A DNA stretch of 64,000 nucleotides from Methanogenium sp. S4BF. GTDB lineage: Archaea; Halobacteriota; Methanomicrobia; Methanomicrobiales; Methanomicrobiaceae. The first letter of the stretch is position 1; each line of letters begins with the position of its first letter. The position numbers were made by a program, and so were the translations under genes. This document shows positions 1-64,000 of the stretch, piece after piece. A model generated the notes under the pieces. The model did no database searches. It had not been told where the DNA came from and saw only the letters and a program-made list of their open reading frames with translations. The stretch is from NCBI RefSeq assembly GCF_029633965.1, contig NZ_CP091277.1:248001-312000 (forward strand), in the 5' to 3' direction.

Positions 1-1466
1 CTATCGAGCGTTCAGAGATAGTGTCACTTCGTGAAGCACCTCTTTCTGAGTATGAACTTCGGCAGATGGCTCAGGAGATACTTGAGCGGGCCAAACGCGA
101 TCCAGATGGATTTATTGAAGTTGAACGAAAGGGAGTGACCGTTGTTCAGATCGGTTCGATGAGAATTGCGATTGTGCGGCGGCCATTTTCTGATGGAATG
201 GAAATAACTGCATTCAGACCGGTTCTCAGAGAGCAGTATAACCCGAATCTGCTTTCTTCTGAGATAAAAAAGCGTCTTGAACACAAATCCTCCGGCATTC
301 TTATTGCAGGTCCTCCCGGATCCGGAAAAACTACGCTGGCTCAGACTATTGTGTCTTACCTTCTTGAATCCGGACATCAGGTATGTACAATGGAGAATCC
401 CCGTGATCTTCAGGTACCTGATTCAGTCACACAGTTTTCCGCACTTGATGGAAGCATGAAGAAGACCGGGGAGGTGCTTATACTCATACGGCCGGATCAT
501 GTTATATTTGATGAAATTCGAGTGGAGGAGGATTTTCAGGCATATGCAGATATGCGCCTTGCAGGAGTCGGTGCCATTGGGGTTGTCCATTCCCAGACCC
601 CCTGCGATGCCCTGCAGCGGTTTGTTAACAGGGTTGATTTCAGTACCACAGCAAATGCAGTCGATACCCTGATCTTCGTTGATGAAAAAGCGAATATTTC
701 TGTTTACGGAATGAATCTGGTTGTTGGAAAGCCAACAGGAATGCAGGATCTTTCTCACAATTCTCCAATAATCCGACTTTCACGCTGCACAGATGGTGTT
801 TCCATATGTGATGTGTTCTGCTATGAAGGGCAGGTAATTGTTTTGCCTGCAGAGATACATGAAGTGACCACTGTTTCTCCACCTAAAAAAGAACACCCTG
901 CTGTAAAGGAGATGCCAAATAGCGCTCCGGAGGAGAAAGGGGGAGTGATGCCGGAAGAGGAAAATCTTGCGTGGAAGTTGTCAGGACGTGAAATAAAGCA
1001 GGAAATTGGTCGTTTTACCGATGGACCCATCGAAGTAAAAATGATTTCTGATAATAAGGCTGTTGTTTATATCGATGACAGGGATGTGCCGGCTGCAATT
1101 GGGAAAGGGGGTAAGAATGTTGCAGGCATTGTCAATAAACTGAGTATTGGTATCGATATTAAGCCGCTTTCTGAATTCGGACCGGTAACTGATGAAGTTT
1201 CCGAGGAAGGAAGGCCATCAGGAGAAGGTCTTGCTTCGAATGGCCAGTCAATTGACCTTAATGTCGACAAAAAGAATCTTACCGTGAGATCCCCGGAAAA
1301 CAGCGGAAGAATCGTTGATGTATTTGGTGGAAAAGAATACCTTTTCACAGCAACGGTGAATGATAATGGTGAAATTATCATCTCAAAGACCAGTGGAATT
1401 GCACAGGACATGCTGCGCCGGTATAAGGAGGGTGAGTCAATTCGCCTTAAGCCGGTAGGAAACTAA
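1..1466 (+). CDS. PINc/VapC-type ATPase with PilT-like NTPase and KH domain (5' truncated)
   Basis: The reading frame is open to the first base of the window, so the true start and probably an N-terminal PIN nuclease domain lie upstream. Counting from the internal GTG at 21, a P-loop GPPGSGKT lies at residues 97-104, followed by PilT/VirB11-like segments (LIRPDHVIFDEIR and a GVVHSQ stretch). A KH domain with the motif IGKGGKN lies at about residues 335-385, and a small beta-rich tail follows. This order matches the archaeal PIN-ATPase-KH family, thought to act on RNA. The role is inferred. leuS follows 55 bases downstream and may be cotranscribed. Confidence 0.85.
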   Translation, partial: IERSEIVSLREAPLSEYELRQMAQEILERAKRDPDGFIEVERKGVTVVQIGSMRIAIVRRPFSDGMEITAFRPVLREQYNPNLLSSEIKKRLEHKSSGILIAGPPGSGKTTLAQTIVSYLLESGHQVCTMENPRDLQVPDSVTQFSALDGSMKKTGEVLILIRPDHVIFDEIRVEEDFQAYADMRLAGVGAIGVVHSQTPCDALQRFVNRVDFSTTANAVDTLIFVDEKANISVYGMNLVVGKPTGMQDLSHNSPIIRLSRCTDGVSICDVFCYEGQVIVLPAEIHEVTTVSPPKKEHPAVKEMPNSAPEEKGGVMPEEENLAWKLSGREIKQEIGRFTDGPIEVKMISDNKAVVYIDDRDVPAAIGKGGKNVAGIVNKLSIGIDIKPLSEFGPVTDEVSEEGRPSGEGLASNGQSIDLNVDKKNLTVRSPENSGRIVDVFGGKEYLFTATVNDNGEIIISKTSGIAQDMLRRYKEGESIRLKPVGN

Positions 1467-1521
1467 CTTTATTTTTGGGAACAATATTTCAGGGATTACC
1501 TTTCAGAGTGGGGCGATATAC

Positions 1522-4299
1522 GTGCAATCATTTGATATGAAAAACTTTGAAGAAAAATATGGGAAAATCTGGCGGTCACAGTTTGAATCAGACCCCGGTA
1601 CGAGTGATAAATTCTACCTGAACGTTGCATATCCCTATCCGTCCGGTGCAATGCATGTAGGACATGGGAGAACATACATTGTGCCAGATGTTATCGGGCG
1701 CTTCTGGAGAATGAAAGGGTGCCAGGTGCTGTATCCGATGGCATTTCATGTTACCGGCACTCCTGTTATCGGTATATCACGCAGGATTGCCGCAGGAGAT
1801 GAGAAGACAATCAGACTCTATTCTGATCTCTACCGTGTACCGCAGAAGACGCTGGATACATTTATAGAGCCGATGGCAATCGTCCATCATTTCAGTCAGG
1901 AATATGAGCGGGTAATGAGCCGGTGTGGTCTTTCCATTGACTGGAGAAGGCGGTTTACTACCGTTGACCCGACATACTCCAAATTTATTGAATGGCAGTA
2001 TCTTCATCTGCATGACCAAAACAGGGTGGTGCGGGGTGCCCATCCGGTAAAATATTGTATGGGATGCGACAATCCTGTCGGTGATCATGACCTCCTCGAA
2101 GGAGAACATGCAGAGATTGTCAAGTACGTGCTGGTTATGTTCAGCTGGAATGAGTATATCATTCCCTGTGCCACCCTCAGGCCTGAGACGACCTATGGTG
2201 TGACAAATCTCTGGGTGAACCCTGATGTCATGTACCGGAAGGTTCGTGTCGATGGCCAGAAATGGATTCTCTCCCCTGAGGCAACAGAAAAGATCCGTCT
2301 GCAGGATCACGATGTAATCGTGGATGGAGATATCTCCGGTGCAGATCTGGTTGATCAGACGGCGTTTAATCCTCTTAGTGGGGATGTGCAGATTTTACCG
2401 GCGGGCTTTGTCGATCCTGATATGGCAACAGGCATTGTGATGAGTGTACCGGCTCATGCACCATTTGACTATATTGCGCTCCGCGACCTTCAGCAGCAGG
2501 GAAAATACCTGAATATTACTCCGGTGCCTCTGATTACTGTCGAAGGGTATGGCAGATGCCCTGCCCAGGATGCGGTTGAGCGGGCAGGTATCAGCAACCA
2601 GAATGATCCGGCCATGGAAGTCCTGACACAGGAAGTGTATAATGCAGAACACTCAAAAGGACGGATGCTTCCGGAATATGGTGGAAAACCGGTAAAAGAA
2701 GCGCGTGACGAGATTTCTGAACTTATGCTTGAGCGCTACGGCTCTGCAGTGATGTTTGAGTTTGACAACAGGAATGTCATCTGCCGTTGTGGAACACGGG
2801 TGTATGTCAGGATTTTGCACGACCAGTGGTTCCTGAAATACAGCGACCCGGAATGGAAGGAGAATGTTCATAGTGATCTGGAATCTGTGACATTAGTGCC
2901 TCCTGAAGTCAGGGCAGAATTTTCCCGCACTATTGACTGGCTCAACGACTGGGCATGTACACGGAGAATTGGGCTGGGGACCAAAGTGCCATGGGATAAA
3001 GACTGGCTGGTTGAACCGCTGTCTGATTCTACCATGTATATGTCATACTATACCATATCCCACAAAATCCGGAACATTGAACCTGGGCTGCTCACCCCGG
3101 ATGTCTTTGATTATATCTTCCTTGGTCAGGGAGATCCCCAAAGCGTTCCCCGGGAAATTCTTGATGAGCTCAGGCAGGAATTCCTGTACTGGTATCCGTA
3201 TGACTTCCGTTTCTCAGCAAAGGATCTCATCTCCAATCACCTGACATTCCAGCTGTTCCACCATGACGCCCTTTTCCCTCCTGAACTGCGGCCGCAGGGT
3301 ATGGTTATCTTTGGAATGGGTCTCTTGGAAGGAGCCAAGATGTCTTCATCCAAGGGAAATGTGATTCTTCTTGAGGATGCCCTTGACGAATTCGGTGCCG
3401 ACACAGTCCGGATGTTCCTTGTAGGCAGTGCCGAACCGTGGCAGGACTTTGACTGGAGGAATGAACTGGTATCTTCTGTCCGTAAACAGATAGAACGGTT
3501 CTGGAACACCATCAACGATGGCATTCAGTCTGAAGACACCTACGATATTGATGCCTGGGTCCTTTCACGAATGCAGAAGCATATTGAGATGACAACAAAT
3601 GCCCTTGAATCCTTCCAGACCCGTCAGGCGCTGCAGGAGGCCTACTTCAGCATTGAATCGGATCTGAAATGGTACCGTCGCCGTCTTCCGGAGGGAATCC
3701 GCAGTTCAGCGGTTATCAATACCATCGCACCGGTATGGGTTCGGCTGCTTGCACCATTTATCCCTTACACCTGTGAAGAACTCTGGACTATGGTTGGTTC
3801 AGGTGAACCGGTTGGGTTTGCGTCCTGGCCACAGCCTGACTCTTCCCTTGTCAACACAGGCCTTGAACTGTCAGAAGAACTTCTGTCCCGGACAGTGGAG
3901 GATATTGAATCCATTATACGCCTGATTCAGATCGAGACAGAATCAATCACTCTCTATGTGGCCCCTGAATGGAAGTGGGATATCTTCCGTATCATCGCCT
4001 CCGCATCTGACCGTAAGAAGGTGATGGGCGAGATTATGAAGAATGATGAGATGAAGAGCCGCGGGAAGGAGGCAACAGATGCCGCAAAACAGATCACAAA
4101 CCAGATACACCGCTTCCCACCTGAACTGGTGTCTTCGATTGCTGCGAACAAGCTGGACGAACTGGCTGTATTTAATGAAGTGAGGGACTTCCTGCAGCGT
4201 GAGTTTGGTGTCTCAGTCTCAGTTATCAATGCTGAAGAGAGTTCTCATCCCAAGGCACGGGCAGCACTGCCATTCAAACCGGCAATAGTTGTTCAGTAA
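1522..4299 (+). CDS. leuS: Leucyl-tRNA synthetase (archaeal type)
   Basis: Class I aminoacyl-tRNA synthetase that charges tRNA-Leu in the cytoplasm. At 925 residues it has the usual archaeal length. The HIGH-type signature HVGH is at residues 45-48 after the YPYPSGAM stretch. The KMSKS-type signature KMSSSKGN is at about 606, followed by the GADTVRMFL segment. A CP1 editing domain lies between them, and an anticodon-binding helical region with a C-terminal extension ends the protein. The chosen start is GTG at 1522, with a purine-rich GAGTGGGG about 9 bases upstream; ATG at 1537 is the alternative. It runs toward the opposite-strand DUF5611 gene, 13 bases away. Confidence 0.97.
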   Translation: MQSFDMKNFEEKYGKIWRSQFESDPGTSDKFYLNVAYPYPSGAMHVGHGRTYIVPDVIGRFWRMKGCQVLYPMAFHVTGTPVIGISRRIAAGDEKTIRLYSDLYRVPQKTLDTFIEPMAIVHHFSQEYERVMSRCGLSIDWRRRFTTVDPTYSKFIEWQYLHLHDQNRVVRGAHPVKYCMGCDNPVGDHDLLEGEHAEIVKYVLVMFSWNEYIIPCATLRPETTYGVTNLWVNPDVMYRKVRVDGQKWILSPEATEKIRLQDHDVIVDGDISGADLVDQTAFNPLSGDVQILPAGFVDPDMATGIVMSVPAHAPFDYIALRDLQQQGKYLNITPVPLITVEGYGRCPAQDAVERAGISNQNDPAMEVLTQEVYNAEHSKGRMLPEYGGKPVKEARDEISELMLERYGSAVMFEFDNRNVICRCGTRVYVRILHDQWFLKYSDPEWKENVHSDLESVTLVPPEVRAEFSRTIDWLNDWACTRRIGLGTKVPWDKDWLVEPLSDSTMYMSYYTISHKIRNIEPGLLTPDVFDYIFLGQGDPQSVPREILDELRQEFLYWYPYDFRFSAKDLISNHLTFQLFHHDALFPPELRPQGMVIFGMGLLEGAKMSSSKGNVILLEDALDEFGADTVRMFLVGSAEPWQDFDWRNELVSSVRKQIERFWNTINDGIQSEDTYDIDAWVLSRMQKHIEMTTNALESFQTRQALQEAYFSIESDLKWYRRRLPEGIRSSAVINTIAPVWVRLLAPFIPYTCEELWTMVGSGEPVGFASWPQPDSSLVNTGLELSEELLSRTVEDIESIIRLIQIETESITLYVAPEWKWDIFRIIASASDRKKVMGEIMKNDEMKSRGKEATDAAKQITNQIHRFPPELVSSIAANKLDELAVFNEVRDFLQREFGVSVSVINAEESSHPKARAALPFKPAIVVQ

Positions 4300-4312
4300 A
4301 AGGGAATAAAAA

Positions 4313-4660
4313 TTATTCTGCTTTTTTTGCAGCTTTTTCTGCATTCTTTTTCCGTTCTTTTGTGTTATAGCCGGTGACATGCTCCAGATACTGCCGGAAT
4401 CTTCTGTTTGTATCAAGGACCATTTCATTTGCCTCGTCTTCACTGAGACGATCAAATATCGACATGTCTGAATCCGAATCTACAATCAGGGTTTTTCCTT
4501 TCTCACCGGTATATACTTCAAAACGTTTGAATGATCCATACGAGATGAGGTAGTGCCCCTCATTTTCCTCTGCTGTCTCACCAAAGAATTCTGTAAGGCC
4601 ATCTACCATTCTTGTCGCAAATTCTTTGGTATATCCCCTTTTAATTGGATATTCCTGCAT
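4313..4660 (-). CDS. DUF5611 family protein
   Basis: A 115-residue soluble protein with no signal peptide or membrane segment. It has an N-terminal alpha/beta region, then the segment LDTNRRFRQYLEHVTGY and a lysine-rich tail (KERKKNAEKAAKKAE). The sequence resembles my memory of DUF5611 (methanogen-specific, function unknown), in which 'DTNRRFR..L..VTGY..KER' is the most recognisable part. It converges on leuS and is divergent from the PAC2 gene at 4800, with about 139 bases between them. No function can be assigned. Confidence 0.75.
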   Translation of the reverse strand: MQEYPIKRGYTKEFATRMVDGLTEFFGETAEENEGHYLISYGSFKRFEVYTGEKGKTLIVDSDSDMSIFDRLSEDEANEMVLDTNRRFRQYLEHVTGYNTKERKKNAEKAAKKAE

Positions 4661-4750
4661 ACCAGATGTATTGACGTCAGATATTATGATTGTTGGTCTT
4701 GACTCTATAGATAATCAGGCATCTGAAATCTCCTCATACTGAAATCCTTT

Positions 4751-4757
4751 TTTATAC
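4751..4757 (+). promoter_or_regulatory. TATA box for the PAC2-DUF473 operon
   Basis: TTTATAC follows a T run and is centred at 4754. An archaeal start site would then fall near 4780, about 20 bases before the ATG at 4800. This excludes the longer reading of the PAC2 frame that starts at 4758. Position-based inference. Confidence 0.5.
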
Positions 4758-4799
4758 TTGTGCCAACTCATTACCAGTATAGAGGTATCAAGGACTGTG

Positions 4800-5522
4800 A
4801 TGGAGATGGATGACATAAGAATTAAATCCCGTGACCCTGAAGGGGAGAACCTCGTTGTATTGCTGGGGTTCCCCGGCAGTGGGCTTGTCGGGAGTATAGC
4901 ACTTGCCCATATGATCGATGAGTTGAAGTTTGACCATATTGGGAATATCACCAGCAAATATTTTCCGCCGCTTGCAATGATGGTTGACGGGATTGTCAAC
5001 GCCCCGATGCGGATATTTCAGAAAGACCAGTATATTCTTATCATTTCTGATGTTCCCATTCATCCAATGATCTGTTATGAAGTGGGGAATGGCATCCTGG
5101 AATGGCTCTCTGCGTTTCCGGTAAGTAAAGTGGTGGTTGTAGCAGGGATTGTCACAAATGACGTTGAAAAACGGGTTTTCGGGGTTGCAACCGAGAAAAC
5201 TGGACTTGAAATGATCAGTGACAAAACAGAGATTCTCCCCATGGGAAGCATCACCGGAATTGCAGGGACTGTTCTTACTGAGTGTAAGGTAAACGGCACA
5301 CTGGCAATCGGACTTATGGGGGAATCGGTGAATGCCCCGGATCCCCGGGCTGCAGCATCCGTAATGACTGTTCTGAATGAACTGTTTGGATTTGGTGTGA
5401 GTATTGATCCACTGATTGAACAGGCAACTGAAATTGAGGCATCGTTGCAGCAGATGGCAGAACAGGTTGAACAGGCTGAACAGCAACCGGTGAAGAAAGA
5501 ACACCTTCCGATGTACGGGTGA
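4800..5522 (+). CDS. PAC2-family (proteasome assembly chaperone-like) protein
   Basis: About 240 residues. It has the PAC2-family core: the glycine-rich segment LLGFPGSGLVGSIA near the N-terminus, the SKYFPPLAMM stretch, a VVVAGIVTND strand-turn, and GLMGESVNAPDPRAAASV toward the C-terminus. A Gln/Glu-rich helical tail follows (residues ~215-235). Archaeal members are related to eukaryotic proteasome assembly chaperones, but their role is not settled. The start ATG at 4800 is preceded by AAGGA and is supported by the TATA box at 4751; ATG at 4806 is also possible. It overlaps the DUF473 gene by 4 bases, so the two are probably cotranslated. A second paralogue lies at 31291. Confidence 0.88.
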   Translation: MEMDDIRIKSRDPEGENLVVLLGFPGSGLVGSIALAHMIDELKFDHIGNITSKYFPPLAMMVDGIVNAPMRIFQKDQYILIISDVPIHPMICYEVGNGILEWLSAFPVSKVVVVAGIVTNDVEKRVFGVATEKTGLEMISDKTEILPMGSITGIAGTVLTECKVNGTLAIGLMGESVNAPDPRAAASVMTVLNELFGFGVSIDPLIEQATEIEASLQQMAEQVEQAEQQPVKKEHLPMYG

Positions 5523-5932
5523 TGATGATGGATTGTACGCTTAAGTGTATTGCACTCACCGGGATTGGGCCACATGTCATTGAAGAACTGAAGAAAGGGA
5601 AGCCACGCACGCTGGAGCTTCAGAGCGCACACAACCTGATCTCTCTAACGGTGGTATCACCTGGCGATGTTGTGTTGCTGACACCGGTAGATCTGGATGA
5701 CTTTACTGCCGGAGACCGGGGAATTATAGTGCAGGTGATCTCTTTGACGATCAATATGAAACGGCTGGTAGAATACGCGGCTCCCTATCATTATGAAGAA
5801 CGTGAACGGATGTCTGCGCGGATTCAGGTGCGATATCTGAATGGTGCGATGGCAAAGTCCGTGGAAGGCACCGGATGGGGAGAACCCACCTATGTGGAAG
5901 TAATTCGCCCGTCTCATTATCGTGCAGGATGA
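5519..5932 (+). CDS. DUF473 family protein
   Basis: A 137-residue soluble protein of the DUF473 family, found in methanogens and of unknown function. Recognisable parts are CIALTGIGPHVIEELKKG at the N-terminus, the beta-rich DVVLLTPVDLDDFTAGDRGI segment, and the central RLVEYAAPYHYEERE. Several Met codons in a row make the exact start unclear; the ATG at 5519 overlaps the PAC2 stop. Pairing with a PAC2 protein suggests a shared role, but the sequence does not show what it is. Confidence 0.82.
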   Translation: MMMMDCTLKCIALTGIGPHVIEELKKGKPRTLELQSAHNLISLTVVSPGDVVLLTPVDLDDFTAGDRGIIVQVISLTINMKRLVEYAAPYHYEERERMSARIQVRYLNGAMAKSVEGTGWGEPTYVEVIRPSHYRAG

Positions 5933-5989
5933 TATCTCATCCATTCATTTTATCATCCATAAAAGCAACCTTATAACGCAGAATCTGTT

Positions 5990-6064
5990 GGATCTGTGGC
6001 TTAGCCAGGATATAGCGCCGGGCTTCTAACCCGGACGTCGGGGGTTCGAATCCCTCCAGGTCCG
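5990..6064 (+). tRNA. tRNA-Arg (anticodon TCT)
   Basis: The acceptor arms GGATCTG and CAGGTCC pair over 7 bp with one T-G wobble. The anticodon stem CCGGG/CCCGG holds the loop CTTCTAA, giving anticodon UCU. The T arm reads GGGGG-TTCGAAT-CCCTC. The discriminator is G and CCA is not encoded. A TATA-like CTTATAA lies at about 5970-5976. T-rich sequence after the gene (6065-6083) could end transcription. Confidence 0.95.
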
Positions 6065-6585
6065 TTTATTCTTTTATCTTATTTTAGCAGAATCAGACAT
6101 CGTCCATTATATGGATCCGGGTGATGTTCGGTGCCGCATGTGAAATTGTTTTGGATGGTCGTTTTATCGCAGTGACTGTTGTGTGTATTTCGTGATCATT
6201 TTATGATATAGGGTCCATGCAGGCTCCGACCCTTCTGGTGTTTATCATAATGCAGTGCTGGACATTTCTGTATGCTGTACCAGTGAACCCATTGTTCATT
6301 CGCTTCTCTTCACGTATATCCTGAAGAGAGGGCTGGCACAGGTGTTCAGTCAACTTTCATGACGACAATGATGTATTGATTTCAAACAACAGCGACCGCG
6401 GCGTCAGGCTCTGTAGCTTTGATTGGAATTCACGAAGTTAATTATAACATACGTGTCTGGTCGAAAATATCAGAAGGTCCGGAAACTGAATTGTTTCTTC
6501 CCGGGATGCGAGCGACTGGATACTATTTTCCTGAAGAACAGGGTGGCCAGGGAAGGTACTAAAAATGAGTATGTCACAAAAAAAA
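6065..6585. other. Intergenic region without a supported gene
   Basis: 521 bases between tRNA-Arg and the 3' end of metG. It begins with T-rich sequence suited to terminating the tRNA transcript. An 8-bp hairpin lies at 6305-6329. The only long open frame (6423-6770) runs antisense into metG, has a cysteine- and arginine-rich composition and no good ribosome binding site, so I do not call it. Confidence 0.5.
6305..6329 (+). repeat. Inverted repeat / hairpin
   Basis: TCTCTTCA and TGAAGAGA are perfect complements separated by 9 bases. It lies in the otherwise empty spacer and no T run follows, so it is not a typical terminator. Its role is unknown. Confidence 0.4.
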
Positions 6586-8601
6586 TTAAAGGATTTTTGT
6601 GCCGGGCTCTACGTCATCGTTTGGAATCAGGAGTGATGCAGTATCCCCTGCTGCAAGAATCATCCCATCGCTCTCTACGCCAAAGAGTTTTGCTTTCTTC
6701 AGGTTTGTCACCACAACAACGGATTTTCCTGCCAGTTCTTCAGGAGTGTAATACTGGGCAATTCCACTGACTATCTGGCGTTCTTCATCTCCAAGGGTTA
6801 CCTGGATTTTGAGCAGTTTCTTCGACCCCTCAATTTTTTCTGCCGAGAGAATCTTTGCAACCTTTAGTTCAACCCGTGCAAATTCATCTATGCTGATCCG
6901 TTCGTCTGTCTGAACTTCTGTATTCTGATTCTCTGTATTTTCTTTCATTTCTGCTTCCTGAATCCTTTTTGTCATAATTTCTTCGAGTGTGTTCAGTGTG
7001 TCATCTTCAATTTTTGCAAATAGAATGGACGGTTTTGGAAGATTATTGTGTGCAAATCCTTCTGTTGCTTCTGTGATGGTGTGCGCTGCAACACTGTCGG
7101 TATATCCCAGCATCTCCCATGCTTTCTGTGATTCTTCCGGAAGGAGTGAATCAAAGAGCAATGTGCATGCCTTTGCAATCTGCATACAATTAAGGATCAC
7201 CGATTCTGCTGCCTGACGGTCTTCTTTTATCAGTTTCCATGGTGCATTATTCTGAATATATGAGTTGCCATACCCGGCGAGTGCCATCATCTCATCGATT
7301 GCGTTCTTGAACTCATAGCGTTCCATCTCAGTATTGACACTGTCGAGTGTTGTCTGAATTCTCTCACAGATTTCAGCATCCGGTTTTCCTTCAGGAATGC
7401 CTCCCAGTTTGTTTGCAGCAAAATGGAGTGTCCGGTACAGGAAATTGCCCAGGGTATCTACCAGTTCGTTGTTGATCCTTTCCTGGAATATCTTCCATGA
7501 GAAGTTGAGTTCTTTGGTATGTGATGTATAGGCAAGCAGATAATACCGGAGATAATCTGCAGGAAGCCCCTGATCCAGATAATCATCGTTTGTCCAGATT
7601 ACATAACCGCGTGACTTGGAGAAGGTCTTGTCATTGATTTTAACCATGCCGCTTGCGACCACTGCATCTGGTGTTGCATACCCTGCACCTTTCAGAATTG
7701 CGGGCCAGAAGACACAGTGGTGATATATGATATCCTGTCCGATAAAATGGACGATTGGCTGACTGCCGCGCCAGAATTGTTCCCAATTGCCATTGTTCTC
7801 CTTTGCCCATTCTTCGGTGAATGCCATGTATCCGATTGGTGCATCAACCCAGACATAAACAACCAGATCCTCATTGCCGGGAAATTTCACTCCCCAGTTC
7901 AGTGTTCGTGTGATGCACCAGTCATGCAGTCCTTCTTTGAGCCACCCGATTGCATAATTCCGTGCATTCGTTGTACCACCCAAATCCGGAAGGTAATCCT
8001 GCAGAAATTCGCTGAAATCACCGAGCCTGAAGAAATAATGCTCCTGATCTCTGAGTTCTGCATTTCCTCCGCAGACTTTGCAGACGGGCTCCGTGATCTC
8101 ACCCGGCTCCAGGTGTTTCCCGCATCCCTGATCGCATTCATCTCCACGCGCATGGGCGCCACAGTGCGGGCAGATTCCTTCTACATACCTGTCCGGGAGA
8201 AACATACTGCATTTGGGGCAGTAACTCTGGCTTATTGTTTTTTGATAGACATGCCCATTGTCGATGAGTGACTGTACAATTTTCCGCGTCCGCTGGTGAT
8301 TTGTGGGATCATCTGTCATGCCAAACCGGTCGAAAAAGACATTCATCCGTTTAAATGTCGAATCAAAGTGGTTATGGTATATCTCTGATATTTCACGGGG
8401 GGTCTTGCCGCTTTGGTCAGCGGAGATAACGATGGGAGTCCCATGATTATCTGAACCACAGATAAAGAGAACCTCTTTTCCAGAATGGCGAAGATGGCGG
8501 ACATAGAAGTCGGCAGGGACATATGTACGCAGGTGCCCGATATGGCAGTGCCCGTTGGTGTACGGAAGTCCGCAGGTTACCAGCAGAGGTGAATCACTCA
8601 T
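6586..8601 (-). CDS. metG: Methionyl-tRNA synthetase
   Basis: Class I synthetase of 671 residues that charges both initiator and elongator tRNA-Met. HIGH is seen literally at residues 20-23 (GHCHIGHLRT). The KMSKS-type loop reads TFSKSRG at about 325. Two zinc knuckles lie at about 145-200 (CPKC, CPHC, CDQGC, CKVC). The C-terminal ~105 residues form an EMAPII-type OB-fold tRNA-binding domain (VELKVAKILSAEKIEGSKKL, IVSGIAQYY) fused to the enzyme, as in many bacteria and some archaea. A Glu/Asn-rich linker joins the two parts. ATG at 8601 lies about 28 bases from a TATA box, so the mRNA is probably leaderless. Confidence 0.97.
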   Translation of the reverse strand: MSDSPLLVTCGLPYTNGHCHIGHLRTYVPADFYVRHLRHSGKEVLFICGSDNHGTPIVISADQSGKTPREISEIYHNHFDSTFKRMNVFFDRFGMTDDPTNHQRTRKIVQSLIDNGHVYQKTISQSYCPKCSMFLPDRYVEGICPHCGAHARGDECDQGCGKHLEPGEITEPVCKVCGGNAELRDQEHYFFRLGDFSEFLQDYLPDLGGTTNARNYAIGWLKEGLHDWCITRTLNWGVKFPGNEDLVVYVWVDAPIGYMAFTEEWAKENNGNWEQFWRGSQPIVHFIGQDIIYHHCVFWPAILKGAGYATPDAVVASGMVKINDKTFSKSRGYVIWTNDDYLDQGLPADYLRYYLLAYTSHTKELNFSWKIFQERINNELVDTLGNFLYRTLHFAANKLGGIPEGKPDAEICERIQTTLDSVNTEMERYEFKNAIDEMMALAGYGNSYIQNNAPWKLIKEDRQAAESVILNCMQIAKACTLLFDSLLPEESQKAWEMLGYTDSVAAHTITEATEGFAHNNLPKPSILFAKIEDDTLNTLEEIMTKRIQEAEMKENTENQNTEVQTDERISIDEFARVELKVAKILSAEKIEGSKKLLKIQVTLGDEERQIVSGIAQYYTPEELAGKSVVVVTNLKKAKLFGVESDGMILAAGDTASLLIPNDDVEPGTKIL

Positions 8602-8625
8602 GCCTAATTTTTTTGCATTTGATGG

Positions 8626-8633
8626 TATAAATA
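8626..8633 (-). promoter_or_regulatory. TATA box for metG
   Basis: Read on the minus strand as TATTTATA, centred about 28 bases from the metG ATG at 8601. That is the archaeal TATA-to-start-site distance, so metG is inferred to be leaderless. The same bases are only ~15 bases from the plus-strand ATG at 8644, too close to drive that gene's start. Confidence 0.5.
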
Positions 8634-8643
8634 CATAATATCA

Positions 8644-9429
8644 ATGAATAAGCGCAGAAATCTCCCGGTCTGGTCTTTTGGTGGGGAAGAGCCTGATCCG
8701 GATGTACCCACTCTTGCAGCCTGGGCAGGCAGGCAAAAAGACGTGGACTGTGATCTCCTGTCATTTAAGATAGAGCGCTCACTGGGGGACCAGAAAGGGA
8801 TTGATCGCCTGGCCTATGGGGGGATGTTCTACAAAGACAGGGTGTATGATTCTCTTGGAGGTATCCGTTCGGGATTTCTGTGCGAAGAGCCATGGGTGCG
8901 CCCTGAATCACTTCGTGCTGATGCTTCGCGCGCAGTTGCATTCTCCCGAAAGGTCTGGGCAGTCCTGCCTTCCCCAGCGCAGCTGAAGATTGAAGACGGG
9001 ATATTCCATGACCGTGAGGAATATGAGAGTGTTCTCTGCAGTTTGTATGGGCTCATGATGCGTGAGATCCGTGATGCAGGGGTATATGGAACCATTCTTG
9101 TTGGTGAACAGTTCTCCACGATTGAGCGTGAAATGCTTCCCGGGAGGCGGGTATTTCTCCACTCTCTTTCAGGGAGTTCCCGGGCAGTCTCAGGTATTCT
9201 TGAAGTCCAGAGTTCTCTGTCTCTTCCTGCCCACCGCCTCCCTGTCATTCCGGACTTGCTTGATGAGTATGAGATACGATCATTAAGTGTGATTGATGGA
9301 ACAGAAAAGGATTTTTCGGGCCTTCTTACTTATTTCGATGCAGATGATCTTACCGCAGGCGGACTTTCGCCCGGTGGTGGGAAAAATTACTGGGAAGGCA
9401 TATCCTCACACGCCTTTGTTTTGGTGTGA
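8644..9429 (+). CDS. Unknown protein, possibly a divergent MetE/UROD-fold protein
   Basis: A 261-residue soluble protein that I do not firmly recognise. The middle and C-terminal part follow the rhythm of cobalamin-independent methionine synthase: a VWAVLPSPAQL strand-turn, the helix REEYESVLCSLYGLMMREIRDAGV, an IDEP-like position reading ILVGEQF, then VFLHSLSGSS and a C-terminal AGGLSPGGGKNYW resembling the 'PDCGL' loop. The zinc ligands of MetE (His, Cys, Glu, Cys) are not obviously conserved, so any such relative would be degenerate or have another substrate. It is transcribed away from metG with 42 bases between the starts and converges on the ABC permease gene. The fold assignment is inference only. 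Confidence 0.6.
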   Translation: MNKRRNLPVWSFGGEEPDPDVPTLAAWAGRQKDVDCDLLSFKIERSLGDQKGIDRLAYGGMFYKDRVYDSLGGIRSGFLCEEPWVRPESLRADASRAVAFSRKVWAVLPSPAQLKIEDGIFHDREEYESVLCSLYGLMMREIRDAGVYGTILVGEQFSTIEREMLPGRRVFLHSLSGSSRAVSGILEVQSSLSLPAHRLPVIPDLLDEYEIRSLSVIDGTEKDFSGLLTYFDADDLTAGGLSPGGGKNYWEGISSHAFVLV

Positions 9430-9440
9430 GATTCTGCCTC

Positions 9441-10133
9441 TCAGAGTATGTCCAGCATATTCCGGCCTGACTGTGTCATTCCCGGAACTGCCACCTTTCT
9501 CTCAATGAGCATTACGGCAATTGTTGTAATGGTCACGAGAATCAGGTACCCAATCCCGACAATCATGAATACTTCTGTAAATTCAAAGTATTTTGTTGCG
9601 ACCATTTTTCCTGCTCCTGTCAGTTCAATAACGGTGAGCATGTAGGCAAGGGATGAATATTTGATGAGATAAATAAATTCATTTGAAAGTCCGGGAATAG
9701 CCCGTATGAGTGCCTGAGGGAGAATAATGTGGCGGACTGCCTGCATTCTGGTCATCCCAAGGGCCTGTGCCGCAATAATCTGTCCTTCTTTAACAGAACT
9801 GATTGCTCCCCTGATATATTCAGAGTTATAGGCACCATTGCACATAATGAATCCTACAAGGGATGCGACAAATGCTGAAAGAGTAATCCCTATCGAAGGC
9901 AATCCGAAGTAAAGGATGAAGAGCATCAGAAGGAGTGGTGTTCCCTTGATGAATGCGACCGCACCCTTGCAGAGAAGGGAAATGGGTTTTGACCCATAGG
10001 TCCGACCGATAGCGACAAGAATTCCAAGAATCAGTCCAAAGGGCGCGGTAAGCAGGATCAGTTTAAGCGTGACTACCAACCCTTCCAGCAGAACCGGGAG
10101 GAGTATCTGGAATAAAAATTCAGATTGATCCAT
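9441..10133 (-). CDS. Polar amino acid ABC transporter permease (second of two)
   Basis: A 230-residue membrane protein of the HisM/GlnP class with about five transmembrane segments. The cytoplasmic EAA loop that contacts the ATPase reads EGQIIAAQALGMTRMQAV, followed by RHIILPQALIRAIPGLSNEF. It is the last gene of a four-gene import operon (binding protein, permease, ATPase, permease) and starts 4 bases after the ATPase gene. It probably forms a heterodimeric pore with the permease at 10895. Which amino acid is carried cannot be told from sequence. Confidence 0.93.
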   Translation of the reverse strand: MDQSEFLFQILLPVLLEGLVVTLKLILLTAPFGLILGILVAIGRTYGSKPISLLCKGAVAFIKGTPLLLMLFILYFGLPSIGITLSAFVASLVGFIMCNGAYNSEYIRGAISSVKEGQIIAAQALGMTRMQAVRHIILPQALIRAIPGLSNEFIYLIKYSSLAYMLTVIELTGAGKMVATKYFEFTEVFMIVGIGYLILVTITTIAVMLIERKVAVPGMTQSGRNMLDIL

Positions 10134-10137
10134 CGCT

Positions 10138-10893
10138 TTAATCTCCGTTTATACTGTCAAACTGGCCGATGAAATTCTTGCAACGCTCAAATTTCGAGTC
10201 ACTCATGAGTTCTTCCGGTGATCCCTGTTCTTTGATTTCACCGTGCTCCATGAACATGATACGGTTTGCGACAGAACATGCAAATCCCATCTCATGGGTT
10301 ACCACAAGCATCGTCATCCCTGCGAGAGCCAGTTTCTTCATCACTTCAAGGACTTCCCTCGTTAACTCCGGGTCCAGCGCTGAGGTCGGTTCATCAAAGA
10401 GGATCACATCAGGGTCCATTGCAAGTGCACGGGCAATTGATACCCGCTGTGCCTGACCTCCGGAGAGTTCTGCCGGGTAGTGCTCTGCCCACTCCTCCAT
10501 GCCCACCTGTCTGAGTTCTTTGAGTGCTTTTTCTCTGGCCTCTTTTGGTTTCATCCCCTTGACTTTGATGAGAGCGATTTCTACATTTCGCACCGCTGTC
10601 AGGTGATCAAAGAGGAAAAAATTCTGGAAGACCATTCCGATTCTCTGCCTGAAATGATTAATTTGTTTGCCTGAATTGGTGACTTCCTCATCTCCAAGCC
10701 AAACAGAACCCTGGTCCGGCTGGGTCAGCAGGTTGATGCAGCGCAGAAGAGTACTTTTTCCTGTACCGGATGGACCGATGAAACAGATGGTCTCTCCTTT
10801 TGTCACATCAAACGAGACTCCTTTTAGCACCTCAAGTTCTCCAAAGGATTTGTGTATATTTTCAACTCTGAGTATTCTCTCTTTGTTCTCCAT
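10138..10893 (-). CDS. Polar amino acid ABC transporter ATP-binding protein
   Basis: A 251-residue ATPase that powers the adjacent permeases. Walker [11 protein letters not shown]-loop VFQNFFLF, signature LSGGQAQR, Walker [13 protein letters not shown] and switch VTHEMGF are all intact. It belongs to the GlnQ/HisP group. I chose ATG at 10893, one base after the stop of the upstream permease and preceded by AGGAG at 9 bases. The longer frame would use a TTG at 10914 inside the permease gene. It is cotranscribed with both permeases. Confidence 0.95.
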
Positions 10894-10894
10894 A

Positions 10895-11578
10895 TTATGC
10901 AGCTCCTGTTCCAAATCCGGGGATTTCTATCTTCTTTTCTATCAGATGTATGACTTTCATTCCTGCATAATTTAGGAGAATGAATATTCCGGCGCAGGTG
11001 AGATATATTGGCATGGTTATGTAGGTCTGAGAGACGATCTGTGATGTTCGTGTCATGAGCTCCATAACGCCGATGGCGTAACAGACTGCAGAATCGGTAA
11101 GGATATTGGGATACTCATTTGACCACCCCGGAAGTGCAACACGTACGGCCTGTGGAAGTATGACATTTCTGATGCTCTGGAGTTTTGTCATTCCAACAGA
11201 ACGTGCTGCAATCATCTGCCCCTCACTCACTGACTGTATTGCCCCGCGGAATATCTGTGACTGATAGGCTGCACCTCTCAGCCCCAGTACAGTGGCACCA
11301 ACGAAGAATGCGGGGATGTCCATCCCGAGTCCTGGAAAAATACCGAAATAGAAGAGGAATAACAAAACAAGGACAGGGAGGCCACGAAAGAACCACACAT
11401 AAATGCCTATTAAAAAGCGAACCGGACGTTTGCCATATACCTGTCCAACTGCCATTGGCAGACCAAAAACCACACCTAAGAGGAGCGCAGATGCGACAAG
11501 ACCGAGGGTGGCAAAAATTCCCCCAATGAGGTATGGGAACCATTCTATGATAACTGCTGAGAAATCCATTAACAACAC
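10895..11578 (-). CDS. Polar amino acid ABC transporter permease (first of two)
   Basis: A 227-residue membrane protein of the HisM/GlnP class with about five hydrophobic segments. The EAA loop reads [18 protein letters not shown], followed by [19 protein letters not shown]. The ORF begins with GTG at 11578; an in-frame ATG at 11569 is also possible and no clear ribosome site decides. It lies 127 bases downstream of the binding-protein gene and abuts the ATPase gene. It likely pairs with the permease at 9441. Confidence 0.93.
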
Positions 11579-11705
11579 TTGAAATCCCGTTTATCCCGAA
11601 ACATATCTGTGTTATGCACGTACATAGCACAACATGTATCTACAGGATAGTGTGTGGTAGTATGCAATAGAAGTTGTGGAGTTAGTTTCTCCACCATTTC
11701 TTCAC

Positions 11706-12506
11706 TTATTCGGTCATTTCGTACTTTGTTTTCAGCTCTTCCCAGTAGGGATCGGCCATGAGTGCGGTGATGCCCTCATTTATCTGGTTTAAGAGTTCGA
11801 CGTCATCCTTACGGATGGCCACACCGTACTCTTCGCCGGTGTTAATCTCACCGACAATGACAATTGGCTTCCCGGCAATTGCATCGAGCATGGGGGGTTT
11901 GTCATAGATTGCCGCATCTAACCGTTTGTTTTTCAGGTCTTCTGATACCAGTGGGAAATTGTCATAGGTCTTCAGGTTTTCCTTTGGCATGAGGCCTGTG
12001 TCGATGAGGTTCTCTTCAACCCAGATCTGTCCGGTGGTGCCGCGCTGTGCACCAATAACAAGTGTACCGGCCTTGAAGTCATCGAGTGTGTATCCTGAGT
12101 CTTCATGCACTGCAACGGACTGGTTTACCACCCAGTACGGGATGGAGAAATTGACTTTTTCTTTCCGCTCGTCAGTGATGGTCATTCCGGCGTAGACCAT
12201 GTCAATCTTGCCGTTCATGAGTGCAGGAATGATACCGTCCCACGCCATTGGCTGAATTTTTACGTCAAAACCCTGCTTTTCTGCAATCCACTTAACGGAT
12301 TCGACATCAAATCCCTGGGCATTTCCTTCAGAGTCAATGTAACTGTATGGGGGATACTCTCCGTCGATACCAACAATGTACAGGGTTTTTTCCGGTACAT
12401 CGCTCTGCACTGGTGCAGATGTTGCTTCAGATGAAGTGCAGCCGGCAAATGCGACTGTCACTGCCATGATGAGAACAAGAACCAATCCCAATCCTTTGTG
12501 ATTCAT
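11706..12506 (-). CDS. Amino acid ABC transporter substrate-binding lipoprotein
   Basis: A 266-residue extracellular solute-binding protein of family 3. The N-terminus is a lipoprotein signal (hydrophobic stretch, then AFAGC with the lipid-anchor Cys at 22) and a short Ser/Thr linker. The mature domain starts at LYIVGIDGEYPPYSY and contains GFDVESVKWIA, DGIIPALMNGKIDMVYAGMTITDERK and the ligand-loop segment GAQRGTTGQIW. It is the first gene of the importer operon, and a ~125-base gap separates it from the permease. This layout is common where the binding protein is made in excess. Confidence 0.95.
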   Translation of the reverse strand: MNHKGLGLVLVLIMAVTVAFAGCTSSEATSAPVQSDVPEKTLYIVGIDGEYPPYSYIDSEGNAQGFDVESVKWIAEKQGFDVKIQPMAWDGIIPALMNGKIDMVYAGMTITDERKEKVNFSIPYWVVNQSVAVHEDSGYTLDDFKAGTLVIGAQRGTTGQIWVEENLIDTGLMPKENLKTYDNFPLVSEDLKNKRLDAAIYDKPPMLDAIAGKPIVIVGEINTGEEYGVAIRKDDVELLNQINEGITALMADPYWEELKTKYEMTE

Positions 12507-12588
12507 CAGACCTTTTTTTGCAGAGATATTAATTATATCTTATGAATTGTATCTTCGGGGAGAAAAGGGGGAAATATATCACTATATG

Positions 12589-13554
12589 TCAGACAGTATC
12601 TGCAACCTGAACCAGTTCATCGAAGCATCGTGCTTTTTTCAGGAAAAGAAGTGATACCTTATCTTTCAGAGTTAATGTGAATGTGCCACCTGCTGCAGGG
12701 GGATGTCCACCACCGGAAAATTTCCGTGCAATGAGATGGCTGATGGGAACTGCTGAACGTATGGAAAATCTGCCATTTGTCCCATATATCACTTCAATAT
12801 CGGTGTTATAGAGGGCTCGTATCTCGTGGGCAGTCTCACTCGGGTATCCAAAGAGTGGGGCAAATGCAATTCTGTACCGTGACTCAATTATTTTCATCCG
12901 TCTGATGCTCTTTTTTATTGCATCCTGACGTTCTTTTTCAATAGTCCGGTATTCTTCATTAATCCAGGCATCGGTGATAATCCCTTCTGCCAGACGATCG
13001 CGGACTGGATTCAGATTGACTCTTTTTGTGCAGATCTGACCCAGCATTTTTGAGCGTGGATCAGCGTTCCTCCAGAGATCATAATCACAGACAACCCGGA
13101 CGACTTCTTCAGCTGTCTTATCACCAGGCAGAAGATCTCCTGAGCATATCGCCGCTGCGCACCGTGTCGTATCTACGATGCAGGTTGCGCCGGTCTTCTT
13201 AACGGAAAGAAGCTCCTCGTCTGTCCATCGATGGTGGTCACGCCAACAGACTTCCCACCCGTTCTTTATGGCTGCTCTCACCATTTTATCTGCATCTTTA
13301 CAGTAGCCAAGATCGGAGATGCTGAGGAGGTGACCTTTCCCCGGTAGTGCACCGATGTCACGCAGGAATGATGGAAATGAACCGACTGATGACCATATGG
13401 TAAATATGGTGCCATATTTCATCCGGTGCACTGCATCACACCCTGCTGCATCAAGATCATTGTGTGAGAGGTGAACAATCTCTGTTTTACGTTCAGAAAC
13501 TGCTTTCAGCAGATTATCTCTCTTTGAGTTTGAATTTCCCTTTTTCTCCCCCAT
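12589..13554 (-). CDS. DHH-family phosphoesterase
   Basis: About 321 residues. The DHH metal-binding motifs are visible: HNDLDAAGCDAV near residue 30, SISDLGYCKDAD, and WRDHHRWTDEE. A C-terminal DHHA1-like part carries RKFSGGGHPPAAGGTF, the GGGH signature. Members hydrolyse small nucleotides, oligoribonucleotides or cyclic dinucleotides; the substrate here is unknown. I chose the ATG at 13554 because the upstream TTTATCC TATA-like element (about 13585 on the minus strand) would place the start site near it. The ORF could be extended to 13614. Confidence 0.88.
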   Translation of the reverse strand: MGEKKGNSNSKRDNLLKAVSERKTEIVHLSHNDLDAAGCDAVHRMKYGTIFTIWSSVGSFPSFLRDIGALPGKGHLLSISDLGYCKDADKMVRAAIKNGWEVCWRDHHRWTDEELLSVKKTGATCIVDTTRCAAAICSGDLLPGDKTAEEVVRVVCDYDLWRNADPRSKMLGQICTKRVNLNPVRDRLAEGIITDAWINEEYRTIEKERQDAIKKSIRRMKIIESRYRIAFAPLFGYPSETAHEIRALYNTDIEVIYGTNGRFSIRSAVPISHLIARKFSGGGHPPAAGGTFTLTLKDKVSLLFLKKARCFDELVQVADTV

Positions 13555-13657
13555 GATATCGATATAGTTTGGGGGTGGGGGGATAAATATCCTGAGGAGT
13601 CTGCTAAGAATCAAATAGAATGATTTATCTCCATGTATGTTCTACACTAATCCTCAA

Positions 13658-13731
13658 GCCTTAGTAGCTCAGACTGGGAGAGCGCCAGACTGAAGATCTG
13701 GTTGTCGCCGGTTCAAATCCGGCCTGAGGCA
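13658..13731 (+). tRNA. tRNA-Phe (anticodon GAA)
   Basis: The acceptor arms GCCTTAG/CTGAGGC pair with one T-G wobble. The anticodon arm CCAGA-CTGAAGA-TCTGG gives GAA. The T arm is GCCGG-TTCAAAT-CCGGC and the discriminator is A. CCA is not encoded. T-rich sequence (ACTTCTTTTATGG) follows directly. Confidence 0.96.
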
Positions 13732-13862
13732 CTTCTTTTATGGTTTATTTTAAATAGACGTCAGTTTATTTCCAGTCCCTTTTTGCCTTTCGTACATTCG
13801 GAATACGTTGAAACAAGATTGCCTCACCTGTCAACAATCTATTTCTATTGTAATGGACAGGT

Positions 13863-14363
13863 ATGTGCATGAATCCGGATGGTGTTCTTCAGCTGTTTGA
13901 TGCCTGTGCAGGTGTGATGTACAGCACCACAATCATACGCCGAACTGACACGGAATGGCGGAAGATACTTTCTCCTGATGTATTCCATGTTGCACGCGAG
14001 GCAGGGACTGAAATACCCTTCAGCGGAATGTATGCAGAATGTCATACGGAAGGAGTGTATGTATGTGCCTGTTGCGGGACTCACCTCTTCTTTTCCGGTG
14101 ATAAATTTGACTCGGGAACGGGGTGGCCAAGTTTTTCCCGTCCTGTCTGGCCTGATAATATCGAACTGCATGAAGATCTGTCTCATGGAATGATGCGTAC
14201 GGAGGTGCTCTGCCGGAGGTGCAAGGCACACCTTGGGCATGTCTTTGACGATGGCCCCCTGCCGGGCGGGATGCGGTATTGTATGAATTCACTGTCTCTT
14301 TCCCTTATTGTCTGTGGAACGCAAAGCTCTGATACCAATATGGCTAAATCCGGGCATGAATAA
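13863..14363 (+). CDS. msrB: Peptide methionine-R-sulfoxide reductase
   Basis: Reduces the R epimer of methionine sulfoxide in proteins. The core is complete: EWRKILSPDVFHVAREAGTE, the zinc pairs CACC and CRRC, FDSGTGWPSF, HLGHVFDDGP and the catalytic-Cys strand RYCMNSLSLSL. The start is uncertain. ATG at 13863 gives 166 residues with a non-conserved N-terminus, while the internal ATG at 13917 (MYSTTIIRRTDTEW) better matches the family length. Neither has a good ribosome site. Its stop codon directly abuts the start of the following riboflavin-pathway gene. A short C-terminal tail beyond the domain carries no recognisable motif. Confidence 0.9.
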   Translation: MCMNPDGVLQLFDACAGVMYSTTIIRRTDTEWRKILSPDVFHVAREAGTEIPFSGMYAECHTEGVYVCACCGTHLFFSGDKFDSGTGWPSFSRPVWPDNIELHEDLSHGMMRTEVLCRRCKAHLGHVFDDGPLPGGMRYCMNSLSLSLIVCGTQSSDTNMAKSGHE

Positions 14364-15062
14364 ATGCTACTTATGCGCCCTCATGTGTTTGTCAATCTGG
14401 CAATGAGTGCTGATGGAAAACTTTCAACGAAAGAACGCAGGCAGGTCAGAATATCCGGAGACGCTGATTTCAGGCGTGTTGATCAGATAAAGGCACAGTG
14501 CGATGCGATTATGGTGGGGATAGGGACAGTACTTGCTGATGACCCTTCGCTTACCGTAAAGGATCCTGCTCTCAGAAAGGGGAGGGTAGATGGCGGCAGG
14601 GATGAAAATCCCATCCGTATTGTCATTGACAGCAGGGCAAGAACACCTGTGGATGCGGCAATTCTTTACAAGGGTTCCGGCAGAAGGATCATTGCCGTTT
14701 CAGGATCTGCAGATCCTGAAAAAACCGCCCTTCTCTCACAACATGCTGAAATTCAGGTGTGTGGCGGTGAACAGGTGGATCTTTCGTCCTTTCTGGAATA
14801 TCTCGGGACTCTGGGGATTCAAAGTCTGATGGTTGAGGGTGGCGGTACTCTGATCGGTTCTCTTTTTGCAGAAGGGCTGGTTGATGAATTGTTTACCTGT
14901 ATTGGAAATATCATCATTGGCGGTGCAGAGGCACCTACTGCTGCAGATGGTGAGGGATTTATTTCTGAATCTGATTTTCCCTCTCTAGTTCTCAAAAGTG
15001 CGGTGCGAATTGATGAAGGGATACTTCTGCACTGGATTGTCCAAAAAAAAGATGAGGGCTAA
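14364..15062 (+). CDS. 2,5-diamino-6-ribosylamino-pyrimidinone 5'-phosphate reductase
   Basis: A 232-residue stand-alone reductase homologous to the RibD C-terminal domain. It carries out the NAD(P)H-dependent ribose-to-ribitol reduction in archaeal riboflavin/F420-precursor synthesis, where reduction precedes deamination. Motifs seen are VFVNLAMSADGKLST, CDAIMVGIGTVLADDPSLTV, PIRIVIDSRARTP, VEGGGTLIGSLFAEGLVDE and IIIGGAEAPT. No deaminase domain is fused, as is normal in archaea. The start ATG immediately follows the msrB stop; a second ATG at 14373 (MRPHVFVNL) fits homologues slightly better. Confidence 0.9.
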   Translation: MLLMRPHVFVNLAMSADGKLSTKERRQVRISGDADFRRVDQIKAQCDAIMVGIGTVLADDPSLTVKDPALRKGRVDGGRDENPIRIVIDSRARTPVDAAILYKGSGRRIIAVSGSADPEKTALLSQHAEIQVCGGEQVDLSSFLEYLGTLGIQSLMVEGGGTLIGSLFAEGLVDELFTCIGNIIIGGAEAPTAADGEGFISESDFPSLVLKSAVRIDEGILLHWIVQKKDEG

Positions 15063-15073
15063 GAATCTTTCTT

Positions 15074-15556
15074 TTAATTTGTTGTCCTGGTTCTGGAAAG
15101 GACATCATCATAAATTTTGTAGCTTGTGCCATCGTAGAACGATACCGTGACCATGACTCTGTCCTCTCCCTTTGTTGCCTCCCCGTCATCCACGGTGAAT
15201 ACCGCCTCTGCATTTACATTGGGTTCAATGTATTTGGTGGTTGTAGCGCCGGTGCCTGATATTACAACTGCCTTTATATCATTGACCTGATTCTGGCCTT
15301 TTCCGCCCCTGAATGTGACGGTGATATCACCGGTTATCGGGTCTTTTGAAGTAGCAACGTCTACAAACAGTGTTGTCGGCATGACATCCGTTGGCTGTGG
15401 CATGAGGTTAGGTGCCTGCTGAGTTGTTGCAACTGGTGTTTCCACCGGTAAGGATGTGGGTGTTGGTGTCGCCTCACCGGTATCTGAAGTACACCCGGCG
15501 ATACATACCATTCCGATGACAAGAGCAATCAGAACAATTGATACCTTTTTAATCAT
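15074..15556 (-). CDS. Unknown surface lipoprotein
   Basis: 160 residues with a hydrophobic N-terminal signal and lipobox CIAGC (Cys at about 22). A Pro/Thr/Val-rich linker at residues 28-60 is typical of methanogen surface lipoproteins. A beta-rich domain of about 95 residues follows (ITVTFRGGKGQNQV, IKAVVISGTG, RVMVTVSFYDGTSYKIYDDVL). I recognise no family. It converges on the riboflavin reductase gene with 11 bases between them and is divergent from the membrane protein at 15646. Confidence 0.8.
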   Translation of the reverse strand: MIKKVSIVLIALVIGMVCIAGCTSDTGEATPTPTSLPVETPVATTQQAPNLMPQPTDVMPTTLFVDVATSKDPITGDITVTFRGGKGQNQVNDIKAVVISGTGATTTKYIEPNVNAEAVFTVDDGEATKGEDRVMVTVSFYDGTSYKIYDDVLSRTRTTN

Positions 15557-15645
15557 AACATCTCATACGGAAAAACTGTATTTAATCTTATCGGGTATCT
15601 CCGGTATATGGTGTGGTATGAAAATGCAGTTTCCAGGAGAAGTAA

Positions 15646-16389
15646 ATGAAAAAATCAGTTGCATGGGAGATGAAACTCGCTCTTTTTCTGGTGGCGGCAT
15701 CAGTAACCATTTATTCAACAAAGATACTATTGCTGCATAATCCGGAAAATACAATCGATTACCTATTTAACTCATTTGGTTTTCTTCCAATCAGTGTTCT
15801 TCTGGTGACCGTTGTACTTAATCGCCTGCTGACAATCCGTGCGAATCAGGAAAAAATGCAGAAACTCAATATGGTTATCGGGACGTTCTTTGCTGAAGTG
15901 GGGAACCATCTTTTAACGGTCATCTCAGATTATGATGAAGATTCTTCTGTTCTGCGAAATAAGCTCATTATTGGTGATGACTGGGGTGTTGAGCGTTTTC
16001 GTGATGCATCTGCATTAATAGATGCCCATCCTTTTTCTGTTAACTGGGAAGAGATTGATCTTGCTGATCTGGACAGATTTCTTATGCAGAAACGGGATTT
16101 TCTCCTTCGTTTGCTTGAAAATCCAGTCCTTCTGGAGAATCAAAAATTTACTGAACTTTTGCGGGCCGTATTCCATCTGAATGAGGAGCTTCAGCGGCGT
16201 CCGGGTTTTGACTGCCTTCCGGAAAGTGACTGCCGGCATATCGGAGGGGATATTAACCGTGTTTATAAGGAACTTGTCAGTGAGTGGGTGCGGTATATGG
16301 CATACCTGAAGGACAGTTACCCCTATATGTTCTCTCTTGCTCTCCGGACAAATCCTTTTGATGAGGAGGCCTCGGCAATTGTACAGTAA
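15646..16389 (+). CDS. Unknown membrane protein with two N-terminal transmembrane helices
   Basis: 247 residues. Two hydrophobic helices lie at about 8-30 and 45-62, followed by a charged, mostly helical cytoplasmic domain. That domain contains QEKMQKLNMVIGTFFAEVGNHLL and an acidic/aromatic stretch with RDFLLRLLENPVLLENQKFTELLRAVFHLNEEL. The ATG at 15646 is well supported by AGGAG 6 bases upstream. I do not know the family. The domain could sense or scaffold at the membrane, but nothing in the neighbourhood indicates a partner. Confidence 0.78.
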   Translation: MKKSVAWEMKLALFLVAASVTIYSTKILLLHNPENTIDYLFNSFGFLPISVLLVTVVLNRLLTIRANQEKMQKLNMVIGTFFAEVGNHLLTVISDYDEDSSVLRNKLIIGDDWGVERFRDASALIDAHPFSVNWEEIDLADLDRFLMQKRDFLLRLLENPVLLENQKFTELLRAVFHLNEELQRRPGFDCLPESDCRHIGGDINRVYKELVSEWVRYMAYLKDSYPYMFSLALRTNPFDEEASAIVQ

Positions 16390-16460
16390 TGCGTATTTTT
16401 GAAATACGCAACTATTATCTATTTTTCCTCTCTATGACACTCTCAGGGAGATGACTGTCA

Positions 16461-18116
16461 ATGGATGAGTGCTCTGTTCTGATTGGTGGAAAGGCAGGGG
16501 ATGGAATAAACCTTGCAGGCCAGACAATTGCACGCATTTTCACCAGCCTTGGATATTATGCGTATATGTATTATGATTATCCGTCACTTATTCGCGGCGG
16601 GCACAATTTTTCGGTAATTCGTGCAAGCACCCATCCGGTTGGTACACATCGTTCAGGGATTGATATTCTTCTGGCGATGGACCCGACAACACTCCGGCGT
16701 CATCAGAATGACTGCAAACGGGATGCCCTGATTATTTTTAACTCTGATATTGTGCGATCGGATGCAGGATCCGGGATTCCTCTGAAGACAATTGTTGAGA
16801 AGAGGGAAGGATCGTCTGTTATGGAAAATACTGCAATGATTGGCGCCCTGGCATCCGCCATTGGAATGGAATGGGACGATCTTGCATCTGTCATTTCTCA
16901 TGAGATGCGCAAATCCACCGGGAAAAACCTTGATATTGCCAGGGATGCATTTCAGCTGCAGGTGGATAAGAAAGAGTTACGGTGGATCGGTCAGTCCCCG
17001 GGAATTCTTCTCTCCGGAAATGAGGCTGTTTCTCTTGGTTTGCTTTCTGCCGGGCTCAATGGGTATATTGCGTATCCGATGAGTCCTTCAACTGGAATTC
17101 TTCATTTCATGGCGGCCGCTTCAGCTGAGACGGGTTTACAGGTTTTTCAGCCGGAAAGTGAAATTGCCGTGATCACCATGGCGGAGGGAATGGCATATGC
17201 AGGGGCAAAGGCTGCTGTTGGCACATCCGGGGGTGGCTTCTGTCTGATGACAGAGGCCCTTTCAATGGCAGGCATGGCAGAAATTCCTATTACCATTATC
17301 CTTGCACAGAGGAGTGGGCCTTCGACCGGCACCCCTACGTATACTGCCCAGTCGGATCTTCATTTTGCAATTCATGCAGGCCATGGTGAGTTTCCCCGGT
17401 TTGTTTTTGCTCCCGGAGATCCCCAACAGGCATTTGAATGGGCTGGTCATGCGTTGTCTTTGTCCTGGCAGTTTCAGGTACCTTCCGTTCTGATGACGGA
17501 TAAGACTCTGGCAGAGGGGCTGTACACCGTTTCTCCGGAATTATTGCAGGCACATGCGCCTGTTTATGTCCCTGTCCCGGAAAGCGAGGGAGAATATCAT
17601 CGGTATCGGGATACTGGTGATGGAATTTCTCCATATGCAGTTCCTCCTCTTTTTGGGTCTGTGATCAAAGGAAACAGCAAGTCGCATGATGAGCGTGGCA
17701 TATCCATTGATGACGGGGAGCATCTCTCATCAATGACCCGGAAGCAGATGAAAAAGGTTCCATTGATGAAAAAGGTGGTTTCCCGGCTGAATCCGGTTCA
17801 TATTTCGGGTAACGTTGATTCTGATGTCTGCCTGATATCCTGGGGTTCAAATGCCCCGTTATGCCGTGAAGCAGCTCAGATTATGGGAATTAAATCCGTA
17901 CAGCCGGTTGTGATGCATCCGTTTCCGGAATCAGAGATGGTCGCTGCAACCAGAAATTCGAGCATGACATTCCTTTTGGAGGATAACTATTCCGGACAGA
18001 TGGCGGATATCTGTGAGGCACATGGAATTCCTGTTGATGTCAGATTGCCACGGTTTGACGGAAGGCCTTTTACGATAGATCAACTGATTGAGGATCTTTG
18101 GGGGCTTGCTGAATGA
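16461..18116 (+). CDS. 2-oxoacid:ferredoxin oxidoreductase, fused gamma-alpha subunit
   Basis: 551 residues. The N-terminal ~190 form the gamma domain (GGKAGDGINLAGQTIARI, PSLIRGGHNFSVIRAS). The remainder is the alpha domain with the YPITPS-type loop reading YPMSPSTG, then ESEIAVITMAEGMAYAGAKA, GTSGGGFCLMTEALSMAGM and QRSGPSTGTPT. The enzyme oxidatively decarboxylates a 2-oxoacid to its acyl-CoA with ferredoxin as acceptor. The substrate cannot be fixed from sequence; 2-oxoglutarate or a broad-range acid are plausible. The start is supported by GGAGATGA 6 bases upstream. The stop overlaps the beta-subunit start (ATGA). Confidence 0.93.
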   Translation: MDECSVLIGGKAGDGINLAGQTIARIFTSLGYYAYMYYDYPSLIRGGHNFSVIRASTHPVGTHRSGIDILLAMDPTTLRRHQNDCKRDALIIFNSDIVRSDAGSGIPLKTIVEKREGSSVMENTAMIGALASAIGMEWDDLASVISHEMRKSTGKNLDIARDAFQLQVDKKELRWIGQSPGILLSGNEAVSLGLLSAGLNGYIAYPMSPSTGILHFMAAASAETGLQVFQPESEIAVITMAEGMAYAGAKAAVGTSGGGFCLMTEALSMAGMAEIPITIILAQRSGPSTGTPTYTAQSDLHFAIHAGHGEFPRFVFAPGDPQQAFEWAGHALSLSWQFQVPSVLMTDKTLAEGLYTVSPELLQAHAPVYVPVPESEGEYHRYRDTGDGISPYAVPPLFGSVIKGNSKSHDERGISIDDGEHLSSMTRKQMKKVPLMKKVVSRLNPVHISGNVDSDVCLISWGSNAPLCREAAQIMGIKSVQPVVMHPFPESEMVAATRNSSMTFLLEDNYSGQMADICEAHGIPVDVRLPRFDGRPFTIDQLIEDLWGLAE

Positions 18117-18961
18117 CACACGGACTGATCACAGATGCGCAGAATACGTGGTGCCAGGGGTGCGGTAATTTTGCTATTGAGCATGCAATAAAAGATGTCA
18201 TTCTCCGTCTGGAGGCAGAGGGCACTCCCCGTGAAACGATTGTTCTCGTTGCAGGGATCGGATGCCACGCAAAGATTGCCGATTACCTGAATATCAATTC
18301 ATTCTATGCTCTTCATGGGCGGGCTGTCTCTTTTGCAACGGGTATCTGTATGGCAAATCCTGATCTGCATGTGATCTGCTGTGTGGGGGATGGTGACACG
18401 TATGCGGAGGGCATTGCACATCTCCTGTTTGCGGCAAAAAGGAATGTGAACATGACCGTCCTTGTACATAACAATCGGGTATATGGCCTGACCAAGGGGC
18501 AGGTGACGCCAACGTCCCCCATGGAATATCATGGAAAATCAAATCCCTCTGAAAGTGGTGAAATTTCCTTTAATCCACTTGAACTGCTTCTCTCAGCTGG
18601 CTGCAGTTTTATTGCCCGGGGATATACCCAGCATCAGGATGAGCTAAAAGAGCTTATTTACGCTGGAATGTCACACTCCGGTTTTTCGTGTATTGATATC
18701 CTTCAGATCTGTGCCAGCTTCCTGGATAAAACAGAAGAATATGATGAGCAGGTGTATGTTCCGGCTAATCATGATCCTGAAGATTTCGATGCCGCATGCC
18801 GCCTGGTGCGGGAATACATGTATGCCGATTCCGGAAAAATTGCTCTTGGAATAGTATATCGGGTGGGGCGGGAGACATTCCATGTGGGGACTCCTCATCA
18901 GCAGCAGGAATATTCCGGTAAAGAGTCATTTGTCAGACGCTTTATTGATGGCCGCCGCTGA
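18113..18961 (+). CDS. 2-oxoacid:ferredoxin oxidoreductase, beta subunit
   Basis: 282 residues that bind thiamine diphosphate and a 4Fe-4S cluster. The N-terminal WCQGCGNFAIEHA supplies two cluster cysteines, GIGC another, and ICASF a fourth. The ThDP motif is GDGDTYAEGIAHLLFAAKRN...NNRVYGLTKGQ. It pairs with the upstream gamma-alpha subunit through a 4-base overlap. No ferredoxin-type delta subunit is encoded next to it, so electrons probably pass straight to soluble ferredoxin. Ferritin follows 65 bases downstream. Confidence 0.94.
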   Translation: MTHGLITDAQNTWCQGCGNFAIEHAIKDVILRLEAEGTPRETIVLVAGIGCHAKIADYLNINSFYALHGRAVSFATGICMANPDLHVICCVGDGDTYAEGIAHLLFAAKRNVNMTVLVHNNRVYGLTKGQVTPTSPMEYHGKSNPSESGEISFNPLELLLSAGCSFIARGYTQHQDELKELIYAGMSHSGFSCIDILQICASFLDKTEEYDEQVYVPANHDPEDFDAACRLVREYMYADSGKIALGIVYRVGRETFHVGTPHQQQEYSGKESFVRRFIDGRR

Positions 18962-19025
18962 TGCCATCCATACTTTTTTATAATACGTTCTGATAATGAG
19001 CAGTGTTGAGGTAATTGGTGATGGT

Positions 19026-19547
19026 ATGATGAATGAAAAAATGCTTGATGCAATCAATGAACAGATCAAATGGGAACTGTATTCCTCCTATCTTTATCTT
19101 TCCATGTCAGCCTGGTATAATTCCATTGGGCTGCGGGGTTTTGCAAACTGGGAGCGAATTCAGGCGATGGAGGAGCGTGATCATGCGCTGAAATTTTATG
19201 ATTATGTCCTTTCCCGTGGTGGAATTGTTGAACTGCAAGTCATCGATGCGCCTCCTTCTTCGTGGGAATCTCCGGAAAAGGCGTTTGAATTTCAGTATGC
19301 ACATGAACAGTCGGTCACTGCAAAGATCAATAGTCTTGTTGAGATTGCGCAGGAAGAGCGGGATCATGCAACATATAATATGCTTCAGTGGTTTGTAGAC
19401 GAACAGGTTGAAGAAGAGGACAACGCACATGCCATTCTTGAACAGCTAAAGGCTGTCAGTGATGAAACGGGAAAAGGTCTGCTCTTTATGATCGATAAGG
19501 ACCTTGCTGCAAGAGTATATCACCCGCCTGTAGCACCAGCTGAGTGA
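19026..19547 (+). CDS. Ferritin
   Basis: A non-haem iron-storage ferritin of about 173 residues. It has the four-helix pattern and ferroxidase-centre residues in NEQIKWELYSSYLYLSMSAWY, WERIQAMEERDHALKFYDYVLSRGG and EIAQEERDHATYNMLQWFVDEQVEEED. The frame is open from ATG 18996. I chose 19026 because GGTGAT lies just before the two adjacent ATGs at 19026 and 19029 and ferritins begin at this point. Storing iron next to an Fe-S oxidoreductase is consistent with an iron-rich anaerobe, but coregulation is not shown. Confidence 0.94.
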   Translation: MMNEKMLDAINEQIKWELYSSYLYLSMSAWYNSIGLRGFANWERIQAMEERDHALKFYDYVLSRGGIVELQVIDAPPSSWESPEKAFEFQYAHEQSVTAKINSLVEIAQEERDHATYNMLQWFVDEQVEEEDNAHAILEQLKAVSDETGKGLLFMIDKDLAARVYHPPVAPAE

Positions 19548-19680
19548 TGCAATATTCTCTTCTCTTTTCATTTTGGGTATTGAAATCACTTATTCATTAA
19601 AACTGAACAGTATTTGTTTGGTCCTATGATTGACTTTAAGTGGGCACAAAGCCATACATATATACCTATTTGGTGGTGAA

Positions 19681-20184
19681 ATGAGCGATAGATTTGTACC
19701 AAAACGTGTGTTTTTTACCTGTGGTGTCGGCCGGAGTCCGGATGAACTGACGTCCTTTGAGATGGCATTACGGGATGCGTCTATAGAATGCTATAATATA
19801 GTTACTGTCAGTTCAATCCTACCTCCAAAATGCAAAATCATTTCAAAAGAAGAGGCACTTCCGGATCTGCACGCAGGAAGTATTGTTTTTACTGTTTTCT
19901 CCCGCCTCTCTTCAGATGAACCTCACCGGAGGATCTCGGCCTCTATCGGGGTGGCAATTCCGGAAGATATGGAAAATCACTGGGGATATTTTACTGAGCA
20001 TCATTCATTTGGTCAGAGTCCTGAGCAGGCAGGAAAATATGCGGAAAAACTTGCAGAGGATATGTTTGGCAGTATCTCTGAGAGTGAACTGAAGCGTACG
20101 ATGAATGTCACGAAGAGTGCGGTAGTGGGGGATGATGGGCAATGGACATCTGTCATTGCAGCAGCTGTATTTCTGATTGACTGA
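19681..20184 (+). CDS. pdaD: Pyruvoyl-dependent arginine decarboxylase
   Basis: Makes agmatine from arginine, the first step of archaeal polyamine synthesis and of agmatidine modification. The 167-residue proenzyme self-cleaves to create the pyruvoyl cofactor. The expected site is seen as TVSSILPPK, with cleavage between Ser44 and Ser45. VFFTCGVGRSPDELTSFE and GYFTEHHSFGQSPEQAG are further family motifs. The start ATG 19681 has GGTGG(TGAA) directly upstream; the longer frame from 19630 is not needed. It stands alone after ferritin, with a 133-base spacer. Confidence 0.95.
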   Translation: MSDRFVPKRVFFTCGVGRSPDELTSFEMALRDASIECYNIVTVSSILPPKCKIISKEEALPDLHAGSIVFTVFSRLSSDEPHRRISASIGVAIPEDMENHWGYFTEHHSFGQSPEQAGKYAEKLAEDMFGSISESELKRTMNVTKSAVVGDDGQWTSVIAAAVFLID

Positions 20185-20814
20185 TGCTGTACTGCAAAAA
20201 TGCATGCATTTATATATCTAATGTATGGGTTGATCCTTAATTTATGTCCATTTTGATGGGTGATGCAAATGATTAAATATTATTGCATATAATCTGTTTC
20301 TGTCCTCTTTGGTGGCGGAGATGCGGGTTCACCATCGTCCTTTTTTTCTGTATTTTATGGCAATATCGGGCGTGCATGGTGTTTTTCCCGTGAATTCATA
20401 CTGTTCCCCGCCAGTGCTGCAATTATTTTTACTCCGCATGATTGGGGCAGCATTTGATTGCGGCCGGATTTTGGTGCGTTGTCCCGGGATTATCTATCCT
20501 AATGCTTTCATTCAAATGTCGGTCTGACAGATATTCTCATTTGATTTATGGTGAGGGGTATACTCAGAAATGAATGTGGTCCTGACTATTCTCAGGGCAG
20601 GTCAGAATACCTCTCTGTGAAGATCAATGGGATGATGTATTGGTGAAGGTGCAAAGCGGGATAATTTGCGCGCTGACTATGTGCACTATGGTGGATGTGA
20701 TTTTCGCCCTTCTCAGAATCGCTGAGATCCATGCCGGACTGTTTCTCTCAAAGGACGAGGTCGATTATATGGCATTGTATCTGCCTTTGCAGACTTTTTC
20801 CAAAGAAAAGGGGA
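20185..20814. other. Intergenic region without a supported gene
   Basis: 630 bases between pdaD and the convergent proS. It starts with a 14-bp palindrome and a TATA-like TTTATATA (20198-20218) that has no obvious gene downstream. Two small open frames (20309-20527 and 20640-20834) lack good ribosome sites and clear homology. The end of the second vaguely resembles a PRD domain. The region could hold a non-coding RNA, but no conserved structure was recognised. Confidence 0.45.
20198..20218 (+). promoter_or_regulatory. Palindrome next to a TATA-like element
   Basis: A perfect 14-bp palindrome (AAATGCA/TGCATTT) is directly followed by TTTATATATC. This is the layout of a regulated archaeal promoter, yet no convincing reading frame follows for 600 bases. 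The element is seen; its function is inference. Confidence 0.3.
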
Positions 20815-22248
20815 CTAATATGTCCGTGCAATAATTGCCGGACATGCTGGCTTTCCACAGATGATACATCTACCTGCAGTATCGTCGATATATTCGCTCT
20901 GAACATCTGTGCCCAGAACGCTGACATCGATCTCTGTTTCCAGTGTAGTGGCACATTCCTCACAGCCGCACCACTGGATAACTGCCACACCATTATTCGC
21001 TGCCTCTCGTGCCTCTTCAAGGGAGGAGACTGCAACAATTCTTTCCTGTGCTTTTTGTTCTGCCCGTGTTCTCAGTTGGGTCGTGAATGTCTCCATGATG
21101 GTCTGGATTTCAGGGATTAGCCTATCTCGTGCGACCGTCATCTTTTCCCCAAACCGTGTCACCGTCATTACCACACCGTTATCAATATCCCGTGGGCCGA
21201 CTTCTACCCTGAGCGGCACGCCGCGCATTTCCCAGTGGTAATATTTGGCGCCGGGGCGAAGGCTTCTGTAATCCGTCTTCACCCGGTATCCTGCATCTTT
21301 AAGCTCTTTTTCAAGTTTTTCTGCTTCGGTGCGAATCTCTTCCTCACGCTTTTTCATAAAAATCGGGACGATGGCAATCTGCACAGGTGCGACTGCGGGG
21401 GGGAGAACCAGTCCCTTGTCATCACCATGGGTGCTGATCAGTGCAGCGATGCAGCGTTCTGAGATTCCGTAGCAGGTCTGATATGCATACTGCTGTTCTC
21501 CTTCAGGGTCTTCATATGTTATATCAAATGTTCGTGAGAAATGATCCCCCAGATGATGGACGGTTCCTGCCTGCAGCGTTTTTCCATCAGGCATTATTAC
21601 GTCGGTAGCGATGGTATAATCCGCTCCGGGGAATTTATCCCATCCTGGGCGGCGTGAGACAATGACTGGCACGCAGAGCTTTTCGTAGAATGCACGATAC
21701 AGGTCTATTGCATCTTTGACCTGCGATTCAGCTTCTTCCCATGTCGCATGGACGGTATGTGCCTCTTTAAATGATGTGATCTCTCTCAGGCGAATGAGGG
21801 GGCGTGTGTGCTTCGTTTCATAGCGGAATGTATTGACTATCTGGTAGAGTTTAATCGGAAGATCTGCATGGGATCTGACCCAGAGGGCATACATGGGATA
21901 TATGGCTGTCTCTGATGTCGGCCGGAGTGCAAGCGGCACATCAAGTTTACTCGTACCCCCGTGCGTCACCCAGTATACCTCTTCTTCAAATCCCTTGATA
22001 TGCTCTGCTTCCTTCATAAATTCGTGTTCGGGAATCAGGAGCGGGAAGAGCGTCTCCTCATGGTCTTTGTCAAGTAATTCCCTGAGGATTGCATAGGTTG
22101 CTTTTCGTATTGCAAATCCATGGGGGAACCATACATACAGGCCTTTCACAGGATACCTGACATCCATTATTTCTGCCTGCCAGAGAATGTCATTGTACCA
22201 TTCACTGAATTTTTCTTTTAGCGGGAGTGCGCCTTTATCTTCCTGCAT
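20815..22248 (-). CDS. proS: Prolyl-tRNA synthetase (archaeal/eukaryotic type)
   Basis: Class II synthetase of 477 residues without the bacterial insertion/editing domain. Motif 2 ([20 protein letters not shown]) and motif 3 ([24 protein letters not shown]) are clear. The C-terminal zinc domain uses CGCEEC and CIICGKPAC and ends in the characteristic ARTY tyrosine. The start is ATG 22248 with AGGTGA 7 bases upstream; the frame could extend to 22407 but would run through the upstream gene. It is third in the DUF63-SpoIIM-proS operon, 11 bases after SpoIIM. Confidence 0.97.
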
Positions 22249-22259
22249 TTCTGATTCAC

Positions 22260-22826
22260 CTAGATAAATAACTGTATGATTTCCGGCGTAATAAACCCCT
22301 CTATAATCGCTGCAATTCCAAGAAGAGGGAGGACATAGACGAGAAATCGCTTTCCATTCTGTTCTGCTGCAGAGATTGCATCTCCGGTGCCATGCAGTTC
22401 TCTCCATAGCTCTCCACCAAGAAGGAAACCAAACATGCCGGCGAGTACCAGTGCGGGAATCTCAAATATTCCATGCGGGAGTATCCCTGCAAGTATGACG
22501 TAGAGGCCCTGTTCCTGGCGGACGTATTCGACTACGATGCCAATAACAAACCCGTTTACAGAAAGAATCAATGCTGTTATAATTCCAAAGGTTGCTCCGC
22601 CGATAAAAAGAATGGCTGAGGTTTGCACATTATTTACAAAGATGTTTGCAGCAACGATTGCAGGATTCCCTGATTCAATACTATCAAAGATTTCCTCATT
22701 CATCAGGCCAATGAGTTCTGCTCCAACTGATTCGTCCGCATGAACTGCAAATCCTCCGAAAATACCTGTGAGAATGAGGATTCCCACGGTGACGAATGCA
22801 GCTGCCCGGTCGCTTCCATCAAACAT
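22260..22826 (-). CDS. Stage II sporulation protein M (SpoIIM/DUF95) family membrane protein
   Basis: 188 residues with about five membrane segments. The core carries [28 protein letters not shown] and [24 protein letters not shown], the GxxPHGxxE motif of the family. Archaea do not sporulate, and the role of archaeal members is unknown; membrane remodelling is a guess from the bacterial relative. It overlaps the DUF63 gene by 8 bases and is followed closely by proS. Confidence 0.9.
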
Positions 22827-23664
22827 AGAGTATCATCCTTACCATGTCCCTGATACCTGGTGCCATTCCAACAACGATCATTGCCAGAATGATGAGGTGC
22901 CACAACTGGCTGTTTCCTTCTTTTCTGTACATTTCGAGCACATATATTGCAGGGATTATTACCGCCAGTTTCAGGGCAAACATTGAGAAGGCTGTACCGG
23001 TGGCTTCTATGAGATGAGATCCGACAACGTGCACTTCAACATAGGTCAGTTCATGGAGATCGATGCCATAACTTGTCGCACTTGCGTCCAGCAGATGGCC
23101 AAAAATGAGCAGTTTATACAGAATATTATCGGTAAAAGACCATTTGAGTCCATACCGGAGCAAACCCCAGACTGCTGCTGATGAGACAGTTGCCATCGCC
23201 AGTATTGTGACCAGGACATTCAGTGCAATCTGTGTCTCAGTAATACCGTAATATGTCAGTACAGCTGTGGTAATTATACAGGCACATATGCCGCCTGCAG
23301 CGTAGCCTTTGGTATAGGATGTGATCAGACCTTTCTTTTCCAGTGTTCTTGAGATTACCAGCATGGTAATGGTAATAAAAAAGACCACAAAAAAAATGAC
23401 AGGGGTCACAAGAATGACATTCCATGGTCTGGGGATTATCCCGGTATCTTCGACAACACGCAGTAAACCTCCGAGAATGACAAAGGGAATTGTCGATACG
23501 ATGAATTCCTTATCGATATCGATGCCTGTGTTCTTCAGCCATCGGTAAACGAGATATACTGCAAGAATAAGAATGATGGCATAGGTGAGTGTATCAACAA
23601 TAGTATAGGGTTCACCATTCAATGTCGGGCCAACGTAATATTTGTATATAAAATCCCAGATCAT
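22819..23664 (-). CDS. DUF63 family membrane protein
   Basis: 281 residues with about eight hydrophobic segments, N-terminus MIWDFIYKYYVGP. The family is restricted mainly to archaea and is unnamed in function. Recognisable pieces are IPFVILGGLLRVVEDTG and FGHLLDASATSYGID with a conserved His/Asp pair, then VGSHLIEATGTAFSMFALKL. Its start codon is only 13 bases from that of the divergent egsA, so its promoter must lie inside egsA. First gene of the operon with SpoIIM and proS. Confidence 0.9.
   Translation of the reverse strand: MIWDFIYKYYVGPTLNGEPYTIVDTLTYAIILILAVYLVYRWLKNTGIDIDKEFIVSTIPFVILGGLLRVVEDTGIIPRPWNVILVTPVIFFVVFFITITMLVISRTLEKKGLITSYTKGYAAGGICACIITTAVLTYYGITETQIALNVLVTILAMATVSSAAVWGLLRYGLKWSFTDNILYKLLIFGHLLDASATSYGIDLHELTYVEVHVVGSHLIEATGTAFSMFALKLAVIIPAIYVLEMYRKEGNSQLWHLIILAMIVVGMAPGIRDMVRMILYV
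23645..23652 (+). promoter_or_regulatory. TATA box for egsA, inside the DUF63 coding region
   Basis: TATATAAA is centred about 29 bases before the egsA ATG at 23678, which predicts a leaderless or nearly leaderless transcript. The box overlaps codons 5-7 of the divergent DUF63 gene. Confidence 0.5.
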
Positions 23665-23677
23665 TTAATGATAGTAC

Positions 23678-24757
23678 ATGAGTGCTGACGGTATAAAATT
23701 ACTCAAAACACCTGTTTTGGATAAGTCTAAATGGATGCAGCTGCCGCGTGATGTAATTATCGGGCATGATACACTTGCGCAGCTGCCGAAGGTCTGTGAG
23801 GACCTTCAGGTTTCTGGTTCCGTACTCATTTTCAGTGGGAGGGGGACTATGAACATCGCAGGCAGTCAGGTTCTGTCAATGGTCAGGGAGGTGGCAGAGG
23901 CTGAAGTATTCATTGTCGATACCATCACTCCGGAAATCATCGCTGAGGCTGAAGAGGTGGGGAAGGGTGTTGATGTCTTCATCGGCGTTGGTGGTGGCAG
24001 GGTAATTGATACCGCAAAAATTGTTTCGTACAACTGTTGCCGTCCGTTTATCAGCGTCCCCACAGCCGCCTCTCATGACGGCATCGCTTCCTCACGTGCG
24101 TCAGTGCCGGTAAAAGGGGGGAGCGTGTCGCTTGAGGCAAATCCTCCCTTTGCGCTCATTGCTGATACCGGCATTATCGCCGCAGCACCCCATCGTCTTC
24201 TTGCAGCGGGATGCGCAGATGTGATATCCAATTATACTGCCATTCTTGACTGGGAGCTTTCGCACCGTCTCCGTGGCGAGCCCATCTCTGAGTATGCCGT
24301 GGCTCTTTCACGCATGACAGCAGAGATCATCAGTAAAAATGCTGAATACATCAAACCTCATGCTGAAGAGAGCGCATGGACCGTCATCAAAGCACTGCTC
24401 TCTTCCGGTGTGGCAATGAGTATTGCCGGCTCTTCACGCCCCGCATCGGGAGGAGAACACAAATTCAGTCATGCCCTTGATCAGATCGCTCCGGGAAAAG
24501 GTCTTCATGGTGAACAATGTGGTATTGGTTCAATTATCACCATGTACCTTCATGGAGGTGACTGGAGGGGTATTCGTTCCTCTCTCAAAGCGATTGGGGC
24601 TCCAACAACGCCAAAGGAGATTGGGATTGATGACCGGACTGCTGCACAGGCGCTTGTCCTTGCTCATAGCATCCGCCCGGAACGGTTTACGATTCTGGAT
24701 ATGGGTATCACCGATGAGGTCGCTGAGCAGCTGATCGCTATGTTATATGAGGAATAA
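23678..24757 (+). CDS. egsA: sn-Glycerol-1-phosphate dehydrogenase
   Basis: Reduces dihydroxyacetone phosphate to sn-glycerol-1-phosphate, setting the archaeal stereochemistry of ether lipids. 359 residues, NAD(P)-binding fold with VGGGRVIDTAKI, then the VPTAASHDGIASSRAS motif. The metal-binding residues lie in CADVISNYTAILDW (Asp), GGEHKFSHALD (His) and LHGEQCGIGS (His). It is followed 1 base later by UPF0179. Its start lies 13 bases from the divergent DUF63 gene. The window also carries the later lipid enzyme geranylgeranyl reductase at 33995. Confidence 0.96.
   Translation: MSADGIKLLKTPVLDKSKWMQLPRDVIIGHDTLAQLPKVCEDLQVSGSVLIFSGRGTMNIAGSQVLSMVREVAEAEVFIVDTITPEIIAEAEEVGKGVDVFIGVGGGRVIDTAKIVSYNCCRPFISVPTAASHDGIASSRASVPVKGGSVSLEANPPFALIADTGIIAAAPHRLLAAGCADVISNYTAILDWELSHRLRGEPISEYAVALSRMTAEIISKNAEYIKPHAEESAWTVIKALLSSGVAMSIAGSSRPASGGEHKFSHALDQIAPGKGLHGEQCGIGSIITMYLHGGDWRGIRSSLKAIGAPTTPKEIGIDDRTAAQALVLAHSIRPERFTILDMGITDEVAEQLIAMLYEE
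23691..23698 (-). promoter_or_regulatory. TATA-like box for the DUF63 operon, inside egsA
   Basis: On the minus strand the bases read TTTTATAC, centred about 31 bases before the DUF63 ATG at 23664. It overlaps the first codons of egsA and mirrors the egsA box. Positional inference. Confidence 0.4.
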
Positions 24758-24758
24758 A

Positions 24759-25214
24759 ATGACCGAAAAAGATGAACGCACAAAAATTACACTGATTGGA
24801 AAAGCGCTCGCACGGGAGGGTGCTGAATTTGTGTATCGGGGGGAGGTCCATGAATGTGAGGGATGCAGAGTCAGGAAGGTCTGCCACAACCTTCTGCCCA
24901 ACAGGAGATACCGAATAGTCGGGGTTCGGACAAACACGCTGCATTCCTGCCATGTCCATATGGATGGCGCATACGCTGTGGAGGTTGTGGAGGCTGCAAT
25001 CCCTGCTGCCGTTTCTGCAGAACGTGCAATTCTTAATTCAACCATCACCTATGAGGCAGGATGCACGCAGGGTGACTGTGTCAATTTTGAACTATGTAAT
25101 CCTGAAGGCATAGCTCCAGGTGTGGGCTACCGGATAGCTGAGATAGAGAATGTGGGTTTTATTTCATGTGAACTTGGAAAACGTATGAAACGAGTTCTTT
25201 TGAGCCCGTTCTGA
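24759..25214 (+). CDS. UPF0179 family protein
   Basis: 151 residues with an N-terminal KITLIGKALAREGAEFVYRG and cysteine pattern CEGCRVRKVC, then RTNTLHSCHVHMDGAYAVEVV and a second pair CTQGDCVNFELC. This matches the archaeal UPF0179 family, whose conserved cysteines suggest metal or Fe-S binding but whose function is unknown. The start ATG 24759 has GAGG 6 bases upstream and lies immediately after egsA, so the two are probably cotranscribed. Confidence 0.88.
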   Translation: MTEKDERTKITLIGKALAREGAEFVYRGEVHECEGCRVRKVCHNLLPNRRYRIVGVRTNTLHSCHVHMDGAYAVEVVEAAIPAAVSAERAILNSTITYEAGCTQGDCVNFELCNPEGIAPGVGYRIAEIENVGFISCELGKRMKRVLLSPF

Positions 25215-26099
25215 TCATCTTTTTCGCAAGACCCAGAGGGCTCTTGCGAAGGACATTATCTCATTGATTCCTTCTGTTTTCAGAAGCCATTCTTCCGGTA
25301 ATGCCTCTCTGCCGTATTCTGCCCCTTTCAGTGCGCCGGAAAGAGCTGCTATTGTGTCTGTATCCCCCCCCAGCATGACCGCCTCTCTGACCGCATCCTC
25401 AAACGAATCTGTAATGAGTGCGATGGAAAGAGAAGCATGAAGGGTGTCAAGTGCATCCATGGATGGGTTCAGCGGATATTTTTCAGGGGTTGCAATTCGT
25501 TTGCGGACCTCTGCGATTTCACAGGTTTCCATAGCCCTGTCGATTGCATGACTAAGATGTTTTCCTCTCACCATGCAGGAAATCACGGTATTAAAGACTG
25601 CCGAAGCTTCACAGGCAACCGGATGAAAATGAGTAATTCCGGAGGCTGCCAAACTGATTGATCTGACATCTTCCGGGGGGTAGAATATGCCAATGGGGAC
25701 ACCCCGCATCACACTCCCGTTTGTCCGGCCATGCCCTCCCTCCGTAAAGAGGATTTGTGCAGCTTCCAGTGGAGCGCATCCATTTTTGATCAGGGAAAAA
25801 ACCCTCCCTGATGTGGGGCCATAGAAGCGCGGGTCGTGAGAATATTCCTCAATTAAAGCTCTTAAAGCATCTATTGCATCAAATGAGCCGCATTTTAAGA
25901 GCGATTTTGTAATTGCGAGTGTTTGCTTTGTGTCATCCGTAAAATGGCTGGAAATAACCGGATTAACTCCAAAATAACCCGGTTCGTGGATGGTGTGTTC
26001 CGGGGCGTGGCCCCCCTCAAACGGGGCCCCGAATGCATCTCCCAGGGCAAGTCCTGTGAGTGCTCCGATTGCACGTGAAACCTGCGATATAAAGATCAC
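25215..26099 (-). CDS. ADP-ribosylglycohydrolase family protein
   Basis: 294 residues. The family core is intact: RAIGALTGLALGDAFGAPFEG at the N-terminus, HFTDDTKQTLAITKSLL (metal-binding Thr-Asp-Asp), NGSVMRGVPIGIF, and the C-terminal metal motif GGDTDTIAALSGALKGA. It is predicted to remove ADP-ribose from proteins or small molecules. The open frame extends to 26342, but that part is antisense to the UPF0058 gene and not family-like. The start is GTG 26099 or TTG 26102, just before the conserved core. Its stop abuts that of UPF0179. Confidence 0.88.
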   Translation of the reverse strand: MIFISQVSRAIGALTGLALGDAFGAPFEGGHAPEHTIHEPGYFGVNPVISSHFTDDTKQTLAITKSLLKCGSFDAIDALRALIEEYSHDPRFYGPTSGRVFSLIKNGCAPLEAAQILFTEGGHGRTNGSVMRGVPIGIFYPPEDVRSISLAASGITHFHPVACEASAVFNTVISCMVRGKHLSHAIDRAMETCEIAEVRKRIATPEKYPLNPSMDALDTLHASLSIALITDSFEDAVREAVMLGGDTDTIAALSGALKGAEYGREALPEEWLLKTEGINEIMSFARALWVLRKR

Positions 26100-26152
26100 C
26101 AATAAACTATATGTTCTCCTGATTAGTAGTAATTCTAAGGATTGGTGATTTG

Positions 26153-26419
26153 GTGCAAAAAGAGGAACTCCTACATCTTCACATGCTCTTTGTTCATGTG
26201 AAAAAGTACTACGAATCAACATATGGCGATGAGGTTTGCACACCCGGGTATGATGGTTTCTCCATCTCCCCGGTGCATATTCATAAAAACAAATCCTGCC
26301 ATAAGGAGGCAATTCTGACGCTGGGTGATGAGCTTGTATCATACCTGAAGTCCAAAGGTCTCGCTTCGCTTGATTATCAGGAGTATTCGGCCCCTGATGA
26401 AGTTATTGCCGGTCACTAG
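26153..26419 (+). CDS. UPF0058 family protein
   Basis: 88 residues matching the archaeal UPF0058 family: KEELLHLHMLFVHVKKYYES, then ISPVHIHKNKSCHKEAILTLGDELVSYL. The His/Cys-rich centre hints at metal binding; the function is unknown. GTG at 26153 is the likely start, with TTG at 26150 directly upstream and GGTGAT touching it, an unusually short spacing. It is divergent from the ADP-ribosylglycohydrolase gene by about 50 bases and precedes elp3 by 5 bases. Confidence 0.85.
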   Translation: MQKEELLHLHMLFVHVKKYYESTYGDEVCTPGYDGFSISPVHIHKNKSCHKEAILTLGDELVSYLKSKGLASLDYQEYSAPDEVIAGH

Positions 26420-26424
26420 ACGGT

Positions 26425-28005
26425 ATGCAGGACAATGATATTTTCCGGGAAATCATTTCCCGGCTCTCTTTTCCAGGAATTACATCGTCAGATGTTCAGA
26501 AGGTAAAGATTCAGGTTGCCAAAAAATATGGGCTGTCTGAAATTCCCAAAAATTCTGTCATACTTGCGGCTGCAACAGATGATGAGTTTGAGTCAATGCG
26601 TTTAATTCTTCAGGTAAAGCCAACCCGGACGCTTTCCGGTGTGGCACCTGTTGCGGTGATGACGTCTCCCCATCCGTGTCCTCATGGCATATGTCTGCCC
26701 TGTCCGGGTGGGCCGGATCATCCGTTTGGATCCCCCCAGAGTTATACCGGAGAAGAGCCTGCGGCACTTCGCGGGTGTCAATATGAATTTGACCCTTATG
26801 TGCAGGTTAGGCAGAGGATTCTTCAGTTTGAAGAACTTGGTCACCATATTGACAAAATTGAACTGATTGTGATGGGCGGCACCATGACGGCCCGTGACCC
26901 GGCGTATCAGGAATCGTTTATGAGCGCATGCATTCGTGCCATGAATGAGTATGGCGGTGCTGTTTCTCCCGATGACTGCTCTACGTATGAAGAGCTATGC
27001 CGCAGGAATGAGACAGCCCGGGCACGCTGTATTGCAGCCACATTCGAAACCCGTCCGGACTGGTGCAAAAAAGATCATATTGACCGCATGCTCTCACTCG
27101 GGGTGACAAAGGTTGAACTCGGTGTACAGCAGCTGAAAGATGAAATTCTTGAATTTAACCGCCGTGGCCATGGAATTGCAGATTCTGTCGCTGCTAATGC
27201 CCTGCTGCGGGATGCCGGTATCAAGGTGGGTTTTCATGTCATGCCGAATCTTCCTTCGGCAACGATGGATGATGACCGCCGGATGTTTGAAGAGCTCTTT
27301 CGTGATCCCTCATTCCGGCCGGATTTTCTGAAGATTTATCCGACACTTGTAACCCCGGGTTCAGAGATTGAGGCGCTGTGGCAGGCTGGAGGATATACGA
27401 CATATCCGGAGGATGATCTGATTGACCTCATTGCATTTGGTAAATCATGCATTCCGGAATACACTCGTCTCCAGCGTGTTCAGCGCGACATCCCGGCACG
27501 GCTCATTGTCTCAGGTTCTCACCACAGCAATTTCCGGCAGCTTGCCCAGAAGAGACTTCACGAAATGGGCGAAAGCTGCCGCTGCATCAGGTGCAGGGAG
27601 GCAGGCCGTGCTCCGGTCAATGGAGGGGCTGTGATTGAGACGATGACGTATGAATGCTGCGGCGGGACAGAACATTTCATCTCGGTAACGGCGTCCGATT
27701 CACTGATTGGATTTGTCCGCCTGCGGTATCCCGGTAATCCCTGGCGTACAGAACTATCCGGGTGTGCGCTTATTCGTGAACTTCATGTATACGGGTCTCT
27801 GGTCCCCTTGGAAAAAACCGGTAATGGATCAGGAGAGTGGCAGCACCGGCAGTATGGTGCGTGCCTTTTGAAAGCTGCAGAAGAATTGGCAGCATCGGAC
27901 GGGTATCTCTCGGTTGCCGTGATGAGCGGGATTGGAGTCCGGCCGTATTATGCCAGACACGGATATGAACGATCAGGTCCATATATGATTAAGAGGCTTG
28001 GATGA
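26425..28005 (+). CDS. elp3: Elp3-type tRNA U34 modification radical SAM/acetyltransferase
   Basis: 526 residues. The radical-SAM cysteines are in CPHGICLPCPGGP (residues 85, 90, 93), followed by VMGGTMTARD. The central zinc/structural region has CRCIRCREAGR and YECCGG. The C-terminal GNAT acetyltransferase domain includes RELHVYGSLVPL and an acetyl-CoA loop before YYARHGYERSGPYMIKRL. It forms the cm5U-type side chain at wobble uridine of tRNAs. It overlaps priS by 4 bases (ATGA), so translation is probably coupled. Confidence 0.95.
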   Translation: MQDNDIFREIISRLSFPGITSSDVQKVKIQVAKKYGLSEIPKNSVILAAATDDEFESMRLILQVKPTRTLSGVAPVAVMTSPHPCPHGICLPCPGGPDHPFGSPQSYTGEEPAALRGCQYEFDPYVQVRQRILQFEELGHHIDKIELIVMGGTMTARDPAYQESFMSACIRAMNEYGGAVSPDDCSTYEELCRRNETARARCIAATFETRPDWCKKDHIDRMLSLGVTKVELGVQQLKDEILEFNRRGHGIADSVAANALLRDAGIKVGFHVMPNLPSATMDDDRRMFEELFRDPSFRPDFLKIYPTLVTPGSEIEALWQAGGYTTYPEDDLIDLIAFGKSCIPEYTRLQRVQRDIPARLIVSGSHHSNFRQLAQKRLHEMGESCRCIRCREAGRAPVNGGAVIETMTYECCGGTEHFISVTASDSLIGFVRLRYPGNPWRTELSGCALIRELHVYGSLVPLEKTGNGSGEWQHRQYGACLLKAAEELAASDGYLSVAVMSGIGVRPYYARHGYERSGPYMIKRLG

Positions 28006-29153
28006 ATCCTGCCACTCGTGAATATATCCGACAGAAGTTTGCTGACTATTACTCGCATGCTCCGGTATTTGTGCCGCCATCGCTTCGTCAGCGTGAATGG
28101 GGATTTATCTCCTTTGATGAAACGTCAAAGGTACAGATGCGGCGGCATATGGCGTTTCAGTCGCGCGAGGAGCTGGCATCGTATGTTCGTGTGACTGTTC
28201 CCCGTCATATGTATTTTTCTACCGCGTACTATGAGCTTCCGTCAGCACCCACGATGAATGACAAAATCTGGGCCGGTGCAGATCTGATCTTTGATCTGGA
28301 TGCAGATCACATTGTTCAGAAAGTGTCATACGATACTATGCTTTCACGGGTGAAAGATGAGACCCTGAAACTGGTAGATATGCTCACGGATGAACTTGGA
28401 TTTTCAAAGCGCAGTATGTCACTCGTCTTTTCGGGCGGGCGTGGATATCACATTCATATCCGTGATCTTGAGATCCGGGAATGGGGCAGCTCCCAGCGGC
28501 GGGAACTGGTGGATTACGTATGTGGTATTGGTATTGACCCTGCGTTTATGCTCACCTCTCATGAAGGAAGGGGTGGCGGATGGCCGGCACGATATCGTGG
28601 TTCGCTGCGCGAAGAGCTGCAGTGCATCCGTGACATGGGAATGGGGGACGGGGTGAAATATCTCTCTTCCCTGCGTGGTGTGGGTGAAGGGTCTGCACGT
28701 TCCCTTTATGCGGAAATTGATGCGGTGATTGCATCGGTCGATGATCTCTCATCGCAGGTATTTTTGATGAAAAATAATGCGTTTCGTGCACTCATCGGGG
28801 ACGATTATGATCCGCTGAAACGCCGGATCCTGTCAAAGGCTGCCCTGACTGATGAACCGGTTACGACAGACGTGAAGCGGCTGATCCGTGCACCACGTTC
28901 ACTTCATGGCGGTTCGGGCTTTCGTGTCACTGAACTGGCTTCGGTGGCGGACCTTGAGAGTTTTGATCCGCTCGTTGACGCAGTCGTTGATTTTGGCGGC
29001 AATATGGTCTCTGTGGAATGTCCGTTTTCTCTCACAATGCCTATGATGGGTCAGGTGCATACTATTGAGAAAGGGGTCAACCGGGTTCCGGATGAAATGG
29101 CTGTTTTTCTTTGCTGCAGGGGCATTGGAGAAATAACGGCTCCGGATTCCTGA
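28002..29153 (+). CDS. priS: DNA primase catalytic (small) subunit
   Basis: Synthesises replication primers with the large subunit PriL, which is not in the window. 383 residues. The catalytic aspartates are in DLDAD (98-102). SGGRGYHIHI lies at about 144-153, and the C-terminal RAPRSLHGGSGFRVTEL contains the nucleotide-binding Arg/Ser/His. It overlaps elp3 at its start and is followed 27 bases later by the GINS gene. This arrangement recurs in many archaea. Confidence 0.96.
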   Translation: MNPATREYIRQKFADYYSHAPVFVPPSLRQREWGFISFDETSKVQMRRHMAFQSREELASYVRVTVPRHMYFSTAYYELPSAPTMNDKIWAGADLIFDLDADHIVQKVSYDTMLSRVKDETLKLVDMLTDELGFSKRSMSLVFSGGRGYHIHIRDLEIREWGSSQRRELVDYVCGIGIDPAFMLTSHEGRGGGWPARYRGSLREELQCIRDMGMGDGVKYLSSLRGVGEGSARSLYAEIDAVIASVDDLSSQVFLMKNNAFRALIGDDYDPLKRRILSKAALTDEPVTTDVKRLIRAPRSLHGGSGFRVTELASVADLESFDPLVDAVVDFGGNMVSVECPFSLTMPMMGQVHTIEKGVNRVPDEMAVFLCCRGIGEITAPDS

Positions 29154-29180
29154 TCGGTCGAATGGAGTGGGCTGATATTT

Positions 29181-29840
29181 ATGGAGCTTGAAGATCTGCG
29201 GATAGTGGTTCTGGATGAACGTGAAAGCGGAAAACTCACGCCGATATCCCGGGATATTTTTGAAAAAGGGCAGGCACGGTTACGGGAACTCTACTCCGAG
29301 GCCCAGTCTATCGACAATTTTCTTACTGATCGTGGCTCCGATCTCATGAATGAGATCGACAGTCTCACCGTAACTCTGAATGACATTTCACGTGAACGGT
29401 TTAAAAAAATCCTGAAGATGGCCATAAACCAGATGGATACGCATTATGTTGATGCCCAGGAGCTTCGGAAGATGATTCCTGAAGAGCGGGAGATGTATGA
29501 CGATATTCATGCAGCAATTGCAGCGTGCAGACATTCACTTATCGATGGTGCATTTGCTGAGAGAACTAAAGCCGTTCAGACAGTATCTTCATCCATCTCT
29601 GTGGAGACCGTGGCAGAATCGTGTCCGGATGGGGAATTCGCCCCTGTTGAAGCAGAATTTCCTGAGGCTGCCTGTGTGGGGTATGACCTTGTTCATGTCC
29701 TTGATGATATCGAACCTTTTATGGGGACTGACGGAAGAATATATAGTCTTATTAAAGATGACCTGGTGTCGCTTCCTCTCAGGAATGCACAGGTACTTTA
29801 TGAACGCAACATAGCCTTAAATATTAAGGTAAGCAAATAA
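29181..29840 (+). CDS. GINS replication complex subunit (Gins15/51 type)
   Basis: 219 residues. The N-terminal helical A domain (to about 120) has [18 protein letters not shown] and [20 protein letters not shown]. An acidic linker follows. The small C-terminal B domain reads [23 protein letters not shown], then [19 protein letters not shown]. That order (A then B) and the position after priS identify the archaeal Gins15/51 subunit, which links MCM helicase to primase. An 'ATATTTATGG' context precedes the start. Confidence 0.88.
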
Positions 29841-29877
29841 TATTGGGATTCAATATCCACATAAAGGGGCTTATTCC

Positions 29878-30156
29878 ATGAAAATGCCAACGAAATTTAA
29901 TACCTACTGTCCTTATTGCAGGAAACATGAGATCCATGAGGTCGAAAAGGTGAAGCGCGGGAAAGATATGCATCTTCATTGGATCGACCGGCAGAAAGAG
30001 CGCCGCGGTAAAGTCGGGAACAGGGGTAAGTTCTCAAAAGTTCCTGGTGGCGACAAGCCAACGAAGAGGATCAACGTAAGGTACCGGTGCACAACGTGCG
30101 GCAAGGCACATCTGCGTCGTGGTGTAAAGGCTGGAAAATTTGAACTCACGGAGTGA
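29878..30156 (+). CDS. rpl44e: 50S ribosomal protein L44e
   Basis: A 92-residue basic zinc-binding large-subunit protein. The four ligands are in [13 protein letters not shown] and [37 protein letters not shown] is the conserved rRNA-binding stretch. It begins the translation part of the cluster and overlaps or abuts rps27e by a few bases. Confidence 0.97.
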
Positions 30157-30161
30157 TTAGA

Positions 30162-30353
30162 ATGGTACGGATTAACCGAGAGAACCGGAGCGCTTTTTAC
30201 AAAGTAAAGTGCCAGGACTGTGAAAATGAACAAATTATCTTCCAGCGGGCAAGCACAACCGTTGACTGTGTTGTCTGCGGAAGTGTTCTTGCAGAACCAT
30301 CCGGCGGAAACGCCCGGATTCATGCTGAGATCATCGAAGAGCTGAGTGAGTAA
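30162..30353 (+). CDS. rps27e: 30S ribosomal protein S27e
   Basis: 63 residues with the zinc ribbon CQDCENEQIIFQRASTTVDC followed by CG. The start ATG 30162 is preceded by GGAGTGATTAGA, a good ribosome site overlapping the rpl44e stop. The frame could extend upstream by three codons, but MVRINREN is the usual N-terminus. It is followed directly by the aIF2-alpha gene. Confidence 0.96.
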   Translation: MVRINRENRSAFYKVKCQDCENEQIIFQRASTTVDCVVCGSVLAEPSGGNARIHAEIIEELSE

Positions 30354-30357
30354 TTCT

Positions 30358-31143
30358 ATGCTAGAGAGAGAATGGCCTGACGAAGGTGAACTTGTTGTCT
30401 GCACGGTTGCAAATGTAAAAGATTTCGTTGCATTTGTAACACTGGATGAATATGATGAACGTGAAGGCCTGATCCCGATTGCTGAGGTAGCCCGCGGCTG
30501 GATTAAGCATATCAGGGATTATGTCCGTGAAGGTCAGAAGGTTGTATGTAAGGTTCTTCATGTCGAAAGATCCAAAGGCCATATCGATCTCTCGCTAAAG
30601 GATGTAAACGATCATCAGCGCAAGGAGAAGATCCATGAGTGGAAGAACGAGCAGAAAGCACTGAAATGGATTTCATTCATATCAGCTGCATCGGGCGCTG
30701 ATGAAGAATCAATACAGAATCTTTTTTACCGTGAATATGGGGCATTATTTCCGGTATTTGAAGATGTTATCACGGATGAAAAAGCAACTCTTGAACGTCT
30801 GAATCTGGATAAGAAAGTTTCAGATGCACTGATTTCAGTCGCCAATGAGAATGTGAAATTATCGAAAGTCACCATTACCGGAAATCTGATTCTGACATCA
30901 AACAAACCAGATGGGGTGAATGTGATTCGTCGGGCATTACGCAGTGCTCAGCCCAGTATTGAGGGGGTTGAGATTGAACTGGTGTATGTCGGTGCCCCGA
31001 AATACCGTGTAAAAGTGACTGCACACGATTACAAGACTGGTGAAAAGGCTATCAACAAAGTTGCCAAAGCTGCAATTGGTGTTGTTGAACGTGCCGGCGG
31101 CACCGGGGAATTTGTCCGGAAAGCACGTTCTGGTAAAAATTAA
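30358..31143 (+). CDS. eif2a: Translation initiation factor aIF2 alpha subunit
   Basis: 261 residues. An N-terminal S1 domain (residues ~9-80: GELVVCTVANVKDFVAFVTLDEY...GLIPIAEVARGW) is followed by a helical domain and a C-terminal alpha/beta domain (VEIELVYVGAPKYRVKVTAHDYK). It helps deliver initiator tRNA to the small subunit with the beta and gamma subunits, which are not in the window. ATG 30358 has GAGTGAG upstream. The stop overlaps the nop10 start (TAATG). Confidence 0.96.
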   Translation: MLEREWPDEGELVVCTVANVKDFVAFVTLDEYDEREGLIPIAEVARGWIKHIRDYVREGQKVVCKVLHVERSKGHIDLSLKDVNDHQRKEKIHEWKNEQKALKWISFISAASGADEESIQNLFYREYGALFPVFEDVITDEKATLERLNLDKKVSDALISVANENVKLSKVTITGNLILTSNKPDGVNVIRRALRSAQPSIEGVEIELVYVGAPKYRVKVTAHDYKTGEKAINKVAKAAIGVVERAGGTGEFVRKARSGKN

Positions 31144-31298
31144 TGGCCGGAAAAATTAGACGATGCCCGTCTGATGGAACATATACCCTCAATTTTTCCT
31201 GTCCGCAATGCGGGGCAGTAACCCGGACTGCACACCCGGCCCGGTATTCTTCGCAGGACATATTTGGAAAATACCGACGGAGAGTTCGTTATGGATGA
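31143..31298 (+). CDS. nop10: RNA-protein complex protein Nop10
   Basis: A 51-residue protein that my direct translation recovers between the aIF2-alpha and PAC2 genes. It reads MAGKIRRCPSDGTYTLN, then CPQCG, AHPARYSSQDIFGKYRRRVRYG. This is the archaeal Nop10 pattern, a zinc-ribbon partner of Cbf5 in H/ACA RNA-guided pseudouridylation. Here the zinc site is C8 plus CPQC. It overlaps the previous gene by 1 base and the next by 8 bases. Confidence 0.95.
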   Translation: MAGKIRRCPSDGTYTLNFSCPQCGAVTRTAHPARYSSQDIFGKYRRRVRYG

Positions 31299-32037
31299 TA
31301 TTCGTATAAAAATGCTCACTGATGAGAAGTATCATGCTGATATTCTTATTGAAGGTCTCCCTGGTGTAGGTCAGGTTGGAAAACTTGTTGCTGAGCATAT
31401 GATTGAAGAATTTGGCGCAGAAAAAATTGCAGAGATCACATCCATTTACTTTCCTCCGCAGGTGCTTATCGATGAAAACGGCGTTGCCCGTCTTACCCGT
31501 AATGAAGTGTACCTGGTCAGTAAAGATGATCACTCAATTGCATTTCTTGTAGGCGATGTTCAGAGCGGGTCTGCAGAGGGGCATTATCTGCTCGCAGAAG
31601 TGTATCTTGACATTGCGGAGGAATTGGGGGTAAAACAGATCTATACTCTTGGAGGGTATGGAACCGGCCATTTACAGGAAGAAATTCAGGTATTTGGGGC
31701 AGTCAATGATCCTGCTCTGAAGGAGCCCGCTGAAAAAGCAGGAGTGGTTTTTTCAAAGGATGAACCGGGTGGTGGAATCATTGGTGCATCCGGGCTTCTT
31801 CTGAGTCTTGGAGCTGAACGTGGAATCGAAGGGATGTGTCTGATGGGGGAAACCTCCGGATACATTGTTGACCCGAAGAGTGCTCATGCAGTTCTGGGCA
31901 TTCTGAGTGCCCTGACCGGCCTTGACATCGATGACACGAAGCTTGAAGAGCGTGCCACTGAAATGGAAGGGATTGTTGAAAAGATTCGGGAACTTGAGAA
32001 TGCGAAAGCCGAAGAAGAACTGAGCTACATTGGCTGA
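31291..32037 (+). CDS. PAC2-family (proteasome assembly chaperone-like) protein
   Basis: 248 residues, a paralogue of the protein at 4800. Shared features are MDDIRIK at the N-terminus, EGLPGVGQVGKLVAEHMI, ITSIYFPPQVLI, YTLGGYGTGHL and MGETSGYIVDPKSAHAVL, then a charged coiled tail. The start ATG 31291 lies inside the end of nop10. In archaea this gene commonly travels with nop10 and aIF2-alpha, which hints at ribosome or RNP assembly rather than the proteasome. That reading is inference. Confidence 0.9.
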   Translation: MDDIRIKMLTDEKYHADILIEGLPGVGQVGKLVAEHMIEEFGAEKIAEITSIYFPPQVLIDENGVARLTRNEVYLVSKDDHSIAFLVGDVQSGSAEGHYLLAEVYLDIAEELGVKQIYTLGGYGTGHLQEEIQVFGAVNDPALKEPAEKAGVVFSKDEPGGGIIGASGLLLSLGAERGIEGMCLMGETSGYIVDPKSAHAVLGILSALTGLDIDDTKLEERATEMEGIVEKIRELENAKAEEELSYIG

Positions 32038-32038
32038 G

Positions 32039-33181
32039 ATGCAACTCAGTGCAGATCTTCATATTCACTCTCCCTTTTCTATGGCCGTGTCAAAGGCCAT
32101 GTCTCCGGAACGCCTCCTTGAAGCGGGGCGGATAAAAGGTATCGAAATCCTGGGTACTGGTGATGCTCTTCACCCCGGGTGGCGTTCATTGTGGGCAGAT
32201 TATATGGATAATGATGAGGGTATTCTCATTGTCCCAACCATGGAAGTTGAAGCGCAGGGGAAGGTGCACCATCTCATCATGGCTGACACTCTTGACGCTG
32301 CAGCGGCGATCGCTGATGCTTTCAGCCCTTTTAGTAACAATATTACAACATCAGGCCGCCCGTATGTCTCTTTAAGCGGAGAACAAATTCTTGATATTGT
32401 GCATGAATGTGGGGGGATTGTCGGGCCCGCACATGCTTTTACTCCGTGGACCGGGATGTATGGCAGGTTTGACAGTCTGAAGGGGTGCTATGGCTCAGGA
32501 ATCCCTGATTTTCTGGAGTTGGGCCTTTCTGCCGACAGCTCATATGGAGCGGGTATAGCTGAACTGGACGGGTTGCCGTTCCTCTCAAATTCTGATGCTC
32601 ATAGCCCATCTCCTCTGAAAGTAGGGCGCGAGTTTACCCGGATCAGGATACATACGAAGACATCAAAGTCAGTGATTCAACATATTTGTGCTGGAGATAT
32701 TTCCCTGAATGCCGGATTTTTTCCTGAAGAAGGAAAATATAACCGGACCGCATGTACCCGGTGCTATACACATTTCTCGTTTGATGGGGCTAAACGGCTG
32801 TCCTGGTGTTGTCCATGTAATGGCGGACGGATTAAAATGGGTGTGCGTGATCGTGCTCTCCTTCATGCAGGTGAAGGATTTTCAGTTCGCCCTCCCTACG
32901 TTCATATGGTTCCTCTGGGGGAAATCATCCGTACGGTGATGGGTGCATCATCTCCGCTGACGCGAAAGTGTCAGGCATTGTATACAAAGCTGACAGAAGT
33001 GTCTGGGTCAGAGATATCTGTTCTTATGGACATACCGTTGCCGGATATCTCCGCTGTAAACGATAAAGTGGCTCGTGTAATTTCAGATATCAGGGATGGG
33101 GTTGTTATTCTTCATCCGGGTGGTGGCGGAAAATATGGCACCCTTGCCTTTCCGACACTTTGCAATGAGTCCGAATTATAA
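32039..33181 (+). CDS. Endonuclease Q family protein
   Basis: About 380 residues with a PHP-type metal-dependent domain: ADLHIHSPFSMAVSKAMSPE, GTGDALHPGW, PTMEVEAQGKVHHLIM, GPAHAFTPW, and SNSDAHSPSPLKVGREFTR. A four-cysteine zinc ribbon follows (CTRC...CCPC), then a C-terminal domain. EndoQ cuts DNA 5' of deaminated bases (uracil, hypoxanthine) and occurs in some archaea. ATG 32039 lies 1 base after the PAC2 stop; the earlier TTG 32030 is less likely. Confidence 0.85.
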   Translation: MQLSADLHIHSPFSMAVSKAMSPERLLEAGRIKGIEILGTGDALHPGWRSLWADYMDNDEGILIVPTMEVEAQGKVHHLIMADTLDAAAAIADAFSPFSNNITTSGRPYVSLSGEQILDIVHECGGIVGPAHAFTPWTGMYGRFDSLKGCYGSGIPDFLELGLSADSSYGAGIAELDGLPFLSNSDAHSPSPLKVGREFTRIRIHTKTSKSVIQHICAGDISLNAGFFPEEGKYNRTACTRCYTHFSFDGAKRLSWCCPCNGGRIKMGVRDRALLHAGEGFSVRPPYVHMVPLGEIIRTVMGASSPLTRKCQALYTKLTEVSGSEISVLMDIPLPDISAVNDKVARVISDIRDGVVILHPGGGGKYGTLAFPTLCNESEL

Positions 33182-33807
33182 TGCTGAATTTTTCTTTCAC
33201 GGATTATTGAAGAAATGAGTATACTGATCCATGTGGGCGGGGGGTGCACCTGGCAGATCCTATCCGGAGTATTATTGGAATGGATACATTATTTCCTGTA
33301 TGTTCGGGTAATATTTTGTGGGGGATGTTTCACGGATCAATCGGATTTGAGAACGCCTCCTCCTGTTTGGTATTATCTATTTTCTGCCTTTGTTGCCAGT
33401 CCTTTATGTTCTCATTGTTCCGGGTGGCTGAAACCGGCTGCATCTGATTATATGTCTGTACAGTAATCCGGGGGGTGGCATGCCGGTTGGGGATGGGGGA
33501 TGGGGGATGAAATCTCCGGGGCCGGAAATGTGGTTTTTATCTGCGCGTACTGGACGTCGGTTATCCTGTCTCACTGTTGTGGCGGAAATTGTTTTGATTT
33601 TTCTGCACAGGGGGATTTTTAAAATGATTTGTACTATTATCAACATTACGGCAGGAATTCTGGATACCATTGGCTGAGAGGGGTTATTTGATGATATATA
33701 TTTGCTGATGGCAGGGTATTTTGCGCGTTTTTCATAAATCAAGGAAGAGAATTAATGTATGATCTTTACATTTCGCCCCATACTGAAAGGAAGGATTATA
33801 CTTCGTA
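33182..33807. other. Intergenic region with a G-rich tract, no supported gene
   Basis: About 625 bases between endoQ and the ferredoxin gene. Three overlapping small frames (33215-33677) have Cys/Trp-rich or Gly-rich translations and no ribosome sites, so I do not call them. The notable content is a run of guanine tracts at 33470-33521, with AT-rich sequence and a TATATA stretch near 33692 further on. Confidence 0.5.
33489..33521 (+). other. Candidate G-quadruplex
   Basis: Four guanine tracts lie on the plus strand: 33489-33492 (4 G), 33495-33499 (5 G), 33502-33506 (5 G) and 33518-33521 (4 G), with loops of 2, 2 and 11 bases. A further run of six G lies at 33470-33475. The tract is non-coding. 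Confidence 0.4.
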
Positions 33808-33825
33808 ATGACCAAATTATTCAAA

Positions 33826-34005
33826 ATGCTTGTCATCAAAAGGGAAGTGTGCGGCTACTGCGGTGCCTGTGTTTCGGTCTGTCCGGAAGGTGCACTCGAA
33901 CTGGTAGATGCTTACCTTACTGTTGATCCTGAAAACTGTATCGAATGTGGGATATGTTCCAAAATCTGCCCTCTTGGTGCTCTGGAGATGAAGAATGCAG
34001 AATAA
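33826..34005 (+). CDS. 4Fe-4S ferredoxin (two clusters)
   Basis: 59 residues with two complete CxxCxxCxxxC motifs: [12 protein letters not shown] and [15 protein letters not shown] 33826 fits a TATA-like TTATAC centred at 33798 and a leaderless mRNA; ATG 33808 is an alternative with AGGAAGGA further upstream. The 3' end overlaps the geranylgeranyl reductase gene by 11 bases. This suggests that the ferredoxin donates electrons to that flavoenzyme (inference from coupling and chemistry). Confidence 0.93.
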
Positions 34006-35188
34006 ATATGATGTTCTGATTATTGGAGGCGGTCCTGGCGGGGCGATGGCCGGAAAGGCTGTAGCAGAAGCGGGCCTCTCCTGTTGCATTATAGAAAAGC
34101 GCCCGGCCATTGGTGCACCTGTACGGTGTGCAGAGGGTGTGGGGAATGAAATATCAGAACTTGTTGATCTGGACCCGAAATGGATCTCATCAAAGATTGA
34201 GGGTGCTCTGCTCGTTGCGCCGGATGGGCAGACTCTTGAACTGAATCCTGAAATGGCAGGGAATGAAGTTGGTTATGTCCTTGACCGAAAAATCTTTGAT
34301 CGTGAACTGGTCTGGAAGGCAGCCAATGCAGGCTGTGATGTATTTGTCAAGTCACGTGCAAGCAGTGCAATCATAAAAGATGGCAAGGTCTGTGGTGCAA
34401 CAATTGAGAGCGGGGGCAAAACCGTTGAAGTATATGCCGATGTGGTGATTGCTGCAGATGGAGTTGAATCCAAGTTTGCCCGCTGGTGTGGTATTGACAC
34501 GACTGTCCCCATGGCAGAAATTGAGACCTGTGTGCAGTACCTTATGACCGATATTGATATTGATCCCGGTCTGAATGCGTTTTACCTTGGGCGTGAGGTT
34601 GCTCCCGAAGGATATGTCTGGATCTTCTCCAAGGGTGAGCGCACTGCAAATGTTGGTATCGGCATCTCCGGAAAGATGTGCAAAGAGGGTAAACGTCCAA
34701 AAGATTACCTGGATGCTTTCATTGCAGAACATTTCCCGAATGGCAAGATCATTGAGTTAATCGTTGGTGGTGTTTCTGCGTGCAAACCACTGGCCTGTAC
34801 GGTAGCAGATGGTCTTATCATAGTGGGTGATGCCGCGAGGCTGAGTGATCCAATAACCGGTGGTGGAATTATCAATGCCATGTATACCGGAAAACTGGCC
34901 GGTGAGGTTGCGGCAGAATGCATTGCGTCCGGTGACTGCAGTAAAAAAGCTCTGATGAAATATGATACCGAATGGCGCAGTTCCAAGATGGGAAAGGGCC
35001 TGAAACGGAATTATCAGGTGAAAGAGATATTCATCAAACTCAAGGATGAAAAACTTAATTCAATCGTAAACTCTGTGAATAAGCTGGATATGGAGATATT
35101 TGATACCAAGTACCTTATTCGTGAACTGGTCAAATACAATCCCTGGCTCTTAAAAGATATCGGAACCCTCAAACGGTTGTTAGACTGA
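33995..35188 (+). CDS. Digeranylgeranylglycerophospholipid reductase
   Basis: An FAD enzyme that saturates the isoprenoid chains of archaeal membrane lipids. 397 residues. The N-terminal dinucleotide fold carries [17 protein letters not shown], then [18 protein letters not shown], the usual cysteine-containing substrate motif. FAD-binding [15 protein letters not shown] lies toward the C-terminus. It is coupled to the ferredoxin gene by an overlap. It converges on the TrkA-type gene with a 9-base overlap of the two 3' ends. Confidence 0.93.
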
Positions 35189-35845
35189 GTATTTCAGCTG
35201 CCGGTTGAGAATATGCAGACAATCTTTTTCTGCATCCTTTTTTGTGAACACAATTATTTTGTCGCCTTTCCTGATGCGCACTTTACCGCTGGGAATGATG
35301 ATATCCCCTTTTTCTCTTTTGATTGCGATGAACACGAAGTCGGTTACCTCGAGTTCTTTAATTTCGTGATCAATCATCGGTGCATCATCATCAACATCTA
35401 CTTCAAAGATGGATCCTCCCGGTATTGATGCAAGCTGGTGAAGATCTGTATTTTCTGACCAGAAATAGAGCCGTTCAGCAACAAGTTCGTCCGGGTTTTC
35501 ACTTATGTGCACGCCAACCTCTTTGAACATCTCAGAGTGATCTACCTGGTTCACGATGGAAACTACGTTTGGAACATCAAATTTTTTTGCTAACCAGCAG
35601 GCCATCAGGTTTACTGCGTCATCACTTGTAGTTGCAATAAGTGCCTGTGCGCGGTCTATTCCGGCATCCAGAAGGATCGATTTATTGGTTGCATTTCCGG
35701 CAATAGCAAGGACATCATAATGGTCGATAATCTCGTTGCAACGCTCTTCATCCTGGTCGATTACTGCTACTGAATTCCCATTTTCAACCGACATGGCCGC
35801 AAGTGCCCTGCCGATACCTCCGAGACCAATGATGATGGTATACAT
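35180..35845 (-). CDS. TrkA-family potassium uptake regulatory protein
   Basis: About 221 residues. The N-terminal RCK_N Rossmann domain ([32 protein letters not shown]) binds NAD(H). The C-terminal RCK_C domain ([39 protein letters not shown]) binds a ligand. Such proteins gate Trk/Ktr potassium channels; no channel gene is in the window. The start is ATG 35845, with the frame open to 35860. It is divergent from rnhB over a spacer holding an inverted repeat. Confidence 0.9.
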
Positions 35846-35857
35846 CAAAATGCGTAT

Positions 35858-35889
35858 CAATCACACCTATTGATATAGGTTGTGGATTG
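35858..35889. promoter_or_regulatory. Imperfect inverted repeat between trkA-type gene and rnhB
   Basis: Centred on CCTAT-TGAT-ATAGG, with outer arms CAATC and GATTG and partly matching ACAC/TTGT sequences between. It lies between two divergent start codons that are about 50 bases apart. It could be an operator or simply a symmetric pair of promoter elements; GATATAGG resembles a TATA element. Confidence 0.35.
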
Positions 35890-35895
35890 AACCGT

Positions 35896-36540
35896 ATGTA
35901 CGTGATCTGTGGTATCGATGAAGCCGGGAAGGGGTCTGTACTTGGCCCGATGGTCGTTGCTGGTGTATTGGCCTCTGATATGGCTGAGGTGGCAGCAACG
36001 GGCGTTGCCGATTCCAAAACCCTCTCCCGAAAACGTCGTGAGTCACTTTATGAAGTGATCACAGGAAAATTTGTTACTGCCTGTACAATCATCTCCGCTC
36101 AGGAAATTGACCGTCTCCGCGCAGAAATTTCAATGAATGAGATCGTTGCACGGGCACATGCGGATGTGATACGTCAGCTCCCCTGTGACACTGCATTTGT
36201 GGATGCATGTGATGTTAATGCAGAACGGTATGGGAGGACGGTTTCTGCATATGTGGGAGGAGATTGTTCGATTGTATCGGAGCATAAGGCAGACGTACGG
36301 TTTCCGTTGGTAAGTGCTGCTTCCGTTGTTGCAAAAGTTACCCGTGATCGATGCATTGACGGGCTTCATGAAGAATTTGGCAATTTTGGGAGCGGTTACC
36401 CGTCAGACCCGTATACAATACGGTTTCTTGAGACGTATATTTCTGAATTTACACGTCCTCCCTCCTGTGCCCGTTCGTCTTGGGAAACGACACGGAGAAT
36501 CATGGATCGTCTCTCACAGCCATCTCTCTTCGATTTCTGA
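35896..36540 (+). CDS. rnhB: Ribonuclease HII
   Basis: Removes ribonucleotides and RNA primers from DNA. About 214 residues. The catalytic residues are in CGIDEAGKGSVLGPMVVAG (Asp-Glu) and FVDACDVNAERYG, with a later Asp/Arg in SVVAKVTRDRCIDGLHEEFGNFGSGYPSDP. A C-terminal PIP-type tail QPSLFDF could bind the PCNA clamp. The start is ATG 35896; TTG 35887 is in frame but unneeded. Confidence 0.94.
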   Translation: MYVICGIDEAGKGSVLGPMVVAGVLASDMAEVAATGVADSKTLSRKRRESLYEVITGKFVTACTIISAQEIDRLRAEISMNEIVARAHADVIRQLPCDTAFVDACDVNAERYGRTVSAYVGGDCSIVSEHKADVRFPLVSAASVVAKVTRDRCIDGLHEEFGNFGSGYPSDPYTIRFLETYISEFTRPPSCARSSWETTRRIMDRLSQPSLFDF

Positions 36541-36595
36541 TGCGATCCGGGTGGTATACAACTGTTTATAATCACTGAAGCCAACGATATACTGA

Positions 36596-37894
36596 ATGGA
36601 ATGGCTATTAATCGGCGTTATTGCAGTTATTGTTTATGCCCTCGTTGCTGGTTATATTAAATATGCACACCTGTGGGAGGATCATGTTACCTTTTATGGG
36701 CCCATTCTTGCACTAAAGACTGAAAAGGTAGCATTTTTTGATTATTTCAGGCGACAGGCAGGATTCTGGCGTGGATATGGGACCCTTGGCGCCATCCTTG
36801 TGGTTGTTATCTCAGTTGTTATGTCTGCACTTTTGGTTCTGGGAGTCTATAATTCAATGATGAATCCGCCTTCACCGGAAGGAATTTATGAACCACAGAA
36901 TATTCTTGCTATTCCCGGAATCAATGATTTCATTCCGATTACTCTTGCAGTACTTATCGGGTTTTTCGTGACGCTTGTTGTCCATGAATTTGGGCATGCT
37001 ATTCTCTGCAGGGTTGAGGATATCCGGGTAAAAAGCACGGGAATCCTCTTTGCCGTTATCCCTATCGGTGCTTTTGTAGAACCTGATGAGGAAGAGGTTG
37101 AGAGGGCTGCCCGTTCTTCAAAAATCCGGATGTATGGGGCCGGCATCACCAACAATATTGTTGTTGCACTGGTTTGTTTTGCTGCAATTGTTGTTTTAAT
37201 GGGGATGGCTACGCCATCATCCACACCGGTGATTCAGGGGGTGTATATGGATTACCCTGCTGATCTGGCAGGAATTTCTCCTGATTCGATTATTTATGCT
37301 GTCAATGGAGTCATGGTGGAATCTGTAACTGATGTCTCAGACATTCTGCAGACCACCACTCCGGGAGATGCTCTGACAGTAACTACGCTGAAAGATGGCG
37401 TTCATTCTGATCATACTCTTATTCTGGAAGAGTGGCCTGAAGAGCTGAGCAATAAGTCGGGTGGATTTATGGGTGTTGTGTATTATTCCCCTGAATCGGC
37501 TGAATATTTGTTCAACAATCTCATAAAAAGTCCTCTTGGTCCTCTTCTTCTGCTCTATGTGCCGATAAACACTGTCATTGATGATGACAGCATGAATCTT
37601 GGGATTCTGGCTTTTGATGTGGCATATGTGGATATGTGGGAGGTGCCTTTTTCCGGATTCTGGGGGGTAATTCAGATACTTTTCTGGACATTCTGGTTCA
37701 ATCTGGCGGTTGGAACATTTAATGCGCTTCCGTTTATTCCACTGGATGGGGGTTATATCATGCAGGAAGGTGTTGCACGATTTTTTGAAAAGCGGGGCCG
37801 CAGTGACCTTGCACCAATCGTGGTATCGGTTATCAGTTCACTGATGATAGCGGTTATTCTTCTTCTGCTGATCATTCCATACATTTTTGGCTAA
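36596..37894 (+). CDS. Site-2 protease family (M50) membrane metalloprotease with PDZ domain
   Basis: 432 residues. The zinc motif HEFGH lies at 130-134 within a membrane helix. A PDZ domain spans about 205-285 (GVYMDYPADLAGISPDSIIYAVNGVMV). The second active-site motif is in FNALPFIPLDGGYIMQEG. Six or more membrane segments flank these. It cleaves membrane-embedded substrates, possibly anti-regulators; the target is unknown. The start lies about 55 bases after rnhB on the same strand. Confidence 0.92.
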   Translation: MEWLLIGVIAVIVYALVAGYIKYAHLWEDHVTFYGPILALKTEKVAFFDYFRRQAGFWRGYGTLGAILVVVISVVMSALLVLGVYNSMMNPPSPEGIYEPQNILAIPGINDFIPITLAVLIGFFVTLVVHEFGHAILCRVEDIRVKSTGILFAVIPIGAFVEPDEEEVERAARSSKIRMYGAGITNNIVVALVCFAAIVVLMGMATPSSTPVIQGVYMDYPADLAGISPDSIIYAVNGVMVESVTDVSDILQTTTPGDALTVTTLKDGVHSDHTLILEEWPEELSNKSGGFMGVVYYSPESAEYLFNNLIKSPLGPLLLLYVPINTVIDDDSMNLGILAFDVAYVDMWEVPFSGFWGVIQILFWTFWFNLAVGTFNALPFIPLDGGYIMQEGVARFFEKRGRSDLAPIVVSVISSLMIAVILLLLIIPYIFG

Positions 37895-38032
37895 AAACTC
37901 TTTTTTAATACACATTTTTGCAGCTGTACTGATGAATCAGATTACGGATTTTCTGCTGACACGAAAAACTATGCTTATGTATAATATGTGTGTAATAGAA
38001 AAGTATCATTATAGGAAAAGGTATTTGCATAT

Positions 38033-38776
38033 ATGTCGCGAATTCCGGCAAATAAACTGTATGCCCTTGGCTGGTACAATGAAGGCATTGCTCATCTGAA
38101 GATCAATCAGTTTGAAGAAGCGATGCAGTTTATTAATACAGCACTTGATGCATTACCGGAAAATCCTGATTTCTTAATTGGGAAGGGCGATGTGTATCTT
38201 TCTCTTGGAAATTATGAAGAGGCCTATTATTATTATCGAAAGGCCGCTGATAATGAACCGGAGAATTTTCGTGCATGGCTGAATATGGGAACCGCACTCA
38301 TGCGCCTGGAAAATTATACTGATTCTCTTGGGTGCTTTCGCCAGGCAAACAAAATAAAAAATCATGATGGAGAGGTCTGGCTCGGAATTGGTATCTGTCT
38401 CCTCAATCTTGGCGAAACGGATGAAGCTTCAAATGCACTAAAGACTGCAATTCGTTTAAAGCCGAATCAGCCTGCACTCTGGTATCATCTTGGGAGAATT
38501 GAGCGTGATACGGGGAAGGCTCTGAAACTCCTTATGCGTGGATACCGGATGGATTCAAACAATATTGATATTCTCCTTGAAATGACCCGGATTTATATCC
38601 AGCTGGGAAATCAGGAAGAGGCGGGGAAGGTGCTTGAACGGGCATATGAATTATCTCCCAAAAATCAACGTGTTGTTGAGATGATGGAATACTATGTTCT
38701 GGAAACGACCTGGAATGAAGTATTTGATAAATCGTATCATGAAAAATCAGAAGATGAGGAATTCTCTCATCATTGA
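38033..38776 (+). CDS. Tetratricopeptide repeat protein
   Basis: 247 residues made of about six TPR units from residue ~10 to ~225. The 34-residue periodicity is visible in NEGIAHLKINQFEEAMQFI, GDVYLSLGNYEEAYYYYRKA, NMGTALMRLENYTDSLGCF and GIGICLLNLGETDEASNAL. It has no signal or membrane helix, so it is likely a cytoplasmic scaffold. A TATA-like TATAATA about 50 bases upstream could serve it. The 3' end overlaps the convergent DUF89 gene by 7 bases. Confidence 0.9.
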   Translation: MSRIPANKLYALGWYNEGIAHLKINQFEEAMQFINTALDALPENPDFLIGKGDVYLSLGNYEEAYYYYRKAADNEPENFRAWLNMGTALMRLENYTDSLGCFRQANKIKNHDGEVWLGIGICLLNLGETDEASNALKTAIRLKPNQPALWYHLGRIERDTGKALKLLMRGYRMDSNNIDILLEMTRIYIQLGNQEEAGKVLERAYELSPKNQRVVEMMEYYVLETTWNEVFDKSYHEKSEDEEFSHH

Positions 38777-39630
38777 TTTGTAAGCATTGCAATCCGTGAT
38801 CCTTTCTGTACGCCAATTGAATCTGCAATCGGAATGCATTTGACTGTCATGCAGTATGCAACAGGGGGGAGCCCTTCAATCTCGGTCAGGGATTCGTAAT
38901 TTGCCATCCCTTTTGCAATGATGATTGTGGCACTCGCAATTGCGCTCAGAAGCTCTTCTGGTGCCAGGTCTGGATTATATCCGAGTTCAGCGACTCCATT
39001 GGTATTGGTCAGAAGGGCATCACATATGGCATCTATTCCTGCTGTATGTGCATCTTCCAGTGTTGCGTCGTTGATAATAGGTCCTCCGCGAACAACTACT
39101 GTGATGTGGGATCCCTGTTCCTTCAGAAAACGTATCAGGTATGAATCGAAGATAATCTCTCCACAGTTATCGCAGAAAAATACTACCCGATCAGAAAGTC
39201 CTAAAATCTGCTCAGTATCATCAATTGTCAGACCTTTTTCAAATTCATTTGAAAAATGTGCAACAAGGTTTTGCGTCACTGCATGTTCTTTCGATCCATA
39301 ATCAAGGGTGTTTCCAATAATTGCTGCGAGGCAGAGGTCGCGAAAATCCATAGTCCCGGTGATCACTTTTTCGCATGCATCGCGCGCATCAGAATTGTCC
39401 TTTTCTTTTAATGACTTATATGGATCTATGGATCCCATCTCTTCATATGCAAGACGGTGAACTCTGCTTGAGATTTTGGGTGCTGCCTCATTCCTTTTGC
39501 AAAGCTCTGTGAGAAGATTTCTGCATTTTTCTGTGATTTCTCCTGTTTTTTTGGGATCTGTGCAGATCAGATCACAATTATATTTGATGCGTGAAAGGAG
39601 GCAGTCAAAACAACGTTCAGTAATTTTCAT
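38770..39630 (-). CDS. DUF89/ARMT1-like family protein
   Basis: 286 residues. The N-terminal CFDCL pair (Cys7, Cys10) is typical of archaeal members. The metal-dependent phosphatase core is seen in FFCDNCGEIIFDSYLIRFL (the DNxGE motif), the Rossmann-like ITVVVRGGPIINDAT, and IIIAKGMANYESLTE. Related proteins are proposed damage-control phosphatases acting on sugar or cofactor phosphates. The substrate here is unknown. The gene sits directly before tRNA-Pro, which is on the same strand. Confidence 0.88.
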   Translation of the reverse strand: MKITERCFDCLLSRIKYNCDLICTDPKKTGEITEKCRNLLTELCKRNEAAPKISSRVHRLAYEEMGSIDPYKSLKEKDNSDARDACEKVITGTMDFRDLCLAAIIGNTLDYGSKEHAVTQNLVAHFSNEFEKGLTIDDTEQILGLSDRVVFFCDNCGEIIFDSYLIRFLKEQGSHITVVVRGGPIINDATLEDAHTAGIDAICDALLTNTNGVAELGYNPDLAPEELLSAIASATIIIAKGMANYESLTEIEGLPPVAYCMTVKCIPIADSIGVQKGSRIAMLTNQ

Positions 39631-39649
39631 ATGAATTCCAAAAAAATAA

Positions 39650-39724
39650 TGGGGCCACTGCGATTCGAACGCAGGTCAGAAGACCCCCAGTCTCCTAGGA
39701 TGGTCCAGGCTACCCTATGGCCCC
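39650..39724 (-). tRNA. tRNA-Pro (anticodon GGG)
   Basis: On the minus strand the acceptor GGGGCCA pairs with TGGCCCC. The anticodon arm GGAGA-CTGGGGG-TCTTC gives GGG. The T arm is CTGCG-TTCGAAT-CGCAG and the discriminator is A. The D arm has a weak first pair (G10-T25). CCA is not encoded. Confidence 0.93.
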
Positions 39725-39772
39725 GCCTTATAGTGTATGTTTGCTTTCTTTATCTAACTTCCTTTTTGAAAA

Positions 39773-39979
39773 TTAGAATTTGGTATTTTTAAAATCCTCA
39801 ACATTCTTTGTAAGTACCTCAATCTCATTTGATGTCAGATTTACCTTCCCGTTAAGGTTGTTCATTTCTGTTAACAACTGGTTAATTCGTGTATGCATTA
39901 GTTTTACCACAAAAAGAAGGAAAACAATAACCATTCCGAACAATACCAGCATCACTCCTTCTGCAGTCGTGACAATCAT
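39773..39979 (-). CDS. Small membrane protein with coiled coil, coupled to minD
   Basis: 68 residues: one transmembrane helix (about 5-25, VMLVLFGMVIVFLLFVVKLM) and then a coiled-coil-like segment (NQLLTEMNNLNGKVNLTSNEIEVLTKNVEDF). It belongs to no family that I know. Its start overlaps the minD stop by 4 bases, so the two proteins are probably made together. A membrane anchor or regulator for the MinD-like ATPase is a reasonable guess. Confidence 0.75.
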   Translation of the reverse strand: MIVTTAEGVMLVLFGMVIVFLLFVVKLMHTRINQLLTEMNNLNGKVNLTSNEIEVLTKNVEDFKNTKF

Positions 39980-40767
39980 TTTTTTCCCTTGAATATTGAA
40001 CGAGCAAGTCTGTCAATGAAGCTTTCTCGTGATTTTTCGTTCTCCTCGTTTTCTGAATATGGTGTTCCGGCAATGTTAGCTGCAATTCTTCTGTAAGCTT
40101 TTGCTGCATCCGAATCCGGATATTTAACCACTATTGGTGCTTTATAAGCAGCTGATCTGCGGGTATTCGGATCCTCGGGAACGATTCCTATCACTTTCAC
40201 TCCGAGGACCTCCTCCATTTTTTGCTTTGAAACTTCTGTGTTTTCCATCGTTGCACGTGTAAGTATGGCACCTTTTACGCTTCCTCCCACAAGCTCTGTC
40301 AGTATTTTTGTCTTCAATGCATCCACCATGGACGATAATTCCGGATTAACAATCAGAATCACTTCATCTGCGATGGCGAGCGGAATCACACCGTCCCGAC
40401 TAATTCCTGCTGGTGCGTCGATGATGAGAAATTCACATTTCCCAATCAGTTCACGCATTACATCCCGCAATCTGTCTGGATCAGCATTCTGAAATCCTTT
40501 CAGTGATATGCCACTCGGAACAACTTTGACGCCACATGGTCCTTCGTAGACCGCCTCAGATACCTTTGCGTTTCCTGCAAGAACTTCGTGAAGTGTAATG
40601 GGTACGTCTTCCAGCCCCATGATGATGCCGAGGTTTGCCATCCCCATGTCAGCATCCATCACGTACGTTTCTTTTCCCAGTTCAGCAAGGCATGTGCCAA
40701 GGTTAGCTGATGTTGTGGTTTTACCCGTTCCCCCTTTTCCTGACGCTATAGTGTAAACTTTAACCAT
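39976..40767 (-). CDS. minD: MinD/ParA-type ATPase
   Basis: 263 residues. The deviant Walker A GKGGTGKTTT lies at residues 11-20, DADMGMANLGIIMGL follows, and Walker B is FLIIDAPAG. The C-terminal RESFIDRLARSIFKGKK looks like an amphipathic membrane-targeting helix. Archaeal MinD homologues position surface structures rather than division sites in the cases studied. No MinC/MinE or archaellum gene is nearby. It precedes the small membrane coiled-coil gene and may work with the roadblock/response-regulator genes downstream in the window. Confidence 0.93.
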   Translation of the reverse strand: MVKVYTIASGKGGTGKTTTSANLGTCLAELGKETYVMDADMGMANLGIIMGLEDVPITLHEVLAGNAKVSEAVYEGPCGVKVVPSGISLKGFQNADPDRLRDVMRELIGKCEFLIIDAPAGISRDGVIPLAIADEVILIVNPELSSMVDALKTKILTELVGGSVKGAILTRATMENTEVSKQKMEEVLGVKVIGIVPEDPNTRRSAAYKAPIVVKYPDSDAAKAYRRIAANIAGTPYSENEENEKSRESFIDRLARSIFKGKK

Positions 40768-40935
40768 GAATACCTCTCAAATTCGTGGATTATACACACT
40801 AGTTCTGTGGTTTTGTATTATTTAATATGTATGGGTTATTGCAAATCAAATTCGATGTTTAAAAAAGCCTTTCAAATTAAAGTTTCCACAATTATTATAT
40901 GCTGATGTAAAAAAAACTGAATAAATTTTAAATAC

Positions 40936-41484
40936 TTATAGCCAATGGGAAAGGATTGACTTTCCGTCCCGTATCATCATGTCTGCCCGTTCCCCGGGAA
41001 TCTTTTGCGTAGTTCTGCATAATATCAGAATTTCTTCGCCCCTGTATTCGAGAGGGATGATGTGGGTGTCACCAATTTCTGTTATTGCATTTACCTGATA
41101 TCTTGCGGTAAGGTTTGCTGCCTCCTGCTCGCTGTCCGCATGTGATGAGGCAATTGAAAACCCGTCCTTTGATGCCAGTGTTGCTGAATCAAGGTCATAT
41201 TTTATGGTGTAGCGTTTCATGCTGTCATTGATGTCAGAAACTCCTTCTGTGAGATTGACATCGTGTATGGCGGGATTTTTCGGTTCCGGAATAATCTCTT
41301 CTGCCTGTTGTTCTTTTCTTTCTTCCTGCTTTTTTTGTGTCTGCGTTTCTTCACGAATTATCGTCTTGGTTCCATCTGCCACCTTATGCTGAAGATCAAA
41401 CACTTTGTATGTCAGAACTATCAATGCAATAAACAGGATAACAACGATAATGCCCAGAATAATCAGATAACTATCTTCAATCAT
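40936..41484 (-). CDS. Membrane-anchored roadblock-like protein
   Basis: 182 residues. A transmembrane helix spans about 7-29. A Gln/Lys/Glu-rich linker follows at 35-70. The C-terminal ~90 residues follow a Roadblock/LC7 pattern (YDLDSATLASKDGFSIASS, TARYQVNAITEIGDTHIIPLEYRGEEILILCR). The gene lies directly after the duplicated-domain gene (stop to start 0 bases), so the two form an operon. The roadblock call rests on pattern only. Such domains usually dimerise and regulate small GTPases. Confidence 0.7.
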   Translation of the reverse strand: MIEDSYLIILGIIVVILFIALIVLTYKVFDLQHKVADGTKTIIREETQTQKKQEERKEQQAEEIIPEPKNPAIHDVNLTEGVSDINDSMKRYTIKYDLDSATLASKDGFSIASSHADSEQEAANLTARYQVNAITEIGDTHIIPLEYRGEEILILCRTTQKIPGERADMMIRDGKSILSHWL

Positions 41485-42651
41485 TTATGTCTCCGGTCCG
41501 TTTTTTTTGGCTTTTCTGTCATTTATCAGGTATTCGAGATCAAGTTCTTTTATAACATCTCTGAAATTATCCCGCACTCTGGATTCCATCAGTTCCATGT
41601 CCATATTTTCAAGGGTGTTAACTTGTTTTGCAAATTCATCCAGTTCGTCATCATCCGGTATGTCTGTAATCTCCACGCCATGCTTCGATATTTCGGTGAT
41701 GCTGGTCTGTTCTGGTGCTCCTGAATTTTTGTCCTCTCTTTTGGAATTCGGCTCCCCGACATCTTCTTCAGTATTTTCGTCGAAGTGATTTTGATTATCT
41801 TCAATAATTTCCTTGGATAATGACCGAATTGATACTCCCGTTCCTTTGGTCCAGGTATTGGCCCAATATCCATCATTGAATTCCAGTGCAAGATCCATCT
41901 GCTGGTGGGACAGATCGTACAGTTCGGCTGTTACCTTCTTTCCGAAGTCCTTTTGGATATCTCTGGTCGCTTCTTCCCCATATTTGGGGGGGTAATCAAT
42001 CATGATGCACATTCCGTTACGATAAATAATGGAGGCTTTCCGAACACCTATGTCTATTACCATATATCCTGAGAAATTTTTCTCTTCAGCAAAATTGATA
42101 ATATTAAGGAGGGGGACTGATTTTTGGATTGCGACAAATTTCCCTCTTGGAAGCTGGAAATCACTTTTTGGTTTTCTAATCTTTGGATTTACTGCAGGGC
42201 GGAATTCAAATAATGTGTTAATGTCCTTTGTTGAGTCCGGCCTGATTGAGTCCTCCGAGAGCTGCTGACGTTTTACTTCAGCCATAATTTTTGAATCTGG
42301 TACTATTTCCTTCTCCTCTTTTTTTATCGGCAAGGGATTTTTTTTGGGAAAAACAACGGTGCAGTCAACATTAAATTCGGTACTCAGTCCAATCTGTGTC
42401 TCGGTAAATGTGTACAGTTCCGCAGATACGCTGGATGGATCCTTTTCAATTCGTTTATATGCGTCAAATCCACAAAATTGTCCTGTTTTTGCCAGTATGC
42501 ATCTGCCTTCCCTGAATACGATGGATGCATTACCCGAATTCAGGTATATATTGCAATGGCCGGTGAATTTTTGTCCAGAAATTTCTTTAAAGAGTATGGA
42601 TGGTTGAATATCCTTCTTAACTGAATGCAGCGTCCCCCGAGGCAATTGCAT
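41485..42651 (-). CDS. Unknown protein with two tandem copies of one domain
   Basis: 388 residues. Residues ~1-95 and ~170-275 are clearly related copies: each starts QLPRG, has a F(T/S)G turn before a beta hairpin, then ASI(V/I)(F/Y)R(E/N)G(R/M)CI, and ends (S/T)AEL(Y)...LS-LEFN-like. The first copy gives VSAELYTFTETQIGLSTEFN and the second VTAELYDLSHQQMDLALEFN. The linker and acidic C-terminal tail (about 290-388) are low-complexity. The hairpin pattern recalls DUF4388/PATAN-type regulatory domains but I cannot confirm this. First gene of the leftward pair with the roadblock protein. Confidence 0.7.
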   Translation of the reverse strand: MQLPRGTLHSVKKDIQPSILFKEISGQKFTGHCNIYLNSGNASIVFREGRCILAKTGQFCGFDAYKRIEKDPSSVSAELYTFTETQIGLSTEFNVDCTVVFPKKNPLPIKKEEKEIVPDSKIMAEVKRQQLSEDSIRPDSTKDINTLFEFRPAVNPKIRKPKSDFQLPRGKFVAIQKSVPLLNIINFAEEKNFSGYMVIDIGVRKASIIYRNGMCIMIDYPPKYGEEATRDIQKDFGKKVTAELYDLSHQQMDLALEFNDGYWANTWTKGTGVSIRSLSKEIIEDNQNHFDENTEEDVGEPNSKREDKNSGAPEQTSITEISKHGVEITDIPDDDELDEFAKQVNTLENMDMELMESRVRDNFRDVIKELDLEYLINDRKAKKNGPET

Positions 42652-42782
42652 ACTATTTAAAAATTAAAATTGTGATGTAATAAATCTGTTGTCTTTTTCC
42701 AATTTTTACTGGTCGATTTTCTGATGATGCAGATTCAACAAATGAATGGGTTACACGAAAATATTGAATAGATATATGTGAT

Positions 42783-43202
42783 ATGGGATCCAATCTGGAC
42801 ATAACCTCAAAATCTACCCGGGGCGTGGCCGTGAGTAATATAGCTTCAATTAAAAGGCAGGTTGCAACATATCTGGATGAATGTATGGCCCTTGATGGCG
42901 TTTCAGGGTGTGCTGTTGTTTCACGCACAGGTGCGCTCATAGGCCAAAGGATGGATCGGAGTCTTTCTGCTCTGTCTTTTGCAGCGATGGGTGCTACTAT
43001 TCTTGGTTCATCGGAGGCAGCGGCAAGTATGGTGCATTTTTCGCGTCCTTCTTCAGTTTTTGTTGAAGTTGATGACGGAGGGATTCTCGTCCTGGGTGCC
43101 GGTAATGATGCGCTAATAACGGTAATTATTAATAAATCGGCCGATATACAATCATTAAAAAGGGAACTGGCGGTTATTGCGGATAATATTGGGGAGGAGT
43201 AG
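42783..43202 (+). CDS. Roadblock/LC7 domain protein
   Basis: 139 residues if started at ATG 42783, or 123 from GTG 42831, which would remove a non-conserved N-terminus. The domain reads IKRQVATYLDECMALDGVSGCAVVSRTGALIGQ, then LGSSEAAASMVHFSRPSSVFVEV, GILVLGAGNDALITVII and a C-terminal helix. It is followed 2 bases later by a response regulator, so it is probably cotranscribed. It is divergent from the duplicated-domain gene. No MglA-type GTPase partner is in the window. Confidence 0.87.
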   Translation: MGSNLDITSKSTRGVAVSNIASIKRQVATYLDECMALDGVSGCAVVSRTGALIGQRMDRSLSALSFAAMGATILGSSEAAASMVHFSRPSSVFVEVDDGGILVLGAGNDALITVIINKSADIQSLKRELAVIADNIGEE

Positions 43203-43204
43203 AT

Positions 43205-43834
43205 ATGTATACAATTCTGATCGTTGATGACAGCCCGATGATCGTTGACGTATTTGTTGCCATGCTTGAACGGGGCGGTTATCGGCCTATTGCAGCATAT
43301 AGCGGCAACGAGTGTCTGGAAGTGCTGGAGGATGTAAGGCCTGACCTTATTCTTCTGGACATTATGATGGAGCCGATGGATGGGTGGGAAACGCTTGAAA
43401 ATATAAAAATGAATGCATCGACTGCTGATGTTCCGGTGATGATGCTCACGGCCAAACAGCTGACTCCTGATGAAGCACAGGAGTATGGTGCTTATATTGA
43501 AGATTATATCATGAAGCCGACTACTCACCGTCAGCTGTATGATGCTATAGAATATGTGCTGAAACGTCAGGAAAAGATCAATAAGGATATCGAGGCAGCA
43601 AAGGGCAGGGGTACTGATGCGCAGATTATTGAAGAATATGAGCGACTGAGCAAAAGTGCGGATGTATCCCGTCGTCTTCTGAAGATACTGGAATCTACCT
43701 ATAATCTCAATGATTCTAACGTTAAAGTCGGGGAAAATATTCAGCAGGCTATTGAAAGCATGGAGATGAGTATTAAATTCCAGGAAGAACGGCTTGAACA
43801 GATCTCAAAAGAATGTCTTCACCTAAAAAAATAA
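43205..43834 (+). CDS. Response regulator with C-terminal helical domain
   Basis: 209 residues. The receiver domain (1-120) has the acid pocket D8/D9, phospho-acceptor Asp52 (LILLDIMMEP), Thr82 and Lys104 (YIMKP). The remaining ~90 residues are a charged helical region with no DNA-binding motif (NIQQAIESMEMSIKFQEERLEQISKE). Output is therefore likely protein-protein contact. No histidine kinase is nearby. It is coupled to the roadblock gene by 2-base spacing. Confidence 0.92.
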   Translation: MYTILIVDDSPMIVDVFVAMLERGGYRPIAAYSGNECLEVLEDVRPDLILLDIMMEPMDGWETLENIKMNASTADVPVMMLTAKQLTPDEAQEYGAYIEDYIMKPTTHRQLYDAIEYVLKRQEKINKDIEAAKGRGTDAQIIEEYERLSKSADVSRRLLKILESTYNLNDSNVKVGENIQQAIESMEMSIKFQEERLEQISKECLHLKK

Positions 43835-43840
43835 AAAAAT

Positions 43841-44269
43841 CTATTTTTGCTCTTTTCCAAGGTAAATTATTGCTATTGTCAGGATGAGCACAGCCAAAAT
43901 TGCGAGTATTACTTCTCCCAGGAGAAGTGTTGTTAATGGCTCTGTGTCAAAAAACAGCAGCCTTCTGACCATGGCGGTGATGCCCGCTATTAGTATGGGT
44001 CGTATCTGTATTGTGTGTGTCCGCAGATAGCCCGTTACGGTTTCCATAATTTCGATGATGACGATTGTCAGGAGTACTGCATGCAATGCCTTCATCATGC
44101 CTGATTCCTTTGACCCGGTTATCATCATTTCAAATCCGGCGGTGGCATCAAAGAGTGATAGGGCGGCGAGGATGAGCAGGACTATTGCTATGAGTATATA
44201 GATCAGGTAGGTCCCTGAAGAAAGAATGTCGACAATTTTTTCTTCCATTTGTTCATATTCTTTTTTCAT
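43841..44269 (-). CDS. PsiE-family membrane protein
   Basis: About 142 residues from the ATG at 44269; an upstream ATG at 44314 would add 15. Four hydrophobic segments and the PsiE-type pattern KALHAVLLTIVIIEIMETVTGYLRTH, IRPILIAGITAMVRRLLFF are seen. PsiE proteins are phosphate-starvation-induced membrane proteins in bacteria; the archaeal role is unknown. It converges on the response regulator with 6 bases between the ends. Confidence 0.82.
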   Translation of the reverse strand: MKKEYEQMEEKIVDILSSGTYLIYILIAIVLLILAALSLFDATAGFEMMITGSKESGMMKALHAVLLTIVIIEIMETVTGYLRTHTIQIRPILIAGITAMVRRLLFFDTEPLTTLLLGEVILAILAVLILTIAIIYLGKEQK

Positions 44270-44432
44270 TTCATCTGCCCTTTGACGACAATACAATTTG
44301 GTGTTTCCATGCATTATCTATCTTTACATTGCGTGTCGCAGGGTGTGTTTATAAAACATTTGGTGCTATATGCGCGGGATTCATTCCTTTTCTGGGGAAA
44401 TTGCAAAATCCTGTTTTTAAGTGTGAGATACA

Positions 44433-44440
44433 TTTATATA
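44433..44440 (+). promoter_or_regulatory. TATA box upstream of tRNA-Lys
   Basis: TTTATATA is centred about 45 bases before the tRNA, predicting a start site near 44463 and a short 5' leader removed by RNase P. Confidence 0.5.
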
Positions 44441-44481
44441 CTTCCAAATCCCACTAATTATGCTGATTCCATCAGTAATCA

Positions 44482-44555
44482 GGGCCCATAGCTCAGCCAG
44501 GAAGAGCGCCTGGCTTTTAACCAGGTGGTCGGGGGTTCAAATCCCTCTAGGCCCG
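44482..44555 (+). tRNA. tRNA-Lys (anticodon TTT)
   Basis: The anticodon arm CCTGG-CTTTTAA-CCAGG gives UUU. The T arm is GGGGG-TTCAAAT-CCCTC. The acceptor GGGCCCA pairs with TAGGCCC except for a C6-A67 mismatch. The discriminator is G and CCA is not encoded. It lies 83 bases before rpoH. Confidence 0.94.
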
Positions 44556-44557
44556 TT

Positions 44558-44592
44558 GCCACAAAGGCATGTGGCGCAATGTATGATTTTTT
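44558..44592 (+). terminator. Hairpin and T run after tRNA-Lys
   Basis: GCCACA and TGTGGC form a perfect 6-bp stem with a 6-base loop (44558-44575). Eleven bases later comes a run of six T (44587-44592). It could separate the tRNA from the RNA polymerase operon. In archaea the T run matters more than the hairpin. Confidence 0.4.
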
Positions 44593-44638
44593 GCGGTGAT
44601 GCATCTGAAAAAAATCAGGTACTGATCAGGGGCGTTAG

Positions 44639-44893
44639 ATGGACACCAAAGATTTTTCTGTAATTGAACATGTGATGGTTCCAGAACATCACGTAATGAC
44701 CCGGGAGGAAGTAGAAGATCTTCTGCAGAAGTATGGGATCTCCTATGACCAGTTGCCCAAAATCTATCATGATGATCCAGCTGTGAAGACGATTGATGGA
44801 AATGTCAATGATGTTATTCGAATTGTAAGAAACAGCCAGACGGCAGGCCGTGCGGAATCATTCCGGATGGTTGTCAAGAGGCCGAAAAAATAA
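44639..44893 (+). CDS. rpoH: DNA-directed RNA polymerase subunit H
   Basis: 84 residues, the archaeal counterpart of the C-terminal assembly domain of eukaryotic RPB5. It has IEHVMVPEHHVMTREEVEDLLQKYGI, LPKIYHDDPAVK, and C-terminal SFRMVVKR. It is the first gene of the rpoH-B''-B'-A'-A''-rpl30e-nusA operon and ends 5 bases before rpoB2. Confidence 0.97.
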   Translation: MDTKDFSVIEHVMVPEHHVMTREEVEDLLQKYGISYDQLPKIYHDDPAVKTIDGNVNDVIRIVRNSQTAGRAESFRMVVKRPKK

Positions 44894-44898
44894 ACCTA

Positions 44899-46473
44899 TT
44901 GAGGGTGATCTCTCTGCTTGATACAAATGTACTATCTTCAGCCTATTTTTCACGGGAACATGTAGCACGCCATCAGCTGGATTCATATAATAATTTTCTG
45001 GATTTCAATCTTCAGAAAGTTGTGGATGAACAGCGGATCATTGAGACTGATATTGGTCAGCGTGGGAAAGACAATGAACCCGTGTGGGTTGAACTTGGAA
45101 AAATTGAAGTTTTAAAACCAGTTGTAAGAGAAGCGGACGGTTCCCAGTCCGGCCTGTTTCCCTGTGAATCCCGACTGAGAAACCTGACCTATGCAGCACC
45201 AATTCGGCTTGATATGGTGCTTGTTCAGGGTGATGAGCGCCAGGAGGCTATTGTAACTACCATTGGCCAGTTACCGGTAATGGTTGGTTCGCAAAGTTGC
45301 AATCTGTTTGGAATGTCTGATGAGGAACGGATCTCTTTTGGGGAAGATTCTCATGACCCGGGTGGTTATTTCATCGTTAATGGTTCAGAACGTGTTTTAA
45401 TGACCCTTGAGGATCTTGCCTCCAATAAGATTATGACCGAATACACGGAGCGCTACAATGAGAGAATTTACGTTGCGAAAGTATTCTCCCAGTTCCGTGG
45501 ATATCGTGCTCTTGTCATTGTCGAACGAAACAGGAAAAATCTTCTTGAGGTATCGTTCCCGTCCGTTGCCGGCCACCTCAGATATGTGGACCTGATGCGT
45601 GGACTGGGACTGGGCAATGATCTCGATATTGTGCATGCAGTTTCTGACGATGAGCAGATCCTTACCTTCATGATGCAGAATCTTGAAGAGAGTGAGTGCG
45701 ATGACACCGAAGAGGGTATCATGTATGTCGGGAAAAAGCTTGCTCCGAACCAGACGAGGGATTATCAGCGCAAACGAGCAGAATTTGTTCTGGATAATTA
45801 TCTTCTTCCTCATCTGAACTATCTGATGCCGGAAGGACTGAAGGAAGAGGATCCCGGATACCAACAGGCAACGGAGAGTGTCAGGCTTGCAAAGGCATAT
45901 TTCCTTGGAAGGATGGCCGAGGCATGTTTTGATCTGGTTCTCGAGAACCGGCGGATTGATGACAAGGATCATTACTCTAACAAGCGGCTGAAACTTGCCG
46001 GAGATCTGATGGAGGATCTCTTCCGGATTTCGTTAAACCGGCTGACCCGTGATGTTAAGTATCAGCTTGAGCGTGCAAGCATGCGGCACCGTGATCTCTC
46101 TATAAGCACTGCTGTTCGTGCAGATGTGCTGACAGAGCGTCTGCTCCATCCACTTGCCACAGGAAACTGGGTCGGTGGACGTACTGGTGTTTCACAGCTT
46201 CTCGACAGGATTGATCACATGGCAGTTGTGTCCCACCTGAGAAGGGTTATCTCTCCACTGTCACGTTCACAGCCCCATTTCGAGGCTCGTGATCTGCACC
46301 CGACACAATGGGGGCGGATTTGTCCTTCTGAGACTCCTGAAGGTCCGAATTGTGGTCTTGTGAAGAACTTTGCACAGATGGTTGAGATCTCAAAAGGTGT
46401 TCCTGATGAGCAGGTAATTAACAGAATGCTCTATAATCTTGGTGTTGAAGAACTGAAACGGGAGGTATTATGA
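44899..46473 (+). CDS. rpoB2: DNA-directed RNA polymerase subunit B''
   Basis: 524 residues, the N-terminal half of the split beta-like subunit. It carries [55 protein letters not shown] and [24 protein letters not shown]. The start is unclear: TTG 44899 and GTG 44905 lack ribosome sites, whereas GGTGATC at 44904-44910 is well placed for an in-frame CTG at 44914. It overlaps rpoB1 by 4 bases (ATGA). Confidence 0.97.
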
Positions 46474-48296
46474 GCAACAGTCATAAAAAGTCCCGTGTTT
46501 TTGTAGACGGTGCGCTGATAGGTCTTTCGGATACCCCCAATGAGTTGGTTGCCCGGGTCCGAAAGATGAGGCGGCGGGGTGAACTTTCGTCTGAAATTAA
46601 CATCTCGTACAAGGAATACAACAAGGATATTATCATTCACACCGACAGGGGCCGTGCCCGCCGCCCGCTTATCGTAGTTGAGGAAGGGAAGCCACTGGTC
46701 ACTGAGGAGGATCTCGAGTGGCTGAAGTCAGGTGAAATTGACTTTACCGATCTCATCTCCCGTGGAATCGTGGAGTATATCGATGCAGAGGAAGAGGAAG
46801 ACCTTTTCATTGCCATGAATGAGTTCGAAATCACACCTGAACATACCCATCTTGAGATTGATCCTGCACTGATTCTTGGTATCGGAGCAGCACATGTTCC
46901 ATTCCCGGAACACAATGCATCACCTCGTGTCACCATGGGTGCAGGTATGATCAAACAGGCTCTCGGATTTGGCTGCTCGAATATGAAGCTTCGTCCGGAT
47001 ACCCGTGGTCATCTTCTTCACTATGCGCAGAAGCCTCTTGTGCATACACAGACCTCTGAGATTATTGGCTCTGATGACCGGCCTGCCGGTCAGAATCTCG
47101 TTGTTGCCATTCTTTCGTATGAAGGGTTCAATATTGAGGATGCTCTCATTTTCAACCGGGCATCTATCGATCGCGGTGTTGGGCGCTCACACTTTTTCAG
47201 AACGTATGACGGAGAAGAACGCCGGTACCCCGGAGGTCAGGTTGACAAAATCGAAGTGCCCGATGAGGAAGTATCCGGAGCGCATGGTGCTGAATATTAT
47301 CAGAACCTGGACACTGACGGAATAATCAACCCCGAGACCGTTGTTCATGAAAAAGATGTTCTTATCGGTAAAACCTCTCCTCCCCGTTTCCTTGAGGAGC
47401 CGTCCGGTGAGCTGATTACTGTTGAGAAGCGTCGTGATACCTCGGTTACCATGAGGAGCAATGAGCGGGGTATTGTTGATACGGTCATCCTGACTGAGGG
47501 AGAGAACAGCTCCCGTCTTGTGAAGGTCCGTACCCGTGACCTCAGGGTTCCGGAAGTTGGTGACAAATTTGCATCACGTCACGGACAAAAAGGTGTCGTG
47601 GGGCTTATCGTTCCTCAGGAAAATATGCCCTTTACTGAGGCAGGCATTGCACCCGATCTTGTCATTAATCCGCATGCAATTCCATCACGTATGACCATCG
47701 GTCATATGCTGGAGATGTTGGGTGGTAAGGTTGGCTCCATGGAAGGACGCCGGATTAAAGCTACGGCATTTTCCGGAGAACCTGAGGAGAGTCTCAGGAA
47801 ATCGCTTGCATCTCTTGGATTTTCCCATAATGGGCGTGAAGTGATGCGGGATGGTATTACCGGAAGACAGTTCCACGCTGACATTTATATTGGCGTCATC
47901 TATTATCAGAAGCTGTATCACATGGTGTCCTCGAAGATGCACGCCAGATCACGTGGCCCCGTGCAGGTCTTAACCCGTCAGCCAACAGAAGGACGTGCCC
48001 GTGAGGGTGGTCTCAGGTTTGGTGAGATGGAGCGTGATGTCATGATCGGACACGGCGCGGCAATGGCCCTGAAAGAGAGGCTTCTTGATGAGTCTGACAA
48101 GGTCGAACAGTTTGTCTGTGCAAAGTGCGGCATGATTGCGTTCCTCGATCGGAACAGAAATGTAACGCGCTGTCTGGCATGTGGAAATGAGATCGATATC
48201 TATCCGGTTGAGATGAGTTATGCTTTCAAACTGCTCCTGGATGAGATGAAGAGTATGGGTATTGCACCCAGGATGCACCTGGAGGACCAGGTATAG
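46470..48296 (+). CDS. rpoB1: DNA-directed RNA polymerase subunit B'
   Basis: 608 residues, the C-terminal half of the split subunit with much of the active-site hybrid-binding module. It has [60 protein letters not shown] and [20 protein letters not shown] zinc knuckle lies near the C-terminus ([23 protein letters not shown]). It follows B'' with a 4-base overlap, 13 bases before A'. Confidence 0.98.
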
Positions 48297-48309
48297 GGGG
48301 GTAAAAAAT

Positions 48310-52115
<3,806 letters not shown>

Positions 52116-52125
52116 GAGCAAAATT

Positions 52126-52416
52126 ATGGATTTCGAAAGCTCGTTGCGCCGTGCAATAAAAACAGGAAATGTATTAAGCGGCCAGAAATCAACAAAAGAA
52201 TGCATTGAAAACAAGACAGCCAAGATGGTTGTTGTTGCTGAGAATTGCCCGGAAGAATTTGTAGCATACCTTTCTGGTAAACAGGATACCTTCATCTATA
52301 CCTATGACGGTTCAAGCGTAATGCTTGGAAAAGCATGTGGGAGACCTCACATGGTAAGTGCCCTTGCAGTTGTCGATGCCGGGGAGTCTGACATCCTTTC
52401 ACTAAAGAGGGCATAA
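52126..52416 (+). CDS. rpl30e: 50S ribosomal protein L30e
   Basis: 96 residues of the L7Ae/L30e RNA-binding fold, with LRRAIKTGNVLSGQKSTKECIENKTAKMVVVAENCPEE and LGKACGRPHMVSALAVVD. ATG 52126 is preceded by TTAGGAG; earlier in-frame codons overlap rpoA2 and are unnecessary. It sits in the RNA polymerase operon, its normal archaeal position. Confidence 0.96.
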   Translation: MDFESSLRRAIKTGNVLSGQKSTKECIENKTAKMVVVAENCPEEFVAYLSGKQDTFIYTYDGSSVMLGKACGRPHMVSALAVVDAGESDILSLKRA

Positions 52417-52417
52417 T

Positions 52418-52867
52418 ATGGGAGAAATTGTACTGAACGAGCAGAGCCTTCAGCTGATGTCTCAGTTTGAACAGCTGACCGGTGCAGGAAGTAGGGACTG
52501 CATCATCGACGAGAGAAATGAACGTCTGATCTTCGTTATAAATCCGGGTGAGATGGGCCGTGCTATTGGAAAGCAGGGCTCAAGCATCAAGAAAGCATCT
52601 GATGAGTTAGGGAAGCGCATTGAGGTTGTCGAATTTTCCGATGATGCCGAACAGTTCCTCAGGAATTGTTTCCTCCCTGCACGTGTTACGTCAGTTATCT
52701 TTGAAGAAAATGAAGATGGTGACCTTGTCGCGTTTATCGATGTTATCGAAGAAGACCGTGGCATTGCAATTGGCAAGGCCGGGAAGAATATTTTCAAGGC
52801 AAAGTGTCTTGCAGAACGTCAGCACGATATTACGAATGTTCAGCTCGTTCAGGATGACGCTGAATAA
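52418..52867 (+). CDS. nusA: NusA-like transcription factor
   Basis: 149 residues made of two KH domains without the bacterial N-terminal and S1 domains. The KH signatures are GEMGRAIGKQGSSIKKASDELG and RGIAIGKAGKNIFKAKCLAE. It is the last gene of the RNA polymerase operon, 1 base after rpl30e. In many archaea rps12 and the elongation factor genes follow; here they do not. Confidence 0.96.
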   Translation: MGEIVLNEQSLQLMSQFEQLTGAGSRDCIIDERNERLIFVINPGEMGRAIGKQGSSIKKASDELGKRIEVVEFSDDAEQFLRNCFLPARVTSVIFEENEDGDLVAFIDVIEEDRGIAIGKAGKNIFKAKCLAERQHDITNVQLVQDDAE

Positions 52868-52874
52868 TTCCGTC

Positions 52875-52882
52875 TTTTTTTT
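52875..52882 (+). terminator. T-run terminator of the RNA polymerase operon
   Basis: Eight consecutive T begin 8 bases after the nusA stop. Archaeal RNA polymerase stops at such runs, so this is the likely operon end. Confidence 0.55.
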
Positions 52883-52947
52883 AGAAAATTATTTGTTCTT
52901 ATATGCTCAGCTGAGTGCATGAACGTTGCATCAGGTGTCATAGAGAT

Positions 52948-53172
52948 ATGATTCAGGATATTGCATATCTGGTGGTTTTCGGCCTTCCTCTTGTGGTGGT
53001 TGCCGGTATTGCGACACTTCTTGGTTTTGCCGGTACTGCAGCAATTGCACTGGCACACCGGAGGGGAATAAAGCAGGCCTCCTTCACCCTGCATTATCGG
53101 TTTGCGATATTCTCTCTGGCCCTTGGGGTATTTCATGCCGCACTGGCGTTATCGGTGTACTATGGATTTTGA
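52948..53172 (+). CDS. Small unknown membrane protein
   Basis: 74 residues from ATG 52948, with AGGTG about 11 bases upstream. Two hydrophobic helices (about 5-32 and 48-72) are joined by a short basic loop (AHRRGIKQASF). No family is recognised. It stands alone on the plus strand after the RNA polymerase operon and converges on the DOMON lipoprotein gene. Confidence 0.6.
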   Translation: MIQDIAYLVVFGLPLVVVAGIATLLGFAGTAAIALAHRRGIKQASFTLHYRFAIFSLALGVFHAALALSVYYGF

Positions 53173-53184
53173 GCTCCGGCAGGA

Positions 53185-53778
53185 TCAGAGGATTATTGTC
53201 TCACTTCCTTTTCCGGTATTATGTTTAAAGAGGGGAGCATCGGTGTCAGCCTGTGCCCAAATAATGGTGACTTCCGTACCAGCTGCCAGCACTTTATCAT
53301 AGGGGTCTTTGGTATCTGTTCTTCGGGAAAATTCGACAACAGTGCCGTCTGCCTGTTCGATTGCATTGAATTCAAGGATATCAAATGTTCCCCCAAGTTC
53401 TGTGTCACGGGGGTGGGGGCCGGTTATTCCCGTTGAGAACATGTCATATATGTAGGGGATTCCGTCGACGGTTCCTCCGAGGATAATATCTGCATCTTTC
53501 ATACGATTCGTTGGCTCAAACCCAATGCCTGCCCAGCCTGAAGATGTGGTTTCAAGGCCCAAAAAAATGGTTTCATTCACGAACCTCCAGTGAATGACAA
53601 AATTACCGTCATTTACGGAAAGAGACTTTGCATATTCATCCTCAGCAATCACGCCGTCAGGACTCCAGGGGTAAAACCCCTGTGATTCCTCTATTGTCGT
53701 GTCTGGTGGTATCTCATCTGAGCATCCGGCGACAGCTACTATCAGGAGAAATACCGCACATATTTTTACTGCATCCAT
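53185..53778 (-). CDS. DOMON-domain lipoprotein
   Basis: About 197 residues from ATG 53778; an in-frame GTG/ATG two codons upstream is possible. It has a lipoprotein signal ending AVAGC, then a DOMON-type beta-sandwich: NFVIHWRFVNETIFLGLETTSSGWAGIGFEP, then MKDADIILGGTVDGIPYIYDMFSTG and VEFSRRTDTKDPYDKVLAAG. DOMON domains bind haem or sugars outside the membrane. The axial ligands are not certain here. It follows DUF1786 by 25 bases on the same strand. Confidence 0.85.
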   Translation of the reverse strand: MDAVKICAVFLLIVAVAGCSDEIPPDTTIEESQGFYPWSPDGVIAEDEYAKSLSVNDGNFVIHWRFVNETIFLGLETTSSGWAGIGFEPTNRMKDADIILGGTVDGIPYIYDMFSTGITGPHPRDTELGGTFDILEFNAIEQADGTVVEFSRRTDTKDPYDKVLAAGTEVTIIWAQADTDAPLFKHNTGKGSETIIL

Positions 53779-53809
53779 GACCATCTGGTATGGGTGAGAG
53801 ATAATAAAG

Positions 53810-54850
53810 TTAGGGGCTGCCTGATCTGGTCTTCATCCATGTGGAGAGAAGTCCGAAACAGCCTGTCAGCATCATGTCGCCATACGGTGACGCCTGATAT
53901 GCATCCGGAATGAGGAGTCTGCGGTTTGGGCCGGTAACGGCGATGAGTGACGAACTGCATGCGTGGTGTACTGCTGCTCCATGCCCGTTGTCATCAAATA
54001 CCTCTTCATTTGTCAGAGAGCCTTTCTGGAGTTTTGTAAGGTAATCCCGGCATGTTCCGCTATTCAGCAGCACTCCTGTGTGATGTTCAAAAACTCCGCA
54101 GATCTCTTCTCCCACTATGGTAAAAGCCAGTGTATGGCCGTTTCCTGCATTTACGATGGTCACACCCTTGTCCCGGGCATCCCGCACAACCGGGTCCTGA
54201 AGTGCACCCAGCACTGCGGCAGCGCCGGTATCCATTACAAGTGCATGAGGCTCTGTCTCAAGAATTGCATGCATCCTGGTCATCGATGCATCCGGGGGAT
54301 CCTGAATGAGTGAGCTGATATTCCAGTTTCCTCTTTCAAGAGTCTCTTTCAGATGGAGAAATCTGAATTTTCGGTTGCTCATATGCGGACTATAGCCGTG
54401 GTCCTGCACTGCGACTGCCAGATTTTTTGGATATTCAATGCCAAACCGTGAAAATGTCTCCTTCAGTTCGGCTTTCATATAATCCCCGGTCCGGATAATG
54501 AAGGCATCTTCCGGAGGGGTATCGGTGATCGTAACGCCGATGCTCTTAACGTAATCAAGATTGTCACGAATAGATAGCGCTGCTGAGGGTGTTGCAGAGA
54601 GCTTCAGACCTTTTGGAAGCCATTGCTTAATGGTCTGGGTATTTTTCCCTCCCCCCATCACAGGCCCTTCGAGATGGACTGCTTTTCCCTCTGCTGCAGC
54701 CTTCTCAATTGCCATCCCTGTTATCACATTTGGTGACGGCAGAACCATTTTGATTGAGTTTTCAATAGGCTGGTTCGGTGAATAGAGTAATATGTCCTGT
54801 GTCCCCTTCCCTACGTCAAGGAGGAGGATCGGTTCGGATGGCCCTCTCAT
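53810..54850 (-). CDS. DUF1786 family protein
   Basis: 346 residues. N-terminal LLLDVGKGTQDILLY and a later VIVNAGNGHTLAFTI-type segment look like phosphate-binding loops of an actin/hexokinase-type fold. Other family parts are GPVMGGGKNTQTIKQWL, DHGYSPHMSNRKFRF and VMDTGAAAVLGALQDP. The family has been loosely labelled as related to pyruvate formate-lyase activation, but it has no radical-SAM cysteines and no proven function. It starts 29 bases after the nrdD stop on the same strand. Confidence 0.8.
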   Translation of the reverse strand: MRGPSEPILLLDVGKGTQDILLYSPNQPIENSIKMVLPSPNVITGMAIEKAAAEGKAVHLEGPVMGGGKNTQTIKQWLPKGLKLSATPSAALSIRDNLDYVKSIGVTITDTPPEDAFIIRTGDYMKAELKETFSRFGIEYPKNLAVAVQDHGYSPHMSNRKFRFLHLKETLERGNWNISSLIQDPPDASMTRMHAILETEPHALVMDTGAAAVLGALQDPVVRDARDKGVTIVNAGNGHTLAFTIVGEEICGVFEHHTGVLLNSGTCRDYLTKLQKGSLTNEEVFDDNGHGAAVHHACSSSLIAVTGPNRRLLIPDAYQASPYGDMMLTGCFGLLSTWMKTRSGSP

Positions 54851-54879
54851 GATTCATTCAGTATGGGAGGTGAAAATAG

Positions 54880-57081
54880 TTAAACTTCTACCCGTCTGTC
54901 AGCAACAGACAGGCATGACTCCGGATTCTTTTCAGACCGGTATTCTTTAAACTGTTTGAGAGATACGGTGAGATCGCGGGTGAAGGCAAAGTAACCAATC
55001 TGCGTATTCCTGCAGAGATTCATCGCCATATCCATCAGACCGCGCGGGTCAGGCCTTGCTTCACCCAGCCATATATGAAAAATATTGCCCCCGTCAACAA
55101 TGGGGAAGAATACATGTTCTATCTCAATCCGTTTCGTCAAAGGAACATCCGCACCCGGTGTAACATGAGTTCCGTTCGTATAGTATACAGGGAGATCAAA
55201 TTTTTGTCCCAGTTCCGGAATTGCCGTATCCAGATCACCTTTGATCACCTTTTCAGCATGCGGCCGGAAGTTCTTGTCTATCAGATCTGCGATGGCAAAT
55301 CTCTGTCCGGTTGTCTCAGCCGGTGTCCTGGCCAGAGCAATTGTCATTCCTGTTTTCATGGAAATTTCATGGGAATACAGCTCCATCTCTGTCAGTGCCC
55401 GGATTGCAAAATTGAATGCTTCGCGGCTTTCGTGCAACTGGTACCCGGTGTGGTGCTGGACCATCTCATTAATGCCAACGATGCCAATGGTATATACCAG
55501 ACCCTCAAAATCAACCGCAATTGGGCCGCGTTCTTCCATTTCGGGATCGTTTGGGTCTTTTGGCCGCTGCATGGCAAATGGCATCCGTCCGGTTGACCGG
55601 ATGTGGTTCATCCAGCGTCGTTTAATCCGGAAGATTTCAACTGAGACATCCATTAATTTTTTGAGTTCTGCAAAGAGCCGTTCATCGTCCCCCTCTGCTT
55701 TATATGCTGCACGGGGGCAATTTACAGACAATACCTGCCATGAACCCATGGAAAAATGCTTTCCGTCTTTGAACAGCATTTTATCATAAAAATCATCATC
55801 TTCGTTTGCAAGAGAGGAGAATTGATACGCACAGCACTGGTAACAGGAAATTCCTTCTCCGGCACCACGGTACGCCGGAATCTGATTGTCATAATATGGG
55901 GTGCCATATTTTGATGCAAGTTCGAATGTCATCAGGTAGAGGTCATTGTATGACGGGACATCCGGATTTGTTTTATTAAATTCCTCATCCTCTGTCAGGA
56001 AATCCGGTTCGATGCTGATTTCAGGTTTTGGGAAGTTAAATGGTTTGCCCCAGTAGTCGCCTTCCAGCATTACTTCCATGAGAGCCTTGAAGAGAAGTCG
56101 TACTTCCCGCTCAAACTCGCCATATTTTCGTTCAGGGGCCTGTATTCCATTCCATATCTTTCCTTTGTAGACGCATGGTTTCTCTTTCCAGAGTGCTGGT
56201 ACTCCGGGTGAGAGCTGAACAGATGAGAATACAACCTGCCCCCCGCGGGCTACCATCATCTGTGTCATTTCGTATACAAACATCTGCATGAGCTGCTTGA
56301 TTTCGATATACGGCAATCCTTCAAAATACGGGGCCAGAAATGTCAGAAAATTATAGTATCCCTGTCCACCTGCAAAATTCGTCTGAGCGCTGCCAAGTGC
56401 CTTAACCGCATGGAGTACAGCAACTTCAGCGCGTTTTGCAGGACCGGCGACAGATGCCTTTGTTCCGCTCCCATCCGGCATCAGGCCGTAATACAGGAAA
56501 TACCGCAGATCCCAGTCCTGGCAGAACGGGCGTGTCCCGAAATATTCAAGGTCATGGATGTGGAGATCGCCTGCCAGGTGGTAATCAGCCAGTTCAGGAG
56601 GCAACTGAAGCAGATATTGTTCTTTACTAATTTTATCCGCTTTCTTCTTGTGCGATGTTTCTGCATTCTCCTGGAGGTTTGCATTATCATGCGCCTCAAA
56701 TCCTCTGCCAACATCAATTAAATGTGCATCAAAGACCGGAGTACCAACGCGTGTACATACATTCCTGTAACTGACCAAATCCCGCTCAAGAAGAGTAATG
56801 TTCAGAATTTCTCTGACTAACGGGCCTGAAAGGGATTTTAGTTTGAGCTTTTTAATTTTGTTTTCAACATCAAGTGCAAGCTCACGCGCAAGGTGTTCGT
56901 CTGCACCATCGCCCCCATAAAATGTTTCGACAAGTTGTGTTTCTTTGAGAATCTGTGTTACGATCTTTTCCCTGTCCCATTCTACAATATGGCCCCTCGA
57001 TGTTCTGACTTTGGGAAGAGTTGGTACAAAGAAGCCATCAAGGGTCTGCTGAGTCTCTGCATGACGGGGATTTTTTGGCAT
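54880..57081 (-). CDS. nrdD: Anaerobic ribonucleoside-triphosphate reductase, lacking the usual C-terminal radical loop
   Basis: 733 residues. An N-terminal ATP-cone (about 25-120) is followed by the class III barrel: DLHIHDLEYFGTRPFCQDWDLR, AGGQGYYNFLTFLAPY, QLSPGVPALW and YYTNGTHVTPGADVPLTKR. The conserved end of the barrel reads HIWLGEARPDP...IGYFAFTRDLTVS. Where relatives then carry a four-Cys zinc site and the glycyl-radical RVxGY motif, this ORF has only ~25 more residues (one Cys) and stops. ATG 57081 is 1 base after the glutaredoxin-like gene. NrdG is not in the window. Confidence 0.88.
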   Translation of the reverse strand: MPKNPRHAETQQTLDGFFVPTLPKVRTSRGHIVEWDREKIVTQILKETQLVETFYGGDGADEHLARELALDVENKIKKLKLKSLSGPLVREILNITLLERDLVSYRNVCTRVGTPVFDAHLIDVGRGFEAHDNANLQENAETSHKKKADKISKEQYLLQLPPELADYHLAGDLHIHDLEYFGTRPFCQDWDLRYFLYYGLMPDGSGTKASVAGPAKRAEVAVLHAVKALGSAQTNFAGGQGYYNFLTFLAPYFEGLPYIEIKQLMQMFVYEMTQMMVARGGQVVFSSVQLSPGVPALWKEKPCVYKGKIWNGIQAPERKYGEFEREVRLLFKALMEVMLEGDYWGKPFNFPKPEISIEPDFLTEDEEFNKTNPDVPSYNDLYLMTFELASKYGTPYYDNQIPAYRGAGEGISCYQCCAYQFSSLANEDDDFYDKMLFKDGKHFSMGSWQVLSVNCPRAAYKAEGDDERLFAELKKLMDVSVEIFRIKRRWMNHIRSTGRMPFAMQRPKDPNDPEMEERGPIAVDFEGLVYTIGIVGINEMVQHHTGYQLHESREAFNFAIRALTEMELYSHEISMKTGMTIALARTPAETTGQRFAIADLIDKNFRPHAEKVIKGDLDTAIPELGQKFDLPVYYTNGTHVTPGADVPLTKRIEIEHVFFPIVDGGNIFHIWLGEARPDPRGLMDMAMNLCRNTQIGYFAFTRDLTVSLKQFKEYRSEKNPESCLSVADRRVEV

Positions 57082-57082
57082 A

Positions 57083-57352
57083 TCAATCTCCCCGAAGCAC
57101 TAAATCAACGACTTCCCCGCGAACCCCTTCAGCACCAAAGAGGTCTTTTGATGTCAAAAACGTTGTTCCGATCTGGAGAACCGGTGCTTCACGGACGAAT
57201 ACATTATTAATTCTGAGTTCTGTCAATGCCTCTGCTTCCATCATATTGCGGATGGTATACGGCATACCTGCCTCATTCAGGTATTCCTTGAGAAGTTCGC
57301 AGTTCGGGCAGTTTTCAAGCGTGTACACATTGATCTTGGCTGCATCTGTCAC
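57083..57352 (-). CDS. Glutaredoxin/NrdH-like redoxin
   Basis: 89 residues. The redox motif CPNC is at positions 15-18 (INVYTLENCPNCELLKEYL), with a cis-Pro region REAPVLQIG. GTG 57352 is the likely start, with GGGGGAT 8 bases upstream. The frame is open further but that part is antisense to thpR. Its 3' end is 1 base from nrdD, so it probably supplies electrons to the reductase, as proposed for redoxin-dependent class III enzymes. Confidence 0.85.
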   Translation of the reverse strand: MTDAAKINVYTLENCPNCELLKEYLNEAGMPYTIRNMMEAEALTELRINNVFVREAPVLQIGTTFLTSKDLFGAEGVRGEVVDLVLRGD

Positions 57353-57478
57353 AGAAAAAAATCCCCCATGGATTCGTATACCAATGTTGTGTCTGATGTA
57401 AAAATAATTCTTCTTTCCTTTTCGCGGAATGAGGGGTATGGGTAACCCTATGTGATGAACAGTACAATAGATATGTAT

Positions 57479-58018
57479 ATGGTCCGGGCTTTTTTTGCTG
57501 TTGAACTCACTGATGATATCAGGAACCAATTCTATGCTGTGCAGGATATTCTCAGGAACAGTGATGCAAAAGTAACCTGTGTTGATCCCGCTCTTGCGCA
57601 TATTACCATGAAGTTTCTGGGGGAAATTTCTGATGACGTAATGGAGAGCGTACAGGAAATAATGTCTGAATTCACATTTAAACCGACTTTGATTACCGTA
57701 TCCGGAGTTCAGCTTCATCCTAAAAAGCGTCCCAGGATTGTCTGGGCTGATGTAACGGATGGGGGATGGGGTGAGGCAACGGTTGCTGAAATGGATCGTC
57801 TGCTTGCTCCTCTGGGCATTGTATCTGAAGACAGAAAATTCACCCCTCATGTAACACTAGGGCGTATCAAACACTATGATCGTTCACTGCGCGCTGCTGT
57901 AGAGGAGATATCAGGGTATACATTTGGGCAGATGACTGTCGATACCATTACTCTTAAAAAAAGTACACTCACACCGGGTGGGCCGATATATGAAGATATT
58001 ATGGAGGTGAAGGCATGA
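57479..58018 (+). CDS. thpR: RNA 2',3'-cyclic phosphodiesterase
   Basis: About 179 residues of the 2H phosphoesterase (LigT/ThpR) family. The two catalytic H-x-T/S motifs are HITMKF and HVTLGR. MVRAFFAVEL is the usual N-terminus, hence ATG 57479; starts at 57473 or 57455 are possible. It is coupled to cca by a 4-base overlap (ATGA), a pairing common in archaea. It is divergent from the redoxin gene. Confidence 0.93.
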   Translation: MVRAFFAVELTDDIRNQFYAVQDILRNSDAKVTCVDPALAHITMKFLGEISDDVMESVQEIMSEFTFKPTLITVSGVQLHPKKRPRIVWADVTDGGWGEATVAEMDRLLAPLGIVSEDRKFTPHVTLGRIKHYDRSLRAAVEEISGYTFGQMTVDTITLKKSTLTPGGPIYEDIMEVKA

Positions 58019-59388
58019 ACCTGAGGAATGAAACCGAGGAGGCAGTACTGTCATGTGTTCGTCCCAAAAAAGAGGAGATAGACAATATATGTACGGTTGC
58101 GGAGATGCTGGTAAAAGCAGTAAATGAAAGCGGAACGGCAAAGGGGATGGTTGTTGGCTCTGTCGCACGAAATACCTGGATTAGCGGTGACCGTGATATT
58201 GATGTTTTCATGCTCTATCCTCCTGAAATGCCCCGGGAGGCGCTCGAAGAAGAGGGTATTATTCTGGGCAGATCGATTGCATCACGCTTTGGCGGCCATT
58301 TTGTTGAAAAATATGCTGAACACCCGTACGTTAATACTACTATATCCGGGTTTGATATTGATCTTGTGCCCTGCTATGCGGTGACAGATTCAGCACGGAT
58401 TCAAAGCGCTGTTGACAGGACGCCATTTCACACACGGTATATACAATCCCATATCGGTGGTCTTGAGGATGATGTCCTCCTGATGAAACAGTTCTCAAAG
58501 GCGGGCGGAGTATATGGCTCTGATCTGATGACGGAAGGGTTTGCAGGATATTTATGTGAACTTCTCGTCCTTAGGTATGGAGGATTTCGTTCACTTATCA
58601 AAGCCGGCCGCTCCTGGCATACCGGACAGATCATTGACATCATCGCGCATCAGGGAAAACAATTTGATGACCCTCTTGTCGTTATTGATCCCGTTGATCC
58701 AAACCGGAATGTGGCTGCATCTGTTTCCCGGGCGAAGATGGGGGAGTTTATTGAACTATGCCGGGGCTATGATGATTCACCGGGAATGGAATATTTTTTC
58801 CCCCCGGCCAAAAAGGGGATGACCCAGAAAGAATTTGAACAGGAATTGTCAAAGCGGGGGTCCGGGCTGTATTGCATCCGTTTTTCGACTCCACACCAGA
58901 TTCCGGATATTGTCGTCCCTCAGTTAAGGAGGAGTGTGGCAGGTGTTGTATCCCTCCTTGATCGGAATGGATTCGTTGTAAACAGATCTGGTGCAGCAAT
59001 GGGCGATGAACATTGTTATCTTCTCTTTGAAGTGCTTGTTGACCGGCTCCCTGCACTCTACACACATACGGGGCCGCCGGTAGAGAATGCGATGAATGCA
59101 GCAAAGTTCAGAGACAAATATCTCTGTCAGGATGTCTTTTCAGGTCCGTATATCGATGATGATGGCCGATACGCCGTTGAAATTATGAGGAAATGGCTGA
59201 CTGCATATGATCTCCTCACTTCAGATGAAGTATTCTCAGCCAGACTGGGGAAGCATGTAGTGAAGTCGATGAGAAAAAATTGTGATATCAGGGCAGGTGT
59301 TGACTGTTGGGATGAAGAATTTAAGGATTTTCTCAGTACATTTTTTAATAAAAAATCCTCGGTTTGTGCATTAAAAAGCACAAAATAA
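58015..59388 (+). CDS. cca: CCA tRNA nucleotidyltransferase (class I)
   Basis: 457 residues, archaeal class I. The nucleotidyltransferase core is GMVVGSVARNTWISGDRDIDVFML with the catalytic DxD, plus the third acid in FDIDLVPCY. It adds CCA to tRNA 3' ends, which fits the four tRNA genes here, none of which encodes CCA. It is translationally coupled to thpR. Confidence 0.96.
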   Translation: MNLRNETEEAVLSCVRPKKEEIDNICTVAEMLVKAVNESGTAKGMVVGSVARNTWISGDRDIDVFMLYPPEMPREALEEEGIILGRSIASRFGGHFVEKYAEHPYVNTTISGFDIDLVPCYAVTDSARIQSAVDRTPFHTRYIQSHIGGLEDDVLLMKQFSKAGGVYGSDLMTEGFAGYLCELLVLRYGGFRSLIKAGRSWHTGQIIDIIAHQGKQFDDPLVVIDPVDPNRNVAASVSRAKMGEFIELCRGYDDSPGMEYFFPPAKKGMTQKEFEQELSKRGSGLYCIRFSTPHQIPDIVVPQLRRSVAGVVSLLDRNGFVVNRSGAAMGDEHCYLLFEVLVDRLPALYTHTGPPVENAMNAAKFRDKYLCQDVFSGPYIDDDGRYAVEIMRKWLTAYDLLTSDEVFSARLGKHVVKSMRKNCDIRAGVDCWDEEFKDFLSTFFNKKSSVCALKSTK

Positions 59389-59434
59389 TGGCCTGATTTC
59401 ACTCACTTTCTCTCATTTTGAGCTTCTAGGTGGG

Positions 59435-59450
59435 TATATATCAATATATA
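59435..59450. promoter_or_regulatory. 16-bp palindrome upstream of the PhoU-like gene
   Basis: TATATAT-CA-ATATATA. Its reverse complement is identical to the core of the palindrome upstream of glnA (60619-60634). A partial repeat follows (TTATATATGATTATATC). Confidence 0.4.
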
Positions 59451-59471
59451 TTGTTATATATGATTATATCT

Positions 59472-59502
59472 GTCCGATGACAATCTATTATTATGTTCGG
59501 AC
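59472..59502. promoter_or_regulatory. Inverted repeat GTCCGA-N19-TCGGAC
   Basis: Six-base perfect arms flank an AT-rich 19-base centre (TATTATTATG included) about 35 bases upstream of the PhoU-like ATG. It could be an operator spanning the promoter. Confidence 0.35.
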
Positions 59503-59536
59503 TTCAATGTAGTTTCAAGATGGGTGATGTGAGTCT

Positions 59537-60544
59537 ATGGAAATCCGGAAAGTTCAGGTGACTGGTGGTTCGTCTTTTATTGTTTCCCTGCCTAAGGAGT
59601 GGATACGGGCTTCTGACATTCATAAGAATGATCCTGTAGGTCTGATTATTCAGCCTGACGGATCACTTACTGTAACGCCGAAAATATCCGGCAAGGTGTC
59701 GGAGCGGATAAAAAAATTTGATCTGGCCCGGTTTGATGGTGCGGATATTCTTTTTCGCTCATTGATTGGTGCCTATGTGGCAGGATATGATGTTATTGAA
59801 ATAGTCTCTCCGGGGAGGATTCCTTCCTGGGTACATAAATCTGTGAGAAAATTTACGCAAAGAACGGTGGGTCAGGAGGTTTCCGATCAGACGGATAAAA
59901 AAATCATCATCCGTGATCTGCTCAATCCCGGTGAAATGCCATTTTCCAGTACGCTCCGTAGGATGGGGGTGATTGTCGCAGGCATGCAGCGGGATGCTGT
60001 GTTTGCCCTGAAGACTCGTGATGAGGAGCTTGTTGAGGATATAATCCTCCGCGATCGTGATGTGAACCGCTTGTACTGGCTTGTGGCCCGCCAGTTTAAT
60101 CTGCTTCTGCGGAACGTGTCATTGTCCCGTGAGATGGGCATTGATATCGGCCTTGCTCTTATCTACCTTCAGATATCGCGTGTCATTGAGCGGGTGGGTG
60201 ATCACGTTGTCAAAGTTGCAGAAAGTATCCGGAGCCTGATGTATACTTCAATTGAGAAGAAAGTGATTGATGTCATCGAGGTGAAGAGCAGGGAATCTCT
60301 GGATATTTTTGAGGCGAGTCTGGAATCACTCTTTGAAAAAGATATTCTGAAGGCAAATGAATTAATTTCAGATGTGCGGGTTTTTGTGGGGAAGTGCAAT
60401 GATGTTTCCAGCTGGCTTTTTGACCTGGGTGCGCCGGGTGTTGTCTCGATTGGCTACTGTGTGGAGAACTTCCGCAGGGTTGGTGAATATGCAGGGGTGA
60501 TTTCAGAGAATACTATTAACTATCTTGTCACTGAAAACTCCTGA
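59537..60544 (+). CDS. PhoU-domain regulator with N-terminal SpoVT-AbrB domain
   Basis: 335 residues. An N-terminal SpoVT-AbrB DNA-binding domain (IRKVQVTGGSSFIVSLPKEWIR...LIIQPDGSLTVTP, 1-50) is followed by a PhoU-like helical region (about 135-335) with RMGVIVAGMQRDAVFAL, ISRVIERVGDHVVKVAESI and a metal-binding-type ERVGDH motif. Such proteins are annotated as phosphate-uptake regulators. No pst/phosphate genes are nearby, while glnA, amt and glnK follow at once. The ribosome site GGTGATG lies 8 bases before ATG. Confidence 0.9.
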   Translation: MEIRKVQVTGGSSFIVSLPKEWIRASDIHKNDPVGLIIQPDGSLTVTPKISGKVSERIKKFDLARFDGADILFRSLIGAYVAGYDVIEIVSPGRIPSWVHKSVRKFTQRTVGQEVSDQTDKKIIIRDLLNPGEMPFSSTLRRMGVIVAGMQRDAVFALKTRDEELVEDIILRDRDVNRLYWLVARQFNLLLRNVSLSREMGIDIGLALIYLQISRVIERVGDHVVKVAESIRSLMYTSIEKKVIDVIEVKSRESLDIFEASLESLFEKDILKANELISDVRVFVGKCNDVSSWLFDLGAPGVVSIGYCVENFRRVGEYAGVISENTINYLVTENS

Positions 60545-60546
60545 TA

Positions 60547-60554
60547 TTTTTTTT
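60547..60554 (+). terminator. T-run terminator after the PhoU-like gene
   Basis: Eight T lie 3 bases after the stop codon, and further T-rich sequence follows. It separates this gene from glnA. Confidence 0.5.
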
Positions 60555-60615
60555 GAATTCTGACTTCTATGATTTTTATTTTTTCCTTTGAATGTTGTGG
60601 TCAGTGTCCTCAAAA

Positions 60616-60637
60616 TTCTATATATTGATATATAGAA
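60616..60637. promoter_or_regulatory. 22-bp perfect palindrome upstream of glnA
   Basis: Left arm TTCTATATAT, centre TG, right arm ATATATAGAA. It lies 33 bases upstream of the glnA TATA box and shares its 16-bp core with the element at 59435. It does not match the GGAA-N6-TTCC NrpR site known from other methanogens. Confidence 0.5.
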
Positions 60638-60669
60638 TATGGTCCATGTCTTGTAGTGCCTGTGATATC

Positions 60670-60677
60670 TATAAATA
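60670..60677 (+). promoter_or_regulatory. TATA box for glnA
   Basis: TATAAATA is centred 27 bases before the glnA ATG, which predicts a leaderless or near-leaderless mRNA. Confidence 0.5.
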
Positions 60678-60700
60678 CATCTTTGAAGCTATGATTATCC

Positions 60701-62035
60701 ATGACACTGTCAACTGATGTGACAAAAGCATTAGAGAGGATTGAGGCAGATAAGGTGAAATTTGTCCGCCTGCAGTTCTCTGACATTCAGGGATTGCCAA
60801 AGAATGTTGCCATTCCGGTTTGCCAGGCTGAAAAGGCTCTTACAGACGGGATCTCCTTTGATGGTTCTTCAATCGAAGGGTTCGCACGAATTGAAGAGTC
60901 CGACATGGTCCTGAAACCGGATGTTTCCACCTACTCTCTCATACCATGGAGAGGGACTGAATCCCCGGTCGCACGGTTTATCTGTGATGTGTATCTTCCC
61001 AATGGAAAACCGTTCGAAGGCGACCCGCGGTACATTCTGAAGAAGACACTCGCTGAAGCAAGGGTGATGGGATACACCTTCAACACAGGTCCTGAACTTG
61101 AGTTCTTCCTCTTCCGGCTTGATGAGAAAGGTTACCCCACGACTGTATCTCAGGATGTCGGCGGCTACTTTGACCTGGCTCCGGCAGACCTGGCTGAAGA
61201 TGTCCGCGCTCAGATTGTTCTTGCACTGACGGAAATGGGTTTTGAGATTGAAGCATCGCACCACGAGGTGGCTGAAAGTCAGCATGAAATTGACTTTAAG
61301 TATGGTGACGCTCTGAAAACCGCTGATAATGTCATCACCTTCAAGTATGCAACAAAATCCATTGCACTCAAGAACGGGCTGAATGCAACATTCATGGCAA
61401 AGCCAAAATACGGCATCAATGGAAGCGGGATGCACGTCAATGCATCGCTCTTCAAGGACGGGAAGAATGCCTTCTATGATCCTGAAGCCCCGCTTCAGCT
61501 TTCAGAAATGTCTCAGCATTTCATTGCCGGTGTCCTTGAGCACGTAAGGGCAATTACCCGTATTGCCAATCCAACGGTTAACTCATACAAGCGTCTGGTG
61601 CCGGGGTATGAAGCACCGGTCTATGTGAGCTGGAGTGCGTCGAATCGTACAGCTCTTATTCGTGTTCCTGCCCCGCGTGGAAGCAGTACACGGATGGAAT
61701 TAAGAAGTCCTGATCCAACCTGTAATCCATATCTGACCTTTGCCGCAATCCTCGCAGCAGGGCTGGATGGAATTAAAAAGCAGCTTGCTCCCCCTGCAGG
61801 TGTGAATCAGAATATCTTTGAGATGACCGATGAAGAGCGTAGTAAGGCACATATTGATACCCTTCCTGGCGACCTGATTACTGCGAACAAGTACCTTCTG
61901 GAAGATACTCTCATATGTAATGTGCTTGGAGGTCATGTTATCGATGGACTTAACAGTATTGCACAGATGGAGTGGGATTCATTCCGGACTGCAGTTCATC
62001 CCTGGGAGGTTGAACACTACCTGGCAAGATACTAA
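60701..62035 (+). CDS. glnA: Glutamine synthetase type I
   Basis: 444 residues. ATP-dependent conversion of glutamate and ammonia to glutamine. Motifs: FDGSSIEGFARIEESDM, GPELEFFLFR, ASHHEVAESQHEIDF (metal), GSGMHVNASLF and NRTALIRVPAPRGSSTRMELRSPDPTCNPYL. The length and the absence of the adenylylation-tyrosine loop (the region reads EMTDEERSKAHIDTLPG) indicate the GSI-alpha type, controlled by PII or small molecules rather than by adenylylation. It heads the nitrogen cluster with amt and glnK. Confidence 0.97.
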   Translation: MTLSTDVTKALERIEADKVKFVRLQFSDIQGLPKNVAIPVCQAEKALTDGISFDGSSIEGFARIEESDMVLKPDVSTYSLIPWRGTESPVARFICDVYLPNGKPFEGDPRYILKKTLAEARVMGYTFNTGPELEFFLFRLDEKGYPTTVSQDVGGYFDLAPADLAEDVRAQIVLALTEMGFEIEASHHEVAESQHEIDFKYGDALKTADNVITFKYATKSIALKNGLNATFMAKPKYGINGSGMHVNASLFKDGKNAFYDPEAPLQLSEMSQHFIAGVLEHVRAITRIANPTVNSYKRLVPGYEAPVYVSWSASNRTALIRVPAPRGSSTRMELRSPDPTCNPYLTFAAILAAGLDGIKKQLAPPAGVNQNIFEMTDEERSKAHIDTLPGDLITANKYLLEDTLICNVLGGHVIDGLNSIAQMEWDSFRTAVHPWEVEHYLARY

Positions 62036-62044
62036 AAGAAATCG

Positions 62045-62067
62045 AGGGGAGACTTGTCCTCTCCCCT
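62045..62067 (+). terminator. Hairpin after glnA
   Basis: AGGGGAGA and TCTCCCCT form a perfect 8-bp stem with a 7-base loop, 10 bases after the glnA stop. No long T run follows, so it may attenuate or protect the 3' end rather than fully terminate. Confidence 0.45.
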
Positions 62068-62102
62068 ATTAAGAAATTTCCCGTATAGTAGAAGAAACGA
62101 GA

Positions 62103-62124
62103 ACTCCAGATCTTATTTTGGAGT
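62103..62124. promoter_or_regulatory. Inverted repeat upstream of amt
   Basis: ACTCCA and TGGAGT are separated by 10 bases and end 24 bases before the amt start. It may be an operator or leader hairpin. Seen as a repeat only. Confidence 0.3.
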
Positions 62125-62148
62125 CATTGGTTAAAAAAGGTATGATAA

Positions 62149-63345
62149 ATGGCAATTAACAGTGGTGATACCGCCTTTATTATAATCTGCACGGCACTGG
62201 TCATGCTTATGACCCCGGCTGTGGGGTTGTTCTATGGCGGAATGGTCAGAAGGAAGAACATTATCTCAATGATTGGGCTTGCCTTTGTGGCATTTGCAGT
62301 CGTGAGTATTCAGTGGGTGGTATTTGGGTACAGCCTTGCATTCGGGCCTGATATTGGTGGGTTCATTGGTGGTCTTGACCATTTCATGCTCGCTGGTGTC
62401 GGTCTCGATGGGGATGGCATTCCTGACATACTGTTCATGGTCTTCCAGCTGGTATTTGCTGCACTGACTCTGGCAATTATCACATCTGGTGTTGCTGAAC
62501 GTGTGAAACTCAGTTCGTTCATCGTGTTTGGTCTGTTGTGGACAACGCTTGTCTATGATCCCCTTGCACACTGGGCATGGGGTGGAGGATGGGCTTCACA
62601 ACTCGGTGCACTTGATTTCGCAGGTGGAACTGTAGTTCACATAAGTTCGGGTTTCGGGGCTCTTGCTCTGTGCCTGGTCCTTGGTGTCCGTAAGGGCTTC
62701 GGGAAGTACGGGATGGAGCCATACAATGTTCCGATCACCCTTCTGGGTGCAGCACTGCTGTGGTTCGGCTGGTTTGGATTTAACGCAGGCAGTGAACTTG
62801 CAGCAGACGGCATTGCAGCCAACGCATTTGTCGTGACAAACACTGCTGCAGCAGCTGGTGCACTTGCCTGGATGGCTGCATCATGGATACGTGGGAAGCC
62901 TGCAACACTCGGCATCGTATCCGGTGCGCTGGCGGGGCTTGTTGCAATTACGCCTGCAGCAGGGTTCGTTGACGTGCCTGCTTCAATCGCCATCGGTGCA
63001 CTTGCCGGATTAATCTGTTACTCTGCACTCCTGTGGAGACAGAAAAAGGGCATTGATGAATCGCTGGATGCATGGGCGGTCCATGGGGTCGGCGGCCTGT
63101 TTGGTGCCCTTGCAACGGGTATCTTTGCAACAGCAGTAATCGGCGGTGTTGACGGTCTGATATATGGTAATGTGAACCAGTTCCTTATCCAGCTGCTGGA
63201 TGCAGTGGTTGCAATGGTCTATGCCTTTGTTGTGACCTACATCCTTGCAAAGGTTGTTGACAAGGTGATGGGCCTTCGTGTTGATGAGAAGGAAGAATAT
63301 GTCGGTCTGGATATTTCGCAGCATGGCGAAGCCGTGGACCCATAA
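62149..63345 (+). CDS. amt: Ammonium transporter
   Basis: 398 residues, about eleven membrane helices. The Amt pattern is seen in [35 protein letters not shown]-like [13 protein letters not shown], and [18 protein letters not shown] (first pore His). [17 protein letters not shown] and [18 protein letters not shown] (second pore His) follow. It takes up ammonia/ammonium and is blocked by GlnK, whose gene follows 14 bases later. There is a 113-base spacer with two inverted repeats after glnA. Confidence 0.97.
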
Positions 63346-63359
63346 GGAGTGTGAAATAA

Positions 63360-63680
63360 ATGAAGAAGGTAGAAGCAATCGTACGACCTGAAAAGGTAGA
63401 GGATGTGAAGGCTGCCCTTGATGAAGGGGGATATTTCGCAATGACCATAACAAAGGTTCATGGCAGAGGGGCACAACGCGGGATTTCTCTCCAGTATCGC
63501 GGAAAGAAAGTCAATGTTGACCTGATACCGAAGACAAAAATCGAGATGGTCGTTGAAGATGATGAAGTCGAAGAGATAACGAAAATCATCCGGAGGGTGG
63601 CAGTAACGGGTGAGGCAGGCGATGGCAAGATATTTGTTATCCCTGTTGATACATCAATCAGTGTCAGGGATAAGGAGTAA
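63360..63680 (+). CDS. glnK: Nitrogen regulatory protein PII (GlnK)
   Basis: 106 residues. A PII trimer subunit that binds ATP/ADP and 2-oxoglutarate and plugs Amt. Seen are MKKVEAIVRPEKVEDVKAAL, the T loop GRGAQRGISLQYRGKKVNVDLIPKTKIE and the B loop TGEAGDGKIFVIPV. The T-loop Tyr51 that is uridylylated in enteric bacteria is replaced by Val (RGKKV instead of RGxEY), so covalent control at that site is not expected. The start has GGAG before it. It is cotranscribed with amt. Confidence 0.97.
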   Translation: MKKVEAIVRPEKVEDVKAALDEGGYFAMTITKVHGRGAQRGISLQYRGKKVNVDLIPKTKIEMVVEDDEVEEITKIIRRVAVTGEAGDGKIFVIPVDTSISVRDKE

Positions 63681-63705
63681 AAAATAAAATTACTCTGCCC
63701 ATCAT

Positions 63706-63712
63706 TTTTTTC
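63706..63712 (+). terminator. T-run terminator after glnK
   Basis: Seven T about 25 bases after the glnK stop. Likely end of the amt-glnK transcript. Confidence 0.45.
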
Positions 63713-63727
63713 AAAACATAGATAAGA

Positions 63728-63739
63728 AGGAATCTTCCT
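63728..63739. promoter_or_regulatory. AGGAA-TC-TTCCT inverted repeat upstream of nrpR
   Basis: Half sites resemble the GGAA/TTCC halves of the known NrpR operator, but the spacer is 2 bases instead of 6. A TATA-like CCTATAATC follows at once. It may be an autoregulatory variant or chance. Confidence 0.3.
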
Positions 63740-63803
63740 ATAATCATATGGATGAATTGTTCTCATTTCTGCACTGCTGCTATGGTTCCGGGGTGGTTGC
63801 AAA

Positions 63804-64000
63804 GTGACTTTTGAACGTTCTGAGAGAAAATCTGTTGAGATTATGCGTATTCTTTCAGAACAGCACGATCCTCTCGGAGCTAAACGGCTCAGCGAGCTTA
63901 TGGCTGAACGGGGATTTGCGATGTCTGATCGGGCGGTGCAGTATTATCTTCAGTACCTCGATGAGAAGGGATTCACTCGTAAAGTCGGGAATAAAGGGCG
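63804..64000 (+). CDS. nrpR: NrpR-type nitrogen repressor, N-terminal part (runs off window)
   Basis: The frame begins at GTG 63804 and remains open to the last base (65 complete codons). It encodes the winged helix of NrpR: RKSVEIMRILSEQHDPLGAKRLSELMAERGF, then DRAVQYYLQYLDEKGFTRKVG. The NrpR domains (DUF128) that bind 2-oxoglutarate would lie beyond the window. It represses nitrogen-assimilation genes in methanogens. Its place next to glnA-amt-glnK supports the call. No ribosome site is obvious before the GTG. Confidence 0.85.
   Translation, partial: MTFERSERKSVEIMRILSEQHDPLGAKRLSELMAERGFAMSDRAVQYYLQYLDEKGFTRKVGNKG

What the first reader, a model, noticed from the sequence alone, without database searches (positions are those of the whole stretch)
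54880..55010. NrdD without a C-terminal zinc site or glycyl-radical loop
The class III ribonucleotide reductase barrel is conserved up to IGYFAFTRDLTVS. Known enzymes then have a four-Cys zinc site and a radical-bearing RVxGY motif. Here ~25 residues with one Cys follow and then a stop, and DUF1786 starts 29 bases later. I checked all three frames on that strand and found no RVxGY. The last residues (CLSVADRRVEV) look like a shifted reading of a CPVCG-type knuckle, so a small frameshift plus deletion is possible. Without the radical glycine the enzyme should be inactive, unless a separate peptide completes it.
Basis: partly seen in the sequence, partly recalled or inferred. Interest (0 to 1): 0.65.

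Follow-up and report, generated by a model that had tools for sequence, protein, structure and literature searches.

The report
Anaerobic ribonucleotide reductase in two genes
The "truncated" DNA-building-block enzyme in this methane-making archaeon is not broken: its essential radical-carrying end is made as a separate small protein from a gene about 2 Mb away, an arrangement seen across nearly a whole order of archaea, and viruses carry copies of the small gene too.

Summary
In detail: the nrdD ORF (54880-57081, minus strand) stops after the barrel, with no zinc site or RVxGY loop. It is not damage. The same genome (Methanogenium; 2.51 Mb, one contig) has a second gene, G000:C1:2354370-2354729 (minus), encoding 120 aa. 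Its C-terminal half is the missing part of NrdD: CxxC/CxxC, SRVTGYL and GWNxGKQQELKDR (Pfam NRDD positions 503-562). Across 199 genomes of the order, 163 have both pieces and 25 (one genus) have neither. The 11 with one piece are all under 95% complete. Both genes are under strong purifying selection (dN/dS 0.04-0.09). In 12 good assemblies no class I/II reductase was found, so the split enzyme looks like the only RNR there. Barrel truncation arose once, inside fused NrdDs. Standalone radical domains form one branch against fused ones (99/99). Members occur beside intact fused NrdD in other Halobacteriota and alone on 11 distinct IMG/VR viral contigs. Best reading: a two-subunit class III RNR whose small subunit carries the glycyl radical. 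It probably derives from a GrcA/YfiD-like "spare part", a role so far validated only for pyruvate formate-lyase. Complex formation and activity are inferred, not shown.

The parts
54880..57081 (-). nrdD large (barrel) subunit of a split class III ribonucleotide reductase, 733 aa; its partner, the 120-aa radical subunit, lies outside the window at G000:C1:2354370-2354729 (-)
   Evidence: PF13597 1-516/562, 449 bits; TIGR02487 467 bits over its 326 cut-off; dN/dS 0.046 against a congener
54880..54963 (-). non-homologous C-terminal tail of the barrel subunit (27 aa plus stop) in place of the zinc site and glycyl-radical loop
   Evidence: Alignment with fused NrdDs; same break in the other barrels of the order
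55831..55845 (-). codons of residues 413-417 with Cys413, Cys416 and Cys417, probable radical-cysteine loop (Cys187 and Cys455 are the other invariant cysteines)
   Evidence: Invariant in all split and all ~800-aa fused NrdDs aligned; role inferred
56767..57012 (-). N-terminal ATP-cone-like region
   Evidence: PF03477 21.6 bits, E 3e-4, under the 25.8 cut-off: weak
57083..57352 (-). NrdH/glutaredoxin-like gene directly upstream of nrdD, probable reductant (start codon approximate; the listed ORF runs to 57850)
   Evidence: PF00462 23.8 bits; next to nrdD in 28 of 29 split and 22 of 24 fused loci

Best explanation
The window gene is the catalytic barrel of a two-subunit class III ribonucleotide reductase. 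The zinc-bound glycyl-radical domain is a separate 120-aa protein encoded at G000:C1:2354370-2354729 (-), outside the window. Shown by sequence: both halves, their joint presence and joint absence across the order, constraint on both, a single origin of the truncated barrel, and the activase gene nrdG2. Inferred: NrdG2 installs the radical on Gly95 of the small protein (RVTGY), the small protein docks into the barrel as the C-terminal domain does in fused enzymes, the radical passes to a barrel cysteine, and the NrdH-like protein supplies electrons. The small protein probably began as a standalone spare radical domain next to a fused NrdD, and became obligatory when the ancestor of Methanomicrobiales lost its own C-terminal domain.
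For: Small protein matches NRDD 503-562 and, as a profile, PcNrdD 697-736 including Gly711 (E 2e-8). My tally: both pieces 163, neither 25 (one genus), one piece 11 (all under 95% complete). Class I/II RNR not found in 12 good assemblies that hold both pieces. dN/dS 0.046 barrel, 0.043-0.086 small. Small gene fixed between pyrF and RPA: pyrF in 77, deoxyhypusine synthase in 75 and RPA in 73 of 80 loci, misses mostly at contig ends. NrdG2 over its cut-off, 62 kb from nrdD. Barrel cysteines invariant, fused zinc cysteines lost. Split barrels one clade (100/100) inside fused NrdDs. Standalone domains one side of a branch (97/98; 99/99 with viruses).
Against: No biochemistry; complex formation is inferred. 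The joint loss is one genus, so one event. The domain trees rest on 61 columns. The AlphaFold model of the small protein was poor (pLDDT 69) and gave no fold match. This genome also has a class II NrdJ, so the split enzyme need not be essential here.
Confidence: 0.9

Rival explanations
1. The nrdD gene is a pseudogene or carries a recent frameshift or assembly error, and the enzyme is dead.
For: The C-terminal radical domain is absent from the chain.
Against: Same end point across the order, dN/dS 0.046, conserved tail, invariant cysteines, partner gene elsewhere.
Confidence: 0.02
2. The small protein is a repair part for oxygen-cleaved NrdD only (GrcA-like), not an obligatory subunit.
For: Relatives occur beside intact fused NrdD in other Halobacteriota and on viral contigs without a barrel, the pattern of YfiD and T4 Y06I (PMC8683613).
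Against: The window's genome and most Methanomicrobiales have no fused NrdD to repair, so the barrel has no glycyl radical without it. This rival is likely true for the relatives outside the order, not for the window's genome.
Confidence: 0.05
3. The barrel works without a glycyl radical (other radical source), and the small protein serves something else.
For: The genome also encodes class II NrdJ; class II barrels work without glycyl radicals.
Against: The barrel nests inside glycyl-radical NrdDs, the two genes are present and absent together, NrdG2 is present, and the small protein matches only NrdD in Pfam.
Confidence: 0.03

Closest known systems
Class III ribonucleotide reductase NrdD, fused form (e.g. 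Prevotella copri 8p23; the ~800-aa NrdD of other Halobacteriota)
   Same: Barrel, conserved cysteines, NrdH-like neighbour, NrdG2 activase, zinc and glycyl-radical domain sequence
   Different: Radical domain is a separate gene product about 2 Mb away with an added N-terminal cysteine-rich module; nrdG2 is not beside nrdD
GrcA/YfiD and T4 Y06I, spare parts of pyruvate formate-lyase
   Same: Small standalone glycyl-radical domain that copies the C-terminus of its enzyme; found in hosts and viruses (PMC8683613)
   Different: NrdD-type domain with zinc cysteines, no PFL-type Pfam hit; in this order the main enzyme has no radical domain of its own
Split class II RNR NrdJa/NrdJb of Pseudomonas aeruginosa (PMC4520616; also PMC9669993)
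   Same: An RNR catalytic chain divided into two genes
   Different: Class II, B12 radical, not a glycyl-radical enzyme; barrel families differ

Membership tests
Class III RNR (NrdD) | NrdD-type catalytic barrel | tested here: met
   PF13597 449 bits; TIGR02487 467 bits over cut-off
Class III RNR (NrdD) | Conserved active-site cysteines | tested here: met
   Cys187, 413, 416, 417, 455 invariant in split and ~800-aa fused sequences; which one carries the radical was not tested
Class III RNR (NrdD) | C-terminal zinc site and glycyl-radical loop in the same chain | tested here: not met
   Barrel ends at profile 516; no RVxGY in any frame; the domain is a separate gene
Class III RNR (NrdD) | Radical-SAM activase in the genome | tested here: met
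   NrdG2 TIGR02495 150 bits, cut-off 131
Class III RNR (NrdD) | Glycyl radical and ribonucleotide reduction | not testable with these tools
   Needs EPR and enzyme assay
GrcA/YfiD autonomous glycyl-radical cofactor | PFL-type glycyl-radical domain | tested here: not met
   Pfam scan of the small protein gives only PF13597
GrcA/YfiD autonomous glycyl-radical cofactor | Standalone small protein copying the radical domain of a complete enzyme in the same cell | tested here: not met
   Holds for relatives in family codes f8, f24, f36, not in the window's genome, whose only NrdD lacks the domain
GrcA/YfiD autonomous glycyl-radical cofactor | Restores activity of oxygen-cleaved enzyme | not testable with these tools
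   Needs biochemistry
Split class II RNR (NrdJab) | Class I/II barrel (PF02867) | tested here: not met
   The window protein hits PF13597 and not PF02867

The most novel reading that the evidence does not exclude
A family of exchangeable NrdD radical subunits exists in Halobacteriota and their viruses: obligatory in Methanomicrobiales, spare parts beside fused NrdD elsewhere, and carried by viruses that supply only the radical subunit to drive or repair the host reductase during infection. This would be the first spare-part system for a glycyl-radical enzyme other than pyruvate formate-lyase.
Probability: 0.55. Interest if true: 0.85.

Novelty: new variant of a known kind. Interest (0 to 1): 0.78.

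Why it matters
In studied glycyl-radical enzymes the radical glycine lies in the catalytic chain, and spare radical domains have been validated only for pyruvate formate-lyase; a 2021 paper says it is tempting to speculate that they exist for other such enzymes (PMC8683613). This finding gives concrete candidates for class III RNR, including what looks like the fixed end state in which the spare part became a subunit. It predicts that radical docking can be titrated in trans, gives a function for an unnamed 120-aa archaeal gene and for a viral auxiliary gene, and shows that a C-terminally short NrdD should not be called a pseudogene without a genome search. I found no description of a split class III RNR in the papers I could read; Wei 2014/2015 on class III RNR subtypes, including that of methanogens, were not held, so prior mention cannot be excluded.

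Tried and rejected
Frameshift, deletion or assembly error: rejected by order-wide conservation. Fused GRD elsewhere in this genome: only the barrel and the 120-aa gene match PF13597. Relation to inteins: some barrels of the order look intein-bearing, but the window barrel has no such insert and its tail no recognised domain, so no trans-splicing is suggested. AlphaFold of the small protein: pLDDT 69, discarded; PDB fold search without a match at E 0.001. The barrel-small complex was not modelled, because the tool folds single chains only. Plasmid and phage-record searches found NrdD radical-domain matches under 60% identity covering about half the query or less, most of the annotated ones lying in complete NrdD genes. 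Whole-genome download was not available. Literature searches for a split NrdD found none.

Full report
Observation. The window ORF 54880-57081 (-) is a 733-aa class III ribonucleotide reductase barrel. It matches Pfam NRDD over 1-516 of 562 and TIGR02487 over 2-543 of 581 and then ends in a 27-aa tail with one cysteine. No frame on that strand holds the radical motif. The conserved part stops at the point that aligns with residue 675 of Prevotella copri NrdD, the published junction between core (123-671) and glycyl-radical domain (676-739) (PMC11226230).

The missing half. A PF13597 search of the window's own genome (one contig, 2,513,916 bases) gave two places: the barrel, and G000:C1:2354379-2354555 covering profile positions 499-562. 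The second lies in a 120-aa ORF, MNWTPEQLSLKEKYHTLEDIPVEERRYKCHTCHHVVDEKPCPCCGETQLVIMCPLDHCHCTHSITETIEYCPLCGQPVCPDCGSHDVSQVSRVTGYLADVAGWNQGKQQELKDRSRYTVA. It has the CxxC/CxxC zinc site and SRVTGYL followed by GWNxGKQQELKDR. As a profile with its relatives it matches P. copri NrdD 697-736, which contains the radical Gly711, at E 2e-8. Its N-terminal half, with CxxC pairs and CPLDHCHC, has no evident counterpart in the fused ~800-aa enzymes I aligned.

Order-wide state. In 199 genomes of the order, my tally from the two tables is: both pieces 163; neither 25, all of one genus code (g21); one piece only 11, all drafts under 95% complete (large only G038, G086, G138, G188, G195; small only G055, G095, G127, G144, G147, G194). 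Six g21 genomes have only weak small-protein matches (E about 1e-4), counted as absent. Most listed barrels end at profile 510-516, even intein-bearing ones; shorter matches are pieces at contig ends or around inserts. The small gene lies in a fixed setting: among 80 named loci, pyrF was found in 77, deoxyhypusine synthase in 75, a zinc-finger-like gene in 77 and RPA in 73, many misses being short contigs. Nearest named relatives are Methanogenium species. Outside the order, most sampled genomes with a match have the usual fused NrdD.

Function appears to be retained. Barrel dN/dS against a congener is 0.046, and the small gene's 0.043-0.086. Cys187, 413, 416, 417 and 455 are invariant in both split and fused sequences, whereas the zinc cysteines of the fused chain are lost from the barrel. 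A class I/II RNR (PF02867) is found in 159 of 199 genomes, including this one. A NrdJ protein search found none in 12 well-assembled genomes that hold both NrdD pieces, among them the single-contig G155 and G113; a thirteenth (G018) had a partial match. The split enzyme is then the only RNR found in them. The activase NrdG2 is present, over its cut-off, 62 kb from nrdD. In G443, outside the order, an NrdG2 follows nrdD directly. A NrdH/glutaredoxin-like gene precedes nrdD in 28 of 29 split and 22 of 24 fused loci, consistent with an NrdH-dependent methanogen subtype (from memory of Wei et al. 2015; not held).

Origin. In a barrel tree of 696 columns, rooted on 610-aa paralogs, the split barrels form one clade (100/100) inside the fused NrdDs. 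So truncation happened once, from a fused ancestor. In trees of the radical domain (61 columns, weak inside), all standalone proteins fall on one side of a branch from all fused ones (97/98; 99/99 with viral sequences). Standalone members outside the order (family codes f8, f24, f36) occur in genomes whose NrdD is complete, the situation of GrcA/YfiD with pyruvate formate-lyase. The simplest history is that a spare radical domain arose or spread first, then the main chain lost its own. A viral source of the standalone gene is not excluded.

Viruses. Two scans of IMG/VR gave 15 distinct contigs. Eleven distinct kinds of contig encode a standalone protein of about 100-150 aa and no barrel in the record (L200, L203, L204, L205 = L201, L206, L207 = L202, L208, L209 with near-copy L210, L211, L212, L215), and three encode NrdD with its radical domain (L213, L214, L216). 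Neighbours include terminases, a portal protein, baseplate proteins, primases and Cas4-like exonucleases, though for L204 the neighbour evidence is weak. One viral copy (L200) nests among Methanomicrobiaceae, a likely recent gain from a host. The records are fragments, so a barrel elsewhere in those viruses is not excluded, and their hosts are inferred only from similarity. T4 carries Y06I, the PFL spare part (PMC8683613): a close parallel.

Mechanism. Inferred: NrdG2 abstracts a hydrogen from Gly95 of the small protein; the domain docks in the barrel and exchanges the radical with a cysteine of the Cys413-417 loop; the NrdH-like protein supplies electrons. In PcNrdD the attached domain becomes disordered in the dATP-inhibited state (PMC11226230), so a dissociable domain is mechanically plausible. 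An exchangeable radical subunit would also let an oxygen-cut domain be replaced without remaking the barrel. None of this was tested.

Verdict. Real, and functional by evolutionary evidence: a two-gene class III RNR of Methanomicrobiales and part of a wider family of standalone NrdD radical domains. New variant of a known kind.

Noticed in passing
L200, L203-L212, L215 (viral contigs): Standalone NrdD glycyl-radical proteins on IMG/VR contigs with terminase, portal, baseplate or primase neighbours; candidate auxiliary genes of methanogen viruses.
   Followed up: yes
L173:5765-6124, L174:5862-6215, L175-L178, L195-L199: Standalone radical-domain proteins in genomes outside the order that also have complete fused NrdD: candidate NrdD spare parts.
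   Followed up: partly
L179:5819-6160: A standalone copy in G252 whose end after RVTGY looks frameshifted or decayed.
   Followed up: no
table, many genomes of families f1-f6: Many nrdD barrels of the order have open frames of about 1050-1740 aa with the profile match broken, probably inteins.
   Followed up: no
G001:C1:590703-592373 (L182): A second, near complete fused NrdD (569 aa) in a genome that also has the split enzyme.
   Followed up: no
53810-54850: DUF1786, named by Pfam a putative pyruvate formate-lyase activating enzyme, lies next to nrdD here and in 9 of 29 other split loci with short flanks; role unknown.
   Followed up: partly
genus code g21: One genus of the order lacks both NrdD pieces and keeps class II RNR (25 genomes sampled; PF02867 found in 24).
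   Followed up: partly
window 55012-55014 (barrel residue Cys690): A cysteine invariant in split barrels and alanine in 95% of fused ones, near the break; may contact the small subunit.
   Followed up: no
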